From positions 59,210,001 through 59,274,000 of the forward strand of contig OX485804.1 in assembly GCA_950295325.1 (NCBI GenBank): DNA of 64,000 nucleotides, given 5' to 3'. Below the pieces are notes generated by a model, which saw nothing but the letters and a program-made list of their open reading frames with translations, was not told the origin of the DNA and did not search any database. The translations under genes were made by a program, and so were the position numbers. Below, one piece after another: positions 1-64,000 of this stretch; position 1 is the first letter of the stretch; every line of letters starts with the position of its first letter. The stretch comes from Polytrichum commune (Eukaryota > Streptophyta > Polytrichopsida > Polytrichales > Polytrichaceae).

Positions 1-141
1 CCATCAGACATATAAGTAAATTCATGATTAAAAAGAGTATTTCTCAGAGGAATCACCTCACTTCTTGGACTTAGAGTAGCCATTGAATACATAAGTTTTT
101 GTGTTCAATTAACTTCAAAATAAATAGCAAGTATTTAGACT

Positions 142-1742
142 TTGGAAAAAAATGAACTTGAATTGGCCCATTGGTATGAAGTTGCAAAAGGTCGATCAGA
201 CATTCAAAATACATTTAAGTGGTTAGAATGTGGACATGTTGATCCATTTGGTGAGAAAAAAATATTGGTAGCAAATAAATGTAAAAATATTCGGAAAAAA
301 ATATTTTGCCAAAGACATTCCAAAAGACAATGAAGCTTTGAAACGATGGAGTCACATCAATCCTCAAACATCTTATGTTAACCAACACAAGCATGTTGAT
401 TTTATACCTCATAATATAATTGATTATCATCAATTTATTATAGAAAGTGGTGTGAGATTTTTTTGACAGTAGAAAACTTATTCCATAAAATACTGATCGA
501 AATTGAAAAATGTCATGAGTTAAAATCGGGTACTATGTTTTCAAAAGTGATAGCTATACGTTTGGAAGAAGTGCATTATGGGTTATTAATTGTCAAAATG
601 TGTCTACAAATGGTTATTGGACACAGACATAATATACATCAATTATGAAGAAGATTAAATTATGGGTGAGAGCTGTACAATGTTGGAATGTTACTTTTAT
701 GCTTCTTGTTGGAGACAATGCATAATTGATTAAATTTTGATTTGTTTAAACAATGTTGATGAATGTTTTCTACATGTTGGGACATATATATATATATATA
801 TACATATATTTTTTTTTCATCCATAATCAGAAACTACATGTTTGGTAGTTAAAGATGGAATAAAATTTATTGCTAATTTATTTTTATCTATTGGGCAATT
901 TATCGTGGTTCTACAACACCCGCCTAATAGCTTTCTATAGGAAAAATTTGTTAAAAACAAGGGAACATTACAAAATATTTATTCTTATTATAGTGAGTCA
1001 TCGAATGGTTAGAGTATGTAATAAAAAAAAACACATATGATATATTGTCCATCTGTTGTGAAAGAATTGATCAGTCATTATTTCTTCATATTGGATGTTA
1101 GTTATGAAAGGTTCTGTACATTTGATTGAAAATATCATTGAGCAACTCATTTTGATGGAATCAAATTTGGAGATGGAAATTTAGTTTGAAAATTTGAAAG
1201 AAAGTTATATTATTAAAGTTAGACAAGCTTTACATGACAAAAATCCATCGTGGTTGGATTAAAAAAAATTCAAAAAAAACTGATAAGGATAATGATGATG
1301 ATAAAGATAATAACAATGATGGTGATAATGGAGATGAAGTGGAAAAATGTTATTCTTTATTAAGGAAGTGTAAAGAATATGTTTCAATCCTCGAAGGTGA
1401 CACTTCAAAATAAATATAAATAAATAAATATAAATTAAAAATCCTAGTATTGTATTGTAGCAGCTCAAGTAAACGAAGATAGACATTTTTAGAATGAATG
1501 TGCAAAATTATAGTCAAATGGAAAAATGAAGTTTTTAGACGTGAGGCAATTTGTTCTATAAATACAAAAGATCGTGTTAGATATAAATATATTGAACGAA
1601 GTCTTGGATTCAATCATGATGAAGAACTTGAAGTAAAAGCTCGTATACTTGGAACAACATAGTTTGGAGAAAATGCATTGGTACATCCAGATGTACGACA
1701 TAACATGTTTATTCTAGGTTTAGTTAAAAAAAATTTGAATGG
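142..1742 (+). pseudogene. Unidentified decayed protein-coding block
   Basis: I do not recognise the family. Reading the plus strand with several frame changes gives a run of protein-like segments: about 142-290 (includes HWYEVAKGRSDIQNTFKWLE), 301-465 (includes KRWSHINPQTSYVNQHKHVD and YHQFIIESGVRFF, then a stop), 565-632 (LWVINCQNVSTNGYWTQT, then a stop), 1104-1260 (ESYIIKVRQALHDKNPSWLD, then a stop), an Asp/Asn-rich acidic run at about 1276-1337, and 1498-1742 (RVRYKYIERSLGFNHDEELE, one stop, then HPDVRHNMFILGLVKKNLNG). The segments keep order and orientation, and the charge and aromatic pattern looks like real protein. Stops and frameshifts show it is dead. Residue use is rich in Lys, Ile and Asn. 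A transposable-element protein, an AT-rich viral gene captured long ago, or a decayed cellular gene are all possible; nothing seen decides between them. A (TA)n microsatellite sits inside at 785-805. Confidence 0.4.
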
Positions 1743-4290
1743 TTAGAAGTATTTTAGTTGATATTTGCATTTAATCATACAGATATATATAGTTAGGAGA
1801 AGAAAATAGTTGTGACAATATATATTGAAATATTATTATTATTATATAAATTAATGTCTATTATTTTAAAAGTATCTTCAAATAATTAATATAATAAAAA
1901 TGACACAACAAATTGGAACACATGCCTTGTTTGTTTGAAATTGCTTAACAAAAAATTGGTATGATTTGAAATTTATTGTCATATAAACTACCATAGTTTA
2001 AACTTTATTATGGTATAGATTGTGATATTGTAATTTGAATACCAAATTATTTTCATTGATTGTTTGAATTAGTTATGTTTACGACCATGTCTATGGTAAT
2101 TTCAACTTCATATGTTTTTACTAGTGTTTGTTTCAGTTTACAAATTTCATAATTATATTTATGGAGGATGAGGCACATGCCTCATTCCTTTTTTTGATTT
2201 TTTTGATTTTAGACTTTTTAAATATAAGGTGACACAAGTATGTCATTATTTTCTTCGGAATCATCAACTTCAATGTTATTGCTTCTATGGTGAAGCATGT
2301 GTTGTGTCACTTAGTTTCAATTTGTTTTTATGTTTCTAGCCAAAGGGTGAGGTATATGTGTCACACTTCTCATTCAATTCACAAACAATAAATATTAAGG
2401 CAATGCATGAAGGGATGTGTATTACTCCTTTGATTTATTTCAAAACCTAAAAAAATTTGACCAAAAAAGTGAAACACAATATAAATATGACTATCATATA
2501 GCGTATAAGGCTTGTTTTGGAATAATAATTTGAAATATTTATGCCAAAGTACGAAGTTATTGCATATTCAATTCATAATTTGAGAATAAAATATTAAGAA
2601 ATTAATCCCAAGAAAAATGCACATGCTTATGTGCATTTTTAACAAAACTGGTGTTATTGGATTGATGGCATTGGTTTTCCTTTCTTATACAAATCAGTCT
2701 TTGATTTAGAGACGTGTATTTAGTTTTCATTCTTAGATCTACACCTCACCATGCTCCAATCAAATATAGAGTTGAAAAAAACATTTATATGTTATATTTA
2801 GACATTTCTACCTAAGTGGACGTGATATGTGTAGAGCTCTAGTGAAATCCTCCCCGAACAATGATGAACATGCCACTTAATACCATAAACAATGAAGTAG
2901 TCTAGTCATAGTTGTAGTCCGAGAGTCAAGAAATTGTATTGTTGATTTTGGTGCGAAGTTCAAACGTAAGTTTGTGGCCACTTTATGGACCCCTAAAAAC
3001 ATTACTTTCAATTTGAGAACCTATTAGTACCTATTCACTAGGGCAGTGAGTTTGTGCCAATTTTGTGAAGATCATAGTAGGTGAAAGTTTATTGCTTTTT
3101 GTTAGGATGTGCCACATGTCATCTAGTGATTGGTTGGAACCAATGTTGGATTGATATAGTTTTTTTAATACCATTTAGGTCTCTACAATGAGGATTTCAC
3201 AAATTTTCATACTAGTAAGGTATGGGAACCTTTTTTTCCCGATATCATTTGGGACTCGATATCATGCAAGAATATTTATACCTAGACAAATCGCCTTAAT
3301 AACAATATGGTGTAGAATATTCTTGTTCAAGCCTCCATACTAACTTGAATCATGCACCACACACCTACCAACACATGGAAAGTTTTGTATGCAAAACAAC
3401 GATCCCTTGACCGTAACTCAAGTTGAATTAAAATATAACAATGTTGAACCAAAAATGAATTCAAATTTACAAATATTCTCTCAGCTATAAATACCCATCC
3501 AATATCAAAATTTGACTTCTACTACAATTTTGATATCCACAAATAGGTTGGTTCTTTAGTACCATAATTGATCTTGATCATTGATGCTAGACATTCACCT
3601 ATTTACCACCGTTTCAAAATTGGTTGGAACCTCTCAAAAGATGATGTGGAAATTGAATATACCATTGCAATCCTTGAGGCTTTGGTTGTGTAATTCTTGT
3701 TCTTGGACATGGCGCCGACATTGCATCGACCTTGAAGTAGGTTCTTACCAAACTATCAGAGACTAAAACTATTGGAGACTACCAACTTCTTCTTTAAGAT
3801 AAATTTTGCTTACATAATGTCTTTCAATTATAGCATGCATTAGACATTTTGTCTCACAATTGATCTCATATCACATTATTTACATGAATGCAATCCTCCT
3901 CAATGACGCTTGAATTCCCTTCCACACAAAATGTAACCTCTATAGGGAAAGTATTAGGGTTAAGGAGACCTACTAATTGTTCTCAACTTTTTCCATTTTA
4001 TGTATCTTTCATTTTCATACTTTCTCCAATCAACCAAGACTTCAGGTGATTTTCATCCTTGTTGAAATAGTGTCTATTTTTAGATATTTCGTTTCAAATA
4101 TTCTTTGTGTCCATGAACTTTTTTTTTGTTTTTGTTTTTGGGTAAGTTCATGCATATATGAATCTTGTGTGATATACAATATTAACTTTTTATATATATA
4201 TAAAATAAATTGGTCCTTATGTTGTTGACTTGGGATGAATATGTTGAGGTGATTTTGGGGAGATTTGGGCTTGGACCTTTGGAGGCTAAC
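1743..4290. other. AT-rich intergenic DNA without recognised features
   Basis: Short ORFs occur on both strands but none shows a recognisable domain or keeps a frame for long. The stretch contains simple-sequence runs such as an ATT run near 1833 and T runs. It is probably degraded repeat sequence. Confidence 0.5.
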
Positions 4291-4291
4291 C

Positions 4292-4372
4292 CAAATCCTA
4301 TGGACACTTCAATGTTAAGCCACATAAAGCCAAAATAATACTCGGATGGGTGACCCTCCTAGCACTTGAAAC
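4292..4372 (+). pseudogene. 5S rRNA-derived relic
   Basis: The sequence follows the middle and 3' part of plant 5S rRNA. GTTAAGC is at 4314-4320, and CGGATGGGTGACC at 4343-4355 matches the conserved block covering the box C internal promoter. Between them the match is weak, and the 5' third and the terminal stem are not recognisable, so it cannot be a working 5S gene. It is a single copy, not a tandem array. It could be the head of a 5S-derived SINE or a stray 5S pseudogene. Confidence 0.6.
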
Positions 4373-4605
4373 TAGCATTAAAGTATATTTGGACTAACCA
4401 CCTGTCCAAAAATAATAAAGGATGTGCACTTGTGGGAATAAAAACACCAAACAACAACATCAAAAGCAACAACACAACAACCACAACTTCACATGGGTTG
4501 TATTCCACGTTCGCCAACCATCATAGTTGTGTAGTTTTGCTATCTAGTGTATGTGATGTTGGCGGTTGAAATTGTTCAATATTCATGCATGAATTCAAAT
4601 ATACT
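4366..4605 (+). repeat. Dispersed repeat related to the fold-back element at 6.84-7.29 kb
   Basis: The A/C-rich stretch and the following block (for example TGTGTAGTTTTGC near 4530) align with the right arm of the inverted-repeat element at 6840-7290. It directly follows the 5S-derived relic. Confidence 0.45.
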
Positions 4606-5174
4606 CAAACCCTGGTTTTGATTTCCGGTGCACTCTTACCACCTTATGGTCCACCTAATCACGTGGGGGTGTACGGGTGGACCATATAATTCAACTAACA
4701 TTATTGGAACCTGGGGGACTCGCCCTTGGGGAAGTAGGCTTGTCCATGCCCATTCAAGAATGTTCACTTTTGAAATGGACAAACCCATTTTCGATATTTT
4801 GGAATGTTGGAGATAGGCAATGAACATGTGAGAGAGGAGTTATAGTTGTTGAGGAGTTCATCACAATGGGAAAAAGTAAGTTAACAAGGCATAAATGTGG
4901 GATCCTAGAAAAGGGCACTGATTGCACTGACTCAAGTTTTCCTCCACCAGTCATGAAAAATAAGTCAACATGTGATGTGAATATGGGTTGAGAAAGAATC
5001 TTGCATGTGGAAATATACTATAATTTCAATGATTTCAAATGAATTGTGATTTTTTTTTGGTTTGGTAAACATTGTAATATCAATTTTAAGGCCTCTCAAA
5101 AACCACCCCATTATCACACATATACCACACTTACACAAAATTGCTTTGAGTTATGGGAAATGGGTATGTCTACC

Positions 5175-5512
5175 TTATATTTGAGTAGTATGTGATTATT
5201 TGTACCTCCACGAACGGATACCATAAAGACATCATGTGTTTAAAAGAAACCGGACTACGTGCTCAGAATATGATAACCATTCTAGACTCAATAGTCAACA
5301 TCATTGGGTGGACCTATATGACCCACTTAACAAGCAAGAGAATCTCCATTTTGATGATGAACAAGGTATTCGTACGAGCTCCAAAAGTTACGAGGAACGT
5401 GACTACAACCTTTACGTGGATTTGCTACCAAACTTCTACTGATCAAATGTTTCATAGCCTAGGAGAAGTGGGCTAGTGGGAAAAAAAACAAACATTCAAG
5501 ACCTATCTACCT
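5175..5512 (+). repeat. Middle-repetitive family R330, copy 1
   Basis: About 330 bp that align along their whole length, with substitutions and short indels, to 15000-15350 and 29405-29695, and in reverse to 28236-28520. A shared tail reads roughly AGGAGAAGTGGGCTAGT followed by an A run. Small ORFs here differ between copies, so I call no gene. Confidence 0.55.
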
Positions 5513-5655
5513 TGTACTCCACCCCACATTGTGGTGGACTTCACATACTCCAATTTATCCCAAACAATCCCAAAATTTGTGTAGAATCATATTTCTATAC
5601 ATTGTGTCCACATCTACCATTGGGATCATGGATATTTTCTCAAACCAATGCACTA

Positions 5656-5935
5656 CACTATATTGTATTTAGTGTCATGTGGTATTTTAAGTTATTGTGG
5701 TTGCTTTTCTAATGACGGTCCTTATGAATAAATTTACAAGTATTGACATGAATGATTAAAATTTGATATCATGCATCCTAATAACTGTGTATTGAAATAT
5801 TGTCATAAAAGATTGAAATTTGGATGAAATTCACTCAGTGAATGACAATAATTGCGTGAAAAATATAATCTTAGGTTCACATTCAGTATCGAGCAAGACA
5901 ATTAGAGTTGGCGACACTAAAGACAATGTTTAGTG
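5656..5935 (+). mobile_element. MITE with CACTA...TAGTG ends (family M3), full copy
   Basis: The left end CACTATATTGTATTTAGTGT and the right end, read in reverse as CACTAAACATTGTCTTTAGTG, form terminal inverted repeats of about 22 bp around 280 bp with no coding capacity. Full-length relatives lie at 24678-25056 and 45075-45458, a likely further one at 46119-46500, and fragments at 7390, 9172 and 10318. The target duplication is unclear for this copy (TA on the left, AA on the right). Confidence 0.6.
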
Positions 5936-6102
5936 AACTCCTTGTAGGGTTTGTAAAGTTAGCAGTTTTTGAGAGGCATGCAATGCTTCTTGCAAATTTA
6001 GATTTTATGGAAATTACGAGTTTAAAGGTACGAGTGTGCCAAATCACGATATCTTTCAGATGGATGAAGTCCCGTGTCAATTGGAGGAGACCTCATCCAT
6101 CC

Positions 6103-6607
6103 GTAACCATCTGTTTAGAGGGTCTCGCTGATGTGGCTACCTTTTATTGGCTCATGAGCATGGTGGAAAACAATCCATAACCCATGACCCTCTTTCTAGT
6201 TTCCTACCTACCAAGTAGTAGTACAAAGCCACCATCTATATATTTTTAGCGTCTTAAATTCAAATCTCTACACGTCCAGCGCCCGCGTGGCCGTGACGCT
6301 CCGGGGTCGTCCACTGCCTCACACAATTCAAGAATCCCATGGCTTCCAAGAACCTCCACCTCTGAGCCCGCCATCGCCCTTGACAACATAGAAAGAAGAA
6401 GGAATAGAGAAGAGCAGACAATCCAAGCTAGTTGTAAACCTTTCACGACCAAATCTGCCTCTTCGTGGCATGTTTTGTGAAGATGGAACAAAATCGACTG
6501 AAACACCTACAAACCGATCACAAACTCTAATAAACCAGCTTGAAACTATGAAGCAAACCCGCCACAAAGACCTACACTGGAGCTCGACCCTCTAAACAGG
6601 TGGTTAC
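6103..6607. mobile_element. 505-bp element with 22-bp terminal inverted repeats
   Basis: GTAACCATCTGTTTAGAGGG at 6103 is mirrored by CCCTCTAAACAGGTGGTTAC ending at 6607, with one mismatch in about 22. The interior is much richer in GC than its surroundings. ORFs of 79-90 codons in it have no recognised domain. This fits a non-autonomous DNA transposon. No clear target duplication was found, so the superfamily is unassigned. Confidence 0.55.
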
Positions 6608-6611
6608 GTCG

Positions 6612-6736
6612 GGTAACCGGCTCGAGGGCTAGGGTTATCACCTGGGGTTGGTGATGCTCACGTGGCTCGCCCTCCGGGCCCGCCAAGTGAGCATCACCAA
6701 CCCCAGGTGATAACCCTAGCCCTTGAGCCGGTTACC
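6612..6736. repeat. Near-perfect inverted repeat (55-bp arms, 15-bp loop)
   Basis: The arms 6612-6666 and 6682-6736 are complementary at 53 of 55 positions, with a GC-rich spacer at 6667-6681. Both ends read GGTAACCGG/CCGGTTACC. It starts 5 bp after the 505-bp element and shares the GGTTAC end motif with it. A transcript from either strand would fold into a long hairpin. It is either a very young fold-back element or a hairpin-RNA source. Confidence 0.85.
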
Positions 6737-6839
6737 TAGTTCATAAAGTTCTTTGAAAAAACACGCATGATAAGCCCTAAGAAACTTGCGATCCTCCATA
6801 CCGGTCCCTTGAAAAATCACATTAAACTAACATTTAAAT

Positions 6840-7290
6840 ATCAGTTGTCCAAAAATTACATGGGATGTACACCTAAGGTTTAAGTTTTTCACATAAATTT
6901 TGGACATTTCCAACCGTCAATATGATGTACACCATATCGCAAAACTACACAATTATGATAATTTGCTAACATGGAATACAAATGTTTGAAGTTGTGGTTG
7001 TTATGTTGTTGCTTTTATTGTTGTCATTGGATTTTTTTTTTATCCCTATAACTACACATTCCTTATTATTTATGGACAAGTGGAGTTTGTCCAAATATAC
7101 TTAAATGTCACTTATGTACTTGTGAGGACAAAAACATTAAATGACAGTAGCAAAAAAACAACAACACGACCACCATAACTAGAATCTTTAGATTTCATGT
7201 TTGTGTAGTTTTGCGATCTAGTGTACATCATATTGACAATTGGAATCGTCCAGAATTAATGCATAAACCCAAGTATACTTAAATTTTAGT
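6840..7290. mobile_element. Fold-back element with long, diverged inverted arms
   Basis: The left half (about 6850-7040) is a diverged reverse complement of the right half (about 7090-7285). CGCAAAACTACACAA near 6938 mirrors TTGTGTAGTTTTGCG near 7202, and the mirrored Thr/Asn-type A/C-rich blocks lie further in. A relative of one arm lies at 4366-4605. No ORF of note. Confidence 0.5.
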
Positions 7291-7389
7291 TTTCATAATG
7301 TCCGACTATGGAGCAAGTTGATAGTTGAATGTTTGTTTGCATACAACCTACCTGAGGATCCTTACATCCATACAATAGGATCGCTAATA

Positions 7390-7480
7390 ACACTACACTA
7401 AACATGAAATTTAGTGTCACCAATTCTAATTGTCTTGCTCAATACTAATTTTAAACTGCCCATGTAGTGTCATCAAGACT
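7390..7480 (-). repeat. M3 MITE fragment (one end)
   Basis: CACTAAACATGAAATTTAGT followed by a CACCAATTCTAATTGTCTTG block matches the right end of M3 elements in reverse orientation. The other end is missing. Confidence 0.5.
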
Positions 7481-7570
7481 AAATGTAAACCTAACATTCT
7501 TGACTTGGAATAAAATTATGGGCATTCTAGAATTATTGTATAGTTGCAGAAAAAGAAGTCACTTACTGAG

Positions 7571-8260
7571 GGCCGGTTTACACTATGCACCATGAAGTCG
7601 GACCAAGAAGATGGCATTTTTCCATGGTCCGACTGGATGGTCCAACTTCCATTGGTCCGGTTTCTTAAAAAATAAATTTACAAAGCCTTTGGGCTCCTCA
7701 CTAGGTGTGCCCCAAATGCGGACCAAGAGAAATAGCCATGCACCCAAAAATTGAATGTGTTGGATTTTTTTATAATATATGTCCAAAAAGGATAGTTTTG
7801 GAAAAAATAAAAAAGTAAAAATCAAGTTGAACCATTTTGTTGTTTTCTGTTGTTTTCTCTCGTCTTCTTCTTTCTCTCCCCATAAAAAAATTCATTAAAA
7901 ATTCATTATAACAACCTTTTTTCGCCATGGGCCTTTGCCTTTTTCTACCATGGAATCTTTTTGGCCTCTCCCACCCCAAACCCCGGTGGACCATGTCAAT
8001 GGATAATGCAGACCTTAAAATATGTCTTGAAGGAACCTCAAACTCTATGGTCACTTTGTCATTTGTTCCTTGGTGTAAACCGAAGTGGACCTCGGACGAG
8101 TTCAACAACCAATCACATATTTTACAGGGCCTTAGGATGACTTCACGGTTCATTATGCAAATAGCTCCTAAGTGGTTATTCCATCCATATTTCAATCCTC
8201 AGTGACAATGTTTCATTACATAAATCTTAGAATGCTAAGGGGTTGTTTACACCATGGACC
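7571..8260. repeat. Repeat block starting GGGCCGGTTTACAC, with an unexplained open interval
   Basis: Related starts occur in the same orientation at 7571, near 8240 and near 9329, each followed by ACYATGGACCATGAA-type sequence and a GTCGGAC motif. The start near 8240 continues as the reverse complement of sequence lying inside the 9329 copy, so these look like rearranged MITE fragments. The interval 7770-8205 is open on both strands (141 codons minus, 92 codons plus) but neither product is recognised. Confidence 0.35.
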
Positions 8261-8489
8261 ATGAAATCGTCCCGACTGGGATGTATATGTATTCACGATC
8301 AGGACACGCACACATAGCACATGACTATAGGGGATCAAAGAGTTTGGGGCAAAGCTACCCAAAATAAACCCTCAAGGATGCCCAATTTCCACCCTACCCA
8401 CAAAAGAAGTAGATGGTGTTAAAATAAAAATAGAAAATCCAAGGAAGGCTAGCAACTCCACTTTGAAGCGAGTGTGTGTAGGGCCTAGA

Positions 8490-8902
8490 CCCGGGGAGTG
8501 CACTTAAAGTTAAGATTAGGAATACACGTGAGTGCGTTTTAATGGCATACCCCCTACAATACTTGGCCTTAAAATAGTTTTTAAATTAATAATATTCAAG
8601 TGCCAAATCATTACGTATATATCTATCACTTGGTGTAAATTTCAGGACGAAAAGTTTTTAAAAGTTATTTAAAAAAATGATAGAAGTTTGAACTAAAATG
8701 CGTTGTTTTTTGCTTCAAAAATCAATTTAAGAATATTTACAATTGATTATTTTTTGAAATTTATACAACAAAAACTTTAGATTGTGTTTAACAACTTAGT
8801 TTTTTTTTACAATTTTTAGATGAGTTTTTAGTACATACATAGGGGGGGTCAAAAGTACGCACTCACGTGATTCCTAGTCTTAACTTTAAGTGCACTCCCC
8901 GA
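8490..8902. mobile_element. 413-bp Mutator-type MITE with 9-bp target duplication
   Basis: Terminal inverted repeats of about 46 bp start CGGGGAGTGCACTTAAAGTT on the left and mirror it on the right with few changes. The 9-bp direct repeat GGGCCTAGA flanks it exactly (8481-8489 and 8903-8911). Long TIRs plus a 9-bp duplication are the signature of Mutator-like elements. The AT-rich interior has no transposase. A larger relative with the same ends is at 34784-36236. Confidence 0.85.
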
Positions 8903-9171
8903 GGGCCTAGAAAAACTTTACTTGTGTAGATTTGCACTGAAATGTTCATGGGATCATTAAAATAATCATAATAATTAACTCTAACCATAATCTTAATCTT
9001 AGTCTTAATTATAATCATAATACCATAATGATCATAATCATAAAATTATTTGTACTCTAGGGATTTGAAAGTTCATTATAGAAACCCAATATTATCAAGC
9101 CTCTTTTGCCCCCTATAAAACAGCTCCAAGTTTGTTGTGCTCGATTTGAGCTCCAATTTCCTATGATCTAT

Positions 9172-9430
9172 TTGAGTACACTAAACATTGTAATTAGTGA
9201 CATATGGTAGTCTATATCATTGTGGTAACTTTTCTATTGGCACTTCTTATGAATATAAGTTTATAAGTACCGGTGAGTGTTGTCATCCCAACTTACTTTT
9301 AGTGAGTCCACTTTTTAGTTGGGTATATTTAGGGCCGGTCTACACCATGGACCGTGAAGTCGGACTATGGAAGACGGTTTTTCCCCGTGGTCCGACTTGA
9401 TGGTCCAACTTCCATGGACTGTGATCGTGA
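9172..9430. repeat. MITE fragments
   Basis: An M3-type left end (CACTAAACATTGTAATTAGT) at about 9180 runs into a block beginning GGGCCGGTCTACACC at 9329, related to the repeats at 7571 and 8240. Confidence 0.4.
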
Positions 9431-11470
9431 ATACGTATACATCCCAATCGAGTCCCACTGGATGAAATCGAGGTCAATGGTCCCAATTTAAAGGTCAACC
9501 TTGCTAAGAAAACAACACCAGATAGTAAAGTTGTTCTACCCATTGTTCTATACCATATTGTAAGTGTTACAAATCCCCACCCGCTCCTGAACCCAGTAGG
9601 AAATAGTTCTCATTAGAGCGCTGTCATCGATGATGGACGACCTAATTTCGACGTTGTGTAGTGTGAGCCTCACTTTGAGCTCAGTTTGGCACACCCTTCA
9701 CACCTATTATCGTGGGCTGAAAGTTAGAATGCGTTGAAAACACGATGACGGCACTGTACTTAATGTGTGGGTTGAGAATCAGGGTGACTCGTAAACCAAT
9801 AGAATTTACTGATATTGGAATATAAAGTGACAAAAAAATACTAACAACATACTAATATTTTAATATGCAATCGACAATGTAATGATATGACATATTTCAA
9901 CATACGTTTCTACTTGTGAACATAAAATCTTGTAGATCAAAATGGTGTGGGTCAATAAAGATCTACCCTTGACCCAAAATATCGTGGTATGTCAAAAATT
10001 TAAGTGGGTGAGAGTAATATATGTGAAATGCGGTGCTGACCGGTGAGCTATGCAAGGTACTACCTTACGATATAATAGTGGCTCGATACCCATCAACCAT
10101 TTATTGTTATAGTTGGATTGGACTTGACTTTGGGTCCAAGTGCCAAGGACCACGCACTATAACTTATAACTAGTTGCATGGAGACCGACCGGACTCGAAC
10201 TTGTCCTTGACTTCATTTATGTAACTTGCCGTCCCGAATAACTTGTGACTTACACGGAACCAAAGTCAACCTTGACTCAAACAACCAACATATACTAACC
10301 CCCACTAAAATTCCACTACACTAGATAGATATTGTATTTAGTGTCACCAATTCTATTTGCCTTGGCTCAACACTACTTGTAAACCATAGATTATTTGTCA
10401 TTCGCTAACAAAAAAAGAATCTTGGCATAATAGGTTTACCATGCGGCAAATATTTCACTCACTTATTGATATTTCATCTAAATTTTTGGTTCATAAGTGA
10501 GATTAAACCACATTTAAGACAACCAATCACACCGCGAAACCGAAGTCATATTTCTATGTAACAATGACGATAAGATATATAGATGTAATATGCATTTGAG
10601 TTCAAATTACGTATTCAAGCTAACTTCCCATACGTTTATTTTCTTGAATTGTATGGTTTAAATGGAAGAAGAAAAAAAATGCAATTGATAAATCATTCCA
10701 TTCAAGTTGGGTCGGATTTGAACTAGCTTACATCAATAACAAGTAATCGTATACACCTCCGTAAATGACATCTCTAAGGCCCATAAATGGAGCACTTGGA
10801 CCCTAGGGGGTGGACTTCATTGTCAAGTTGAACACCATGTGTGATTAAAAAAAATGAAATGTACTTTTGACATAAAGCATCACCAAAACATGTCAAAAAA
10901 ATTATCATGTTTTTTTCCCTTGAGTAGATATACATAGTATCCATTACATTGTAACAAATGATAACCAAATTTGATGATTTTTTTTTTTTATAAAACATAT
11001 TGTTTCTAACTAGAATGACGCAGAATTGAACTAAAACAATTACTACAAAAATGAAGATCACTAAACAATTCAAAAAATAAAATAAAATATTCTCGATGAT
11101 TATGTATATGTAGAAAAAAAAATCATAATTTTTAAAATTATCTATAGTGTATAATATAGGGTAGTAAACTTTATCGCATGTGGTTATGAAACATGAGGGG
11201 GTGTGATCGCCCCGAGACTTGGACCTTGAAAGGGTTAGGAAGAGTGAGCATTCAAGGGCTACATAGTTTAGCCGGAGACCAACTACGTCGCCAAAAGTGG
11301 GGAAAAGCCCAAATGCGTTGTGGACTTTGAGTTTGAAATTTGTGAAAAAGAAGAGGCGACCCAATTCCGATGTTGAAGCCCTTTGAGGGTTCTTCCGGAC
11401 ATTGAATGGAAATTATCCATGCTATTTCAACTTCTTACAATGTTATTCAAAAACCAGGAGCAGATTTGGT
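9431..11470. other. Intergenic DNA; one M3 fragment, otherwise unrecognised
   Basis: An M3-like end lies near 10318-10400. A 196-codon minus-strand ORF (10774-11364) runs through T-rich DNA and codes for runs of Ile, Phe and Tyr, so I read it as chance. The segment 11190-11400 is more GC-balanced and may be part of an old retrotransposon, but no PBS, polypurine tract or protein domain is visible. Confidence 0.4.
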
Positions 11471-11472
11471 GG

Positions 11473-11605
11473 CCATAACATTATTCAAATCCATAAACAA
11501 TGTGTTGTGGGACTGATAATATTCCACAAAATATTCCCTAATGTTTCCCACATTCAGTATGTCAGTTCCACTGAACAATGTTATGAATCTAAATAATGTT
11601 ATGGC
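11473..11605. mobile_element. Palindromic MITE (family P), copy 1
   Basis: GGCCATAACATTATTCAAAT at 11471 is mirrored by AATAATGTTATGGCC at 11592-11606, and the interior is also largely self-complementary (GGGACTGATAATATTCCAC with its mirror). About 133 bp, non-coding. Other copies: 15413-15569, 28951-29095, and a half copy at 23580-23645. Confidence 0.65.
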
Positions 11606-14000
11606 CCTTTCATAGCACCATTACACCAAAACAATTGTAGTTGTTGTGGATTAGTATTATTTTAGTGTCACGTGATGTTTGTGAGAATTTCAATCAACGG
11701 TGTGATTTATTTTAAGAGTGTAAAAGGCACATTGTCCTGTATCTATCTATCTATAAAATTTATGTGGCATTGAAATTGGTGTACCATGTGTATTGGAGCG
11801 GTCTTCATGCTTTGTTATGTTGCAGGATAAATGATGTGAATTGATGATGATTAGTTTGTGCCACATAAAATCATTTTTATAGCGAGACATGCGTCCACTA
11901 AATTTGATTGTAATCCATTTAAACAATCACAAATTATAAGAAATGCACACCAAATCACAAGTGAATGAAACTTGACACAAACACACCAATAATCATTGAG
12001 CATACTTAAAAATAGTTAATGATTGAATGGTTTATCATTTTTCATTGAAAATATCGTTTTATATCATATTATCCATAAGTGACCATGATTGACTCTCGAA
12101 TTTTTGTACATCATAAATCTATATGTGCTCATAACACTTGAGAAGTTTTCATACAAATCTATGTCATCTCAATTTATGGCACATTCATGTAGTTTAAAAC
12201 TACGAATCGTTGACATGGAATTCATCGAGGTTTTGGAAGACACCAACCAAATCGAATTGAACTAAAAGTTGATATCGACAAATTTGCTTGATTATTTATT
12301 TATTTATCGCTTTCTTTCTAGCCTTGCAATTTTCATTTTATAACACAATAAGAAAGTGTGTGTGTCGCTACATGAAAATAGGCTTGGCAACCCAACAAAC
12401 ATTGAATGGAGGAACAAAGTTCATGTGCAAAGACGCAAGAAATGGGGCAAAGTGTATGGTGAATTATTTTCGGTTGGTTGCCTATAAGTACACACAACCG
12501 TAACTTTGGGCCCCCAACAATAAACTGCTTGCTAGAATTGTAGTAGGTTTCAAAGGTACCCTCAAAATAATAGAAGTTCTTCCTTGTCTTTATAGATATG
12601 ATACCCCTTAGCACATGAGAATAAAGGCGACCTAACTTATAATTTGATGCGAATTGTTTGGCCTTGTCGAGTAGGAGCTACACGTTGCAAACCTCTAACT
12701 TTTGTATACTAACATTGTTTCCACGTTACACCATTGAAAACTCTACCAAGCATATAGTTCATATATATATGATAAATTGGACCAAAGCTTAATTTCTAAT
12801 TACAACCAATGATTTTTGACATGGCATTCTACCAGTGATTTGCGATTATAGTAATGATAGTATTTTTTGGTTTTTTACATGCATGATATCGCCATAAATT
12901 TTTTCTTGAATCATAGAAATTGGATGAAATTGTCAAGGTTTGGTTGAATAGGTATTTAGAAACGTGGATGAGGTTCTATATGGTCATTCATGTATGACTT
13001 CGTCACTTCCAGGATTGCAGTTGTTGTTGTTCCTTTGCTGAAATTTTGAAAGAGAACTCATTTATTAGAACATGCTTGACTTGTATGATAATATTTCTCT
13101 GCCAAAGTTGCAGATGTAGATGTGATTATGATCATTTTTAAAAACTTCAAAATTATGGATTTAATTGTTTATAGCTTCATTCGATATAAACACCTATATT
13201 TACTATCAAACAACAAAGAGAAGAGAATGCTCATCATATTTCATTTTTCCTAAATTCCAACGATCACTTCAACTTTGTATACCTCCCAAGGAATTTAGAT
13301 AGATTGAATGTGTGTCAATGGTCTTATAATTGAATTTTCAATTTGTGCCAAAAAAGAAGAAGTACGTATGATAATATCAACATGTTATGCCCTTTAATAT
13401 AGCACCAAAAGGATGGAACTAGAGCCCAACACCCTCCCAAATTGGTGATGAACTATCTTGATTGTGTCCCAATATGGATGCAAAATTTGGTTATGTTACA
13501 ATGGAACAAGAATAAACCAAAAATAAAAATAAAAATACAACTCTACATTAGAATTATTCAAGTAAGGCGAGTGGCCAAGTAGAATCGATTGAGAAATTCA
13601 AATTTCATCTTTTACTATCCATACATTGAGGTTGGCACTTGGCAATCTGAGTGAAATTGTACTCCTGACATTATTGTTCATCTTGACACTATTTATAGAA
13701 AACAATGTTCATCATGGTATTATTCAGTGAAGAAGTTTTTCAAAGCAACACTCTCACTAAATATACCAACATTATTCACAATATTCATATTATTCATATT
13801 AGCACTGTTCATTATTCGTATCGATGACAAAAAAAATCCTATTTTCTAAGTTTCTTCCCACGAAGGTAAGATAATGGACGCCCATGTCATATTCTAAATG
13901 TAGAACAAACCCTAAACCATGCAACTAAGTGATGTTAAGTTATTCACCGATCACCTATAACTCATAGTATATGGCAAGATCACTTTTGCTTATGAACATA
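11606..14000. other. Intergenic DNA without recognised genes
   Basis: Only short, unrelated ORFs and simple sequence such as a TATC run near 11741. Nothing was recognised on either strand. Confidence 0.5.
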
Positions 14001-14960
14001 CACCAAAAACACATGGTCACAAATGGGAATGAATTATGTGCTCAAAAACATCCACCTATTTATCGGGTTGGAAAGTTCACATGATTGGAGGGGCTTATGC
14101 GATCACTTGAAGAAAAACGTGATTATCAATTTGACTTCTTGTAGCTTTTGCATCTCCATATCTATTACAAATTTTGACTGTTACACAACCATAAAATGCA
14201 TGAGACAATTCCTAATTTATTCAATGACCAAAATTTCATGTGGAGATAGAATTGCTTGTAATAGGGCTACATACCTTTTGAACCTTTTTCACAAATGAAC
14301 GCATCTCGTAGGTTCTTGCAATAAGGTATGTGGGCCTTGTGTGGTCACTCTTGTCAACTGGATACCTATATTTAAATGGTATATGATAAGGGGCTCATAA
14401 TCAAGAGCAGACACCAAATAGACACGTGCCATGATGAGGTTTGTTTGTGTGCCCCAAAATAGACATTGTTTTAGGTTTAGTAATTAATATGGTTGAGAAC
14501 ACCTATAAGATCACACAAAAAGCAAGATTTATCTTCACTTTGACCTCTTATATCTTTGGCATATGAACGCCAAACATGAAACTTGAAATGGCAATGTGCA
14601 TGATTTTCAATTGCTCCCTAGATGAAACAAATTTGGAGTTGATCCAACAACCCAAAACTAATGTGGAGTTGCATCACAAACTTCAACAAGGTGGTCTATA
14701 ATGTTACACCTAGTGTTGTGTAATGTAATTTTCATGTAATACAAGCATTACTCTTATGTGATGATCTACTTTGTGATGTATGATGTATCACACACACTAA
14801 AAAATGATTACCAAATAATATAATTATCATGCCATTAATTCAAATTTACGATGTAACTTTACCATTTCATCATTCTTACGTAATAATTTATCATATGGGA
14901 GTTTGTGATGTGGAAGTGCCCACAATATGTTGACACATCCTACTAAGATAAACAACCCTC
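14000..14960. repeat. Diverged middle repeats
   Basis: Blocks around 14020-14290 and 14390-14650 share phrases with 39890-40230 and 44440-44960: a GACACGTG-YYATGATGAG start, a CTAACCAAATGAGACAATTC-type block and an ATGTGGAGAT-type block. Old dispersed repeat copies; no coding signal. Confidence 0.4.
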
Positions 14961-14999
14961 ATTCGGTTACTTTTCTTACCGAGACACTTATATTTGATT

Positions 15000-15350
15000 G
15001 GTATATGGTTTGTAGATCCAAAAACATTTACCATAAACATTCGTGTTCAAAAGAGATTGGAATGTGTGCTCAAAATAGAGTTCTAGACCTCTAAGCATTC
15101 TAGACTTAATAGTGAACATAATTTGAGCGGGGTGGGGGGGGGGTGCGTGGGAGGAGACCTGTATGACCATTTAATTGAGCACAAGAATCTTCACTTTGGT
15201 AATGAATCAAAGATTCATATGAGTTCCCAAAACTATGACATGAGTGGCTACGACCTTGATTCGGATTTGCTAGGCATCTCGTACTAATCACATGTTTCAT
15301 GTCCCAAGAGAAGTAGGCTAATCGGGAAAAAAAATAACCATATAAGACCC
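15000..15350 (+). repeat. R330 repeat, copy 2
   Basis: Aligns with 5175-5512 from the ATTGG/CCGGA-TGTGCTCA region to the shared GGCTAATCGGGAAAAAAAA tail. A G-rich run at about 15130-15143 interrupts it. Confidence 0.55.
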
Positions 15351-15412
15351 ACCTACCTTAAACAATAAAATGTTCTCATTCGAGAGTCATCGTCTAGCCT
15401 TGTGAGGTTGTG

Positions 15413-15569
15413 AGCATAACATTATTCAGATCCATAACAATGTTTTGTGATACTAGTAGTATTCCACATAATATTCCCCATATTCAGCTTGAATGTGGGA
15501 ATATAATATTACGTGGAATATTGTCAGCCCCATAGAACACTACAATCAAGACTCTATAAATGTTATAGG
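15413..15569. mobile_element. Palindromic MITE (family P), copy 2
   Basis: Starts GCATAACATTATTCAGATCC and ends in the mirrored AAATGTTATA. The centre carries mirrored ATTCCACATAATATTCC and GGAATATAATATTACGTGGA blocks. Non-coding fold-back. Confidence 0.6.
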
Positions 15570-16001
15570 TTGGGAGTAGCAAATAAATAACATATATAGA
15601 ATTATAACAAGTAACACTTGTAGAATTCATCTTGATGATTAATAACATTTATAGAAATAACACTTAAAATCTTAAAAAATGAATAACAAAATGTTTTATA
15701 AAAAAAATGATAATACATAATTCAACTAAACTAATTGAAAGAAATAATCTATATAGTAGTAACTTCATGAGATTCTTCCAACTAAACTAACCAAAAGAAA
15801 GAGTCTATAGTAGTATGATGAGAAGCTTGCAAATGATGAGATGAAGCTTCCTTCTGGAGTCCTTGAATGCTCTAGATGTGTGATAGGGCATCATTTGGTC
15901 TTTGTTCAAAGTATTCCTTCAAAGTCTTCAATTCCTTCAACGAGGGTCAAACCGTTGCACACATGGTTTCACATTTCCTTTGGGGTCGGCCCAAATAAAG
16001 C

Positions 16002-16026
16002 GCTCTCTCTCTCTCTCTCTCTCTCT
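16002..16026. repeat. (CT)n microsatellite
   Basis: An uninterrupted CT run of about 25 bp. Confidence 0.9.
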
Positions 16027-16029
16027 AGT

Positions 16030-17545
16030 TTTTGCTTAAAGCCAAGTGTTCACTCTAAGCTCATGAACCTTCACTTTATACACCTTGCAAATGCTTCTTC
16101 TTCTTTTGTTATAAATATAATAATAAAAAAGATGGACGCGGAATCATGAAATTTATCTTATATACAAGGAAAGCAAATGTAATTACCATGTGAAGTGATT
16201 TTTCATGAGTATGGATGAATGGAGCAAAGTAACCAGAGTTAAGGAAGGGGAACACGTTTTTAACCCATGGTGAACTTAGGGTTTGACAGAACTTACCACG
16301 GGTAAGATCTTCAATATAAACCCTCAAACCCTAAAAGAGGCTCTTTTTTACCATTCACACAAGAGCTTGGTGCGGTAACTTAGTGCACACTTACTGGGAT
16401 ACTAGATACGTGTGTTAAGTAAAGGATACTAGAGCTATTCACCAAGCGGAGTATTCTACTTGTGGTGATACACTCATGGCTAAGGAACAGGTTTGAACAC
16501 CCATTTGATATTGTGCAATGAGTGTTACTATTTGAAGTACTATTATGCATTTGATGTAATTTTATGTGTGCGACATGGATAACAACTGGGTTCTGCTGTT
16601 ATTTACCTCGTGTACGTAACTAATCCTCAATTATTTGTTGGTTGGTTGCATGGGCACAGGTGAGGCAGACCCTTCACACTCTCAATACAATGGTGTATTG
16701 TGACTATGACATATTATGCATTTCCTTTGGTTAAGACTACTAGGCATATACCATGGTATGTATTCCATATATATAGTAGCTAGGTTACTTATATGTTGGA
16801 GCAAGGCATGAAGATAGGTGATTAAATCTACCAAGGTATGGAATAGTCAGCCACAATTTGTTATTGGTACTTATGAACAATATATGAATACTGAAACCCT
16901 AAGTATAATGCAAATACTTATGAGGCACAATATGACATAACGTAGCATGTTTATGTTGTTTACATACAATTAGGCATGGATACAAATATTATGCATTATG
17001 CATTGTTAACATTAAGGTACAATATAGGAAAGTTTTGGTTTGAAAAACTGAGTGGTAAGAGGGTTCCCACCCACCCACCCTTGCAAAGCAATGAGGAAGA
17101 TGTTGAAGGATTAGGCCTCTGAAAAGAAGAAGTTCAAGCTTTGCATAAAACATTGAAAAGTCAGCTCTCTCTCTCTCGTTAGGCTTACTAACAATTTTAT
17201 ACAGTTTCCTGATTCAATGGGAATGTATGTAATGTGACCGACGCCAGAAAAAGGAAAAAAGAAAAAAAGACTTTGAAGTAAGCCCCATGAAATGCTTGTG
17301 TAATTTGATACCTGATGCGAAAGTAGTAAATTGACTCCCGCTTGTCTAAATTTGGATTTCACATAGTAGGCCGATACCAAACAAATTCCACAAAAACGAG
17401 GATATTTGACTTAGGGTTCTATATACTATATATATATATCACAAGTCCACGAGTTGACCTTGAGACTTGATAAGATGGAACATTCTTCGAACTCGAGCCT
17501 TAGCAAGACACACTACCATGTGAGAGCCCAAGTCGGCGAGAGCCC
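16030..17545. other. Intergenic DNA without recognised genes
   Basis: Short ORFs only, plus a small CT run near 17164. Nothing recognised. Confidence 0.5.
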
Positions 17546-17549
17546 GCTA

Positions 17550-18088
17550 CACTATTTATGGTATTTAATGTTGCATGTGTAATAGTGTCACTTACCCTAT
17601 TTTGAGGTGTATCCCAGTTCACACTAATGGGCAACAACTTCATTATTGGTGTTACCTCATAACACTTGGCGTGCAAGTTCGTTCACTGCTATTTTGGTAG
17701 GAGTATGGTCAATAGTGTTATGAGGTGTATGCATGTGTTACACAATGGTGTACAAGTTGACTAAAAGTGTACACAAATCACACTTGACATTAGTGTGCTC
17801 AAGAACATCTTCCTCTTGGACACTGGAAATGTAAATGGATGTAACTCACCATTAGTACGCTAAGTAACATCTTCCCCCCTTTATACGAAAACGCAAAACT
17901 ATCATTTGAAGCATCCAAATGTGCTTCACTAAATGTCACAATGTAAATAAAAATTCACTTCAAAGAGCTACTTATGTTGGTGAATATTTCGTTCTGGCAA
18001 ATAGCGACCATGACACTTTGAGACCTCTATGCGTCTGGGTTAGGCCCTTCGCAAACATTGTACGTGACACTAAATACCATAAATGGTG
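17550..18088. mobile_element. 539-bp MITE (family M2), copy 1, TA target duplication
   Basis: The left end CACTATTTATGGTATTTAAT is mirrored by the right end (in reverse CACCATTTATGGTATTTAGT), and TA flanks both sides (17548-17549 and 18089-18090). The interior repeats non-coding phrases such as TAGTGTTATGAGGTG. It aligns end to end with 46619-47128. Confidence 0.7.
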
Positions 18089-18090
18089 TA

Positions 18091-21000
18091 GATGACACAA
18101 ATTGCGAACAAGAATCGGGGGTCGGCACAATTCTTTAGAGAGGTTGAGGTTTGAAGAGGGGGGGGGGTTGACCTCTTTTCTATTCTAAACAAAATGTTCT
18201 ATTTTGATTTGAACATTTAAAATAAAAATGTAATTTCCTCTTAAATGTAGGTGTGGACTCAAGATTGTTGTAGTCTACAATGATGTTTTCATGATGGCGA
18301 ATTTGTGTTTCTCAAATATTTCCTATATTGCCATTCAAATAACATCTTGTGTTATAAAGCTCAACATTCTTACTCATGCAACATTGAAATTGTATAAATG
18401 GGACGATGACCACATTCCAACTTACATGTTTCACAACATTAGACATATATAGAGTTTCATATTTTGCCCTCTTACTCCACACAAAAATTCTTCCCTCAAT
18501 AGATGTAACAAGATCATGTTTAAAGTTCTTGTAAACATCAACAAAGTCTAATTTCCTTGGTTAGCACGTGGAAAGAAAATTGCCCAAAGGAGGGATTTTT
18601 CCCCTACACTTTGAGAAAGTGTGACTTCGGTTTTCGGAGGTTGCCATTCTAGGATATATGTGAGAAAGCTTCTTTCTTTTGTGGAATATGAGAATTTGGA
18701 TGCAACATGGTTACAACATCTACCATGTAGATCGGGCATAGTATTTGTGTGTGATAATTTTGTACATAAGAATAGAACCTACCTAAGAATGTACGGGACC
18801 ACGAAACTTTAATTGTCACTATGGAGATTGTGTGGTCTTATCGCTACCCTAAATAGTTCTATTTAGTGTGGGTGAAAGATTAGTCTACAAATCATTAGCA
18901 CGGGCCACACTAATTTTATACTCCATGTGGAATTAACGTGGGTCCAAGACCATGGGTCTTTGCGGGTCTTCCCCTTCAAGAAGACTTTTAATCCGCAAAT
19001 TGAATATTTGATTCCGGGCAAAAATATCATAATATAAAATAATCACCCACATCGAATCTCTAGGAAACAATTAATGTGGCCCACAATAATTATCTTTATG
19101 AGAATTAGTGTGGTTGTAGAAAATTTTGTGGTCCGCAACAATGGGACGACTTAGTGTGTTTCCCAACCACTGGATTGATTTATGATGTATGAGGGCAACA
19201 AAATCCAAATTCATGTTTGTATATTTTATGACCATCGAGTGGCTTGAATTCCACCTTTCACACTTAATTCTTTAGCCCACTATAATCTTAATGGATCATG
19301 ATAATTTTTGTTAATATAACTATTCTTGACCAACACCAAATTTTAACCCATACCACCTTATCCTAAAATTCATGAGTATAGAATCAACCAATTTTTTAAA
19401 ACATTACATCAATTATTGTGGGTTGATAATGATAGTTTTAACATTATATCATTTAAATAGATTTGTTAATGTACACCACTTTATATTTGAATATTTGAAT
19501 AGCTTATTATTTCATATGCCACCATAATTCTCAATCCACACATAATATACAATGGCCTATGGTATTTTGTAGCCACTCTAATATTTTGCCCACATTAATA
19601 AGTGTAAAAGGTGTAGTGGTAAGACTGGCCCGTTGCCGCAGTGTCATACCCCAACACGTCATTGCCTATAAAAGAGTGTGTATCTATGAGTTTTGAAGGA
19701 TTTATCGTATTTTTGATAGGCATTCATCATAATCTATGGCACGTTGCTTAGTGTGGATGCAAAAGAATGTACGAGTTTGGTGTGAAGTTCGTACAAATTA
19801 CCATCTCCATTAAGTTTGAAATTCTTGTTTTCTCACTCATGAAAATGTGTAGGAAGTGACAAAGTTGACCACTTACATGCATGTGCCATGCCAAATGTAT
19901 GAAGCTAAATATTCAACGTTTCAATGTGTAACTTATGATGCTCCTTTAAGGTAGATGGTGCCAAAACAACCACTTTTACAAGATGAGCACATTTACTATT
20001 TTCCACATTGAAAACATGGTGATCCTTGGCAATTGACAAGGGTTTCAATGCACTAGAGTACGTCATATTTGAATTCCTCATGGGAAAGTTATGAGGGTTC
20101 AAAGTTTAATTGGTAGATGACAAAGCCAATAGACGAGTGTGTTGATTTAGTACCACATACTTTACATGCAAATGTCCTTCTAGGTTGGGCCGAGCTTAGC
20201 ACTCTCCACTCCAAATTTTATTACTAGTTTGGTTTAATTGTCTAAATCCAATGCAACCATGCCACATATATTTGAATCCAAATTCTTGATTATAAATACA
20301 TAGTCAATTAATCTAAGAACATAGCATTTCTCAACATCTATGTTATGTTCACTTTTCAATTCCGTCATGTTCATTGTTCACCTTAGTACTAGTCGCCCGT
20401 CTATGGGCACTTAACCCACATGTCTCGAACATGACTATCAAATGGGGGCTTGAAAATGGACGTATATTGCCTACGCATCTCAAATTTAGACCGAGATGGA
20501 AGAATGATGGGAATGACGGTTTGGGATGCTAGAATCTTTGGGGCTAGGTTAATCTTGTGAAACTCAACCCCTTGGCTAAAGAATGTTATGAAGTTCACTT
20601 ATGAATGAGTGCATTCTAAATGAAAGCAGTATTAACAAAATTAGTTAAGAAAGAAAGTATATAGCTCGATTAAATGTTGAGGCCCAAATAGGACCTCTTG
20701 CACAACGCATAGAAATTGATGGTTATTTTGATGTTGAAGTAGGTCTAATCCCTATTCATCACAACCCATCAAAAAGAAAAAAAGAAAAAAGAAAAAAGAA
20801 ACTCATATGTAACAACGGGGATTAGATTTGTGTGGTATGTATTTGAACCTAATAGCTTGCCCAGACTTATTGGTGAGGGCCACCACTAAATGATTCCTAC
20901 CATCAGGGGCCACTTTTAGAGTTGGTTTAGCCACTGAGAGCCATTGGATGTAACATGTGTTGGTACTCACCAGTCACTAGTGGCCCGCACTAGTAAGAGT

Positions 21001-21400
21001 GGGTGAGTTGTAAGTCATTTATAAGAACAAGCCAAATCTTTGTATGAATCAATACACATTAGTATCAAATTAATGCAAAACTACTCTAGGGGATCATTGT
21101 TAACACTTTTAGCTAAAAATATCAAGAAGCAACCTTTAAACTCCTCCACATGGCACCTTGAGGTCCTCAATGTGTGACTCGTCAAACACGAACATGTATG
21201 AAGTATGTTTGTCACACCAAACCTCTCACAAAATGACTTCTTAAGTCAAAGTATCTATTGAGGGACACTTGTTGAATGGTTGAGCATCACGATGAGGCAA
21301 GGTCTCAAGATATTTTTGTCATTCTTAAGTCATATCGTATCTTCACCACAACTTCATATATATATATAATCTTTCAATATGGAGTTTTACTTTTAAACAT
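18091..21400. other. Intergenic DNA without recognised genes
   Basis: Several phrases of the TAGTGTGG/ACACTAATT type, common in the MITEs of this window, occur at 18840-19620, but no complete inverted-repeat element could be delimited. No coding signal. Confidence 0.45.
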
Positions 21401-21769
21401 AGGAGGTCCGATTTCGACACCTTGTGGCCCACCTTTGGGCCGCCTTGGGTTTACTAGGAACGACCAATAAAGGGTCAAGTGAGCGAGTCCTTTTTGGAGT
21501 CATGCCGGCTCCGGCTCCTCGTCGTCTAGTAGTCCGAACCTAATGTCTTTCTTTGTGGAGTTCCTTTTTGGTTGTTAAGTTGCTTTCCCTTAAAGCATCT
21601 ACACAAGCAATAACCACATGATTTCATTCCAAAGTATCCGGATATTCGAAGCAAAAATCTCACTTGCGGCACGAGATCACTCCTTTGCATGTTTTTTGTA
21701 AGTTTGACCTGCGTTTTTTCATCACCACATTTTGGATTTCCCAACACCTACCGGTATTTTTTGTGTTTG

Positions 21770-21857
21770 TGTTCTTTTTCTTTTTCTTTTTTCTTTTTGG
21801 TTTTTGGTTTTGGTTTTGGTTTTTTGTGGTGTGTGTGTGTGTGGGGGGGGGGGGGGT
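21770..21857. repeat. Low-complexity T/G tract with (GT)n and a G run
   Basis: A TTTTTC/TTTTGG-rich stretch passes into a GT run and then about 15 consecutive G. ORFs of 60-146 codons crossing it exist only because the tract lacks stops. Confidence 0.9.
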
Positions 21858-21859
21858 AA

Positions 21860-23575
21860 TAATGATTGTATGGACGTCAGTTGCACAGTGCATGACGAAG
21901 AATGCAATTTGGATTTTGGTTTGTTTATCCAAATTTGAAGTTGTTAGTGATGATAAGATGCATTGTTTCATTAGAAAAAAAACGGAGTTAGGTCACAAGG
22001 AAGGAGCTATCATGGCATATGTGTTGGTGTTGACAAAGGTTACATATCAACCTTATGGTTGGACACCACTGTCCCAAATAAATTGGAGCCTCCTTAACGA
22101 TTGATTTTGTGGTTGTAGGTGACTGAAAATAGAAACCAACTTCAAACATCAGAGCGTGTACATGACATTGAGATAATCTCAACGTCTCTTTGATCGCTTT
22201 CAACTAACCACTTTTGACATCAACATGGGCTTTAGGGTTTCACCGGTGTATTATGGGACACCGGTGTCATGCCATAAGGTTCATATGTGACATTTGATCC
22301 CAATTTAGTAGTGCCCCATCAAACCATGTTGTCCTATTGAATTTTTTTCACCTTTTTCTTTTCAAGTTTTGCTTTTAAAAGGAAGAAAACCACCTCTTTA
22401 TTTGGGTGCAACTTGACATTAAAGAGTCTCCTCCACCTCATCCCTCACCCAAAAAATATTGAAAGGTGCACTAATCATGAGAGGTGTGCTAAAAAATTGC
22501 ACCCTATAGGTTTGTTGTTCATTCATCATAATTTAACCTCTCTAGACCAATTTGGGGTTTTTATATACAGTTTAGATTCTAATAAGGTACTACAAAATAT
22601 CACCCATTTTTATCTATTTGATCACCTACATTACATACTGAAATAATGTTGAGTCTAATTTTGACACTAGACAATGGCCAAGAATTTGTGGTGTCTACAT
22701 AAACTCATCCCGGAAACGGGAAAATTTATTGAACTATACTATACTTTGAAATGTCTAGTTTATAATGCTCCAACTATGATGATGGCGTGAATGACCCTTA
22801 ATTACTCCAACAAAGGCCAATTTGAATGAGTTTGCCCTCAACCTTCAATAGGGTTTGTTTTAGCTGTAAGCCCTTCATCATTGAGGATTGAGAACTCTTT
22901 ATAGTTTGGTGTTAATAAGATTATTAGTTTTCAAAAGTTAGTAGGGAATATAGATAAGATGACAATTGCTAACTTGGGTGGGCAACACCCGAGATCTTCA
23001 GACTCCTATTACAAGAGTACTTGAGAATATTGGTACTTGTTTTAAATTTTAAGTTAATATTTCATACCACCTATATTGCTTAAACTCATTGTCTATATTT
23101 TAAAGCTCATATTACTTATGTTTTCGTATCCCCTCAATAATACGACAACTTTACGGCATTTGTCATATCAATGAGAAGATGACACCTCGATAATACGATT
23201 TTTTTGTGTTTCCCAAACATGTCATACTAAAGAGGGAGAACACTATCAAATTCATGTTGATGAAATAAATGTTCAATCGAATATGCCTACACTATTTATA
23301 CAATAGATATGGCAAATTGTATTCATGTTATTGCCGACACTAGAGATGGGTGTTCTCTCTCTCTCATGCTATCATCGAACTCTCTCACCTATTGGAGGTA
23401 GTTCAAAATCTTTCAATGTTACCATGTACGCCATTGAAGCTCAAGCAATCACAAGGATCTAATTCAACCATAATATTAAAGAAGAGTTGGGAATGACAAA
23501 CGAACCACATTTTATAGTGTTTAATTATGTAGGCCCTATATCCAAACTAACAACTCAATCAACAACATCTGAAAG
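21860..23575. other. Intergenic DNA without recognised genes
   Basis: No recognisable domain, RNA or bounded repeat was found on either strand. Confidence 0.45.
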
Positions 23576-23579
23576 TGAG

Positions 23580-23645
23580 GAATGTTCCGTGAAATATTGT
23601 CAGTCCCACATAACATTGTTATGACTTTGAATAATGTTATGTTAT
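23580..23645. repeat. Half copy of palindromic MITE family P
   Basis: AAATATTGTCAGTCCCACAT and the following ACATTGTTATGACTTTGAAT correspond to one half of the family P fold-back; the other half is absent. Confidence 0.55.
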
Positions 23646-23984
23646 AGAAACAAGGAGAAAATACAAATAAAAACAATAAAACATGCAAAATTTCACTATG
23701 TGACATTGATGTGTGATGTCCGTTCATCACCTCCTCGTAGAAAAATGAGAGACAAGAGCACCGTATTCCTACACTCTTTGAGGTGCTCCGTGTCAACTAT
23801 GAAAGAGGTATATGCTAAGTTTGACTTCTTTTGCCATATTTTTTCATGCACGGTCATAGTCAAGGACCTCGTAATAACATTTGAAATAATATATTACATT
23901 CTTTTAACCTAGACACATCAATGGCAACTTATATTTAAGGATGTGATTATAATACACCTCAAATCAAAAGTGGACAAATCAAGG

Positions 23985-24450
23985 AGAACCGACGACTGTT
24001 AGTTACAGATTCACCAGTCGAAGTTCAAGGCTTCAGGAAGATTATTAGTGATGATCGTAAAGGAATATCTAGAGAACATATCTTGAATTTAATAAAGAAA
24101 AACCAAACGATGTTAGTGTAGTTCTCTAGCAACTTGGGCAGAAAATAATTAATTTTGAAGGTGCCTAAATTTTTGGGAAATTATTTTCATTGAGTGTCCA
24201 AAATAAAAGCAGGAACATTCAAAGAATGCCTAAAATCACAAAATCGCCACAGATAAAATGTCAAATTTTTTTTGAATTAATGTCCAATTTTAGAATATTG
24301 TTTTATGGGTTGCCTAGCTTATTTTCACACTTTAATCAATTATTAAACATAAAGGTGTCCAAGCTGCTGGAAAACTACAAGAACATATAACCGGTTGGAC
24401 TTCGAAACACTTGGATCTCGACCAATTATGGCCAAAAAATCTCCCGGGAC
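23985..24450 (+). repeat. R200 repeat, interrupted old copy
   Basis: Phrases of the 200-bp repeat (GTTAGTTACAGATTCACCAG, GAAGTTCAAGGCTTCAGGAA, ACCGGTTGGACTTCGAAACA, ATCTCCCGGGACAC-type end) occur in order but are separated by about 250 bp of foreign sequence at roughly 24116-24370. Confidence 0.5.
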
Positions 24451-24677
24451 ACTAAGATGAATTGCCACAATGGACTCGGGCGATACTTTATGTTGAATTC
24501 AACCAGAATTTCTTTTAAATGAAGTTTTGAGCTTTCGGCATGTTTGTCAACCCTAGCGAAGAAATTTATGTTGACAAACATGACAAGACTTGAATCTCGC
24601 ACTACGAGCTACATAGCACCTTTTTGTCAAACTCTAGCGGCTCGCCAAAAGGTGGGAGCTTACTTAGGGCCGCTTTA

Positions 24678-25056
24678 CACTACAATAGAATATTGTTATT
24701 TAGTGTGGTCACCAATTCTATTTGTCTTGCTTCATACTCATTCTATACCGCCCGTGTAGATGTCACCAACATTATTTATCATTCCTTGTGAAATAAATAA
24801 AAAATTGGGCACTATAGATATACAATGTTGGAATTATTGTCACTTACCAGGTGGTTTTTAATCCAAATTTTGATCATCCATGACAATATGTCATACCATA
24901 AAGTGTAGCATGCAAAATGCACCAACGACGTAAGTAGTTTGTTATAGAAATCTACGTTGGAACGACAATACTTGTAAACATATTCGTAAAATTGTCACTA
25001 GAAAAGTTACCACAGTGACATAATACACCATACGACATTAAATGTAATATTCAGTG
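24678..25056 (-). mobile_element. M3 MITE, full copy in reverse orientation, TA target duplication
   Basis: Begins CACTACAATAGAATATTGTT and ends TGTAATATTCAGTG, with the subterminal CACCAATTCTATTTGTCTTG block of the family. TA flanks both ends (24676-24677 and 25057-25058). 379 bp, non-coding. Confidence 0.6.
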
Positions 25057-25294
25057 TATCATCTTGGCATGAGTATCAGTAAAGATAAGTTTCAATCACT
25101 ACTTGAGAATGTAGTATTAACTTAGGGGTTGCTTGATTTCAAAGTTTGTTTGGTCTTGGACCCTAGTGTAAAGCCACAAAGACTTTAAAGTACGTGCCTT
25201 TCATGATAACCATGTTGGGCATTGTGGTAAAACCTACCATGTATATTTATGGCTAATTCAATTTTGCTCACAAAATTGATTTCAACATGGGCGT

Positions 25295-25316
25295 GGGGGG
25301 GGGGGGGGGGGGGGGG
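25295..25316. repeat. Pure G run of 22
   Basis: An uninterrupted run of 22 G on the plus strand. A run this long is unusual in AT-rich DNA and could form a G-quadruplex. Confidence 0.95.
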
Positions 25317-25599
25317 AGTTCATGTATGGTTTCGAAAGAAATTATCCGGACTGAAGGGTTCCCAAGACGTTTACCTTTGGTTTACATGGTTGTCTCGTAT
25401 CCTTGGCCCCTTTGCATCCTTGGCATTTCTATTTGATGCAAATTCAATAATCATGTCCATGAATTGAGCATCAATCTTAATACGTTGCTCATTTCAAACA
25501 ACGTGGGATTCAAAATGGTGTTGTAGATAATAAACATAGCATGACACATCAAATTTCAATCCATTATGGTCATTAATGCCTTCGAGTGGAGCATGTTTA

Positions 25600-26330
25600 C
25601 AATGCCACATCAACAAAATCAACTCACAAGTTACTACGACGTGTCGCATGATTGGCATGATTCTCATTTGAGTAAAGATGCGACCATAATGAGTGGCAAC
25701 GTATGATGCACACCAAGGACAAAGGTGCTAGTGCCACATGACACGTATGTAAGAGTGATTTATTATCATGCTACGACTAAGTTTGAACACACAAATAATC
25801 TCATGCCAAAGTCTTTAACTTAGTATGATGGACACCGATGACAATGTACACACAACACTCTTACATTGATTGACTCTACAAGACATCTTATTATGAGCAC
25901 CGGAAACGTGTCATGTGTCACTCACATGTACACGCCACTTTGTTGATTTCATATGTGGTCCACATCACTTGCAAACATGGATGCTTCATACCACTAAATA
26001 TGTTGCACCAATTACAATAACAATGTCCCATGACACATACACATGACTATTTCACATCAATCGACTTCACGATACACGTTCCTTTGGAAGCCAAAATATC
26101 TTGTGTGATGCACCACCACCTCTTGTAGCCAAGTCTAAAATTATAGAATATGGTGCCAAAAACAACACAACTAATGCACGTTGATGACAACATGAGTGCC
26201 AAATGACACACACGAGTTTTCTTGGTACATTGATTTACTTCACAATCTCCTCACAATACACCTTGTCCTCAACATGTCGCGTATTAATGAGACTTACACA
26301 TTGCCACAAAACAACCTCTTTGTAAGGAGA
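25600..26330. repeat. Diverged tandem repeat (about 180-190 bp period)
   Basis: The phrase ACATYRATYGACTYTACRA-like recurs near 25863, 26055 and 26232, with a weaker hit near 25607, each followed by ACACGTGYC/CACATG-rich sequence. Old tandem array or repeated repeat remnants; no coding signal. Confidence 0.4.
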
Positions 26331-26428
26331 AACTCATGCTAATTTGATAGGTGTTGTAGTCCATGTTACCCTAAAATGTGGATGTTGTAAATTAGTACGG
26401 TCCACACCATTTGATATGACCGGTATTA

Positions 26429-27508
26429 GGGCCACTTCACACACGAGAGACTGGGAGCCCTTGACCATTACACTTCAAGCGGTCTCATTGGTGGAAAAGG
26501 CGGAGCCGGTCCAAGTTCGCTTCACACTACGCTCGAGGGACCAACGGAGTATGTGAATGCAAGATGGATGTAAAGTCTACATGGATTCTTACATGGCATC
26601 GAATGGATCATGTTTCACGGTCACTTGGACCATTTTCTAAAACCATCTCTTGGAAGTAGGCCTAACATAGAATCAATGGGAGACCATGGCACTCCGAATG
26701 CTCACAACCGTTGGTTTATTCTGTTTTATCATGTGTGAGGACCCGCATGAATAGAAATTCATTGAAATAGCATTTGGTTGAGGGCCCGGTCACATACAAC
26801 TTCACACTACGCTTGAGGGTCTGTGACCATAGTGCATGATGTTGGAGGTGTGTGGAGATGGCCTTTGGACACTTTCTTTTAGGGAAACTTCACACTATGG
26901 CCGAAGGTCGAGAGGCTGTCAATCTCCACCAATCAAATTGCAAGAATCCAAGAGTTCAGCCTCTTGACCCTTCACACTATGGCTAAAGTCCAAAGGCCGT
27001 CGCAATACAAAATGATTACTTTTTGAAGAAGGCTACCGACTCTCAAAGGAAGTTTGGGTCGGACATAAATGAAAACCCAAACTATGGTCGAGAGGCCGTC
27101 AGTTTTTTCCCATTAAAAAATCAATCATTGACGAGATCTTGGCCGTTAGATTGGAAGGGTTATTCTGAGCAGGGAGTAAAGTCGGATCCTCCTTTGGGTT
27201 TGGACTTTCGGCTTGGCCTTTGGCGGCTTCACACTATGACCGTCCAAGTCAAGAGGCCGTGGGAGTTCATGGCCAAAGGTTTGGAGTTTGGGCTTGGCCT
27301 CTGGAGGCTTCACACTATGCCCAGCCGAAGGCTCCACTTACTATATTGTATTGGCTGTCTATTTTCAGCCCGTTTCTTTGGACTCTCAACAAAGTTTGGC
27401 CACTCAATCCCACGGCCTCTCGAATTGGATGGCCATAGTGTGAAGCGGCCCTTAGGCTCTCACAATTTCATGGTCACGGCTCGTGGCCTGTGTGTGAAGA
27501 AGTGGCCC
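26429..27508 (-). mobile_element. Harbinger/Tourist-type MITE (family H1), copy A, split by a nested element
   Basis: It starts GGGCCACTTCACACACGAGA after TTA (26426-26428) and ends in the mirrored TGTGAAGAAGTGGCCC before TAA (27509-27511). In reverse it matches copies B, C and D. At 26881 the match stops within ACTTTCTTT and resumes at 27452 with GGCTCTCACAATTTCATGGT, the next expected bases. The interval between is a second element. Confidence 0.8.
26882..27451. mobile_element. 570-bp Harbinger/Tourist-type MITE nested in H1 copy A
   Basis: Ends GGGAAACTTCACACTATGGC and GCCATAGTGTGAAGCGGCCC are inverted repeats. TTA flanks both sides exactly (26879-26881, 27452-27454). The interior repeats CACACTATGGCC/AGAGGCCGT phrases. 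A 162-codon ORF (27023-27511) crosses it and runs into the host element, so it is not a gene. Confidence 0.8.
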
Positions 27509-27729
27509 TAAGATCAATCGATCCAAAGCATTTTTGACGAATTCAACAACAAGTTTGTTGCAGACTGCTACCTTCATTATTATTATGGTGCTGACACAAG
27601 AGTATGAGCTTGCAAACTTCAAAGACTGCCAAAAACCTGCCAAAATTGTACATTGGGCGGCTGCTCGCTCTTGGGGACCTAACATTATCCCTGACACACA
27701 CTATTTAGCGTCACATAGAATGGGTCTTA

Positions 27730-28218
27730 GGGCCACTTCACACATGAGCCAAGGGCCGTGACCATGAGATTGTGAGAGCCCAAAAGAAAGCGTCCAAAGG
27801 CCGTCCCAACACACCTCCAAAATCATGTAGTGTGGTCACAGACCCTCAAGTGTAGTGTGAAGTCATATGTGATCGGGCCCTCAACCAAATGCTATTTCTA
27901 TTCATGCGGGTCCTCACACATGATAAAATAGAATAAACCAACGGTTGTGAGCGTTAGGAGTGCCATGGTCTCCCGGTTTTGTGTTACGCCTACCTCCAAG
28001 AGGTGGTTTTCAAAAACAGTCCAAGTGACCATGAAACATGATCCATTCCATGTCATGTAGGAGTCCATGTGGACTTTACATCCATCTCGCATTCACATAC
28101 TCCGTAGGTCCCTCAAGCGTAGTGTGAAGCGAACTTGGACCGGCTCCGTCCTTTCCACCAATGAGAGTGCTTGGAGTGTAATGGTCACGGGCTCTTAGTC
28201 CCGTGTGTGAAGTGGCCC
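27730..28218 (+). mobile_element. H1 MITE, copy B (489 bp, TTA target duplication)
   Basis: Starts GGGCCACTTCACACATGAGC and ends GTGTGTGAAGTGGCCC, with TTA at 27727-27729 and 28219-28221. It aligns end to end with copies C and D. Its minus strand carries a 64-codon ORF (27898-28092) that recurs in the other copies. Confidence 0.85.
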
Positions 28219-28235
28219 TTAATATGGTTACCTTT

Positions 28236-28520
28236 TCCTAGGACATGAAACACTCGACTCGTGTGAGATGGTTAGCAGATCCAAATCAAGGTTATCGCCA
28301 CTTTCCTCATATGAATATCATCTTAATCGACATCAAATGTGATCGTTTTTGTGCCCATCGAATCGTCATACATGTCTCCATGATTGTGTTGAATATCGAG
28401 TCTAGAATGATATTCATATTTGAACATGAAGTCCAATCTCGTTTGAAGACACGCCTTTTTGATGTCCGTTCTTGGGGCCACGACAAACCACATGTTACTC
28501 AAGTATAGGTGTTTGATTAA
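28236..28520 (-). repeat. R330 repeat, copy in reverse orientation
   Basis: The reverse complement aligns with 5175-5512 and 15000-15350: GGATTTGCTAACCATCTC-type, then the CATTCTAGACTCGATATTC block. It abuts the end of H1 copy B. Confidence 0.5.
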
Positions 28521-28950
28521 GATGAGTAAATACGTTAGGTGCACAATGTCTTACGTTGGTTTTTGTTACAAGTGAAACTAACTTGACGGTTGGTTTACAT
28601 TAGGCGCTAGGTCCAAGAATCTCTGGGGTCCAAAACTCAAGGTCCTTGTTCTTTGGGCTCGCGATTGGATCTGAGCTTAGTGATTGGATTCTTAAACTAG
28701 GAGGTGTATTCTCTTGAGTTGGAATTGGAAAAATTCGGACAAATGTAGTTGCTATGTTAGCACAACTTCGTTTTTCTTGATACCTTTGACCTATGTTGTA
28801 GTGTACACTCCTTGAGTCCAAAGGGATTGCTCTCAACTAGAGGGTTCGTTTTGGGTTTAGAGTTTCTTTGGTCTAGGACCCTAGTGTCGAGGAAGTCAAT
28901 AACCCACACGTGGGTTTAATTAACAAATGATATAACCAAGATAAACACAA

Positions 28951-29095
28951 CATAACATTCTTCATATCCATAACAATGTTATGTGGGACTGACAATATTC
29001 CACGGAATATTGAGGAGTAAATGGGGACATTTAAGAATATTCCATGGAATATTTTTAGTCCCACGGAACAATGTTATGGACATGAATAATGTTAC
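28951..29095. mobile_element. Palindromic MITE (family P), copy 3
   Basis: CATAACATTCTTCATATCCA at the left is mirrored by GGACATGAATAATGTTACG at the right; inside, GGGACTGACAATATTCCACG mirrors GGAATATTTTTAGTCCCACG. This is the best preserved fold-back of the family. Confidence 0.7.
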
Positions 29096-29404
29096 GAAGA
29101 AACGCAACAACTATTTAACTCAAGACATATTGTATCAATGGCCATTGCAATAGTCCTCCTCAAAGTCAAGGTCCCCAATAATCGTATGCTCTGTCTTATT
29201 CAAATTGCAAATCCCCCCTTATGAAAGGAAGGCGTTAGCTTTAGCCCTTCCTTGCATCAAGGGGCAACTCTTCAACAAGACAGGGGCAATTGACTCAAAT
29301 TCACATCGTGGGAAATCTAGATGTTTAGTTTGCTACTTGGTTCTTTGAAATGCACAAGCATAAAGTAGACATGCCTAATTCACTTACTTATCTGAATCGG
29401 ACAC

Positions 29405-29695
29405 TGATCTTTGATATGTATGTGGTTCACTGTGATTCCAAGAACATAAATGAAAAAGACATGTATTTATAAGAGATTGGACTGCATACTCATATTATGA
29501 TAGCCTATCTAGGTGCAATAGTCAACATAAGTGGAGGGACCTATATGACCATTTAGAGAGCACGAGACTCTTCACTAATATAATTGACCTTGGTTTGGGT
29601 TTGCTAACTATTCTCTTATCAATCGTGTGTTTCACATCCTAGGAGAAAGTGGGCTAGTCGGAAAGAGTAACCATATTAAGACCCCAACTACCTTT
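29405..29695 (+). repeat. R330 repeat, copy 4
   Basis: Matches copies 1 and 2 from AGAGATTGGACTGCATACTC to the tail CTAGGAGAAAGTGGGCTAGT, with a deletion in the middle. Confidence 0.55.
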
Positions 29696-29800
29696 GGCAA
29701 CCCAAGACATGTCATTTGCATTACCATAGCAGAGTAACTTATCTTAAATTTCACATTTGTATGCAAATGTACAAATGTGAAATAGAATGTCATTTCAGTG

Positions 29801-30170
29801 TCCGGGGAGATTTTGGGGCATAGTCAGTCAAGATCCTAGTGATTCCAAGTTACATGTGGACGTCTTCTAGTATTTCTTCATTAAATGATGGGTAATTTAC
29901 TTGAATTCTTGAACTTCAACCACCTTTTTTTGTTTTGTTTTGATTTGATTTGGAACATAGTAGGCGCTTGACCACCTGGCTAGTTTCCCATCAAGTAGCT
30001 CTAGAGACGATTTCACGGCTGGGAATCGAATTGCCAACCACTCCGTTCAGTTCGGGTACCTTTCCACTATCACTCGGTAGTTTAGGGTCATCTCGGACCA
30101 ACAACCACTTATTTCTCAAACTCAATTGGTTTATCTGTAACTAACAGCCAGTTGTCCCCATTCATTGTGT
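29801..30170 (-). repeat. R200 repeat in reverse, split by a SINE
   Basis: Starts AGTGTCCGGGGAGATTTTGG and follows the R200 unit in reverse to CTTGAACTTCAACCAC, where the SINE is inserted, then continues CTTATTTCTCAAACTCAATT to the end. Intact R200 copies (33239-33455) join these two parts without the SINE. Confidence 0.7.
29924..30101 (-). mobile_element. tRNA-derived SINE, copy 1
   Basis: On the minus strand it carries a pol III B-box-like motif AATTCGATTCC (30022-30032) and ends in an A/CAAAA-rich tail, seen as the T-rich stretch at 29925-29950. CAACCAC is duplicated at both ends (29917-29923, 30102-30108). It shares about 150 bp with the SINE at 50828-50984. A 64-codon ORF here is not meaningful. 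Confidence 0.7.
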
Positions 30171-30214
30171 GATTTGGAGTGGAGACTCCACACTCAGAGC
30201 AAGATCACCACGTC

Positions 30215-31085
30215 AATGAACGGGGAGAACTAGCCATTGCTTAAAGATGAACCGGTTGAATTTGAGAGATAACCAATTCAAATTGAAGACTTCAAGAAAA
30301 TCATTGGTTGATCTAGAGGAATTTATAAGCTCTTCCTCTATTTTTTATTTTTTATTTTTTTTAAATGTAAAATTTTAAAACCCAAAAGATGTCAACATGT
30401 AACCAGTTCATATTGGAAACACGAGGATCTCGACCAATTATGCCCAAAAATCTCCCTGGACCAATGAATGGAGAGAACCAACCGCTAGTCACAAATGATT
30501 CAATTGAGTTTGAGTGATAACCGTTGAAGTTTAAGACTCCAAAAAATTTACCGATCATTTTAGGGGGGATCTATAGAAGAATACACCCCAAATTAATAAA
30601 GAAAAAACCGAAAGATCACAACATGTAACCAGTTGGACTTGAAAGCACTAGGATCTTGACCTAAGATCGCGGACAACCAACAATTAGTTACAGATGAACC
30701 GGTTGAGTTTGAGAAATAACCGGTTGAAGTTCAAGACTCCAGGAAAATGACCGATCATTTTAAGGGAAATCTATAGAAGAATACACCCCAAATTAATAAA
30801 GAAAAAACCGAAAGATCACAACATGTAACCGGGTGGACTTGGAAGCACTAGGATCTTGACCTAAGATCCCAGACAACCAACAATTAGTTACAGATAAACC
30901 GGTTGAGTTTAAGAAATAACCGGTTGAAGTTCAAGACTCCAGGAAAATGACCTATCATTTTAAGGGAAACCTATAGAAGAATACACCCCAAAGTGATAAA
31001 GAAAACACGGAAAGATCACAACATGTAACCAGGTGGACTTGAAAGCACTAGGATCTCCACCGATTATGCCCCCAAAATCTCCCCC
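30215..31085 (+). repeat. R200 tandem array (about four units, last three in exact 200-bp phase)
   Basis: ATACACCCCAAATTAATAAA occurs at 30581 and 30781, and a close variant at 30981, exactly 200 bp apart. The units at 30581-30780 and 30781-30980 differ at about nine positions. The phrases ACCGGTTGAAGTTCAAGACT, CATGTAACC and CACTAGGATCT recur in each. Dispersed relatives: 23985, 29801, 33239, 52109, 59137. Non-coding. Confidence 0.85.
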
Positions 31086-31540
31086 GACACCAAGGTCACC
31101 AAGGTCGTGACCTTTTTGCAGAGTTTGGGCAAGCAATTAATCAGTGTGGGGAGGTACTTGGGGCCAAGTACCTGAGCCACTGACCCCCTCGCCTGATAAG
31201 TTAGCTGTGTGTCACATGCTAGTTGAGGAGCCTCCTAAGCTTAAAAGGCCCCGTTTACACTACGACTACATAGGCACATTAATTAGTGTGTCCTTTTGAA
31301 GAGTGTGTGTACCATTGTGTTGACTTGTTGGTTTCATTTCATTGCGATGAATCTTTTTATGGAGTCCAAGGGAAGCTCAAGTATTGGAGTTCCATCTTTC
31401 GGCAATTGGTAGGACATGCTTTGATTGTTAATCATGCGTCGATTGATGTCTTCATTATGAGTATTTTGGAAGTGGATTGGGCGGGGTCGCGGAAGGTGGT
31501 GGGGCGAAAATCAAAGCTCTCCTCCGTCCTAACTATCTTA
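31086..31540. other. Intergenic DNA between R200 array and H1 copy C
   Basis: A 126-codon ORF (31286-31666) begins here but runs into the MITE. Its first part is not recognised. A TTTACACTACGACTAC phrase near 31254 resembles MITE ends. Confidence 0.4.
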
Positions 31541-32045
31541 GGGCCACTTCACACACGAGCCAAGAGCCGTGACCATGAAATTGTGAGAGCCCGAAAGAAA
31601 GTGTCCAAAGGCCGTCCCAACACGCCTCCAAAATCATGTAGTGTGGTCACGGACCCTCAAGTGTAGCGTGAAGCCATGTGTAAGCGGGCCTTCAACCAAA
31701 TGCTATTTCAATGAATTTCTATTCATGCGTGGTCCTCACACATGATAGAATAGAATAAATCCACGGGTGTGGGATTTCGGAGTGCCATGGTCTCCCAGTT
31801 TTGTGTTAGGCCTACCTCCGAGAGGCGATTTTTGAAAATAGTACATGTGACCATGAAACATGATCCATTCGATGCCATGTAGGAATCCATGTAGACTTTT
31901 ACATCCATCTCGCATCCACATACTCACTTCGTTGGTCCCTCAAGCGTAGTGTGAAGCGAACTTGGACCGGCCCCACCTTTTCCACCAATGAGAATGCTTG
32001 AAGTGAAATGGTCACGGGCTCTCAGTCTCGTGTGTGAAGTGGCCC
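31541..32045 (+). mobile_element. H1 MITE, copy C (505 bp, TTA target duplication)
   Basis: Starts GGGCCACTTCACACACGAGC and ends CGTGTGTGAAGTGGCCC, with TTA at 31538-31540 and 32046-32048. TIRs of about 22 bp. It carries the same minus-strand open interval as copies B and D (31723-31908). Confidence 0.85.
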
Positions 32046-33238
32046 TTACGTTGGGATTAGAGAATATTGCCCATGCATGGTTAGTTGGGATGATTGTACC
32101 TTACATAAGAAGGTTTGTGATATGAGCATCACTTAGAGCGATCCATTATGTTTTACATTTGCAATTGGGCTTGTGGCAAGCAAGGGGCGGAGGAACCCGA
32201 CGTAGTTTTTGCACGAACCCTAAACCCTAAACTCGAAGCCCCTAAACCCAAAATCCTCATTCACATCTCAAAGTAATGAGCGTTTCATAAATCTTGATGC
32301 TCTAAGTAATTTGAGTAAGTGTAGAGTGGTCATGCTCAAAGTGATATATTGAAATCGGATTGGTATTAAACGAAAGGGATATCATGATACGCGAAAGCAT
32401 GTTTGGAAGCCATTTGGCCATGGGTCCACACAACAAAAGCTTGAATTGGAAACATTCCCTAAGCAATCTTCATGAGGTGGTGTATGATTTCAACTTAAAG
32501 GTTGTCAAAATTTTACCAAGAATTTGTCATCAATGTTCCACATGGAATCCATCAAGGTGTTATCCAAGTGTTGCCATCCCAATAAAAGGTTCAAGTTCTC
32601 AAATTGAAAGCTTCGATGTAAAATAAGCATCTAGTGAACAAGCATGTGTCGAATGCTCCTTGCCCATGCGAGAGGTCCTTTTCCTTTGAGGCCTTAATAT
32701 AGTCTCTAACCTCTCGATGTTTCTAAGGTAGAATTGCCCCATAATCACCTATCACAATACTATGTGTAAGGCATTCAATAAAATTTTAAATGCTTCATGT
32801 TTGTTCATTCTAGAATGCAAATCTAGGATAGACATAAATCAACGACTCCGATTAGAAGAGTGTCAACCTAGCCACCTTAGTGTAAAGGCGTCCTTAAGAT
32901 ATGCGGTTGTATCATGGACACTTCCAACTCCATATAAATACGAATTATATGGAGTTGTCTAATCCTATAAACTCTTGCAAATCACGCTTATTGCTAGTTC
33001 AAGTTTCTAAATTGAAGTTGACATGCAAAAGCTAAAAGTTGTCAAAATATTGAAGGGCCTCTCTCTCTCTCTCTCTTTGGACAATCACATAGACCCTCTC
33101 ACTCATGTGAGCTATTGAACATACAAGGGTGTCTTTATTTTGAGCACATAAGATAGGTGCACCTACCTTGGTTTGTAACTTATTATGAGCACCTAACATT
33201 AAGGGTATTGTGGACATGAAGCACATGCTAACATGCAG
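32046..33238. other. Intergenic DNA with a small perfect hairpin and a (CT)n run
   Basis: AACTCCATATAA and TTATATGGAGTT form a short perfect inverted repeat at about 32928-32957. A telomere-like AACCCTAAACCCTAAACTC lies near 32217. A CT run is at 33058-33077. No gene recognised. Confidence 0.5.
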
Positions 33239-33455
33239 TGATCAGGGAGATTTTTGGGCATAATCGGTTGAGATTTTAGTGTTTGCAAGTCCAACCAGTT
33301 ACATGTTGACATCCTTTGGTTCTCCTTTATTAAATTGGGTTATATTCTATAAACTCATTTGAATGATCGGTAATTTTCTTGTAGTCTTGAACTTCAATTG
33401 GTTATTTCTCAAACTCAACCGGTTCATCTGTAACTAATTGCCGGTTCTCCCGATT
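33239..33455 (-). repeat. R200 repeat, single copy in reverse
   Basis: Runs from AGTGATCAGGGAGATTTTTG to AACTAATTGCCGGTTCTCCC with all R200 phrases in order. It is the uninterrupted copy that shows the SINE at 29924 to be an insertion. Confidence 0.7.
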
Positions 33456-34376
33456 ATAACTAACATGGTCCCCAAAATAATTAAAATCAACTGGAAGCAT
33501 AGCATGGCAAGATCACTGTGTGGTACATTGTGACATGTATAGGCGAGTGGCAGCTCGAATAGAGGAAAATACAAATACTTGCCAATATTACCTCTCAGAA
33601 AATTGTTTAGAAAACGTTCTAAGCAAGTATGCCATATCATTTGTGGTCCCACATTCTCACAATCATGAGGGCCTAACACACTATACCATAGAAATATTTA
33701 ATGCACTGCCTTCACAAGGCATAAGATCACATGCCCACGGTACCCCACATGAAAGATGCCCAACAATCATTTTGGCCGAATAGACATGGTAATTACCTCA
33801 ATCAATGTTTTGATATTCTAGATATGAGCACAAAACCATGTGACTTAGATTTTCTTGAACACAATTGGAGATGCTTAGAAATGATATTTGTTTATGTGAG
33901 CATGGTATTTCGGTGCTATGCATGTACATGTGTGGGGGCCACATTTTTTTTGATCCCAATGGCCATAGCAGCCATACTAACCGCCTATTTCTTAGAGGAT
34001 AATGGAAACCTTATATTTAAATACATCAATGAAAAGAAAAAGAAAAAGGGGGAATGTTGCGGGAACACCAAAACACCTTGTTCTTTGTCAATGAGAACAT
34101 TCAAGGAACGAATGGGAACACAAAACAACATTGTAGTGGAACACTGCAACATTGGTACAATATTATAATGTAAGAGTGTTACATTATTGTAGAGTACATT
34201 TACTTATGATGATATTGTGGGCTATCCCCAAGGCAATATGGATGGGCATGTGCCAACATGCCTATTTCTAGGTGAGCGCATTAACAACTGCCAGGGTAAG
34301 ACATGTTGGCATCATAAGGTCTTAGACAAATCGTAGTATGTTGTTCAAGAACCACTTCATTCATTCAATAATTTAT
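33456..34376. other. Unrecognised intergenic DNA, one 145-codon ORF
   Basis: Overlapping plus-strand ORFs at 33520-33783 and 33731-34168 have no recognised domain. The second encodes a hydrophobic stretch followed by a Lys-rich run. Phrases around 33605-33665 resemble 58570-58630, so this is probably dispersed repeat DNA. Confidence 0.35.
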
Positions 34377-34783
34377 AGGGGGTGGACTCTTCATACCACA
34401 TACGAACTAACGTGAGTGTGAGAAGGGGCAATATTCGAGGCACTAGCATACACAACATGCATAAGGGTGAGATTTGTTTTCTCTAGTGTGCACTTTCAAA
34501 AAGGCTATCAAGATTTTTCAACTAAAGTTAGATGTACCAAAGGGGGCCTTGAGGTTTTAGAGGAGAAATTGACGATAGATGTGTTAGTTACATCAAGTTT
34601 ACATTTTCATCAATTGTTTTCATATGGTGATTATTCCCAATAAGCACCATGTCCCATTCTTGTTAGGGATTGCATTTGGGTTCCATGATTTTACAAACTG
34701 GAGGTTTTTTGATTCATTATTGGCTCCCTTGAGTTTTGCTCTCCGGATTGAAGCTAAGTTATCATTCTCTTGTGTTTGTTTGG
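34377..34783 (+). repeat. Duplicated segment D, left part of copy 1
   Basis: Aligns with 42828-43240 from GGGGTGGACTCTTCATACCA through CTCTCCGGATTGAAGCTAAG. Alignment breaks at 34784, where the Mutator-like element begins, and resumes at 36237. Confidence 0.7.
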
Positions 34784-36236
34784 CTCGGGGGTGCATTAAG
34801 GTCAGAAGTATGGACCCACATGGGTGCACAAAAGGGGTATTAATTATACCTAGAGGTCACAAAATCTACATAAGGTACGGATATTATTTATTCTAGCTTT
34901 GTGAATATACCATGCATATTATTCATATAATCTTAGTTTTATTTTTACCTTTAGGCAATAGTCAATTATAATAAAGTGGGTAACCTAGAAGAGGTCCAAA
35001 TGAATATTTCATCCAACATGTGAATCACATTCACCCATGTTCAAGGTTTAGGACGAGAGGGGGAAGACCACTCTTTGAAAACCCTAAAGGTTTCTCATTG
35101 TGGAGGTTGTAGGTGGAAAGTGGGTGGAGCTCATAGGTGGTTGGTTGGTTTCTTTTTTTTCTTTTTTTCTTCATTTTTTTCTTGTGGTTGCTTCTTGTTC
35201 CGGTAATGAGATTGTTGCTGCAAATTGTGGTGTTTTGGGGGCCTTGGTAGCGTCAACGTTTGGACATTGGTTTACGATGCCCATCTTCATTTTAAGCATC
35301 AACAATGTCCAACCATTGCCTTACCTCTATTTCTACATTATTATGTACACCATGTTTGGGTTCAACTGAGTGGGTTGGTGTTTCTCAATAATGGTCATCG
35401 CTTACTTTTGTTCATATTGAATGCAAAAGCGGGATGAGTATATGTCTTATCAAGATCACCGGTTCTTGCAACCCCCCGAATCTTATTGTTTAGATGTGAC
35501 TCACATTGTCCAAGGATAGGCTCATTAGAATTGAGTATGGTATGTTGTATATCAAACCTAAAATTTGACTATCTAGAGCCGGGGATAATGATTATTCATT
35601 GAAATTGGGATGCGATTGTGCAATGTCGTTTATATCTCAAGCAATAGTTGAAGGAGTCAAGAAAGAGGGAAAAAAAAGAAAGTTGGCCAAAACATTATCC
35701 ACCAAGACTTGGTAGTTGGGAAGGTTCTATAGGATGCACTGCAAAATTGGCAATAGTTGGATTGAGTATTGACAACCAATTGACCACTTGGACCGGCCTT
35801 CTAATATGGAAATAGGATTACGTTGGTATCAAAATAAGAATGGATCAATGTGGCCCTATAATTTGACATATTACTTAATGCTAGAGTTAGAAACCATCAT
35901 TGTACTAGCTGCAATGACTTATATTGTCGAAAAAATTTTGTTTGAGTCACATCCAATGGGTGAATGAGTGTTCAATGATTTCATCAATGCTAAATAAATA
36001 TGTCTTGCTAAGAATATTTTAGCTACATTTCTTACATAATTTTATTGGCGTATACATACGATGGGGGTCTAGAATTTTTTTTTTCACTTGTATATGTATT
36101 CGAGGGGGTTTTTCATCTATAATTCTTTAATATATCTAATTTTTATGAGGGGGAAAATCTTGTATATTAGGAGTATTGATTTCATGGTCACGCACTCATG
36201 TGGTTCCTGGTTCTAACAATGAATGCACTCCCCGAG
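34784..36236. mobile_element. 1.45-kb non-autonomous Mutator-like element
   Basis: The left end CTCGGGGGTGCATTAAGGTC and the mirrored right end GAATGCACTCCCCGAG match the TIRs of the 413-bp MITE at 8490-8902. TTGTTTGG is duplicated on both sides (34776-34783, 36237-36244). The paralogous segment at 42828-43525 lacks the element. The interior has ORFs up to 89 codons (35100-35369) with no transposase signature; it may carry captured host DNA. Confidence 0.8.
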
Positions 36237-36600
36237 TTGTTTGGTTGATGCAATCCTCAATTACATCTTATGTATGAAGAATGATCAACGAATGTTTCAT
36301 TAAAAAGTGAAAGTGGGTTATATATGTGTCATAAAGACCTAATGTTTTCATGATTTGTATTTCCAATATGCAGTTGAGACATTTATCACATTAAATTAAA
36401 AGTATAGGATAAATACATGAGGCCATTTTCTAGCCTACCATTAGTACATATACATTTTTTTCTTCTCTATAAACATATTGTATGTAGAGGGCATTATTTT
36501 CCTTGTGACACACATACACATCGTTCAAGTTTCCAATGAAAGTCCACACATGGGTAAGAATTAGGCCATGACTAAGATGGGTAGCACAAATGGATGCCTC
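36237..36600 (+). repeat. Duplicated segment D, right part of copy 1
   Basis: Continues the alignment with 43247-43525: TTGATGCAATCCTCAATTAC, then AAATACATGAGGCCATTTTC and TTTCCAATGAAAGTCCACAC all have counterparts in copy 2. Confidence 0.7.
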
Positions 36601-38995
36601 TATGTAACAATAATGGGTCATGAATATTTTGACTTAAAATTGCATAGGAATTTGAGATATGATTCGTTTGTATTGAGTTGCATAACTTCCCAATCCATTG
36701 GGAATTGCTAATCCATAGAGACAATCAACATCTTAGTCAAATCACTACAAGTGCCCAAACTTGCCAAAATTCCGGAACAGGTGTCGATACCTTAGTCCAA
36801 TCTCATTGTAACACACCAATGCATAGTGTTGTCCCAAACCCTGGCACCCATGCATATGACGCATCACTTTAACATCATCATCTCCACTTCCCTGGAATGG
36901 TGGGGAACAATTGGGTGATAGCACACCACTACCAATCCTTTGTTGTATATTATATGGTTTTCTTTTCTTTTCTTTTTGGTATTCTTAACTACAAGCTATA
37001 CCAATCAAATATAGGTGTCCAATCTTGGAAGAGTGTCCACATAAGGTCCATATATATATATATATACACACACACATACATACATACACACACGACAACA
37101 AGGTGGATCGCACCCTAAAATAGTATTTAAGTAAAGTTGGACATGTTTCTAATATCTATACATTTTGGTTGCCTCCATTCTATGGGTGGATATACCGATA
37201 CATTCTCAACATATTTATGTTAGCAACATGATTTTTTTCTTTTAGTAAACTCCATCTTAACGTGAAATCTCGATAACTCAATGATGAATGGTAATGTTTC
37301 TATGAAAACAATTCATTCTAATATCATCATAATCGTCACCGCATATCCTATTGTAAGACCCTAACCATAGGTTTCCATCAAAAAGATCCTACCATACAAT
37401 TCCGAATGCTAAACTCATGGATTGGACTTTGGTCATGTTTTACTTACATACATGAGAGTTCATAGCTTGTCATATGACAACAAGCTTCTTTTATCATTTT
37501 TTTATTTAATCATTGAATGTACTATCGCGGGTGGAGTGATGATCCTCCGACCACTTCCTCCTTTACACCTTGTTCACACCCGAAAGCGAACCGGTTGCAT
37601 GTCTTTGCCAACGGTGTGATACTCATCCAAGGTTGGTGTGACCATTCAATTGTAGTGCACACCAATCATGGTCATTGACAATAGAGTGTGAGGGGTCTAC
37701 CTTGGGAGGAGGTGTGAATATGGTAACTTACGCCAAAGTTGTAGCAAGCCCAACATGTTCGACCTTGACGTGGTGATTCTTCACGACTCTTAGATGGACT
37801 TCGCAATTTTTCGTGTCAAAATGGGTCAACTGTTTGAAATGGGTGTAGGAGTGTTTTGAAGAGGAGCAACGCATGTTTAGTAAAATCAAAAACCATATGG
37901 ATGTGAGTCGTTTATAGTTTATAAGTTTCACGTTGTTTTTGGCCGTCTATCTGTTGGGGTCGTATAGGTTGTACCATTTTAATAGGAGGTGGTATGAAAC
38001 ATGTAGTTGTGTCACAACTCTTCTTGGAGCGGGAAAAAAAGGACGTACATGTGTCACATATGTGCGTTTTGCTAATTGCTTCGGGGAAGCCTTTCATTAT
38101 CTCAATATCATAAGAAGATTCAATCATAAGAATGATATTGTTTTTTTTCCTGATGCTTGCAATGTCCTAACCCTAAAGGTTGCCTCAATGAGCCCAAAAC
38201 TTTAACTATGTGGATGGACACCAAAGAAACAAACTTGAGGAATCCCAATGATGGATGGTCTCAAAATGTCTATTGGGAATGCCATGTAAAATTTCTACCC
38301 AAATGACCAAGTTGTAATCTTAGGTTCTAACATCTTTCAAAATCTCATTTTAACAATTGCCATTGATCTGGTGAGGTGCCGCTGCACAAGTCATTGACTT
38401 GTTGAGTGGTGCTTGTTCATGCACAAAGGCCTCACTAGATTGTGTAACCCCTTCACAAATTGAACATTCTTTAGGCCTCTCACTACATTATTATTTTCCA
38501 AAAAATAAATATTGGGCAAATGATGTTTCATTATATTACATACCTTTCGCCCAAAATATGAGAAATTTTAGATACGCCAATTAATTGAAATTAAAATTCT
38601 AAATTGGGCTTAACCCCTAATCGCTTTGGGAGCCCAATTTTGGCCTCGTGTGCATTATGGTATTATTGTGGATTGTGCATATACATTGTGATGTAAGGTG
38701 ATTGATAGATAATGATAGCTTGTTGTCTTGGAAAGATACACATCTTGATACCCACATAAATGTATCGGAAATGATTTTGCTCAAGGTTTCCAACATGTTT
38801 CATACCATCCAATATAAAGAGAATATACACATAAGTATGAAAGTTGTAAAGCATCTAGGGGTTACATCACATAGGTTGACGTAGCTTGATAATAGTTGCA
38901 AGTTTATGTATAATGTGGGTGATGGACCATGGCAATTGTATTTAAATAATTCAAAACTAGGAAAAAATGTCTGCAAAACCCACATAACATTCAAA
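36601..38995. other. Intergenic DNA with a TA/CA microsatellite
   Basis: TA and CA/TACA runs occupy about 37051-37095. ORFs of 60-90 codons on both strands are unrecognised. Confidence 0.45.
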
Positions 38996-38997
38996 GA

Positions 38998-39017
38998 GGG
39001 GGGGGGGGGGGGGGGGG
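38998..39017. repeat. Pure G run of 20
   Basis: An uninterrupted run of 20 G on the plus strand in AT-rich DNA. Confidence 0.95.
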
Positions 39018-39889
39018 AATTTACTAGTACCTAAAACATGGTATCATATATATGAATCCATCATTCCGGCCATGGATTCATAGTGTCTACATACACTCGT
39101 CCATTAGGAAGGTGAAACGCGATGAACTATTCTATGACATGACATTGGCTATTCCTATATAAGTTGAGTTGGGAGATGGCATTGGAAACTCAAATAAGTC
39201 TAGTGCAATCAAGTCAGAATGAATTGGCCCTCAACTTGTTAGGAGATTTCTTTCTGCTAGAGCCCTTTCATTTACTCGGACAACTTTACATAGTTGTCAT
39301 GAACTCCGAGCCATCATAGTTCCACCTCAATCCATATTGTATGGTATGGATGTGTGAGTGAATGTTGCATGTGCCAGTCATGTAGTAATCATGTGACGTG
39401 TCCAAGCCTCCCTCTCATGCCTTGGTCTCCCTGGGGCCGCTCCATTGGCCAATGCTGCATTATTGTCCTTGGGTGACATGTTCACCTTCCGAGTAGGTGA
39501 AATGCAAGTTAGGCACCCACAATTATGTCATTGTTTAAACTCACATGTCAATGTGACCTATGTATGTCTAACTCAAAGCCCTTCCATACGAAACATTATA
39601 CTCAATGCAAATGACAAAGAGGAGGTTTTCATGCAAAGGAGCACTTGATATTTCACTGAAAATTGGGATGACAAAGATTGTGTAGTTATGATTGTGTTCA
39701 TGTACGGAATAAGGTGAAGTATTACAATACAAAATAGCATAAGAAAATGTCCATGTGCACGTGTGCCAAATCCTATGAGTATGCAAACACTGCAAATGTA
39801 TTTTACTCGTACAAAACTAATCGAATACATGTAGGAGATCAAACACCCATTTAAAGTGGTGTATGGAAAGGCTCATGGTGAAAAAAATG

Positions 39890-40240
39890 GGCTTTAAAGG
39901 GACACGTGTTATGATGAGATTGGAATGTGCTTAGATTGTAGACATTAGTTTAGGTTCAACTGTTAACACAAGAGGAGGGCCTACATGATCACTTAAATAA
40001 GAGAGAAACCTATAAGTTGACACCTTATAACTTCTGCATTTCAAATCCAATTATAAAATGAAAATTTGTGTACAATGCAATCACTAACCAAATGAGACAA
40101 TTCTCGATTCAGCCAAATATGTTTGTGGAGATGGAAATGCCCAAACAAAACACATACATACCCTAATGTGAGACCAAATCCACCAACCTTAAGCGTCCTA
40201 GTCCGGGTGATGGCTTTGAGAATCACACGTATCTCTTACA
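39890..40240 (+). repeat. Middle repeat shared with 44380-44990 and 14000-14650
   Basis: Shares ACACGTGTTATGATGAGATT, TGCAATCACTAACCAAATGA and ACATACATACCCTAATGTGA-type phrases in the same order with 44440-44970. Diverged dispersed repeat. Confidence 0.45.
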
Positions 40241-40691
40241 ACCTTGAACCATGTACAAAGAAAGCATATTGTTTTCACTCATCGTGCTTTATTAATGTTA
40301 GCCTCTTGGCTTGTGCTAGAGGTGGCCTTCTCAAGAGTCCACCCCGCGGCTTTAGCCACACATGCCCTTAAGGACATTCCCCTTGTTCGTTTAACCTTCA
40401 CTTCTTTTTTCTTGTCATCGCAAGAGTCTTCCACCTTCTCCATTAATAATGCAAGTGAGTTATTTTGACCGGGAGCTTCAAGTGTTGAAAAACACTTTAC
40501 TCAACGGCTACACACACTCATACAATCCCACACGTAGCACAACTAGCCTAATAGGTCTAACTACTTATCCACCCCTAAAGTGGTCTAATGTAATCTAGTT
40601 TTTTATATGCTAACACCCACTAATTGGGTGTAGCCTTGCTAACCCCTAAATATCATTAATGGTAGGTTGTTGTTAAGCAACTCCAAGCCAG

Positions 40692-41035
40692 TTGGCCAAG
40701 GCCTTGCTGCCTAGTAACCAGAACTCCACCAGTGGCCGAGGCCTTCGCTGCCTAGTAACCAGAACTCCAGCAGTTGGCCAAGGCCTTGATGCCTAGTAAC
40801 CAGAGCTCCACCAGTGGCCGAGGCCTTCGCTGCATAGTAACCAAAACTCCACCCAGTTGGCCGAGGTCTTGCTGCCTAGTAACCAGAACTCCAGCAGTTG
40901 GCCAAGGCCTTGCTGCCTAGTAACCAGAACTCCAGCAGTTGGCCAAGGCCTTGCTGCCTAGTAACCAGAACTCCAGCAGTTGGCCAAGGCCGCCCCTGCC
41001 TAGTAACCAAAACTTCCCCAGTGGCCAAGGCTGTC
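40692..41035 (+). repeat. Minisatellite, 41-bp unit, eight copies
   Basis: The core CTAGTAACCAGAACTCCA recurs at 40711, 40752, 40793, 40834 (altered to ATAGTAACC), 40876, 40917, 40958 and 41000, a spacing of 41-42 bp. The other half of the unit is GTTGGCCAAGGCCTTGCTGC or a GTGGCCGAGG variant. GC content is well above its surroundings. No long ORF spans it. Confidence 0.92.
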
Positions 41036-41039
41036 AATT

Positions 41040-42085
41040 ACCCGAACGGGTAACCCCCTACTAGTTGCGCCTTAACACAACCCCCTTCATTCACTAACCA
41101 AATGTTTTCTAAGTTTCTCTTACTCTTTCCTTTCCCTTGCCCCTAATGAACTAATCTAACACTCTAGTTTCACTAACTACTAACTAATCAACACATGCAA
41201 CCCTACTCCTAAGAGCTCACTCACTTGGGAGGTATTGAGAGAGAGAGTTATCCAATTAACTTCACTAAAAACTAATAATCCACACACGTGGCTCAAGCTC
41301 TTAAGAGCTTGCTCCCTTGAGAGCGCTTGATGGAGAGAGAGAAAAATGAGAGAAAAACACCTTAAGTAGCAAAGAGGGAGAGGGGAAGAGAGGGTGAGAG
41401 AGGTGAGGATAGGATGAGAGGATTAGCACCTCCAATCACAATCCTTTAACCCTCTCCTTCAAAGTAGGGACTCATCCCCATCCACCAAGCTTCCTTCTTC
41501 CTAAACTACCAAGGTGGATCCAAAAGTGGGCATTTAACCCGTGGAGCTCACCTTGCTTCACCTTACCCCCTTACTCACATAATCAAGGCATCCTCTTATT
41601 GAAATCAAACCTTGAATTAACTATACAACACATTCTAATGCCTAAACTTAAATCCACACCACACTTCACTCTTTTTATGTTTTGTGAATAATCATAACAC
41701 ATCAAAGTCAAACTAAAATTGGTTTCGAAGAGTTAATCACCACATGTGGGCACCATTTTGGGCTCACACCTAACTATCATAGAGGATACTCTATTTCATT
41801 ATTACTCGTGCTAGGTCGTAGTTCGCATGTGTTGATTCACGTAGGGTCCCAATGAGTGCATGAATGACATGTCACAAATTTACTTGGTTCAACTTATAAC
41901 TTTCTTGACATCCATAATGCATATGGTTTCATTACTTTTCATGTTAGCTGAATGAGAGGTATGCTCGTATGTGATAATTCCATCTCGTTGTGTCAAAACA
42001 TATAAAAACAAAATCATCCAGTAAAGGTCGAAGCATGAAGCACTCTAAGGTATATTCGTGGAGAGGAGGGACTTATGAACATAGA
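41040..42085. other. Intergenic DNA; GA-rich stretch and a MITE end
   Basis: A GAGAGA-rich stretch lies at about 41235-41420. TGAATGAGAGGTATGCTCGT at about 41949 is the right end of the MITE family seen at 42090 and 60653, without its left end. Confidence 0.45.
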
Positions 42086-42089
42086 GAGG

Positions 42090-42340
42090 GAGTTATCGTA
42101 CACGAGTGTACCTCTCATCCATCCAACATAAAAACTTTACTCCCTAAAGGTTTGTTGCTTGTTCATCTCAAATGACCCAAGGTAGACTGACTCAAGATCT
42201 TGAAAGCTAATTCCGGTGTCAAATCAACTTAAAAATTTTATTTTTTTAAAAAAAAAAAAAAAACCTCCAGACAACATGCATATTATTTAAGGGCTTTTAT
42301 ATTGGATGAATGAGAGGTACACTCGTATACGATAATTCTC
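42090..42340. mobile_element. 250-bp MITE (family M5), copy 1
   Basis: GAGTTATCGTACACGAGTGT is mirrored by ACACTCGTATACGATAATTC, with TIRs continuing inward to CATCCAACATAAAA/TTTTATATTGGATG. The interior includes a T7/A17 run at 42240-42263. Related copy 60653-60880 and single ends at 41949 and 49116. No clear target duplication. Confidence 0.6.
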
Positions 42341-42827
42341 TCTTTCTTTCCCTCCCTCCCTCATGAACTCCAATACATTGAACAATAATTGATACGTGAA
42401 CTTATAGTCTCTTGTGTCCGTTTGAAGGCACTAGCTTAACAACAACCACAAAAGATGCTCGTAGCTGCTCTGTACTTGCATACAAAATTCTTGACTAATT
42501 AAGAGAGGAATTGGGAAAATCTTTTGATCCTTTTATCTACAAATAACCATCTTCGTCATTTCCAACACAAGGAGTTTACGGAAAACAACTTATTATTGCT
42601 TGTGTAGCCCAAGTATAACGGGCTAGGCTATTTGACGTGATCGAATGACAAAGAGTCATAGTAAGATGCGTGTGAATTACAATGACATTGTGTGTGTGTA
42701 TAATCTTCATTCTTTACACACCCATTTCTTGTAGTGTACATTACTAATTAATAATAACACAAAACCCTAGTTCCAAAGGACCAAGCATGCATGGAGAGCT
42801 TCTTCATCCTCAAGCTACCTCCCGAGG

Positions 42828-43525
42828 GGTGGATTCTTCATACCACGTACGAACTAACGTGAATGTAAGAAGGGGTATTATTTGAGGCACTAGCGTACAA
42901 TGTATACTTAAGGAGAGGTATTAAATTTTCTCTAGTGTGTACATTTTTAAAGATTCATTTTTAGTTTTAGTTTTTAGTTTTTGAAGTAAAGGTAGATGTA
43001 CAAAAGAGGGCCTTAATGTTCAAAGTTTGCTTGGCAATAGATGTGTTAGTTTCATCTAGAACGCATTTTCATCCATTGTTGTCAGATGGTATTAGTCCTC
43101 AATGACTCCCTTGTTCATTATCTTTTAGGACTTGCATTTGGGTTTCACGACAAGCTAGAGGCTCATGGAGTGCTCATGGGCTCCCTTGAGTTTCGCTCTC
43201 CGGATTATGGTTAGGTTATTTTGTTTTGTTCTTGTCTTTGATTGATGCAATCGTTGAGTTACATGCTATGGATGAAAAAAAGTTCAATGAACTTCTCATT
43301 AGAAAATGAACATGGATTTTCATTGTAGTAAAGACATATATTATTTGTATATGCATTTATTGTATTAAATTAAACAACTTATTATAAATACATGAGTCCA
43401 TTTTTCTAGCTTGCCATTAGTAAGTATACATTCGTTATTCTTTATAGACTTCTTGTATATAGGGGATTTTATTTCATAGTGACCCACGCATATCATTAGG
43501 TTTCCAATGAAGAATCCACTCCCAT
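42828..43525 (+). repeat. Duplicated segment D, copy 2 (empty site for the Mutator-like element)
   Basis: Aligns with 34377-34783 plus 36237-36560 with the element removed. Around 43230-43260 the sequence passes from TTCTTGTCTTTG straight to ATTGATGCAATC, so it represents the site before insertion. Confidence 0.7.
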
Positions 43526-45070
43526 GGGCTACCTATTATCACATGTTAGAGGTGGGCTATAAGGTAGAAGGTGTTGCAATCCACACCCCGCCCAATGTCA
43601 ACATTATCTCTGAACGATCTTGCACAATAAGCACGTATTTATTTTAAGAATGTATACCTTTTTACTAGAATATGTTGGGTCATCTATTCATAAAATTTCA
43701 AACCCTTATAGCTTTTGCACACATAAAATCAAACATGCTCTAATGTGTTGGGATCCCTTGGCACTTGGTATTGAAAATCACCCACAAAATCCAGATATAG
43801 TAGTATACATGTTCATTGTTCAAAGTGATGGTTTTTACACCATGTACCTCAAAACTCGTATTTAAGTAAAATTTGGCATATCTTTCAAATTTGGGCTTTT
43901 TGAATGCCACAATCCTGTGGAGGGATCTGTTCATACATGTCTAACATACCTAAATTTTATGGGAGATGTGTGAATCCTATTGGTTGCTCTTTAAACATAG
44001 GAACATAAAACAATAAGAAAACTAAAAAAATCTATAAATGTTTGGAATTCAAATAACGATAGAGTGTGTACAAGATCGTTCACATTAGTAGCAAAAAGTA
44101 TATCGAAGCTTGTGAACTTTTTCTATGCAGCTTAAGCAATGCATTTTGCAAATGTTTTGGTGGCAAATGCACATGACCGGATCAACACAATTAGCACCAC
44201 AAAATGTATGAAAGGTCCTTTATAACCCTCGCCAAGCTTGATTGTTGAGTGCAAATATATAATCTAATAAGCAAGCCTAAAAAACACAAATCACAAGCCT
44301 CTCATTTCCATAATTTCCAAATTCAAGAATTAGTCCGCCAAAACGAGTTAGAGTTAGGGTGCATGGACCTTATGTTCAATCACTCGTTTTTTATTGGACA
44401 TCTTATGTGGCAATACTTTAATCAATAATGGACATCAAAAGGACAAGTGTTGTGATTAGATTGGACCATGAGCTAAGGATGGATCAACCATCTATGGACT
44501 CAATATTAGGTAAGCATAATCGGAAGGGCTTATGTGACCGCTTTAAATGAATGATTCTTTCTTTTAACTTAACCCCTTTCTAGTTTTCGCATCATGTTGA
44601 ACTCCTTTCTTTAAAGCTCGACTCATTGATTTGTTCCAAGAGGAAACATAAAAAATCAACCTCCAATTATGATGAAACTTGAAATGACAATTTTGTGACG
44701 TCATCACAATCGCTAACCAAATGAAACAATTCTCAATTCTATGCACATGACGATAACTGTCATAACATTACTCAACGTGTAGCTCTCATTCCGCGAGCCC
44801 TCGTAATATAAGTGGGATGTTCGAAAACCTGTGTAGGGAGACTCATATTCAGACTGAACTCCCAACATCTCATTGTTATATTCTAAGGGCCCACACCACT
44901 AAGTAATGTGTCATGGTATGTGGAGTTGGGAAAACCCACATTAGGGCCACATACCTTCTGATGTGAGATGCATGGACACACATACACATACACAGACACA
45001 GACACCCACCCCCACCCACACTCCTCCCCCCCAATAAAAACAAGGTTCAACCAAATGTCACTAACGAGTT
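43526..45070. other. Intergenic DNA with a diverged middle repeat
   Basis: 44380-44990 is related to 39890-40240. A C-rich/CA-rich run lies at about 44978-45030. Nothing coding recognised. Confidence 0.4.
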
Positions 45071-45074
45071 AGTA

Positions 45075-45458
45075 CACTAAATATGATAGTTAGTGTCATC
45101 AATTCTACTTGTCCTGCTCAACACTAATTGTAAACCGCGGTATAGTGTCACCAACACAAAATGTTAACCCAACATTATTGGTCATTCCTTGTAACGGTTT
45201 TTTTTTTTTTGGGGGGGGGGGTGGGTTATAGATTTACGATGTTGGAATTACTATCACTAACCAAGTGATTTTTTCATCCAAATTCCAATTACCCATGACA
45301 ACATTTCATCACAAGTTGATGACAAGAGAAGGTAGGGTTTTGGCCAATGGACGAACTCATCCATCACCTATGACAACATTTGTTCATAAGAAGCGGCATC
45401 CGAAAAGCTCCCTTAGTGACAAAAAAATACTACTTGACACTAAATATCATGTTTAGTG
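45075..45458 (-). mobile_element. M3 MITE, full copy in reverse orientation
   Basis: CACTAAATATGATAGTTAGT at the left is mirrored by ACTAAATATCATGTTTAGTG at the right, with the family's ATCAATTCTACTTGTCCTGC subterminal block. A T12/G11 run at about 45200-45221 has expanded inside. Flanks TA and TG, so the duplication is imperfect. Confidence 0.6.
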
Positions 45459-45994
45459 TGGTACGGCCACTTAACTTGAACTTGTTTTTGTTCGAGGAGA
45501 CGACGAATTCGCACGAGATGACAAAAAAGGAGAATCGGGAGTTCCCAAGAAGAAACACAACTACCACCACCATCATCATTATTACTACCGACCATAAGTT
45601 TTGAAGTTGTGCCCATGCTCTCTCTCTCTCTCTCCTAGCTAGGAATTGCAAAGAAACACCGTAATACGTAATAAAGAATGATCACCTCACACTAAGCCCT
45701 AATGATAGGCCAAAGTACTCCGGTAAGCTCACATTCACGCTACTAAGTGAAACCCTAATGACGACGGATTCCACGAGGTGACCCACAAACACGACGCCTC
45801 GACATTTCCCAAGAAGCATCGCCATCATTATTAAGGACTTGTAAACTTATGAAGTTAAGCCCATGCTCTTTCCCTAGGTGTTGCAAAGAAACGATGTAAT
45901 ACTTAATATTCAATGACCGCCTCACACTAAGCCCAATGATAGGCCCACTACAACTCACGCGAGTTGGGGAAGTAACTTTAGGTGCCCGAAATGT

Positions 45995-46592
45995 TCCTAA
46001 TTAGTGTGGGGTTACCATTTGGAGTTCTAGCAACATGTTACTTTTTTTTAATAAGATTATCATTTGTTACTTAGATTCGACAAACAATAGGTATGCGTGT
46101 CAAAGGAAACATGAAACTACCCTAAATAGTGTTATATGGTGTTTTATACCACTTTGGTTACATTTTCATGAGGCTTTTTTATGAAGAGTTTACAAGTAAC
46201 ACCATGGGTGATTAAAATATGGATAAGACTCATGCCAAGAATTAGAATTTTGGGGAATATTCTGCATCCTAACATTTCTGTAATGAAATATTGTCATGAA
46301 TGGCTGAATTTGGATGAAAACAAAAACAACTTAGTGCAATTTGCAACATTTGTAAATTTATGATTATGCCAAAATTTGTATTACACAAAGAATGACAAAT
46401 GATGATAGGTTAACTTTTAGTGTTGGTGACACTACACGGACGACTTACAATTAAGTATTGGACAAAGACAAATAGAAGGATTGGTGACACTAAATACGAT
46501 ATGTACTATACTCACACGGTGAAAAAATATAATATTCTTGAGAAAAGTTATAGCACATTTGTAACTCCAAACGGTAACCCACACTAATAGGA
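45995..46592. mobile_element. MITE with an inner M3-like element
   Basis: The outer ends CCTAATTAGTGTGGGGTTAC and, in reverse from 46592, CCTATTAGTGTGGGTTACCG form TIRs continuing into TTTGGAGTT. Inside, about 46119-46500, lies a second inverted-repeat unit whose right end (GGTGACACTAAATACGATAT) is M3-like. This suggests nested insertion. Confidence 0.5.
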
Positions 46593-46618
46593 CCAATTAG
46601 TGTGCTTCTCATGAGCTA

Positions 46619-47128
46619 CACTAGTTATGGTATTTAGTGTCACATCCATAAAATAATGTCACTTACCCTATTTTGAGGCCAATGCTAGGTTACACTAATG
46701 ACCAACAATTTCACCATCGATGTCAGCTCACGACACTTGGCGTTCAAGTGCACTTACTAATATCTTGACATGAGTATGGTCAATAGTGTTATGAGTTGCA
46801 TGCCTATGTAACACAAACGACACTTGCGGTTTAGTACGCTCAAGAATCTCTTCCTCTTGCATACTAAAACGTAAACACACGACACTTGCTATTAGTACAC
46901 TGAAAAATATCTTCCCCTTGCCACACTAAACCACAAGATTATCATCTAAAGTACCCCAATGTGCTGCTCTTAATATCATAATGTAGATTTTTTTCACTTA
47001 AAGAAGTTACCAATGCTAACATATAAAATCATATTGACAATTAGTGGGTGTGACACTTTGAGACCTCTAAGGATCTAGTTTAGGCGCTTTGCAAATAGTG
47101 TAGGTGACACTAAATACCATAAATTGTG
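46619..47128. mobile_element. 510-bp MITE (family M2), copy 2, TA target duplication
   Basis: Ends CACTAGTTATGGTATTTAGT and ACTAAATACCATAAATTGTG, with TA at 46617-46618 and 47129-47130. It aligns across its length with 17550-18088, including the CACTTACCCTATTTTGAGG block near the left end and CTTTGAGACCTCTA near the right. Confidence 0.7.
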
Positions 47129-47451
47129 TAGTAGCCTCTAGGAATCCAGCCTACCTTAATGCATCATTCTTGCTTGGAGGGGGTAAAAATCAGTTTACCG
47201 ACGATAAGTTACTTTAGGCTCTGTGGTTTTACTGCCACTTTCTTAAGTTACCCTTTTGTCAGCTTTTGTACTGTGGGAGATATTTGGTAAAATTCCGTTT
47301 GGTTAAACCGAAACTGGACCTGGATTTCCCTTCTTTTGAGTGAGGTCATTTTGTGCACTTTTTTTCGGGAGGTAAAAAATTGGTCATAATTTTTTGAGTC
47401 TTGTGTCAAAAGGTCCGGTGTCCGTTTGGTTTAAGGGGATTCCAATGCCCC

Positions 47452-48455
47452 AAATTATGCCTTCCGTATGCAAAAGCTATAAGGGTTCAAAGTTTATCGA
47501 ATTTCAGATGTTGCACATCACCCCTTAATCCATCCCTGGAAGATGGTTACCTTCTTGGAAAAACATAGGCATGATCCAACGGCTGAGATCAAAGCGTTGT
47601 CTCCATACAAACACCTATTTATGTGGGAGCCAGGGACATGGGTAGACGACCTAAGAACAACATGGGAAAGGTGCAATGTCATTTTATGTAAGGGGGTTTC
47701 TACTCATCGAATTATCTCTTCTGTATGCAAAAGTTACAAGGGTTCAAAGTTTATCAAATTCCAAATGTCGCACATCACCCCTTAATCCATCCTGCCAAAA
47801 CGGTTACCCTCTTGGAAAAACATGGGCATGATCCAACAACTAAGATCAAAGCGTTGTCCCCGTACAAACACATGTTTATGTGGGAGCCATGGACATGGGT
47901 AGACAATCTAAGAACAACATGGGAAAGGTGTTGTGTCATTTTATGTAAGGGGGTTTCAACTCACCGAATTATGTCTTCTGTATGCAAAAGTTATAGGGGT
48001 TCAATGTTTGTTGAATTATGAATGTTGCATGTCACCTCTCATCTTTCTCCAAAAAAGATTGGAAAACACACAATCATAATCCAGCGGCTAAGATCACAAC
48101 TTTGTCCCCATATAGACACATGTTTTTGTGGGAGCCAAGGACATGGGTAGAGGACCCAAAGACAACATGGGAAATGTGTGGTGTGCATTGTACGTGAGAG
48201 GATTCCAACGCACCAAATTTTACCTTCCATATGCAAAAGTTAGAAGGGTTCAAGGTTTATCGAATTTCCACATGACTTATGTCGCAGTTGACACCCCTCA
48301 TCCTTCTTTAAAACAATCTGTTACCCTCTTGAATAAAATACACAATCGTAGTCCAACAGCTCAGATCAAAGCTTGTTCTTGATACATGCACCCATTTTTG
48401 TGGGAGCCAAGGACACGGTAGATGACCCAAAAACAACATGGAAGTCCAATGTTAA
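47452..48455 (+). repeat. Tandem repeat, about 255-bp unit, four copies
   Basis: The phrase TATGCAAAAGYTA-AGGGTTC recurs near 47467, 47724, 47981 and 48230. Each copy then has a CATCACCCCTTAATCCATC-like block, a CATGATCCAAC-CTAAGATCAAAGC block and ATGTGGGAGCCANGGACATG. Copies 1-3 are closest and copy 4 is more diverged. ORFs of 80-98 codons repeat with the unit, but open frames differ between copies, so I do not call a protein. Confidence 0.85.
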
Positions 48456-49255
48456 GGTGGTGGACAATATGAAAAATCAACATGTATTTCCTCTTCTCAA
48501 GTGTTATTTTCCCGGACTTCATTACGTTCATTCATTAATGGTAAAAATCAATATGATTGATTTTTACTTTTAATGTTATGTACTATTTGTTAGAGAATTT
48601 TGTCAAAATTCTTTATTCATTCATTCATTCATACATAGGCTTCATGTAGTTGAAGGATGCCTTGTTCATTGGCACGATTGTGGGGGTTGACATTTGGGGG
48701 GGGGGGTAAAGAAAGCCGTGCTAGAGAGATTATTGAGCATAACATTGAACAATTCGGGTGAATATTATTATCATTCTAGCTTAAAACAAAGAACAATTTT
48801 ACACAAAAGAATGTGTTTGTTCAATTTTTTTTGTCTCCCCCTTCTCATTTCCCCCTTTCTTTCTATTGTTTCACTTTGCATGCTAGACATTTTTTTGAAG
48901 GTGATTTTGTTGAAAGCTCGTTTCAAATTATTGTTGCATACATGCATATCTCTAGGTTGGCATTCATCTAATATATAAGCCCTAAAATAATATGCCACCC
49001 ATAGGTTACTTGTTTTTTACAACTGATTTGAAACCGGAATCAACTTTAAAGACCACCAATTAGTTCAAGTTAATTGAGATGAATTGGCCATAAACCAATA
49101 GGGAGGCAAGTTCTTGTGTTGGATGGATGAGAGGTATGCTTGTATGTGATAATTCCCTTTTATTGTATAGAACGTCCTATCCACTACCCTATTAGTGTCA
49201 CTTACAATTTGGAATTGCACAAGGCTAAAGCTCTAACAAATAGTACATAACATGT
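48456..49255. other. Intergenic DNA; single M5 end
   Basis: A G run at 48698-48706 and the M5 right end TTGGATGGATGAGAGGTATG near 49118. No gene recognised. Confidence 0.45.
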
Positions 49256-49256
49256 A

Positions 49257-49290
49257 CTAAACCCTAAACCCTAGACCCTAAACCCCTAAA
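49257..49290. repeat. Interstitial telomere-like repeats
   Basis: Four to five imperfect copies of the plant telomere unit CCCTAAA (AAACCCTAAACCCTAGACCC and onward). Too short and imperfect for a telomere; it lies directly upstream of the transposase relic. Confidence 0.75.
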
Positions 49291-49344
49291 TTGCATATGC
49301 GACAACAAAACAAGTCCAATCTAAAACATGTAAATTGTTGTATG

Positions 49345-50080
49345 ACATCATTGTGAGGCGTGCTTTGAGAGATGTTGGATTGGGTGCACAAGTGCTGCAA
49401 AGGAAACCATTTTTGAGTCCTAAACATGTTCTTGCACACTTGAAATTTGCTCAAAGGGATGAGAATTGGACCATTAAGATTGAAAACGCATGATTTTTAG
49501 TGACGAGGCAAAGATAAATAGGTTTAACTCAGATGGTAGGTCATGGTGTTGTATTGGAGATGGAGAACACGTTGGACCTCAACATGTCCATCAGATTGTG
49601 AAGCATGGCGGTGGGTCGGTCATGATTTGGGGATGCATGACAACTTTTGGGTTGGGAGCATGATACAAAATTAAAGGTAGGATGGATAGGCATTTGCACA
49701 AATTTATATTAGAAAATTTCTTGTGGTCCACTATACAAAATTACAATTTGGATCCAAGTTGGTTGGTCTTTCAACTAGATAATGATCCCAAACACACGAG
49801 CAAGATCGTGCAAGAATATTTGGCATCAGAACCATTTCAACTCCTTTAATGGCTTGCACAATCTCCATATATTGAATCCCATTGAACACTTCAGGGCACT
49901 TCTCAAACGATGTTTGAACAAACTTACGACACCTCCAAGAGGTATCCAAGAATTGTGGGAGCGTGTGTGTTCAGTGTATTCCAATTTTAGTGAACACAAT
50001 TGCATGACGTTTTATGAGAGCATGCCACAAAGCATTGACGTTGTGTTGAAGAGTAGGGGTTACTGGGCCAATCATTATTG
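49345..50080 (+). pseudogene. Tc1-type (DD34E) transposase, broken
   Basis: The product was a DDE transposase that would cut and paste its own element. Segments in order: the helix-turn-helix end and linker (VRRALRDVGLGAQVLQRKPF, LSPKHVLAHLKFAQRDENWT), a catalytic block ISDE-like FSDEAKINRFNSDGRSW, GGGSVMIWGCMT, the second catalytic Asp in LDNDPKHTSKIVQEYLA, and NPIEHF with the catalytic Glu. Asp-to-Glu spacing is 34, the Tc1 class. The C-terminus reads LWERVCSVYSNFSE to SRGYWANHY and a stop. It is dead: a 1-base loss near 49482, a Trp-to-stop change just after, stops near 49661 and 49847, and a frame change near 49872. The N-terminal end before 49345 and the element's inverted repeats were not found. 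Plant mariner-like elements are normally DD39D, and DD34E Tc1 elements are typical of animals and fungi, so lateral origin is likely. Confidence 0.88.
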
Positions 50081-50812
50081 ATTTTGTAGACAACTTGAAC
50101 AAAACCGAGTATCTGTATATTTTTCCTCATTTGGCTTTGCAACATACTTTCTTATTATTAATGTAGTGTGAAATTTTGCATACGTGTGCACAAATTTGTG
50201 CAGTATCATATCCAAAGTTTTCAAATTTGAAAAAGAGCTTGTGAATTGTTCAAGGTTGTCTATTGAAGATGAGTATGCTCAAATGTACTTAGTTTTGTTT
50301 GTAACTCATAGTTAGTGATACTAAATACCGTAAATAGTAGTATACCGAACAAATGCTAAAGAGGAGTTTTTAACGTAGAAACACCCGGCTCAAGTTAGAA
50401 GATTATGTGAATCAGGCTTAGAGAGGAAATAAATTTTACCAACTAAATTTACAAAGCAGATTTTACCAAGTTGAAGTACTGGGATGCTGGGCAAGTTTCT
50501 TAATTGTGTGGGTAATAAGTCTATTGGAGCTCCAAGTTGCACTAGGATTCTTGCAGTTAAGGTTTCTTAGAGTGCCAAAAGGGAATTTCCAAATGGGTTC
50601 CAAAGAGATATTTAACCATTGAATGAACTGAATGGAGAATTTTAATTTTTTTTAAATAGTTTAAAATTAATAATATATAAAGTTGCTTTCCTGCACCTGG
50701 AAATGATGTGGGTTTGTTGGATAATTGCTTTTTTGGGGTTCATGGCCAAGCAACTGCTAATGTAAACTGCACTAACATTTACATTACAAAATTGCCAACA
50801 ACCTTTAACCAA
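50081..50812. other. Intergenic DNA; M2-like end
   Basis: GATACTAAATACCGTAAATA near 50326 resembles one end of family M2. Any 3' part of the Tc1-type element should lie at the start of this stretch but could not be delimited. Confidence 0.4.
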
Positions 50813-50827
50813 CATCATGTACCAATG

Positions 50828-50984
50828 CTTTTTTTTGTTGGAACACAAGAGGCGCTTGACTACTTGGCTGGTTTTTCCATCAAGTAGAGGGACAATTTCA
50901 TGGCTGGGAATCGAACCGGCAACCACTCCGCACGGTTTGGGTACTTCTCCACTACCATCATGTAGTTCAGGGTCATCTTGGACC
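50828..50984 (-). mobile_element. tRNA-derived SINE, copy 2, 15-bp target duplication
   Basis: CATCATGTACCAATG (50813-50827) and CATCATGTACCAGTG (50985-50999) flank it, differing at one base. On the minus strand it has the B box GGTTCGATTCC (50907-50917), an A-box-like GGTAGTGGAG about 40 bp before it, and a short A tail (T run at 50828-50835). It matches the SINE at 29924-30101. Confidence 0.85.
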
Positions 50985-50999
50985 CATCATGTACCAGTG

Positions 51000-52108
51000 T
51001 CATAGCTTGGAATCCCGAATCTTTGGTTGTAGTACATTGGGGAACTTAAGAGGTGTAAAGTCACAAAAGTGGGGCCTCAATCCTCAAACTTGAAGAAATC
51101 TCTCATGTTTGCCACTTCTTAAACATGTTTCTAGTGGCTAAATGAAAACCAGGGTTGAAACTCCTTTTGCTTTCTATTCCAAGGTCACAAAACTTTTGGA
51201 AGGTCATGAGTCTCTTTCCTGAGTTTGGTAGTATGTAGGAAGTACACATGTGGTGAGAGGAGCAAAAGAGTGCCTAGATAAGACATGTGCATATAATAGG
51301 TGGCAACGAAAACGAGAAGATTCTCAGTCATATACATATGAAAGGTGGCAATGTCTATGACTCAAGGAAGCATGGCAAGACTCTCCAATTTCACTCACAT
51401 TGTGGAAATCCCCTATTCCCATCTTCTACTGTGTTGGTTTTAGGTTCATTGTTGGTTTTATGCAACTTATGCATAATCAAGGTAGAACATGCTAGCTACC
51501 ATCATGCATTGTGAGTACATATTGATTATGAGAATGTCGACCACCAAAACCTCACATTCCTGTGTTGGCTATGGGTCATCTACCAATAACTTGTTGAACC
51601 CTTCAAAAAACATACGAAACTCGAATCTAACATACTCACATACTTTTGTGCGTTGAAATTGCTCCTTTCAATCGCTAACAAGAATCACGGGTGTAAACTT
51701 TTGGTAACATACATAATAGTGTCAATGTTCAGCGCTTACGGAAAGTGACGGTGTTAGCACCATCTAAGCTAGAAGCACCCAATCCCGCCAGTGACTCCAA
51801 TTCTCACACCTATACTCTATCCCAAAGTCAACATAAACACATATCGTATTGTTCCCAAGGACTAAAAATGCAACTCATTGGTTAAAAGAGACAAAAATGT
51901 CAACGATCATCACTATCCAATTTGGGATAGGGAAAAAGGGCTCTTTAACCACTTTGAATTGCAAAAGAATCTTGACTTTCATTTATCACATCTACATGCA
52001 TAGCATGATGTCGAAATTTGATGGAGGCAAGTGCATATATTAATGGGGCATGGACTGTTTTACTGATTCGCTACTAATTTCTTAAAATTCTTCATGAAAT
52101 CAATGTCA
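51000..52108. other. Intergenic DNA without recognised genes
   Basis: Short ORFs only; no bounded repeat found. Confidence 0.45.
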
Positions 52109-52301
52109 TGGGAGACATTTGGGCATAATCAGTCAAAATCCTAGTGTTTCCAAGTCCAACCGGTTACATGTTGTGATCTTTTTGTTTTTCTTCATCAATT
52201 TGGGATATATTCTAGAGATTCCTCCAAAATGATGGGTAATTTTTCTGAAGTCTTAAATGTCAATTGGTTATTTTTTGAACGTCAACCGGTTCATCTATAA
52301 G
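52109..52301 (-). repeat. R200 repeat in reverse, truncated
   Basis: Runs from GGGAGACATTTGGGCATAAT to CAACCGGTTCATCTATAA and stops where the MITE at 52304 begins. The missing end of R200 is not found beyond the MITE. Confidence 0.65.
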
Positions 52302-52303
52302 TA

Positions 52304-52536
52304 CACTATTTTGTCTAATTAGTGTCAGCCACACTATTTCCCAATTACCCACACTATTTTTTGAAACTATAATTTGAAGGCTCACTGTAATTTTCAGTGT
52401 GAATGCGAGGGAAGACAAGACACGTACTATAAAATTATTATTGTAAACCAAAGCAAGTACTAATAAAATTAATGTAGGCCACACCAAATTCCAACCCAAA
52501 TGAATTCCCCACCCACACTAATTAGACAAAACAGTG
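52304..52536. mobile_element. 233-bp MITE with TA target duplication, upstream of the DUF688 gene
   Basis: CACTATTTTGTCTAATTAGT and the mirrored ACTAATTAGACAAAACAGTG form TIRs of at least 22 bp; TA flanks at 52302-52303 and 52537-52538. The ends have the same CACT/AGTG form as families M2 and M3. It lies about 0.8 kb before the repeated leader of the next gene. Confidence 0.7.
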
Positions 52537-52539
52537 TAG

Positions 52540-53340
52540 CGGTCGGATTTCCGCGTTCATTTCATTGCAAGAAACATTCTACGACTTATTACTACATGTT
52601 AGTAGAAAGATCTATCGCAGAAGAGTGTTTTTTTGTGCGGCTGCCTTACAAGCGTCGGTGCTTGGGCAAGTTCCTTAAGTGTGTGAGAGAGTTAAGTGAC
52701 CAGCTTCCGAAATCCGGAGGTAAGTTGCAAAAGAATTTTAGAAAGGAGACCAAAGGAGCACGTAATAAGAAAGTTAAGAAAGGAGTTGGCGGTGGAAGGA
52801 AGGATATGGGTTTCCTTATTACTCGCTGATGTTTTTGCAGTCTCAAAGTTGGCCGCATCTTCTTCATCGTCATCATCGGATCGGTGGAGGGGATTCATCA
52901 CAGCGACCATCGGCTTCTCTTTCTCTCTGTTTCTTCTTCTGCTCTTGAGAGATCAATTGTTGTTGTGGGTAGATTTGTAAGTAAGGAGAGGAAGTGTTGT
53001 AAGAGGGCGACTAGTGCGATGATGATGATGATGATGGTCAAATGATTCGAGGCGTCAGAAGTCGTCACTTAAGTTCGTCGCTGTTGCTACAGCAGGAATT
53101 GGGAGTAGAGCAGAGAGGTGACCTCTTTTTCTCACACCTGGGCCCCACATCCGTAGTCCCAAGTCGTTGTTGAAGTAAGTGAAAGTTGAGGAGAGGTGAC
53201 AGAGGGAGGGCTAACTTAACTCAACTTAACCCAACTTCAAACAGATTGAAGTTGAAGTGCAGCGTTAAGTGAAGTTTGTGTTGCAGGGTAGTTCCAAGTG
53301 AGTCTCAGCATTTAGCTTACTAGCCCTTTCTTGTTTTTGT
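52540..53340 (+). promoter_or_regulatory. Probable promoter and leader region of the DUF688 gene
   Basis: GC content rises here and purine-rich, CT-rich and GATGATGATG tracts appear, as is common around plant transcription starts. No TATA box can be placed with confidence. ORFs of 70-109 codons on both strands (for example 52500-52829) are unrecognised; the latter begins inside the MITE. Confidence 0.35.
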
Positions 53341-53345
53341 GACCA

Positions 53346-53347
53346 GA

Positions 53348-53381
<34 letters not shown>
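53346..53381. repeat. (GA)n microsatellite in the gene's upstream region
   Basis: An almost pure GA run of about 36 bp, a common feature of plant 5' leaders. Confidence 0.9.
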
Positions 53382-53385
<4 letters not shown>

Positions 53386-53420
53386 AGAGTGGAAGTTTCT
53401 TGCCGTAGTAGCCTCGAAGG

Positions 53421-54090
53421 AACCTTCGAGCTAGTGATTTGGGAGTGAGTGCCTGGAGAAGGAGAGTTTGTGATGAGTTCTTCTTGTGTCGATTGATCGA
53501 CAGAGAAAAGCAGTTTTTGAATGAGCTTGGTGGTTGCAATTGAGTGTTCCGCCGCTTAAATTGGAAGGCATTTGGCTCTATTTGTGCCGAGACTGATACG
53601 GGGAGGTGGGTTTCTTCTTGTTCTCCCTCTTTCTTGCAATAAGTTAGCTCCAAACGTTCGAGGAGTTGGTGATTTGGGAGTGAGTGAACTGCCTGGGAAA
53701 GTTTGTGAGTTCTTGTGAAAATTAGTATCCACAGACTTTAGAGAGTTTTTGAGCTTGGTCGTTATAATTAATTGTCTGCTGCTGATTCTTCCACCGCCTC
53801 AATCGGACGTCATTTGGCTTTCTTTGTGGCTCGAACCCAAAGGCAAGTTCGGGACGTTCTTCTTCTTCTTTTCCTTCATTGCAGTAGACCCAAACCTTCC
53901 GAGGAGCTGAATTTAGAGCGAGTGCCAGAGAGTTTGTTACTCTGTTCTTGTGACAATCGATCGACAGACAAAGAGTTTTTGAGCTTCATCATCTCGCTTG
54001 GTGGTTGTAATTTAGTGTCTGCTGCCTCAACTGGGCGGCAATTTGTGGCTTGGTTATGGCTGCCCCGAGATTGGTTCCACCAGACAGTTA
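53421..54090 (+). repeat. Three diverged tandem copies (about 238 bp) forming the leader of the DUF688 gene
   Basis: Start points near 53421, 53657 and 53896 share CCTTCGAG/CGAGGAG-type sequence followed by GATTTGGGAGTGAGTG or its variant. Each copy then has a GATCGACAGA...AGTTTTTGAGCTT block, a TGGTGGTTGTAATTTAGTGT block and a GGCATTTGGCT block. If transcribed, the region holds short upstream ORFs at 53473-53496, 53521-53559 and 54056-54091. Confidence 0.65.
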
Positions 54091-54122
54091 GTTAGTGGAA
54101 GAGTCTACCGATTCTTCAAGAA

Positions 54123-54197
54123 ACATACACGCACACACACACAGACACACTAGACACACTAGACACACAGACACACAGACACACAGACACACATATA
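54123..54197. repeat. CA/GACA-rich microsatellite just before the start codon
   Basis: Imperfect ACACAC, GACACA and TAGACACAC units, ending 66 bp before the ATG at 54264; likely in the 5' untranslated region. Confidence 0.9.
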
Positions 54198-54263
54198 CAT
54201 TGAATTCCCAAGTTTCGGGAGACTGCTTGCCGCAGTTGGCAAGGAACCAAAAAAAGGAGAAAG

Positions 54264-56541
54264 ATGGAAGCACTACCTGCGATGCGCCTGAGCACACCGA
54301 GGCGCTACTACAGCACAGCGGCAGGAAATGGAAACCAGGACGAAAGCTTATTATCGACCCCTTACACGAGCGCACCGTCCAGTCCCCGGAGGGGGTTCGC
54401 ATTTGCAAAGGAAATCGAAGAAACGCCTTTAGGGGAGGTCCGGGCTGCCATTCCCTTCATATGGGAGTCGATTCCCGGGACACCCAGAAAAGATGATGAC
54501 CTATCAAAGATGGAGGGTAGAATTGAGCTCCCCAATCAAGATGGCTCAGATGATAGCTCAGATGATGATGAACATGAACATGGGTCATTCAGTTCAAGTG
54601 AATTTGAGTTCAGTGCAAGGTTCGTAGCCGAGGAAGAGACAGTGGAGCCTATGGTGTTGACGTTGAGCCCCCCTCACATGTCAACTGCTGAGGAGCTCTT
54701 CTCCAATGGCCAGTTACTGCCATTGAGGCTTCCTCCAAGGTTGCAGGCGGTGCAACATCTTCGAAACTCGGATTCCTCTTCTTCCTCGAGTGATGGGTCG
54801 TTTAGGAACTATGGCAATGGGAATTCAATGTCACCCCATCATCGGAGGGGGGTGAAGAAGCTCACACCGCTATGTGGATTGATGACGAAGAGTCCGGAGG
54901 GGATGGGTAATGGTTTGGAAATGCATGCAACCACCATCCTGGGAATGCAGGAGGATGATGTTGATGATGGCAAATTTGATGAGAATAACAGGAGGAAGAA
55001 TGGGAAGGTTCACAGATCGAGGTCTCTTTCCCCTTTGAAGTTGTTCAAGAGGGATTCTGTGAGGGATATGTTTGCGGAGAAATTCGGTGGTGGTAGCGAC
55101 TCATCATCATCATCATCATCTCTTTCTTCTTCTTCTTGTTCTTCCTCCTCGTCTTCATCCGGTGACAAGAATGCCGATGAGTCCATTCCCAAGGAGTTTT
55201 GGCCTTTCTTGAGGGATAATCATAAGAGAGGTGGCGAGGGGGGCACTTTGAGTGATTTTCTCTTCACAGACAAGAAGGGAGCTGGAGGAAACAATGCTAC
55301 TATTGGGTCACCGAAGATCGACCTGTCAAGAATCTCAAACAAGGAGCTCATCAACAGAGGCGGCGGCGGCGGCGGTGGTGGGGTGAAATCACCCCCGTCA
55401 GAGGGACTGAAATCGTTGCCACGGATTGTGGAGTCCAGGAAGGAGTTGTTGAAGAAGCAAGGGGAAAGTATGGCCACGTCCAAGGAAATTGAGAAAAATG
55501 TTGGGAGACAGATGAGCCTGACCCCATTGCTCTCTCGCTCCAATGCGAGGTCCGCATCAAGGTTTGTGGTCTTTTTCGATCTTTTCATGTCGCAAGTTTG
55601 TTTCCACCTTAGAGTTGTCGTCGGAAGTTGGTCCCCTATGATCTTCCATTGGTTGTTTAAGATACAAAATCAATAATGTCTTTCCACTTGTGATGGTGCA
55701 TTCTCGGATGTAGTGTTTTGAATTGAACAACGAAGAGCAACATATTTGGTGAGGTTCATTGAGGGCCGAACTCATTTTAGCACCTCTTGGCATGCCAAAA
55801 TGGGTTTGACCCTTAATAAATCGTTATAGAATGTATTTCATTCGAACCTCCACATTGATGATCATTTCTGACATTAAGCACGAAAGGAATATTTAGCCGA
55901 AGTTTTTGTCATATTTAACGAGTAACCCCACATGTTGAGACTTTCTTGATTCGAACAAGATCCGTGTACACTGGTTCTTGGCTCTATATCTTGATGTAGT
56001 CAAAATGAGGAATTCTGTCTTGCTAACGATGTCAAATATGAGGACCCAAGTGGGGCATATGTTTCTTAGCAATCTGTCTGTACTACGTAGGATTGGCAGA
56101 GCTACCAAACGTTGGAAGGTGTGTGTGGGTGGGGGGGAGGGGGATGGGTTTAAGCATTTGAAGTATATTCTCAGCTCCAATCTCTTTGGACGATCTAATC
56201 GTAGTGATTAACGTATTATCTGTTCCAAGTGCTCCTGTAACGGATGTTAAAGAAAATTCTGTGTCTGCCTCCGACTTCAAACGATATACTGGTCTCGGAA
56301 ATCTTTTAATAGAATTTCTCAAATTTTGAGATACTGGCATGCGTTTCATGACATGTGTCCAGTTGCAAAGATAAGCATGAATGGATGACCAACTGAGCTG
56401 TTTGGTTTTTCTTCCAGGCCATCTTTGGATTTGGAAGCACAACCTATGAGGAAGGACCATGTGAGAGCAGTCTTCGGAAACAGGTTCGGATTATTTCGCA
56501 GCTGCCTTGGAATTTCTCATGACACTCCAGAGAGTCCTTGA
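54264..56541 (+). CDS. DUF688-type plant protein, two exons
   Basis: CDS join(54264..55561,56418..56541), 473 residues. The intron begins GT at 55562, ends in TTCTTCCAG at 56417, and splits an Arg codon (AG|G). Reading on into exon 2 gives 40 in-frame residues ending FRSCLGISHDTPESP and a TGA stop; reading through the intron instead ends at an unrelated stop near 55676. The motif IPFIWESIPGTPR (Trp at residue 67) is the hallmark of plant DUF688 proteins, whose function is unknown. Around it are Ser-Pro/Arg-Ser-rich segments (STPYTSAPSSPRR, RSRSLSPLKLFKR) that look like phosphorylation targets, acidic stretches, Ser runs at about 169-176 and 278-299, and a Gly run at about 366-373. No signal peptide or membrane segment is seen; much of it should be disordered. 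The start gives the full N-terminus seen before the motif; the leader is described separately. Nuclear localisation is only a guess from the basic clusters. Confidence 0.85.
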
Positions 56542-56576
56542 GGCTGCCAGCCTCCACCGTCATCCATGTTATCACT

Positions 56577-57910
56577 TTAGAGTGTGGTGAAGCTCCATAG
56601 CTCCATAGCAATTTGCACTATTGAGGACATTGATGCTCTGGGCTCTAGAGTCATGGGTGTGTATGTATATTTTTTTTTGCCAAAGACTGTTCGTTGCGTG
56701 TAAGTGAGAAACAAAGGACATGAGTGTGTAAGTTGTGTCATTTGAGGCTGTACAGGGTTCCGGAGTTTAGAAGAGTGAGCTGTGAAGGACTCAGCTTTTT
56801 GTGTAGATAGGGATCCACAACTCGTTTGTTTCACTAAATTTTTATCTGAATGTCTGTCCTGTTTCTTTTTACTTAAGTGTCATGTCATGTCGTATTCTCT
56901 TTTATCAAATGATTGGACTTCAGTACCGTTCAGTATTGTTACTCCAGCACTCCAATCAACTACTTTCAGCCATCAGTGGCGTTTGCACTAAAGAGAGTAA
57001 CTTAGTGGTGTGAGACAGTCAGAAATTAGAGTGAGTGAAGGACTCAGCTTCTATGTAGAGAGCCACAACTCTTTGTAACACTGAAATTTATTTGAATGTC
57101 TGTCCTTTTTCTTTCATTTATTTTATGTCCTATCTTTTATCAAATGATTGGAGTGGTGTTCTGTCCAATAGTTGTTACTCCAGCTCTCCAATCAACCGAC
57201 CATTTTCAGCCATCAGTGCCAAAGACTGTTGGACCTTTGCAAGTGAGACACCAAACATATCTATAAGCTACTGTATATTGAGGCTGTACAGGGTTTTCGG
57301 TGTATCAGAAAATCTCATCTCAATAGAGTTATTCGTAAAGTAAAGCAGATGAAACCATGGGTTTAATCCCAAACCTTGAGCTTATGAGTTACTTATGAGT
57401 TAACACAGAGACACCCAAGTTTTCTTAATGCTGATATTACCATACACAAAGAGTGGTGTCGGGATATTGAATAATGGCTTTCTGTCTTGTCCTACTATGA
57501 TGGGTGGGCCAAACCGGACTTGCATAGATCGATCTGAGGTTGAGGACAGTGAGTCCCATGTGTATATCCTAATTTTTTTCAATTTTTTTGTGGAAAAAGA
57601 AGCTCCCAAGAATTTTACCCAGCTTTCAAAATAAGCTGTGATACGGCAATGAGTTTAAGAGCTCTTAAAAGGAAGTCTTCTCAAAGAAGGAACAAACCCA
57701 CAGTTTCGTCCCTTTTTGAGAAACTTCAGAGATAACTCTTAAGTCTGTCTATCTTGTTTCTTTTGCTTTCTATTGCATGTCCTATCATCTCTTATCAAAC
57801 GATTGGACATGATACTTTCCAGTAGCGTTAATACTCCAGCACTGCACTGAACCATTTTCAGCCATCAGTCCCATTTGCATTGAAGAGATTAGTTTAGAGG
57901 TAAGAGACCC
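56577..57910 (+). repeat. Tandemly repeated 3' flank of the DUF688 gene
   Basis: Three diverged copies of one unit: about 56777-57005, 57035-57290 and 57735-57910. Each has GAATGTCTGTCCT or GTCTGTCTATCTTG, TTTTATCAAATGATTGGA, TTACTCCAGCACTCCAATCA and TTTTCAGCCATCAGT. A CCAAAGACTGTT ... GAGGCTGTACAGGGTT pair (56682-56763 and 57221-57295) also repeats. The first copy probably lies in or next to the 3' untranslated region. Confidence 0.65.
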
Positions 57911-59136
57911 TTAAGAGATCAGAGGGTTCAAGTAGGACAAGATCTCCAATTTTAACTTTGACCTCTCCCTTTGCAGCCAGGTTAGTCAACATGGGTGAGC
58001 TTGATGTTTTCGTATTTCAACCTGTGGGTCCCTTCCATGCATCTTTTGTAGCTCTCACTTCTATATTCTTCAACCACGCGCACTGTAAAGTGAAGGCGAA
58101 GCCTGACCTATTCCTGGCACTTTGGTGAGTTTGGGTACAATATAGAGTGATCTGATTTATGTGCACATTATCTCATTGGGTTAGCCTTTCAAAGCGAATC
58201 ATATCTCTATCTTTGGCTTCATTTTAGAGTGTCTGTGGTTGAGGAATGTAACATGGAAGCAAAACGAGAGACCTAACTCTTAAGTCTTCAGTAGTTCAAG
58301 AACATGTGCAATCAAAATGCACATGTTAAGTAGTAGATGCATCTAATTTTTGTTTGTGAGCTGAAATACCACCAAAAGGTTTACTTGATGCAAAGCATAT
58401 GTTACATGGCTTCCAAAAAACTAAAAACCAATTAGAGGCATAGCATGGTCTATGTGCACACAATTACACCTTTCATGTAGCACACCGTGAAGGAGACAAA
58501 GTCGTGAATGGATGCTCCAACATAGGCAAGGCCTTGGATTTGCCGATTTTACACTTTAGTGACCTATTTTCAAAGCTCTGTAAGCAAGTGTGGTGCATCA
58601 TTTGTGATCCCACATCCTCACAAGCATGAGGCTATAAAAGCAAGGCTGCAATAAATTACTCAAGGAGCACTTTATCCCACACAAAAAGTAGGACATGAGA
58701 TGGGTGGCACAACCGCACACTCTATACGACCACGACAATGGTTTTTGAGATATTATGATTTTAAAATCCATGTCGTTTGTCTACATAATCACACCAATCA
58801 CCCCACACCCAAGTTGCAAGGAATGAAATGATCAATCACATGTTTCAAAACACCTAGAGTATATGTGCTCAACCAACACCCTACCTAAAACAAACGCCTT
58901 AATATCTTGTACAATAAATGCATATTGAGTATGAGAATGTCCACCACATTAACAACAAAGAGGTTCCTATATTGGTTTTTAGTCATCTACGAAAAATACT
59001 ATAAACCCTTATAACTTTTGTATGCGGAACTTAAGTAAGGCACACTTTGGTGTGTTGGAATCCATGTCAACTGCTAACAATAACCCCTTTGACCTTTCAA
59101 AAGCTAACAATAGTATCCATACTCAACGCTTAAAGC
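57911..59136. other. Intergenic DNA without recognised genes
   Basis: No long ORF. 58570-58630 resembles 33605-33665, so a dispersed repeat is likely there. Confidence 0.45.
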
Positions 59137-59338
59137 AATGAACGGGGAGAACTGGCTGCTAGTTATAGATGAACCGGTTGAAGTTCAAGACTCTAAGAAA
59201 ACAACTGGTTGTTTTTCGAAGAATCTATGGAATATACCTCAAAGTCTTCAAGAAAATCCGGAAAATCACAACATGTAACTGGTTGGACTTGGAAACGCTA
59301 GGATTTTGACCGATTGTACCCAATAATCTCCCTGGACA
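59137..59338 (+). repeat. R200 repeat, single copy
   Basis: From CAATGAACGGGGAGAACTGG to ATAATCTCCCTGGACACTGG, with GATGAACCGGTTGAAGTTCA and CACAACATGTAACTGGTTGG in the expected order. The ends GGGGAGAAC and ATCTCCCTGG are weakly inverted, so the unit may itself be a small transposon. Confidence 0.7.
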
Positions 59339-59635
59339 CTGGCTTAAAGTGATGATTTTAGCACCATCTGTACCTTAAATATCGTCATATTTTGAGGCAT
59401 CAGACAAGGATTGTTTCCTGGTGCAAAGATCTCTTCTTCTAAGTGTCAGCCTTAGTTAGGTGGGACAGCGGAGACTGAATTTTTTTTCTCAATCAGAAAA
59501 TCGTCACCCAAGACCTTAAAAAACGTATTATTCTTGTGCATGGTTCGACTGACTAGCCAGCCTTGCTCATGGGCTCATCATTGGGACACCTCTTTGCGCA
59601 CAGAAACTTTTGGCTCCCACTAATAACTTAACTTA

Positions 59636-60137
59636 GGGCCACTTCACACAAGGCAAAAGCCGTGACCGTGAAATTGGGAGAGCCCAAAAGAAAGTGTCCA
59701 AAGGCCGTCCCAACACACCTCCAAAATCATGAAGTGTGGTCATGGATCCTCAAGTGTGATGTGAAGCCTTATGTGACTGGGCTCTCAACCCAAGTGCTTT
59801 TTCAATGAATTTTTATTCATGCAGGTCCTCACACATGATAAAATAGAATGAATCAATGGTTGTGAGCGTTCGGAGTGCCATGGTCTCCTGGTTTTGTGTT
59901 AGGCCTACCTTCAAGAAATGGTTTTTGAAAATTATCCAAGTGACCATGAAACATGATCCATTTGATGCCATGTAGGAAGGAAGCCATGTAGACTTTACAT
60001 CCATCTTGCATTCACGTACTCCGTTAGTCCCTCAAGCGTAGTGTGAAGCAAACTTGGACCGGCTCCGCCTTTTCCACCAATGAGAGTGTTGGAAGTGTAA
60101 TGGTCACGGGCTCTCAGTCTCGTGTGTGAAGTGGCCC
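59636..60137 (+). mobile_element. H1 MITE, copy D (502 bp, TTA target duplication)
   Basis: Starts GGGCCACTTCACACAAGGCA and ends CGTGTGTGAAGTGGCCC, with TTA at 59633-59635 and 60138-60140. It aligns with copies B and C. The minus-strand open interval is 59813-60004. Confidence 0.85.
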
Positions 60138-60181
60138 TTAGGTCATGAGTTTGTGAGTTTGACCGGAGACATGATTCCTAA

Positions 60182-60619
60182 GGGTGAGTTTTCATATAGG
60201 CCACTCGCCCACTAGATTCTAGATATATAGTGGGTTGGAGGTGTTCGCAAGTAGATAAGCACAAGCCGGCAACCAACCAACCACATTTTGGTGGCCTACT
60301 AGAATGTGGATGGCCATGGACTTGGCCCGCTCGACTTTCATGCACTCACTAAAGTTTTTTAAATTTTTTTTTTAAAAAAAAAAAAAAAAAAAAACTTACA
60401 AGTGCCGGTCACCAAAGGATTGAAGACTGGCTTTAGAAGGAGGAAGAGGTTGTTAACTTGGAGGAGGAGGTTAGTAGCTAGGCCTGGATTTGAGAAGATG
60501 AGAGTAGCTAAGTCGGCACATACGAACCCTACCCCACCATATTCCATCTACATTTGGGCAGGTTTGCCCTCATTCCCACTAGAATTTGGTGGATGAGCGG
60601 CCTATATGAAAACTCACCC
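60182..60619. mobile_element. 438-bp Harbinger/Tourist-type MITE, TAA target duplication
   Basis: GGGTGAGTTTTCATATAGGC is mirrored by GCCTATATGAAAACTCACCC, and further in CCCACTAGATTCTAG by CACTAGAATTTGGTGG. TAA flanks both sides (60179-60181, 60620-60622). A central T/A tract (about 60355-60392) includes a run of about 21 A. It lies 44 bp from H1 copy D but has different ends. Confidence 0.8.
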
Positions 60620-60652
60620 TAAGCATCTCACAAAACTCTGGCCAAGGAAGGG

Positions 60653-60880
60653 AATTATCATATATGAGCATACCTCTCATCCGTCCAACATAAAAACTTG
60701 GTATTCTTTAGTTGTGTTGCTGATTCATCTCACATGACTTCGAGTAGACTAATAATTCAAGGTCTTCAAAGCTAATTATGGTGTCAAATTAACTGTAAAA
60801 AGCAACCTCCAGGCTTCATACTATTTCAAGGCTTTCATGTTGGATGAATGAGATCTATCCTCGTAAATTCCCTCTCTCCA
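60653..60880. mobile_element. M5 MITE, copy 2
   Basis: GGAATTATCATATATGAGCA and the mirrored ATGAGATCTATCCTCG-TAAATTCC form TIRs with CATCCGTCCAACAT/ATGTTGGATGAATG. The interior (GCTGATTCATCTCACATGAC onward) matches 42150-42300. Confidence 0.6.
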
Positions 60881-62302
60881 ACTCCAGCCACCTTTTAGGT
60901 TAAAAACTGGAGACCATGGCACTGATAGGTGTATCAAAGACCCATAAATAAATAAATAAATATTGAGCAATCATATTAGTCGAGAGCAAAATTTTGGACC
61001 AAAGGTGTTTACACTAGGGTCCAAATCCAAGGTATGGAAAAACAAGTGGCACTGGTGTGGCACCACTTTCTTGCCTAAATGTACACCACTCAACCTTGAG
61101 TAATACTTGTGGGTTCAAAATTACAATGTAGACATTTAGTGAAGAAAAAAACTCTTGTGGAAAAAAAATTCATGACAACATGGCATTTTGTGAAAATAAC
61201 ACATTCACATGTGATTCTTATTTCTTTTCTTTTCCAAGGCCAACTTAGTTTCTAGTCTTGCAAAGTGGACTTCAACTTTGAGAAAAATTGTAGTTTGATC
61301 TATTTTTGTATGGGCACCTATGGTACAAGTTCATAGAGTTAGACGAAGTCCTTTTATATCATGATTGTTATGTTTGGATTGCTATCAAGAGTGTTTGAAG
61401 TAACGATGAAGAACATAACATTCATGATATGAAAGGACTTCTTCCTTCGTTATCATTTGCACATGCTACTAGCATTTTGTAAATACATCTGAATGTAGTT
61501 GGCAAAAATTGCCTTCAAAGGCCAATTTGAGCCGGCCTTCCTTGTATTTGAGAAACCGACATTTGTGACACTTTTGCATGCCATGTGATGTTTTCATGAA
61601 TACCATGTGACACATCAAGACAACCAAGAATTTGTGACAACCATGTAAATTGAAGGTGGCGACATTAGAAAACCCTTATAATTTGAAATTTTCTTTTAAA
61701 GAAAATAATTATGACCCCAAGAATTAGCATTGATTTTTTTTTTTTTTTATTATTTTTCAAAATAATGTAGTGGGATCAAGTTGGGTGTTCTAACCATAAA
61801 CATGACGGGGATAAGTGTTTACCACATCCCCTAACATGGTTGCCATGAATCCTAAGCCCATCGACACATTTGAATATCGTATGACTCGTCATTGAGCAAG
61901 GGTTATTATCATTATTATCATCATTATTTTCTCTCTCTTTCTCTTCATACTACCATAAATGCATAGTGATGTTCTCAATGTATGATGTAAATTATTATAT
62001 CCGTGTACATAGTGATTTAATCTTTTGAATATAATGCTACCCTACCTTACCATTAATTTACAATATATAGTTGACTACAAACATTGAAACAATGATGGAT
62101 GTGTATGGACATTTACCAGAGTCTCAAAATGATTGTGAACCCAAAACATTATGAGTTGTCATTGATGAGAAGGGAGGAATGTTTTGGACCTACAAGAACA
62201 TGTGTGGTCCATTTGGTTGCCCAAATCACTATATTCGGTAATTGGAGACTTTTTCATGATTTTGAGACTACTTAAGGACATGGTTTTCAAATAAAAAACA
62301 AG

Positions 62303-62360
<58 letters not shown>

Positions 62361-63010
62361 TCAATGTAACTTATTATATTGATTCACGTGGACAACACTA
62401 ACCAATTTGGCACAAATACATGTCATCACAATGAGAAATTGGACCAGATATTAAACCATTTGCATTTATTTTGAGATTCTCCAAAGTCTCCGATTAACGA
62501 ATATAGTGATCCAACATAGAACTCACCTTTAAAGAATGCAGTAGTCTATGGGCAGAGAGGCTCTTCATTCATACTTGCTTTGGAGCCTTCATATCTATCC
62601 ATCTATCTATCTATGTGTTCCATGTTGACGATAACATATTAAATATTTACAACACTACTATATCATGACCCAGAAGTTGAATGAGCTGCCATATCATACT
62701 CATGGAAGTCATAAACAAGTTTACAAATATCAACATCCATTTTGATTGTCTTCAAATATTACATGCACCAAGGGGGCTCTCAATTGAATACACAGCATAA
62801 GAGAGGGTTCAAATCACCTCTACTGTAGCCATTGTTGCTAGACTCATGGTCCAGTTTACAGGAGGTAGGCCAAATATGTATACATAATTTGTTTGAAGCT
62901 CAAAATACACAAGGCAGCTTGGTGCCATCAACACGAGGGTGAATTGTAATTTCATCATCACTCTAAGTTACCCAAACTCGCCAAAGTGTCGGGGAATAGG
63001 TGCACCCACC
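60881..63010. other. Intergenic DNA and probable 3' region of the NDB gene
   Basis: It holds a (CA)n run of about 46 bp (62307-62353), a TATC run (62592-62612) and short T/ATT runs. The last 100-200 bp before 63011 should include the NDB 3' untranslated region; no polyadenylation signal could be placed. No other gene recognised. Confidence 0.45.
62307..62353. repeat. (CA)n microsatellite
   Basis: About 23 uninterrupted CA units followed by a short AT run. Confidence 0.95.
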
Positions 63011-63388
63011 TTACATTCGTGACGAGTCGCGCCCAAAAAAAGTCCTCTTGGTCCAGTCAAAAACTACCAATGTCCGGGTGCGCCAACTAACCTGTTTGCT
63101 AGCATATACAGAGTACCATAACCACTGGGTGCTACGGCCGATTGAGACCCAATCCCCGGGAAGCTCGTAGGCCGCCTTCTCTCCCCCCAAGGGCGCGAAT
63201 TGGCCAAAATGGCGGTATTGGAAGGGTTGGAAACGGTGGCGGCCTTTGCCCCGGATGCGCATGGGCCCCTCAGGCGCGACGTTGTCACGGACTTCCGCCG
63301 CCATGTGGTTGAAGCAATGCGCTAAGTACTCGCCTTGCTGCGCTGCAACTTGAGCCGTTGCAGGCATGGATTTCATTTGGCTATCGAC
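63011..63388 (-). CDS. NDB: External alternative NAD(P)H dehydrogenase (NDB), last exon only
   Basis: This is the C-terminal exon of a type II NAD(P)H:ubiquinone oxidoreductase, which oxidises cytosolic NAD(P)H at the outer face of the inner mitochondrial membrane and passes electrons to ubiquinone without pumping protons. The exon opens after an acceptor AG (63390-63389 on the minus strand) with VDSQMKSMPATAQVAAQQGE. It continues with FGQFAPLGGEKAAYELPGDW and STQWLWYSVYASKQVSWRTR, the conserved quinone-side and membrane-contact segment, and ends WTKRTFFGRDSSRM and a stop. No stops or frameshifts; 125 codons. The FAD and NADH domains and any EF-hand segment would lie upstream, mostly beyond the window's right edge; no penultimate exon was seen in 63389-64000. 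The C-terminal Ser-Arg-Met fits a type 1 peroxisomal signal. The NDB class is firm; the exact paralogue is not. Confidence 0.93.
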   Translation of the reverse strand, partial: VDSQMKSMPATAQVAAQQGEYLAHCFNHMAAEVRDNVAPEGPMRIRGKGRHRFQPFQYRHFGQFAPLGGEKAAYELPGDWVSIGRSTQWLWYSVYASKQVSWRTRTLVVFDWTKRTFFGRDSSRM

Positions 63389-64000
63389 CTGTCACATAAG
63401 CACCATGCTTTGTTATAATTAAGGAGAGTCTACAATCATAGGAGCCATAAATTGTCTTCCACGATCCACTTTTAAAGAGAAAGAAGTGATGGCACTCTAG
63501 TTTGGTCATGTAGGTAACATGATCCAATGTATGCATGTCAATCTAGAAGATAAAAAAAAGGGGGGCCGGAGGAGGAGGGGTTCTAGGAGGGATGTTTGGA
63601 AGGTATTAATCCCGGTGAGGAAAAAAATGAACATATGCTTGCCAAGTCCATGTCAACTTTCGACCGAGAAATAGATTGACCTATTCATCATGGCTTTTAA
63701 TGAATGACATGTAAATATCACTAGATCTACATTTGTTGACCGTGTGCCAACCAATATATATGACCTATTCTTCCTCAACGACTGGGTGTCGTCCAGTTGA
63801 CTACATGAATACGGTCGACACCCAATTGCTAAACAAATTTGGACGACAGGTCACCGTCATTGAGGACGTTTGTCATGTCACCGTCACGATTGACGGGATA
63901 ATCAACAGCCCAATCGACCGTCACGTCTATTATGACAACCTTGATAGTGAGTGCCGAGATTGGAAAAAACTAGCCGGGGCAGCATAATGCTCTCCCGAGA
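63389..64000 (-). other. Probable intron of the NDB gene
   Basis: No NDB-like exon is visible. On the plus strand 63733-63987 is open for 84 codons in sequence richer in GC and in GACG/CGTC motifs than its surroundings, with GGGTGTCG and CGACACCC facing each other at 63785 and 63819. This looks like part of a transposable element that continues past the window edge. Confidence 0.45.

Follow-up and report, generated by a model that had tools for sequence, protein, structure and literature searches.

The window analysed here, a stretch of 64,000 nucleotides of Polytrichum commune lying in a 70-Mb chromosome-scale contig, almost certainly contains a dead, 5'-truncated copy of a Tc1-like DNA transposon family resident in this moss, whose history would comprise a burst of transposition, silencing by methylation, C-to-T decay and truncation. 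The living element would have been about 1.58 kb long and inserted at TA, with CAGT-ended terminal inverted repeats (TIRs) no shorter than 23 bp. Judging from the Tc1 family, its DD34E transposase, carrying two helix-turn-helix (HTH) domains, would have excised the element at the TIRs and inserted it at another TA. This family, called A in the following, would have multiplied in a burst over all seven chromosomes and would then have been silenced by CG/CHG DNA methylation, its copies being eroded by mutation, largely C-to-T. The copy in the window has lost its first ~570 bp, presumably by a rearrangement whose edge now holds a short telomere-type repeat.

A preliminary description of this DNA had recognised a decayed Tc1-type DD34E transposase in a plant, and this identification is borne out by the relatives found in the genome and by a match to Sleeping Beauty. 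The limits it proposed (49345-50080) were however too narrow, as the conserved stretch covers 49289-50307. The features of the copy and of its edge, in window coordinates, are the following:

49257..49290, + strand: interstitial telomere-type repeat, CTAAACC x 4.7, 34 bp (Tandem Repeats Finder), abutting the truncation point
49289..50307, + strand: 5'-truncated Tc1-like (DD34E) element copy of family A, equivalent to positions ~571-1588 of the ~1588-bp element (alignment to 15 full-length copies)
49290..50081, + strand: remnant of the transposase frame, extending from the second HTH and interrupted by two stops and two 1-nt indels
49353..49457, + strand: C-terminal half of HTH_Tnp_Tc3_2, the second helix-turn-helix (Pfam PF01498, E=5.8e-7, profile positions 35-69 of 72)
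~49477..49478, + strand: frameshift 1, a 1-nt deletion relative to the other copies (copy alignment)
49502..49504, + strand: codon of the first catalytic Asp (D1), in FSDEAK
49661..49663, + strand: premature stop TGA in place of the majority codon TGG of the family (copy alignment)
49778..49780, + strand: codon of the second catalytic Asp (D2), in QLDNDPKHTS
49847..49849, + strand: premature stop TAA in place of the majority codon CAA of the family (copy alignment)
~49871, + strand: frameshift 2, a 1-nt insertion relative to the other copies, between D2 and the catalytic Glu (copy alignment)
49884..49886, + strand: codon of the catalytic Glu, in NPIEHF, 34 residues past D2 with the inserted base discounted
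50285..50307, + strand: decayed 3' terminal inverted repeat, GTACTTAGTTTTGTTTGTAACTC against GTACTCARTTTTGTTCGTAACTG in the family, with the last base changed

By its sequence, the plus strand encodes a degenerate Tc1-type transposase, and the strength of the matches is far beyond chance. The catalytic domain of Sleeping Beauty (PDB 5cr4), used as a tblastn query, finds the window piece with E=5e-26, and the protein pieces of the window match transposases of the same genome that are intact or less damaged: they are 79% identical over 126 aa (E=1e-72) to L015, 54-55% identical to one group (L006/L030/L035) and 45-47% identical to a member of another (L031). The DDE_3 profile is weak in the window fragments (0.011, Pfam). 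The 34-residue Asp-Glu spacing reported in the preliminary description holds once the base inserted at 49871 is discounted, but not on the raw sequence, where D2 and Glu are 106 nt apart, corresponding to the 34 residues between them and the extra base. Similarly, both frame changes noted at that stage were recovered, but of the three or more stops only two were, since the third is met solely in the wrong frame; the terminal stop of the remnant lies at 50079-50081.

At the nucleotide level the copy is 85.6% identical over 1014 bp to one full-length element (L010), whose 5' TIR matches the 3' TIR of the window in reverse (86% over 43 bp). The first ~570 bp of the element, with the 5' TIR and the N-terminal HTH, are absent from the window copy. 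With the 5' TIR lost and a 3' flank that reads AT, the TA target duplication is unreadable on both sides. A nested insertion that would have left the 5' part at another place in the window was also considered and ruled out, as the L010 element matches no 5' part there.

Relatives of this copy were counted in the host genome, a check already proposed with the preliminary description. Family A has at least 40 copies, with 81-86% identity over about 1 kb, on all seven chromosomes (C1-C7), a lower bound because 40 candidates out of 186 were scored. Fifteen of the copies fetched are full length (~1.58 kb); they begin with CAGTTACGAACAAAAYTGAGTAC and close with its reverse complement, forming CAGT..ACTG TIRs, and most of those displayed have TA on both sides. 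The TIR pattern has 140 matches in the genome with at most 3 mismatches, which include sister families with similar ends, against 3 for a reversed control. No full-length open frame was found among 20 family A copies fetched, the longest transposase frame being of 188 aa, and of the profiles only HTH_Tnp_Tc3_2 is seen in the family, in one copy (L040) below the cut-off. Two pairs of family-type TIRs are closely spaced, 391 bp apart on C3 (G000:C3:27706034-27706424) and 544 bp apart on C2 (C2:65215514-65216057), and these are possibly non-autonomous (MITE-like) derivatives.

Foreign contamination of the assembly, by which the sequence would not belong to the moss at all, is excluded for practical purposes because of the number of copies, their spread over the chromosomes and their varied flanks. 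The window moreover sits in a chromosome-scale contig and a dispersed host repeat adjoins the element, so that we give this explanation a negligible probability. The same figures correct the view of a laterally transferred, isolated sequence, since what is observed is a family that multiplied and decayed in this genome.

Other genes of the host were compared with known proteins. A PsaD exon shares 85 of 91 residues (counted from the alignment) with 6l35, which we take to be Physcomitrium PsaD, and scores 188 bits, versus about 160 for seed-plant PsaD. One LEAFY paralogue reaches 219 bits with 4bhk, presumably Physcomitrium LEAFY, versus 171 with Arabidopsis LEAFY. The two LEAFY paralogues located on C1 (L073 and L074) read KMRDYVHCY, Physcomitrium-like, and KMRHYVHCY, seed-plant-like, and this D/H-variable residue affects DNA-binding specificity. 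An ABA receptor retrieved in a Bet v 1 protein search is bryophyte-like and closest to Marchantia PYL1, and a region of ~95 kb on C5 (G000:C5:1751760-1846160) contains at least 14 genes for light-harvesting chlorophyll-binding proteins, whose family scores are identical. From these markers we conclude that the host is a moss. The genome itself measures 408 Mb and is made up of seven large contigs and some small ones, seven being also the chromosome number of the inferred ancestral moss karyotype (PMC13120521).

The age and the manner of decay of family A were evaluated against its majority sequence, which serves only as a proxy for the ancestor. Each copy lies at a K2P distance of 0.08-0.12 from it (~10%), the window copy at 0.094, and the mean pairwise distance is 0.173, so that the divergence is star-like and fits one transposition burst. 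Changes from C to T, counted on both strands, affect 25% of CG sites, 22% of CHG sites and 7% of CHH sites, T-to-C changes 2.9%, giving an approximately 3-fold enrichment of C-to-T at CG and CHG sites. Methylation in CG and CHG is the plant pattern of silenced transposons. From this biased mutation spectrum, together with the plant pattern of silencing, we infer that family A was methylated in CG/CHG over a long residence and decayed inside the plant. Both premature stops of the window copy are of the C-to-T type. It could still be supposed that the window copy is a host gene domesticated from a transposase, as its catalytic motifs are still recognisable; but two stops, two frameshifts, the lost N-terminus and a divergence similar to that of all the other dead copies make this extremely improbable.

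The telomere-type repeat at the truncation point suggests how the 5' part may have been lost: capture of telomere repeats during break repair would be a plausible, though unproven, cause. The plant-type telomere repeat is also seen at the end of C1, and a second telomere-type cluster occurs in the window at 32218-32251. Several other repeats were observed in the same stretch. A dispersed repeat of ~200 bp (48961-49158) adjoins the transposon copy; at least 49 matches were reported, with 72-82% identity over most of its length, 40 of 1494 candidates being scored. Before it lies a tandem array (47432-48274) with a 257-bp unit, 3.3 copies and 79% matches. Another dispersed repeat, of ~210 bp, is found at 29797-33451, 52110-52303 and 59172-59340; it occurs several times, in either orientation, at 29.8-33.4 kb and is present too in the flank of an element of another group (L036).

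Family A is not the only one of its kind in this moss. The DDE_3 profile gave 149 matches among 150 candidates scored in the genome, and we recognised three related families, B (L006, L030, L035, L047), C (L031, L034, L007) and D (L032, L038, L048), each well supported in the tree, with ~45-56% protein identity to A among the better-preserved copies. A further DD34E group, E (L008, L036, L045), is ~25% identical to A-D. The placement of A-D relative to Sleeping Beauty and to E involves long branches and was excluded from the evidence. Families B and C carry TIRs of the CAGTGACT type, and they show HTH_23-like, HTH_Tnp_Tc3_2 and DDE_3 matches, that is two HTHs before the catalytic domain; intact members of the sister families clear both Pfam gathering cut-offs (HTH_Tnp_Tc3_2 and DDE_3). 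The distance between D2 and Glu is 34 residues in the copies L031, L035, L015 and L045; the DD39D triad of PlantMar is absent, the third residue being Glu with a spacing of 34.

Since some copies of B, C and E keep long open frames, the activity of these groups is probably more recent than that of A. Recent activity is suggested for one member of group E (L045, G000:C1:3572000-3575500), whose CAGT-ended TIRs of 24 bp are perfect and whose open frame extends over 354 aa. A separate, IS630-like group is represented by L001 (G000:C2:13106015-13109437), with an intact DDE_3 frame of 352 aa in which, relative to L005, the first catalytic Asp is replaced by Gly and the expected NPxE by NVTK. Such a frame, open but apparently no longer catalytic, could indicate either recent decay or possible reuse.

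The preliminary description treated DD34E Tc1 elements as an animal and fungal group, a view which is outdated. Liu & Yang (2014) described the DD34E Tc1-like elements PpTc1 (1,584 bp) and PpTc2 (1,709 bp) in Physcomitrium, with CAGT ends and TA sites, and DD34E fragments in nine angiosperms (PMC4054914). This removes the apparent anomaly of finding DD34E in a plant, such an element being expected in a moss, and the interest lies not in the window copy but in where the moss families, taken together, first came from, which is still debated. Vendrell-Mir et al. (2020) found PpTc1 and PpTc2 closest to fungal elements and proposed a transfer from fungi (PMC7466625), a published hypothesis with which the fungal source guessed in the preliminary description coincides.

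Horizontal transfer of the element from a fungus to the moss lineage, followed by decay, would agree with those phylogenies and with the scattered occurrence of these elements among plants (PMC4054914). However, four related families (A-D) in one genome indicate long residence or several entries rather than a single recent entry, and the plant-like CG/CHG signature on the copies implies that it was in the plant that they decayed; we regard this account as rather unlikely. If a transfer happened, it preceded the expansion of family A, and the window copy is a late relic. Old vertical inheritance of A-D, from Tc1-like elements of early mosses or early land plants, would explain the several diverged sister families and a family A that is dead and star-like, and DD34E elements are known in another moss and in angiosperms; yet close relatives are reported absent from Marchantia, Arabidopsis and rice (PMC7466625) and from Selaginella (PMC4054914). 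Vertical descent is a possible origin to which we give somewhat less than even chances. Scans of viral contigs and prokaryote genomes found no relatives there, which speaks neither for nor against a donor. We only tentatively suggest, and with more doubt than belief, that A-D form a bryophyte-specific clade that goes back to at least one ancient fungal transfer into mosses and then diversified in the plant, in a genome with at least five DD34E groups. The DD34E families of this moss are more numerous and older than the pair known from Physcomitrium, and they offer a richer set of elements, which makes the published fungal-transfer hypothesis testable.

Compared with known systems, family A is most similar, by published description, to PpTc1 and PpTc2 of Physcomitrium patens, sharing a moss host, DD34E, CAGT termini, TA sites and a similar size (~1,588 bp here). 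It differs in that the PpTc families are young (~2% divergence) and have intact frames, PpTc1 being transcribed, whereas family A is ~10% diverged and has no full-length open frame in the copies fetched. With Sleeping Beauty, a fish Tc1/DD34E element (PDB 5cr4), the moss families have in common the catalytic domain and the D34E spacing, and a family C protein matches it with E=2.9e-47; A-D are however only ~34-40% identical to it, and its host is a vertebrate. Finally, PlantMar and the other plant mariner-like elements belong to the same IS630-Tc1-mariner superfamily and also use a TA target, but they are DD39D elements, in contrast to the DD34E found here, and form a separate clade (PMC7325037).
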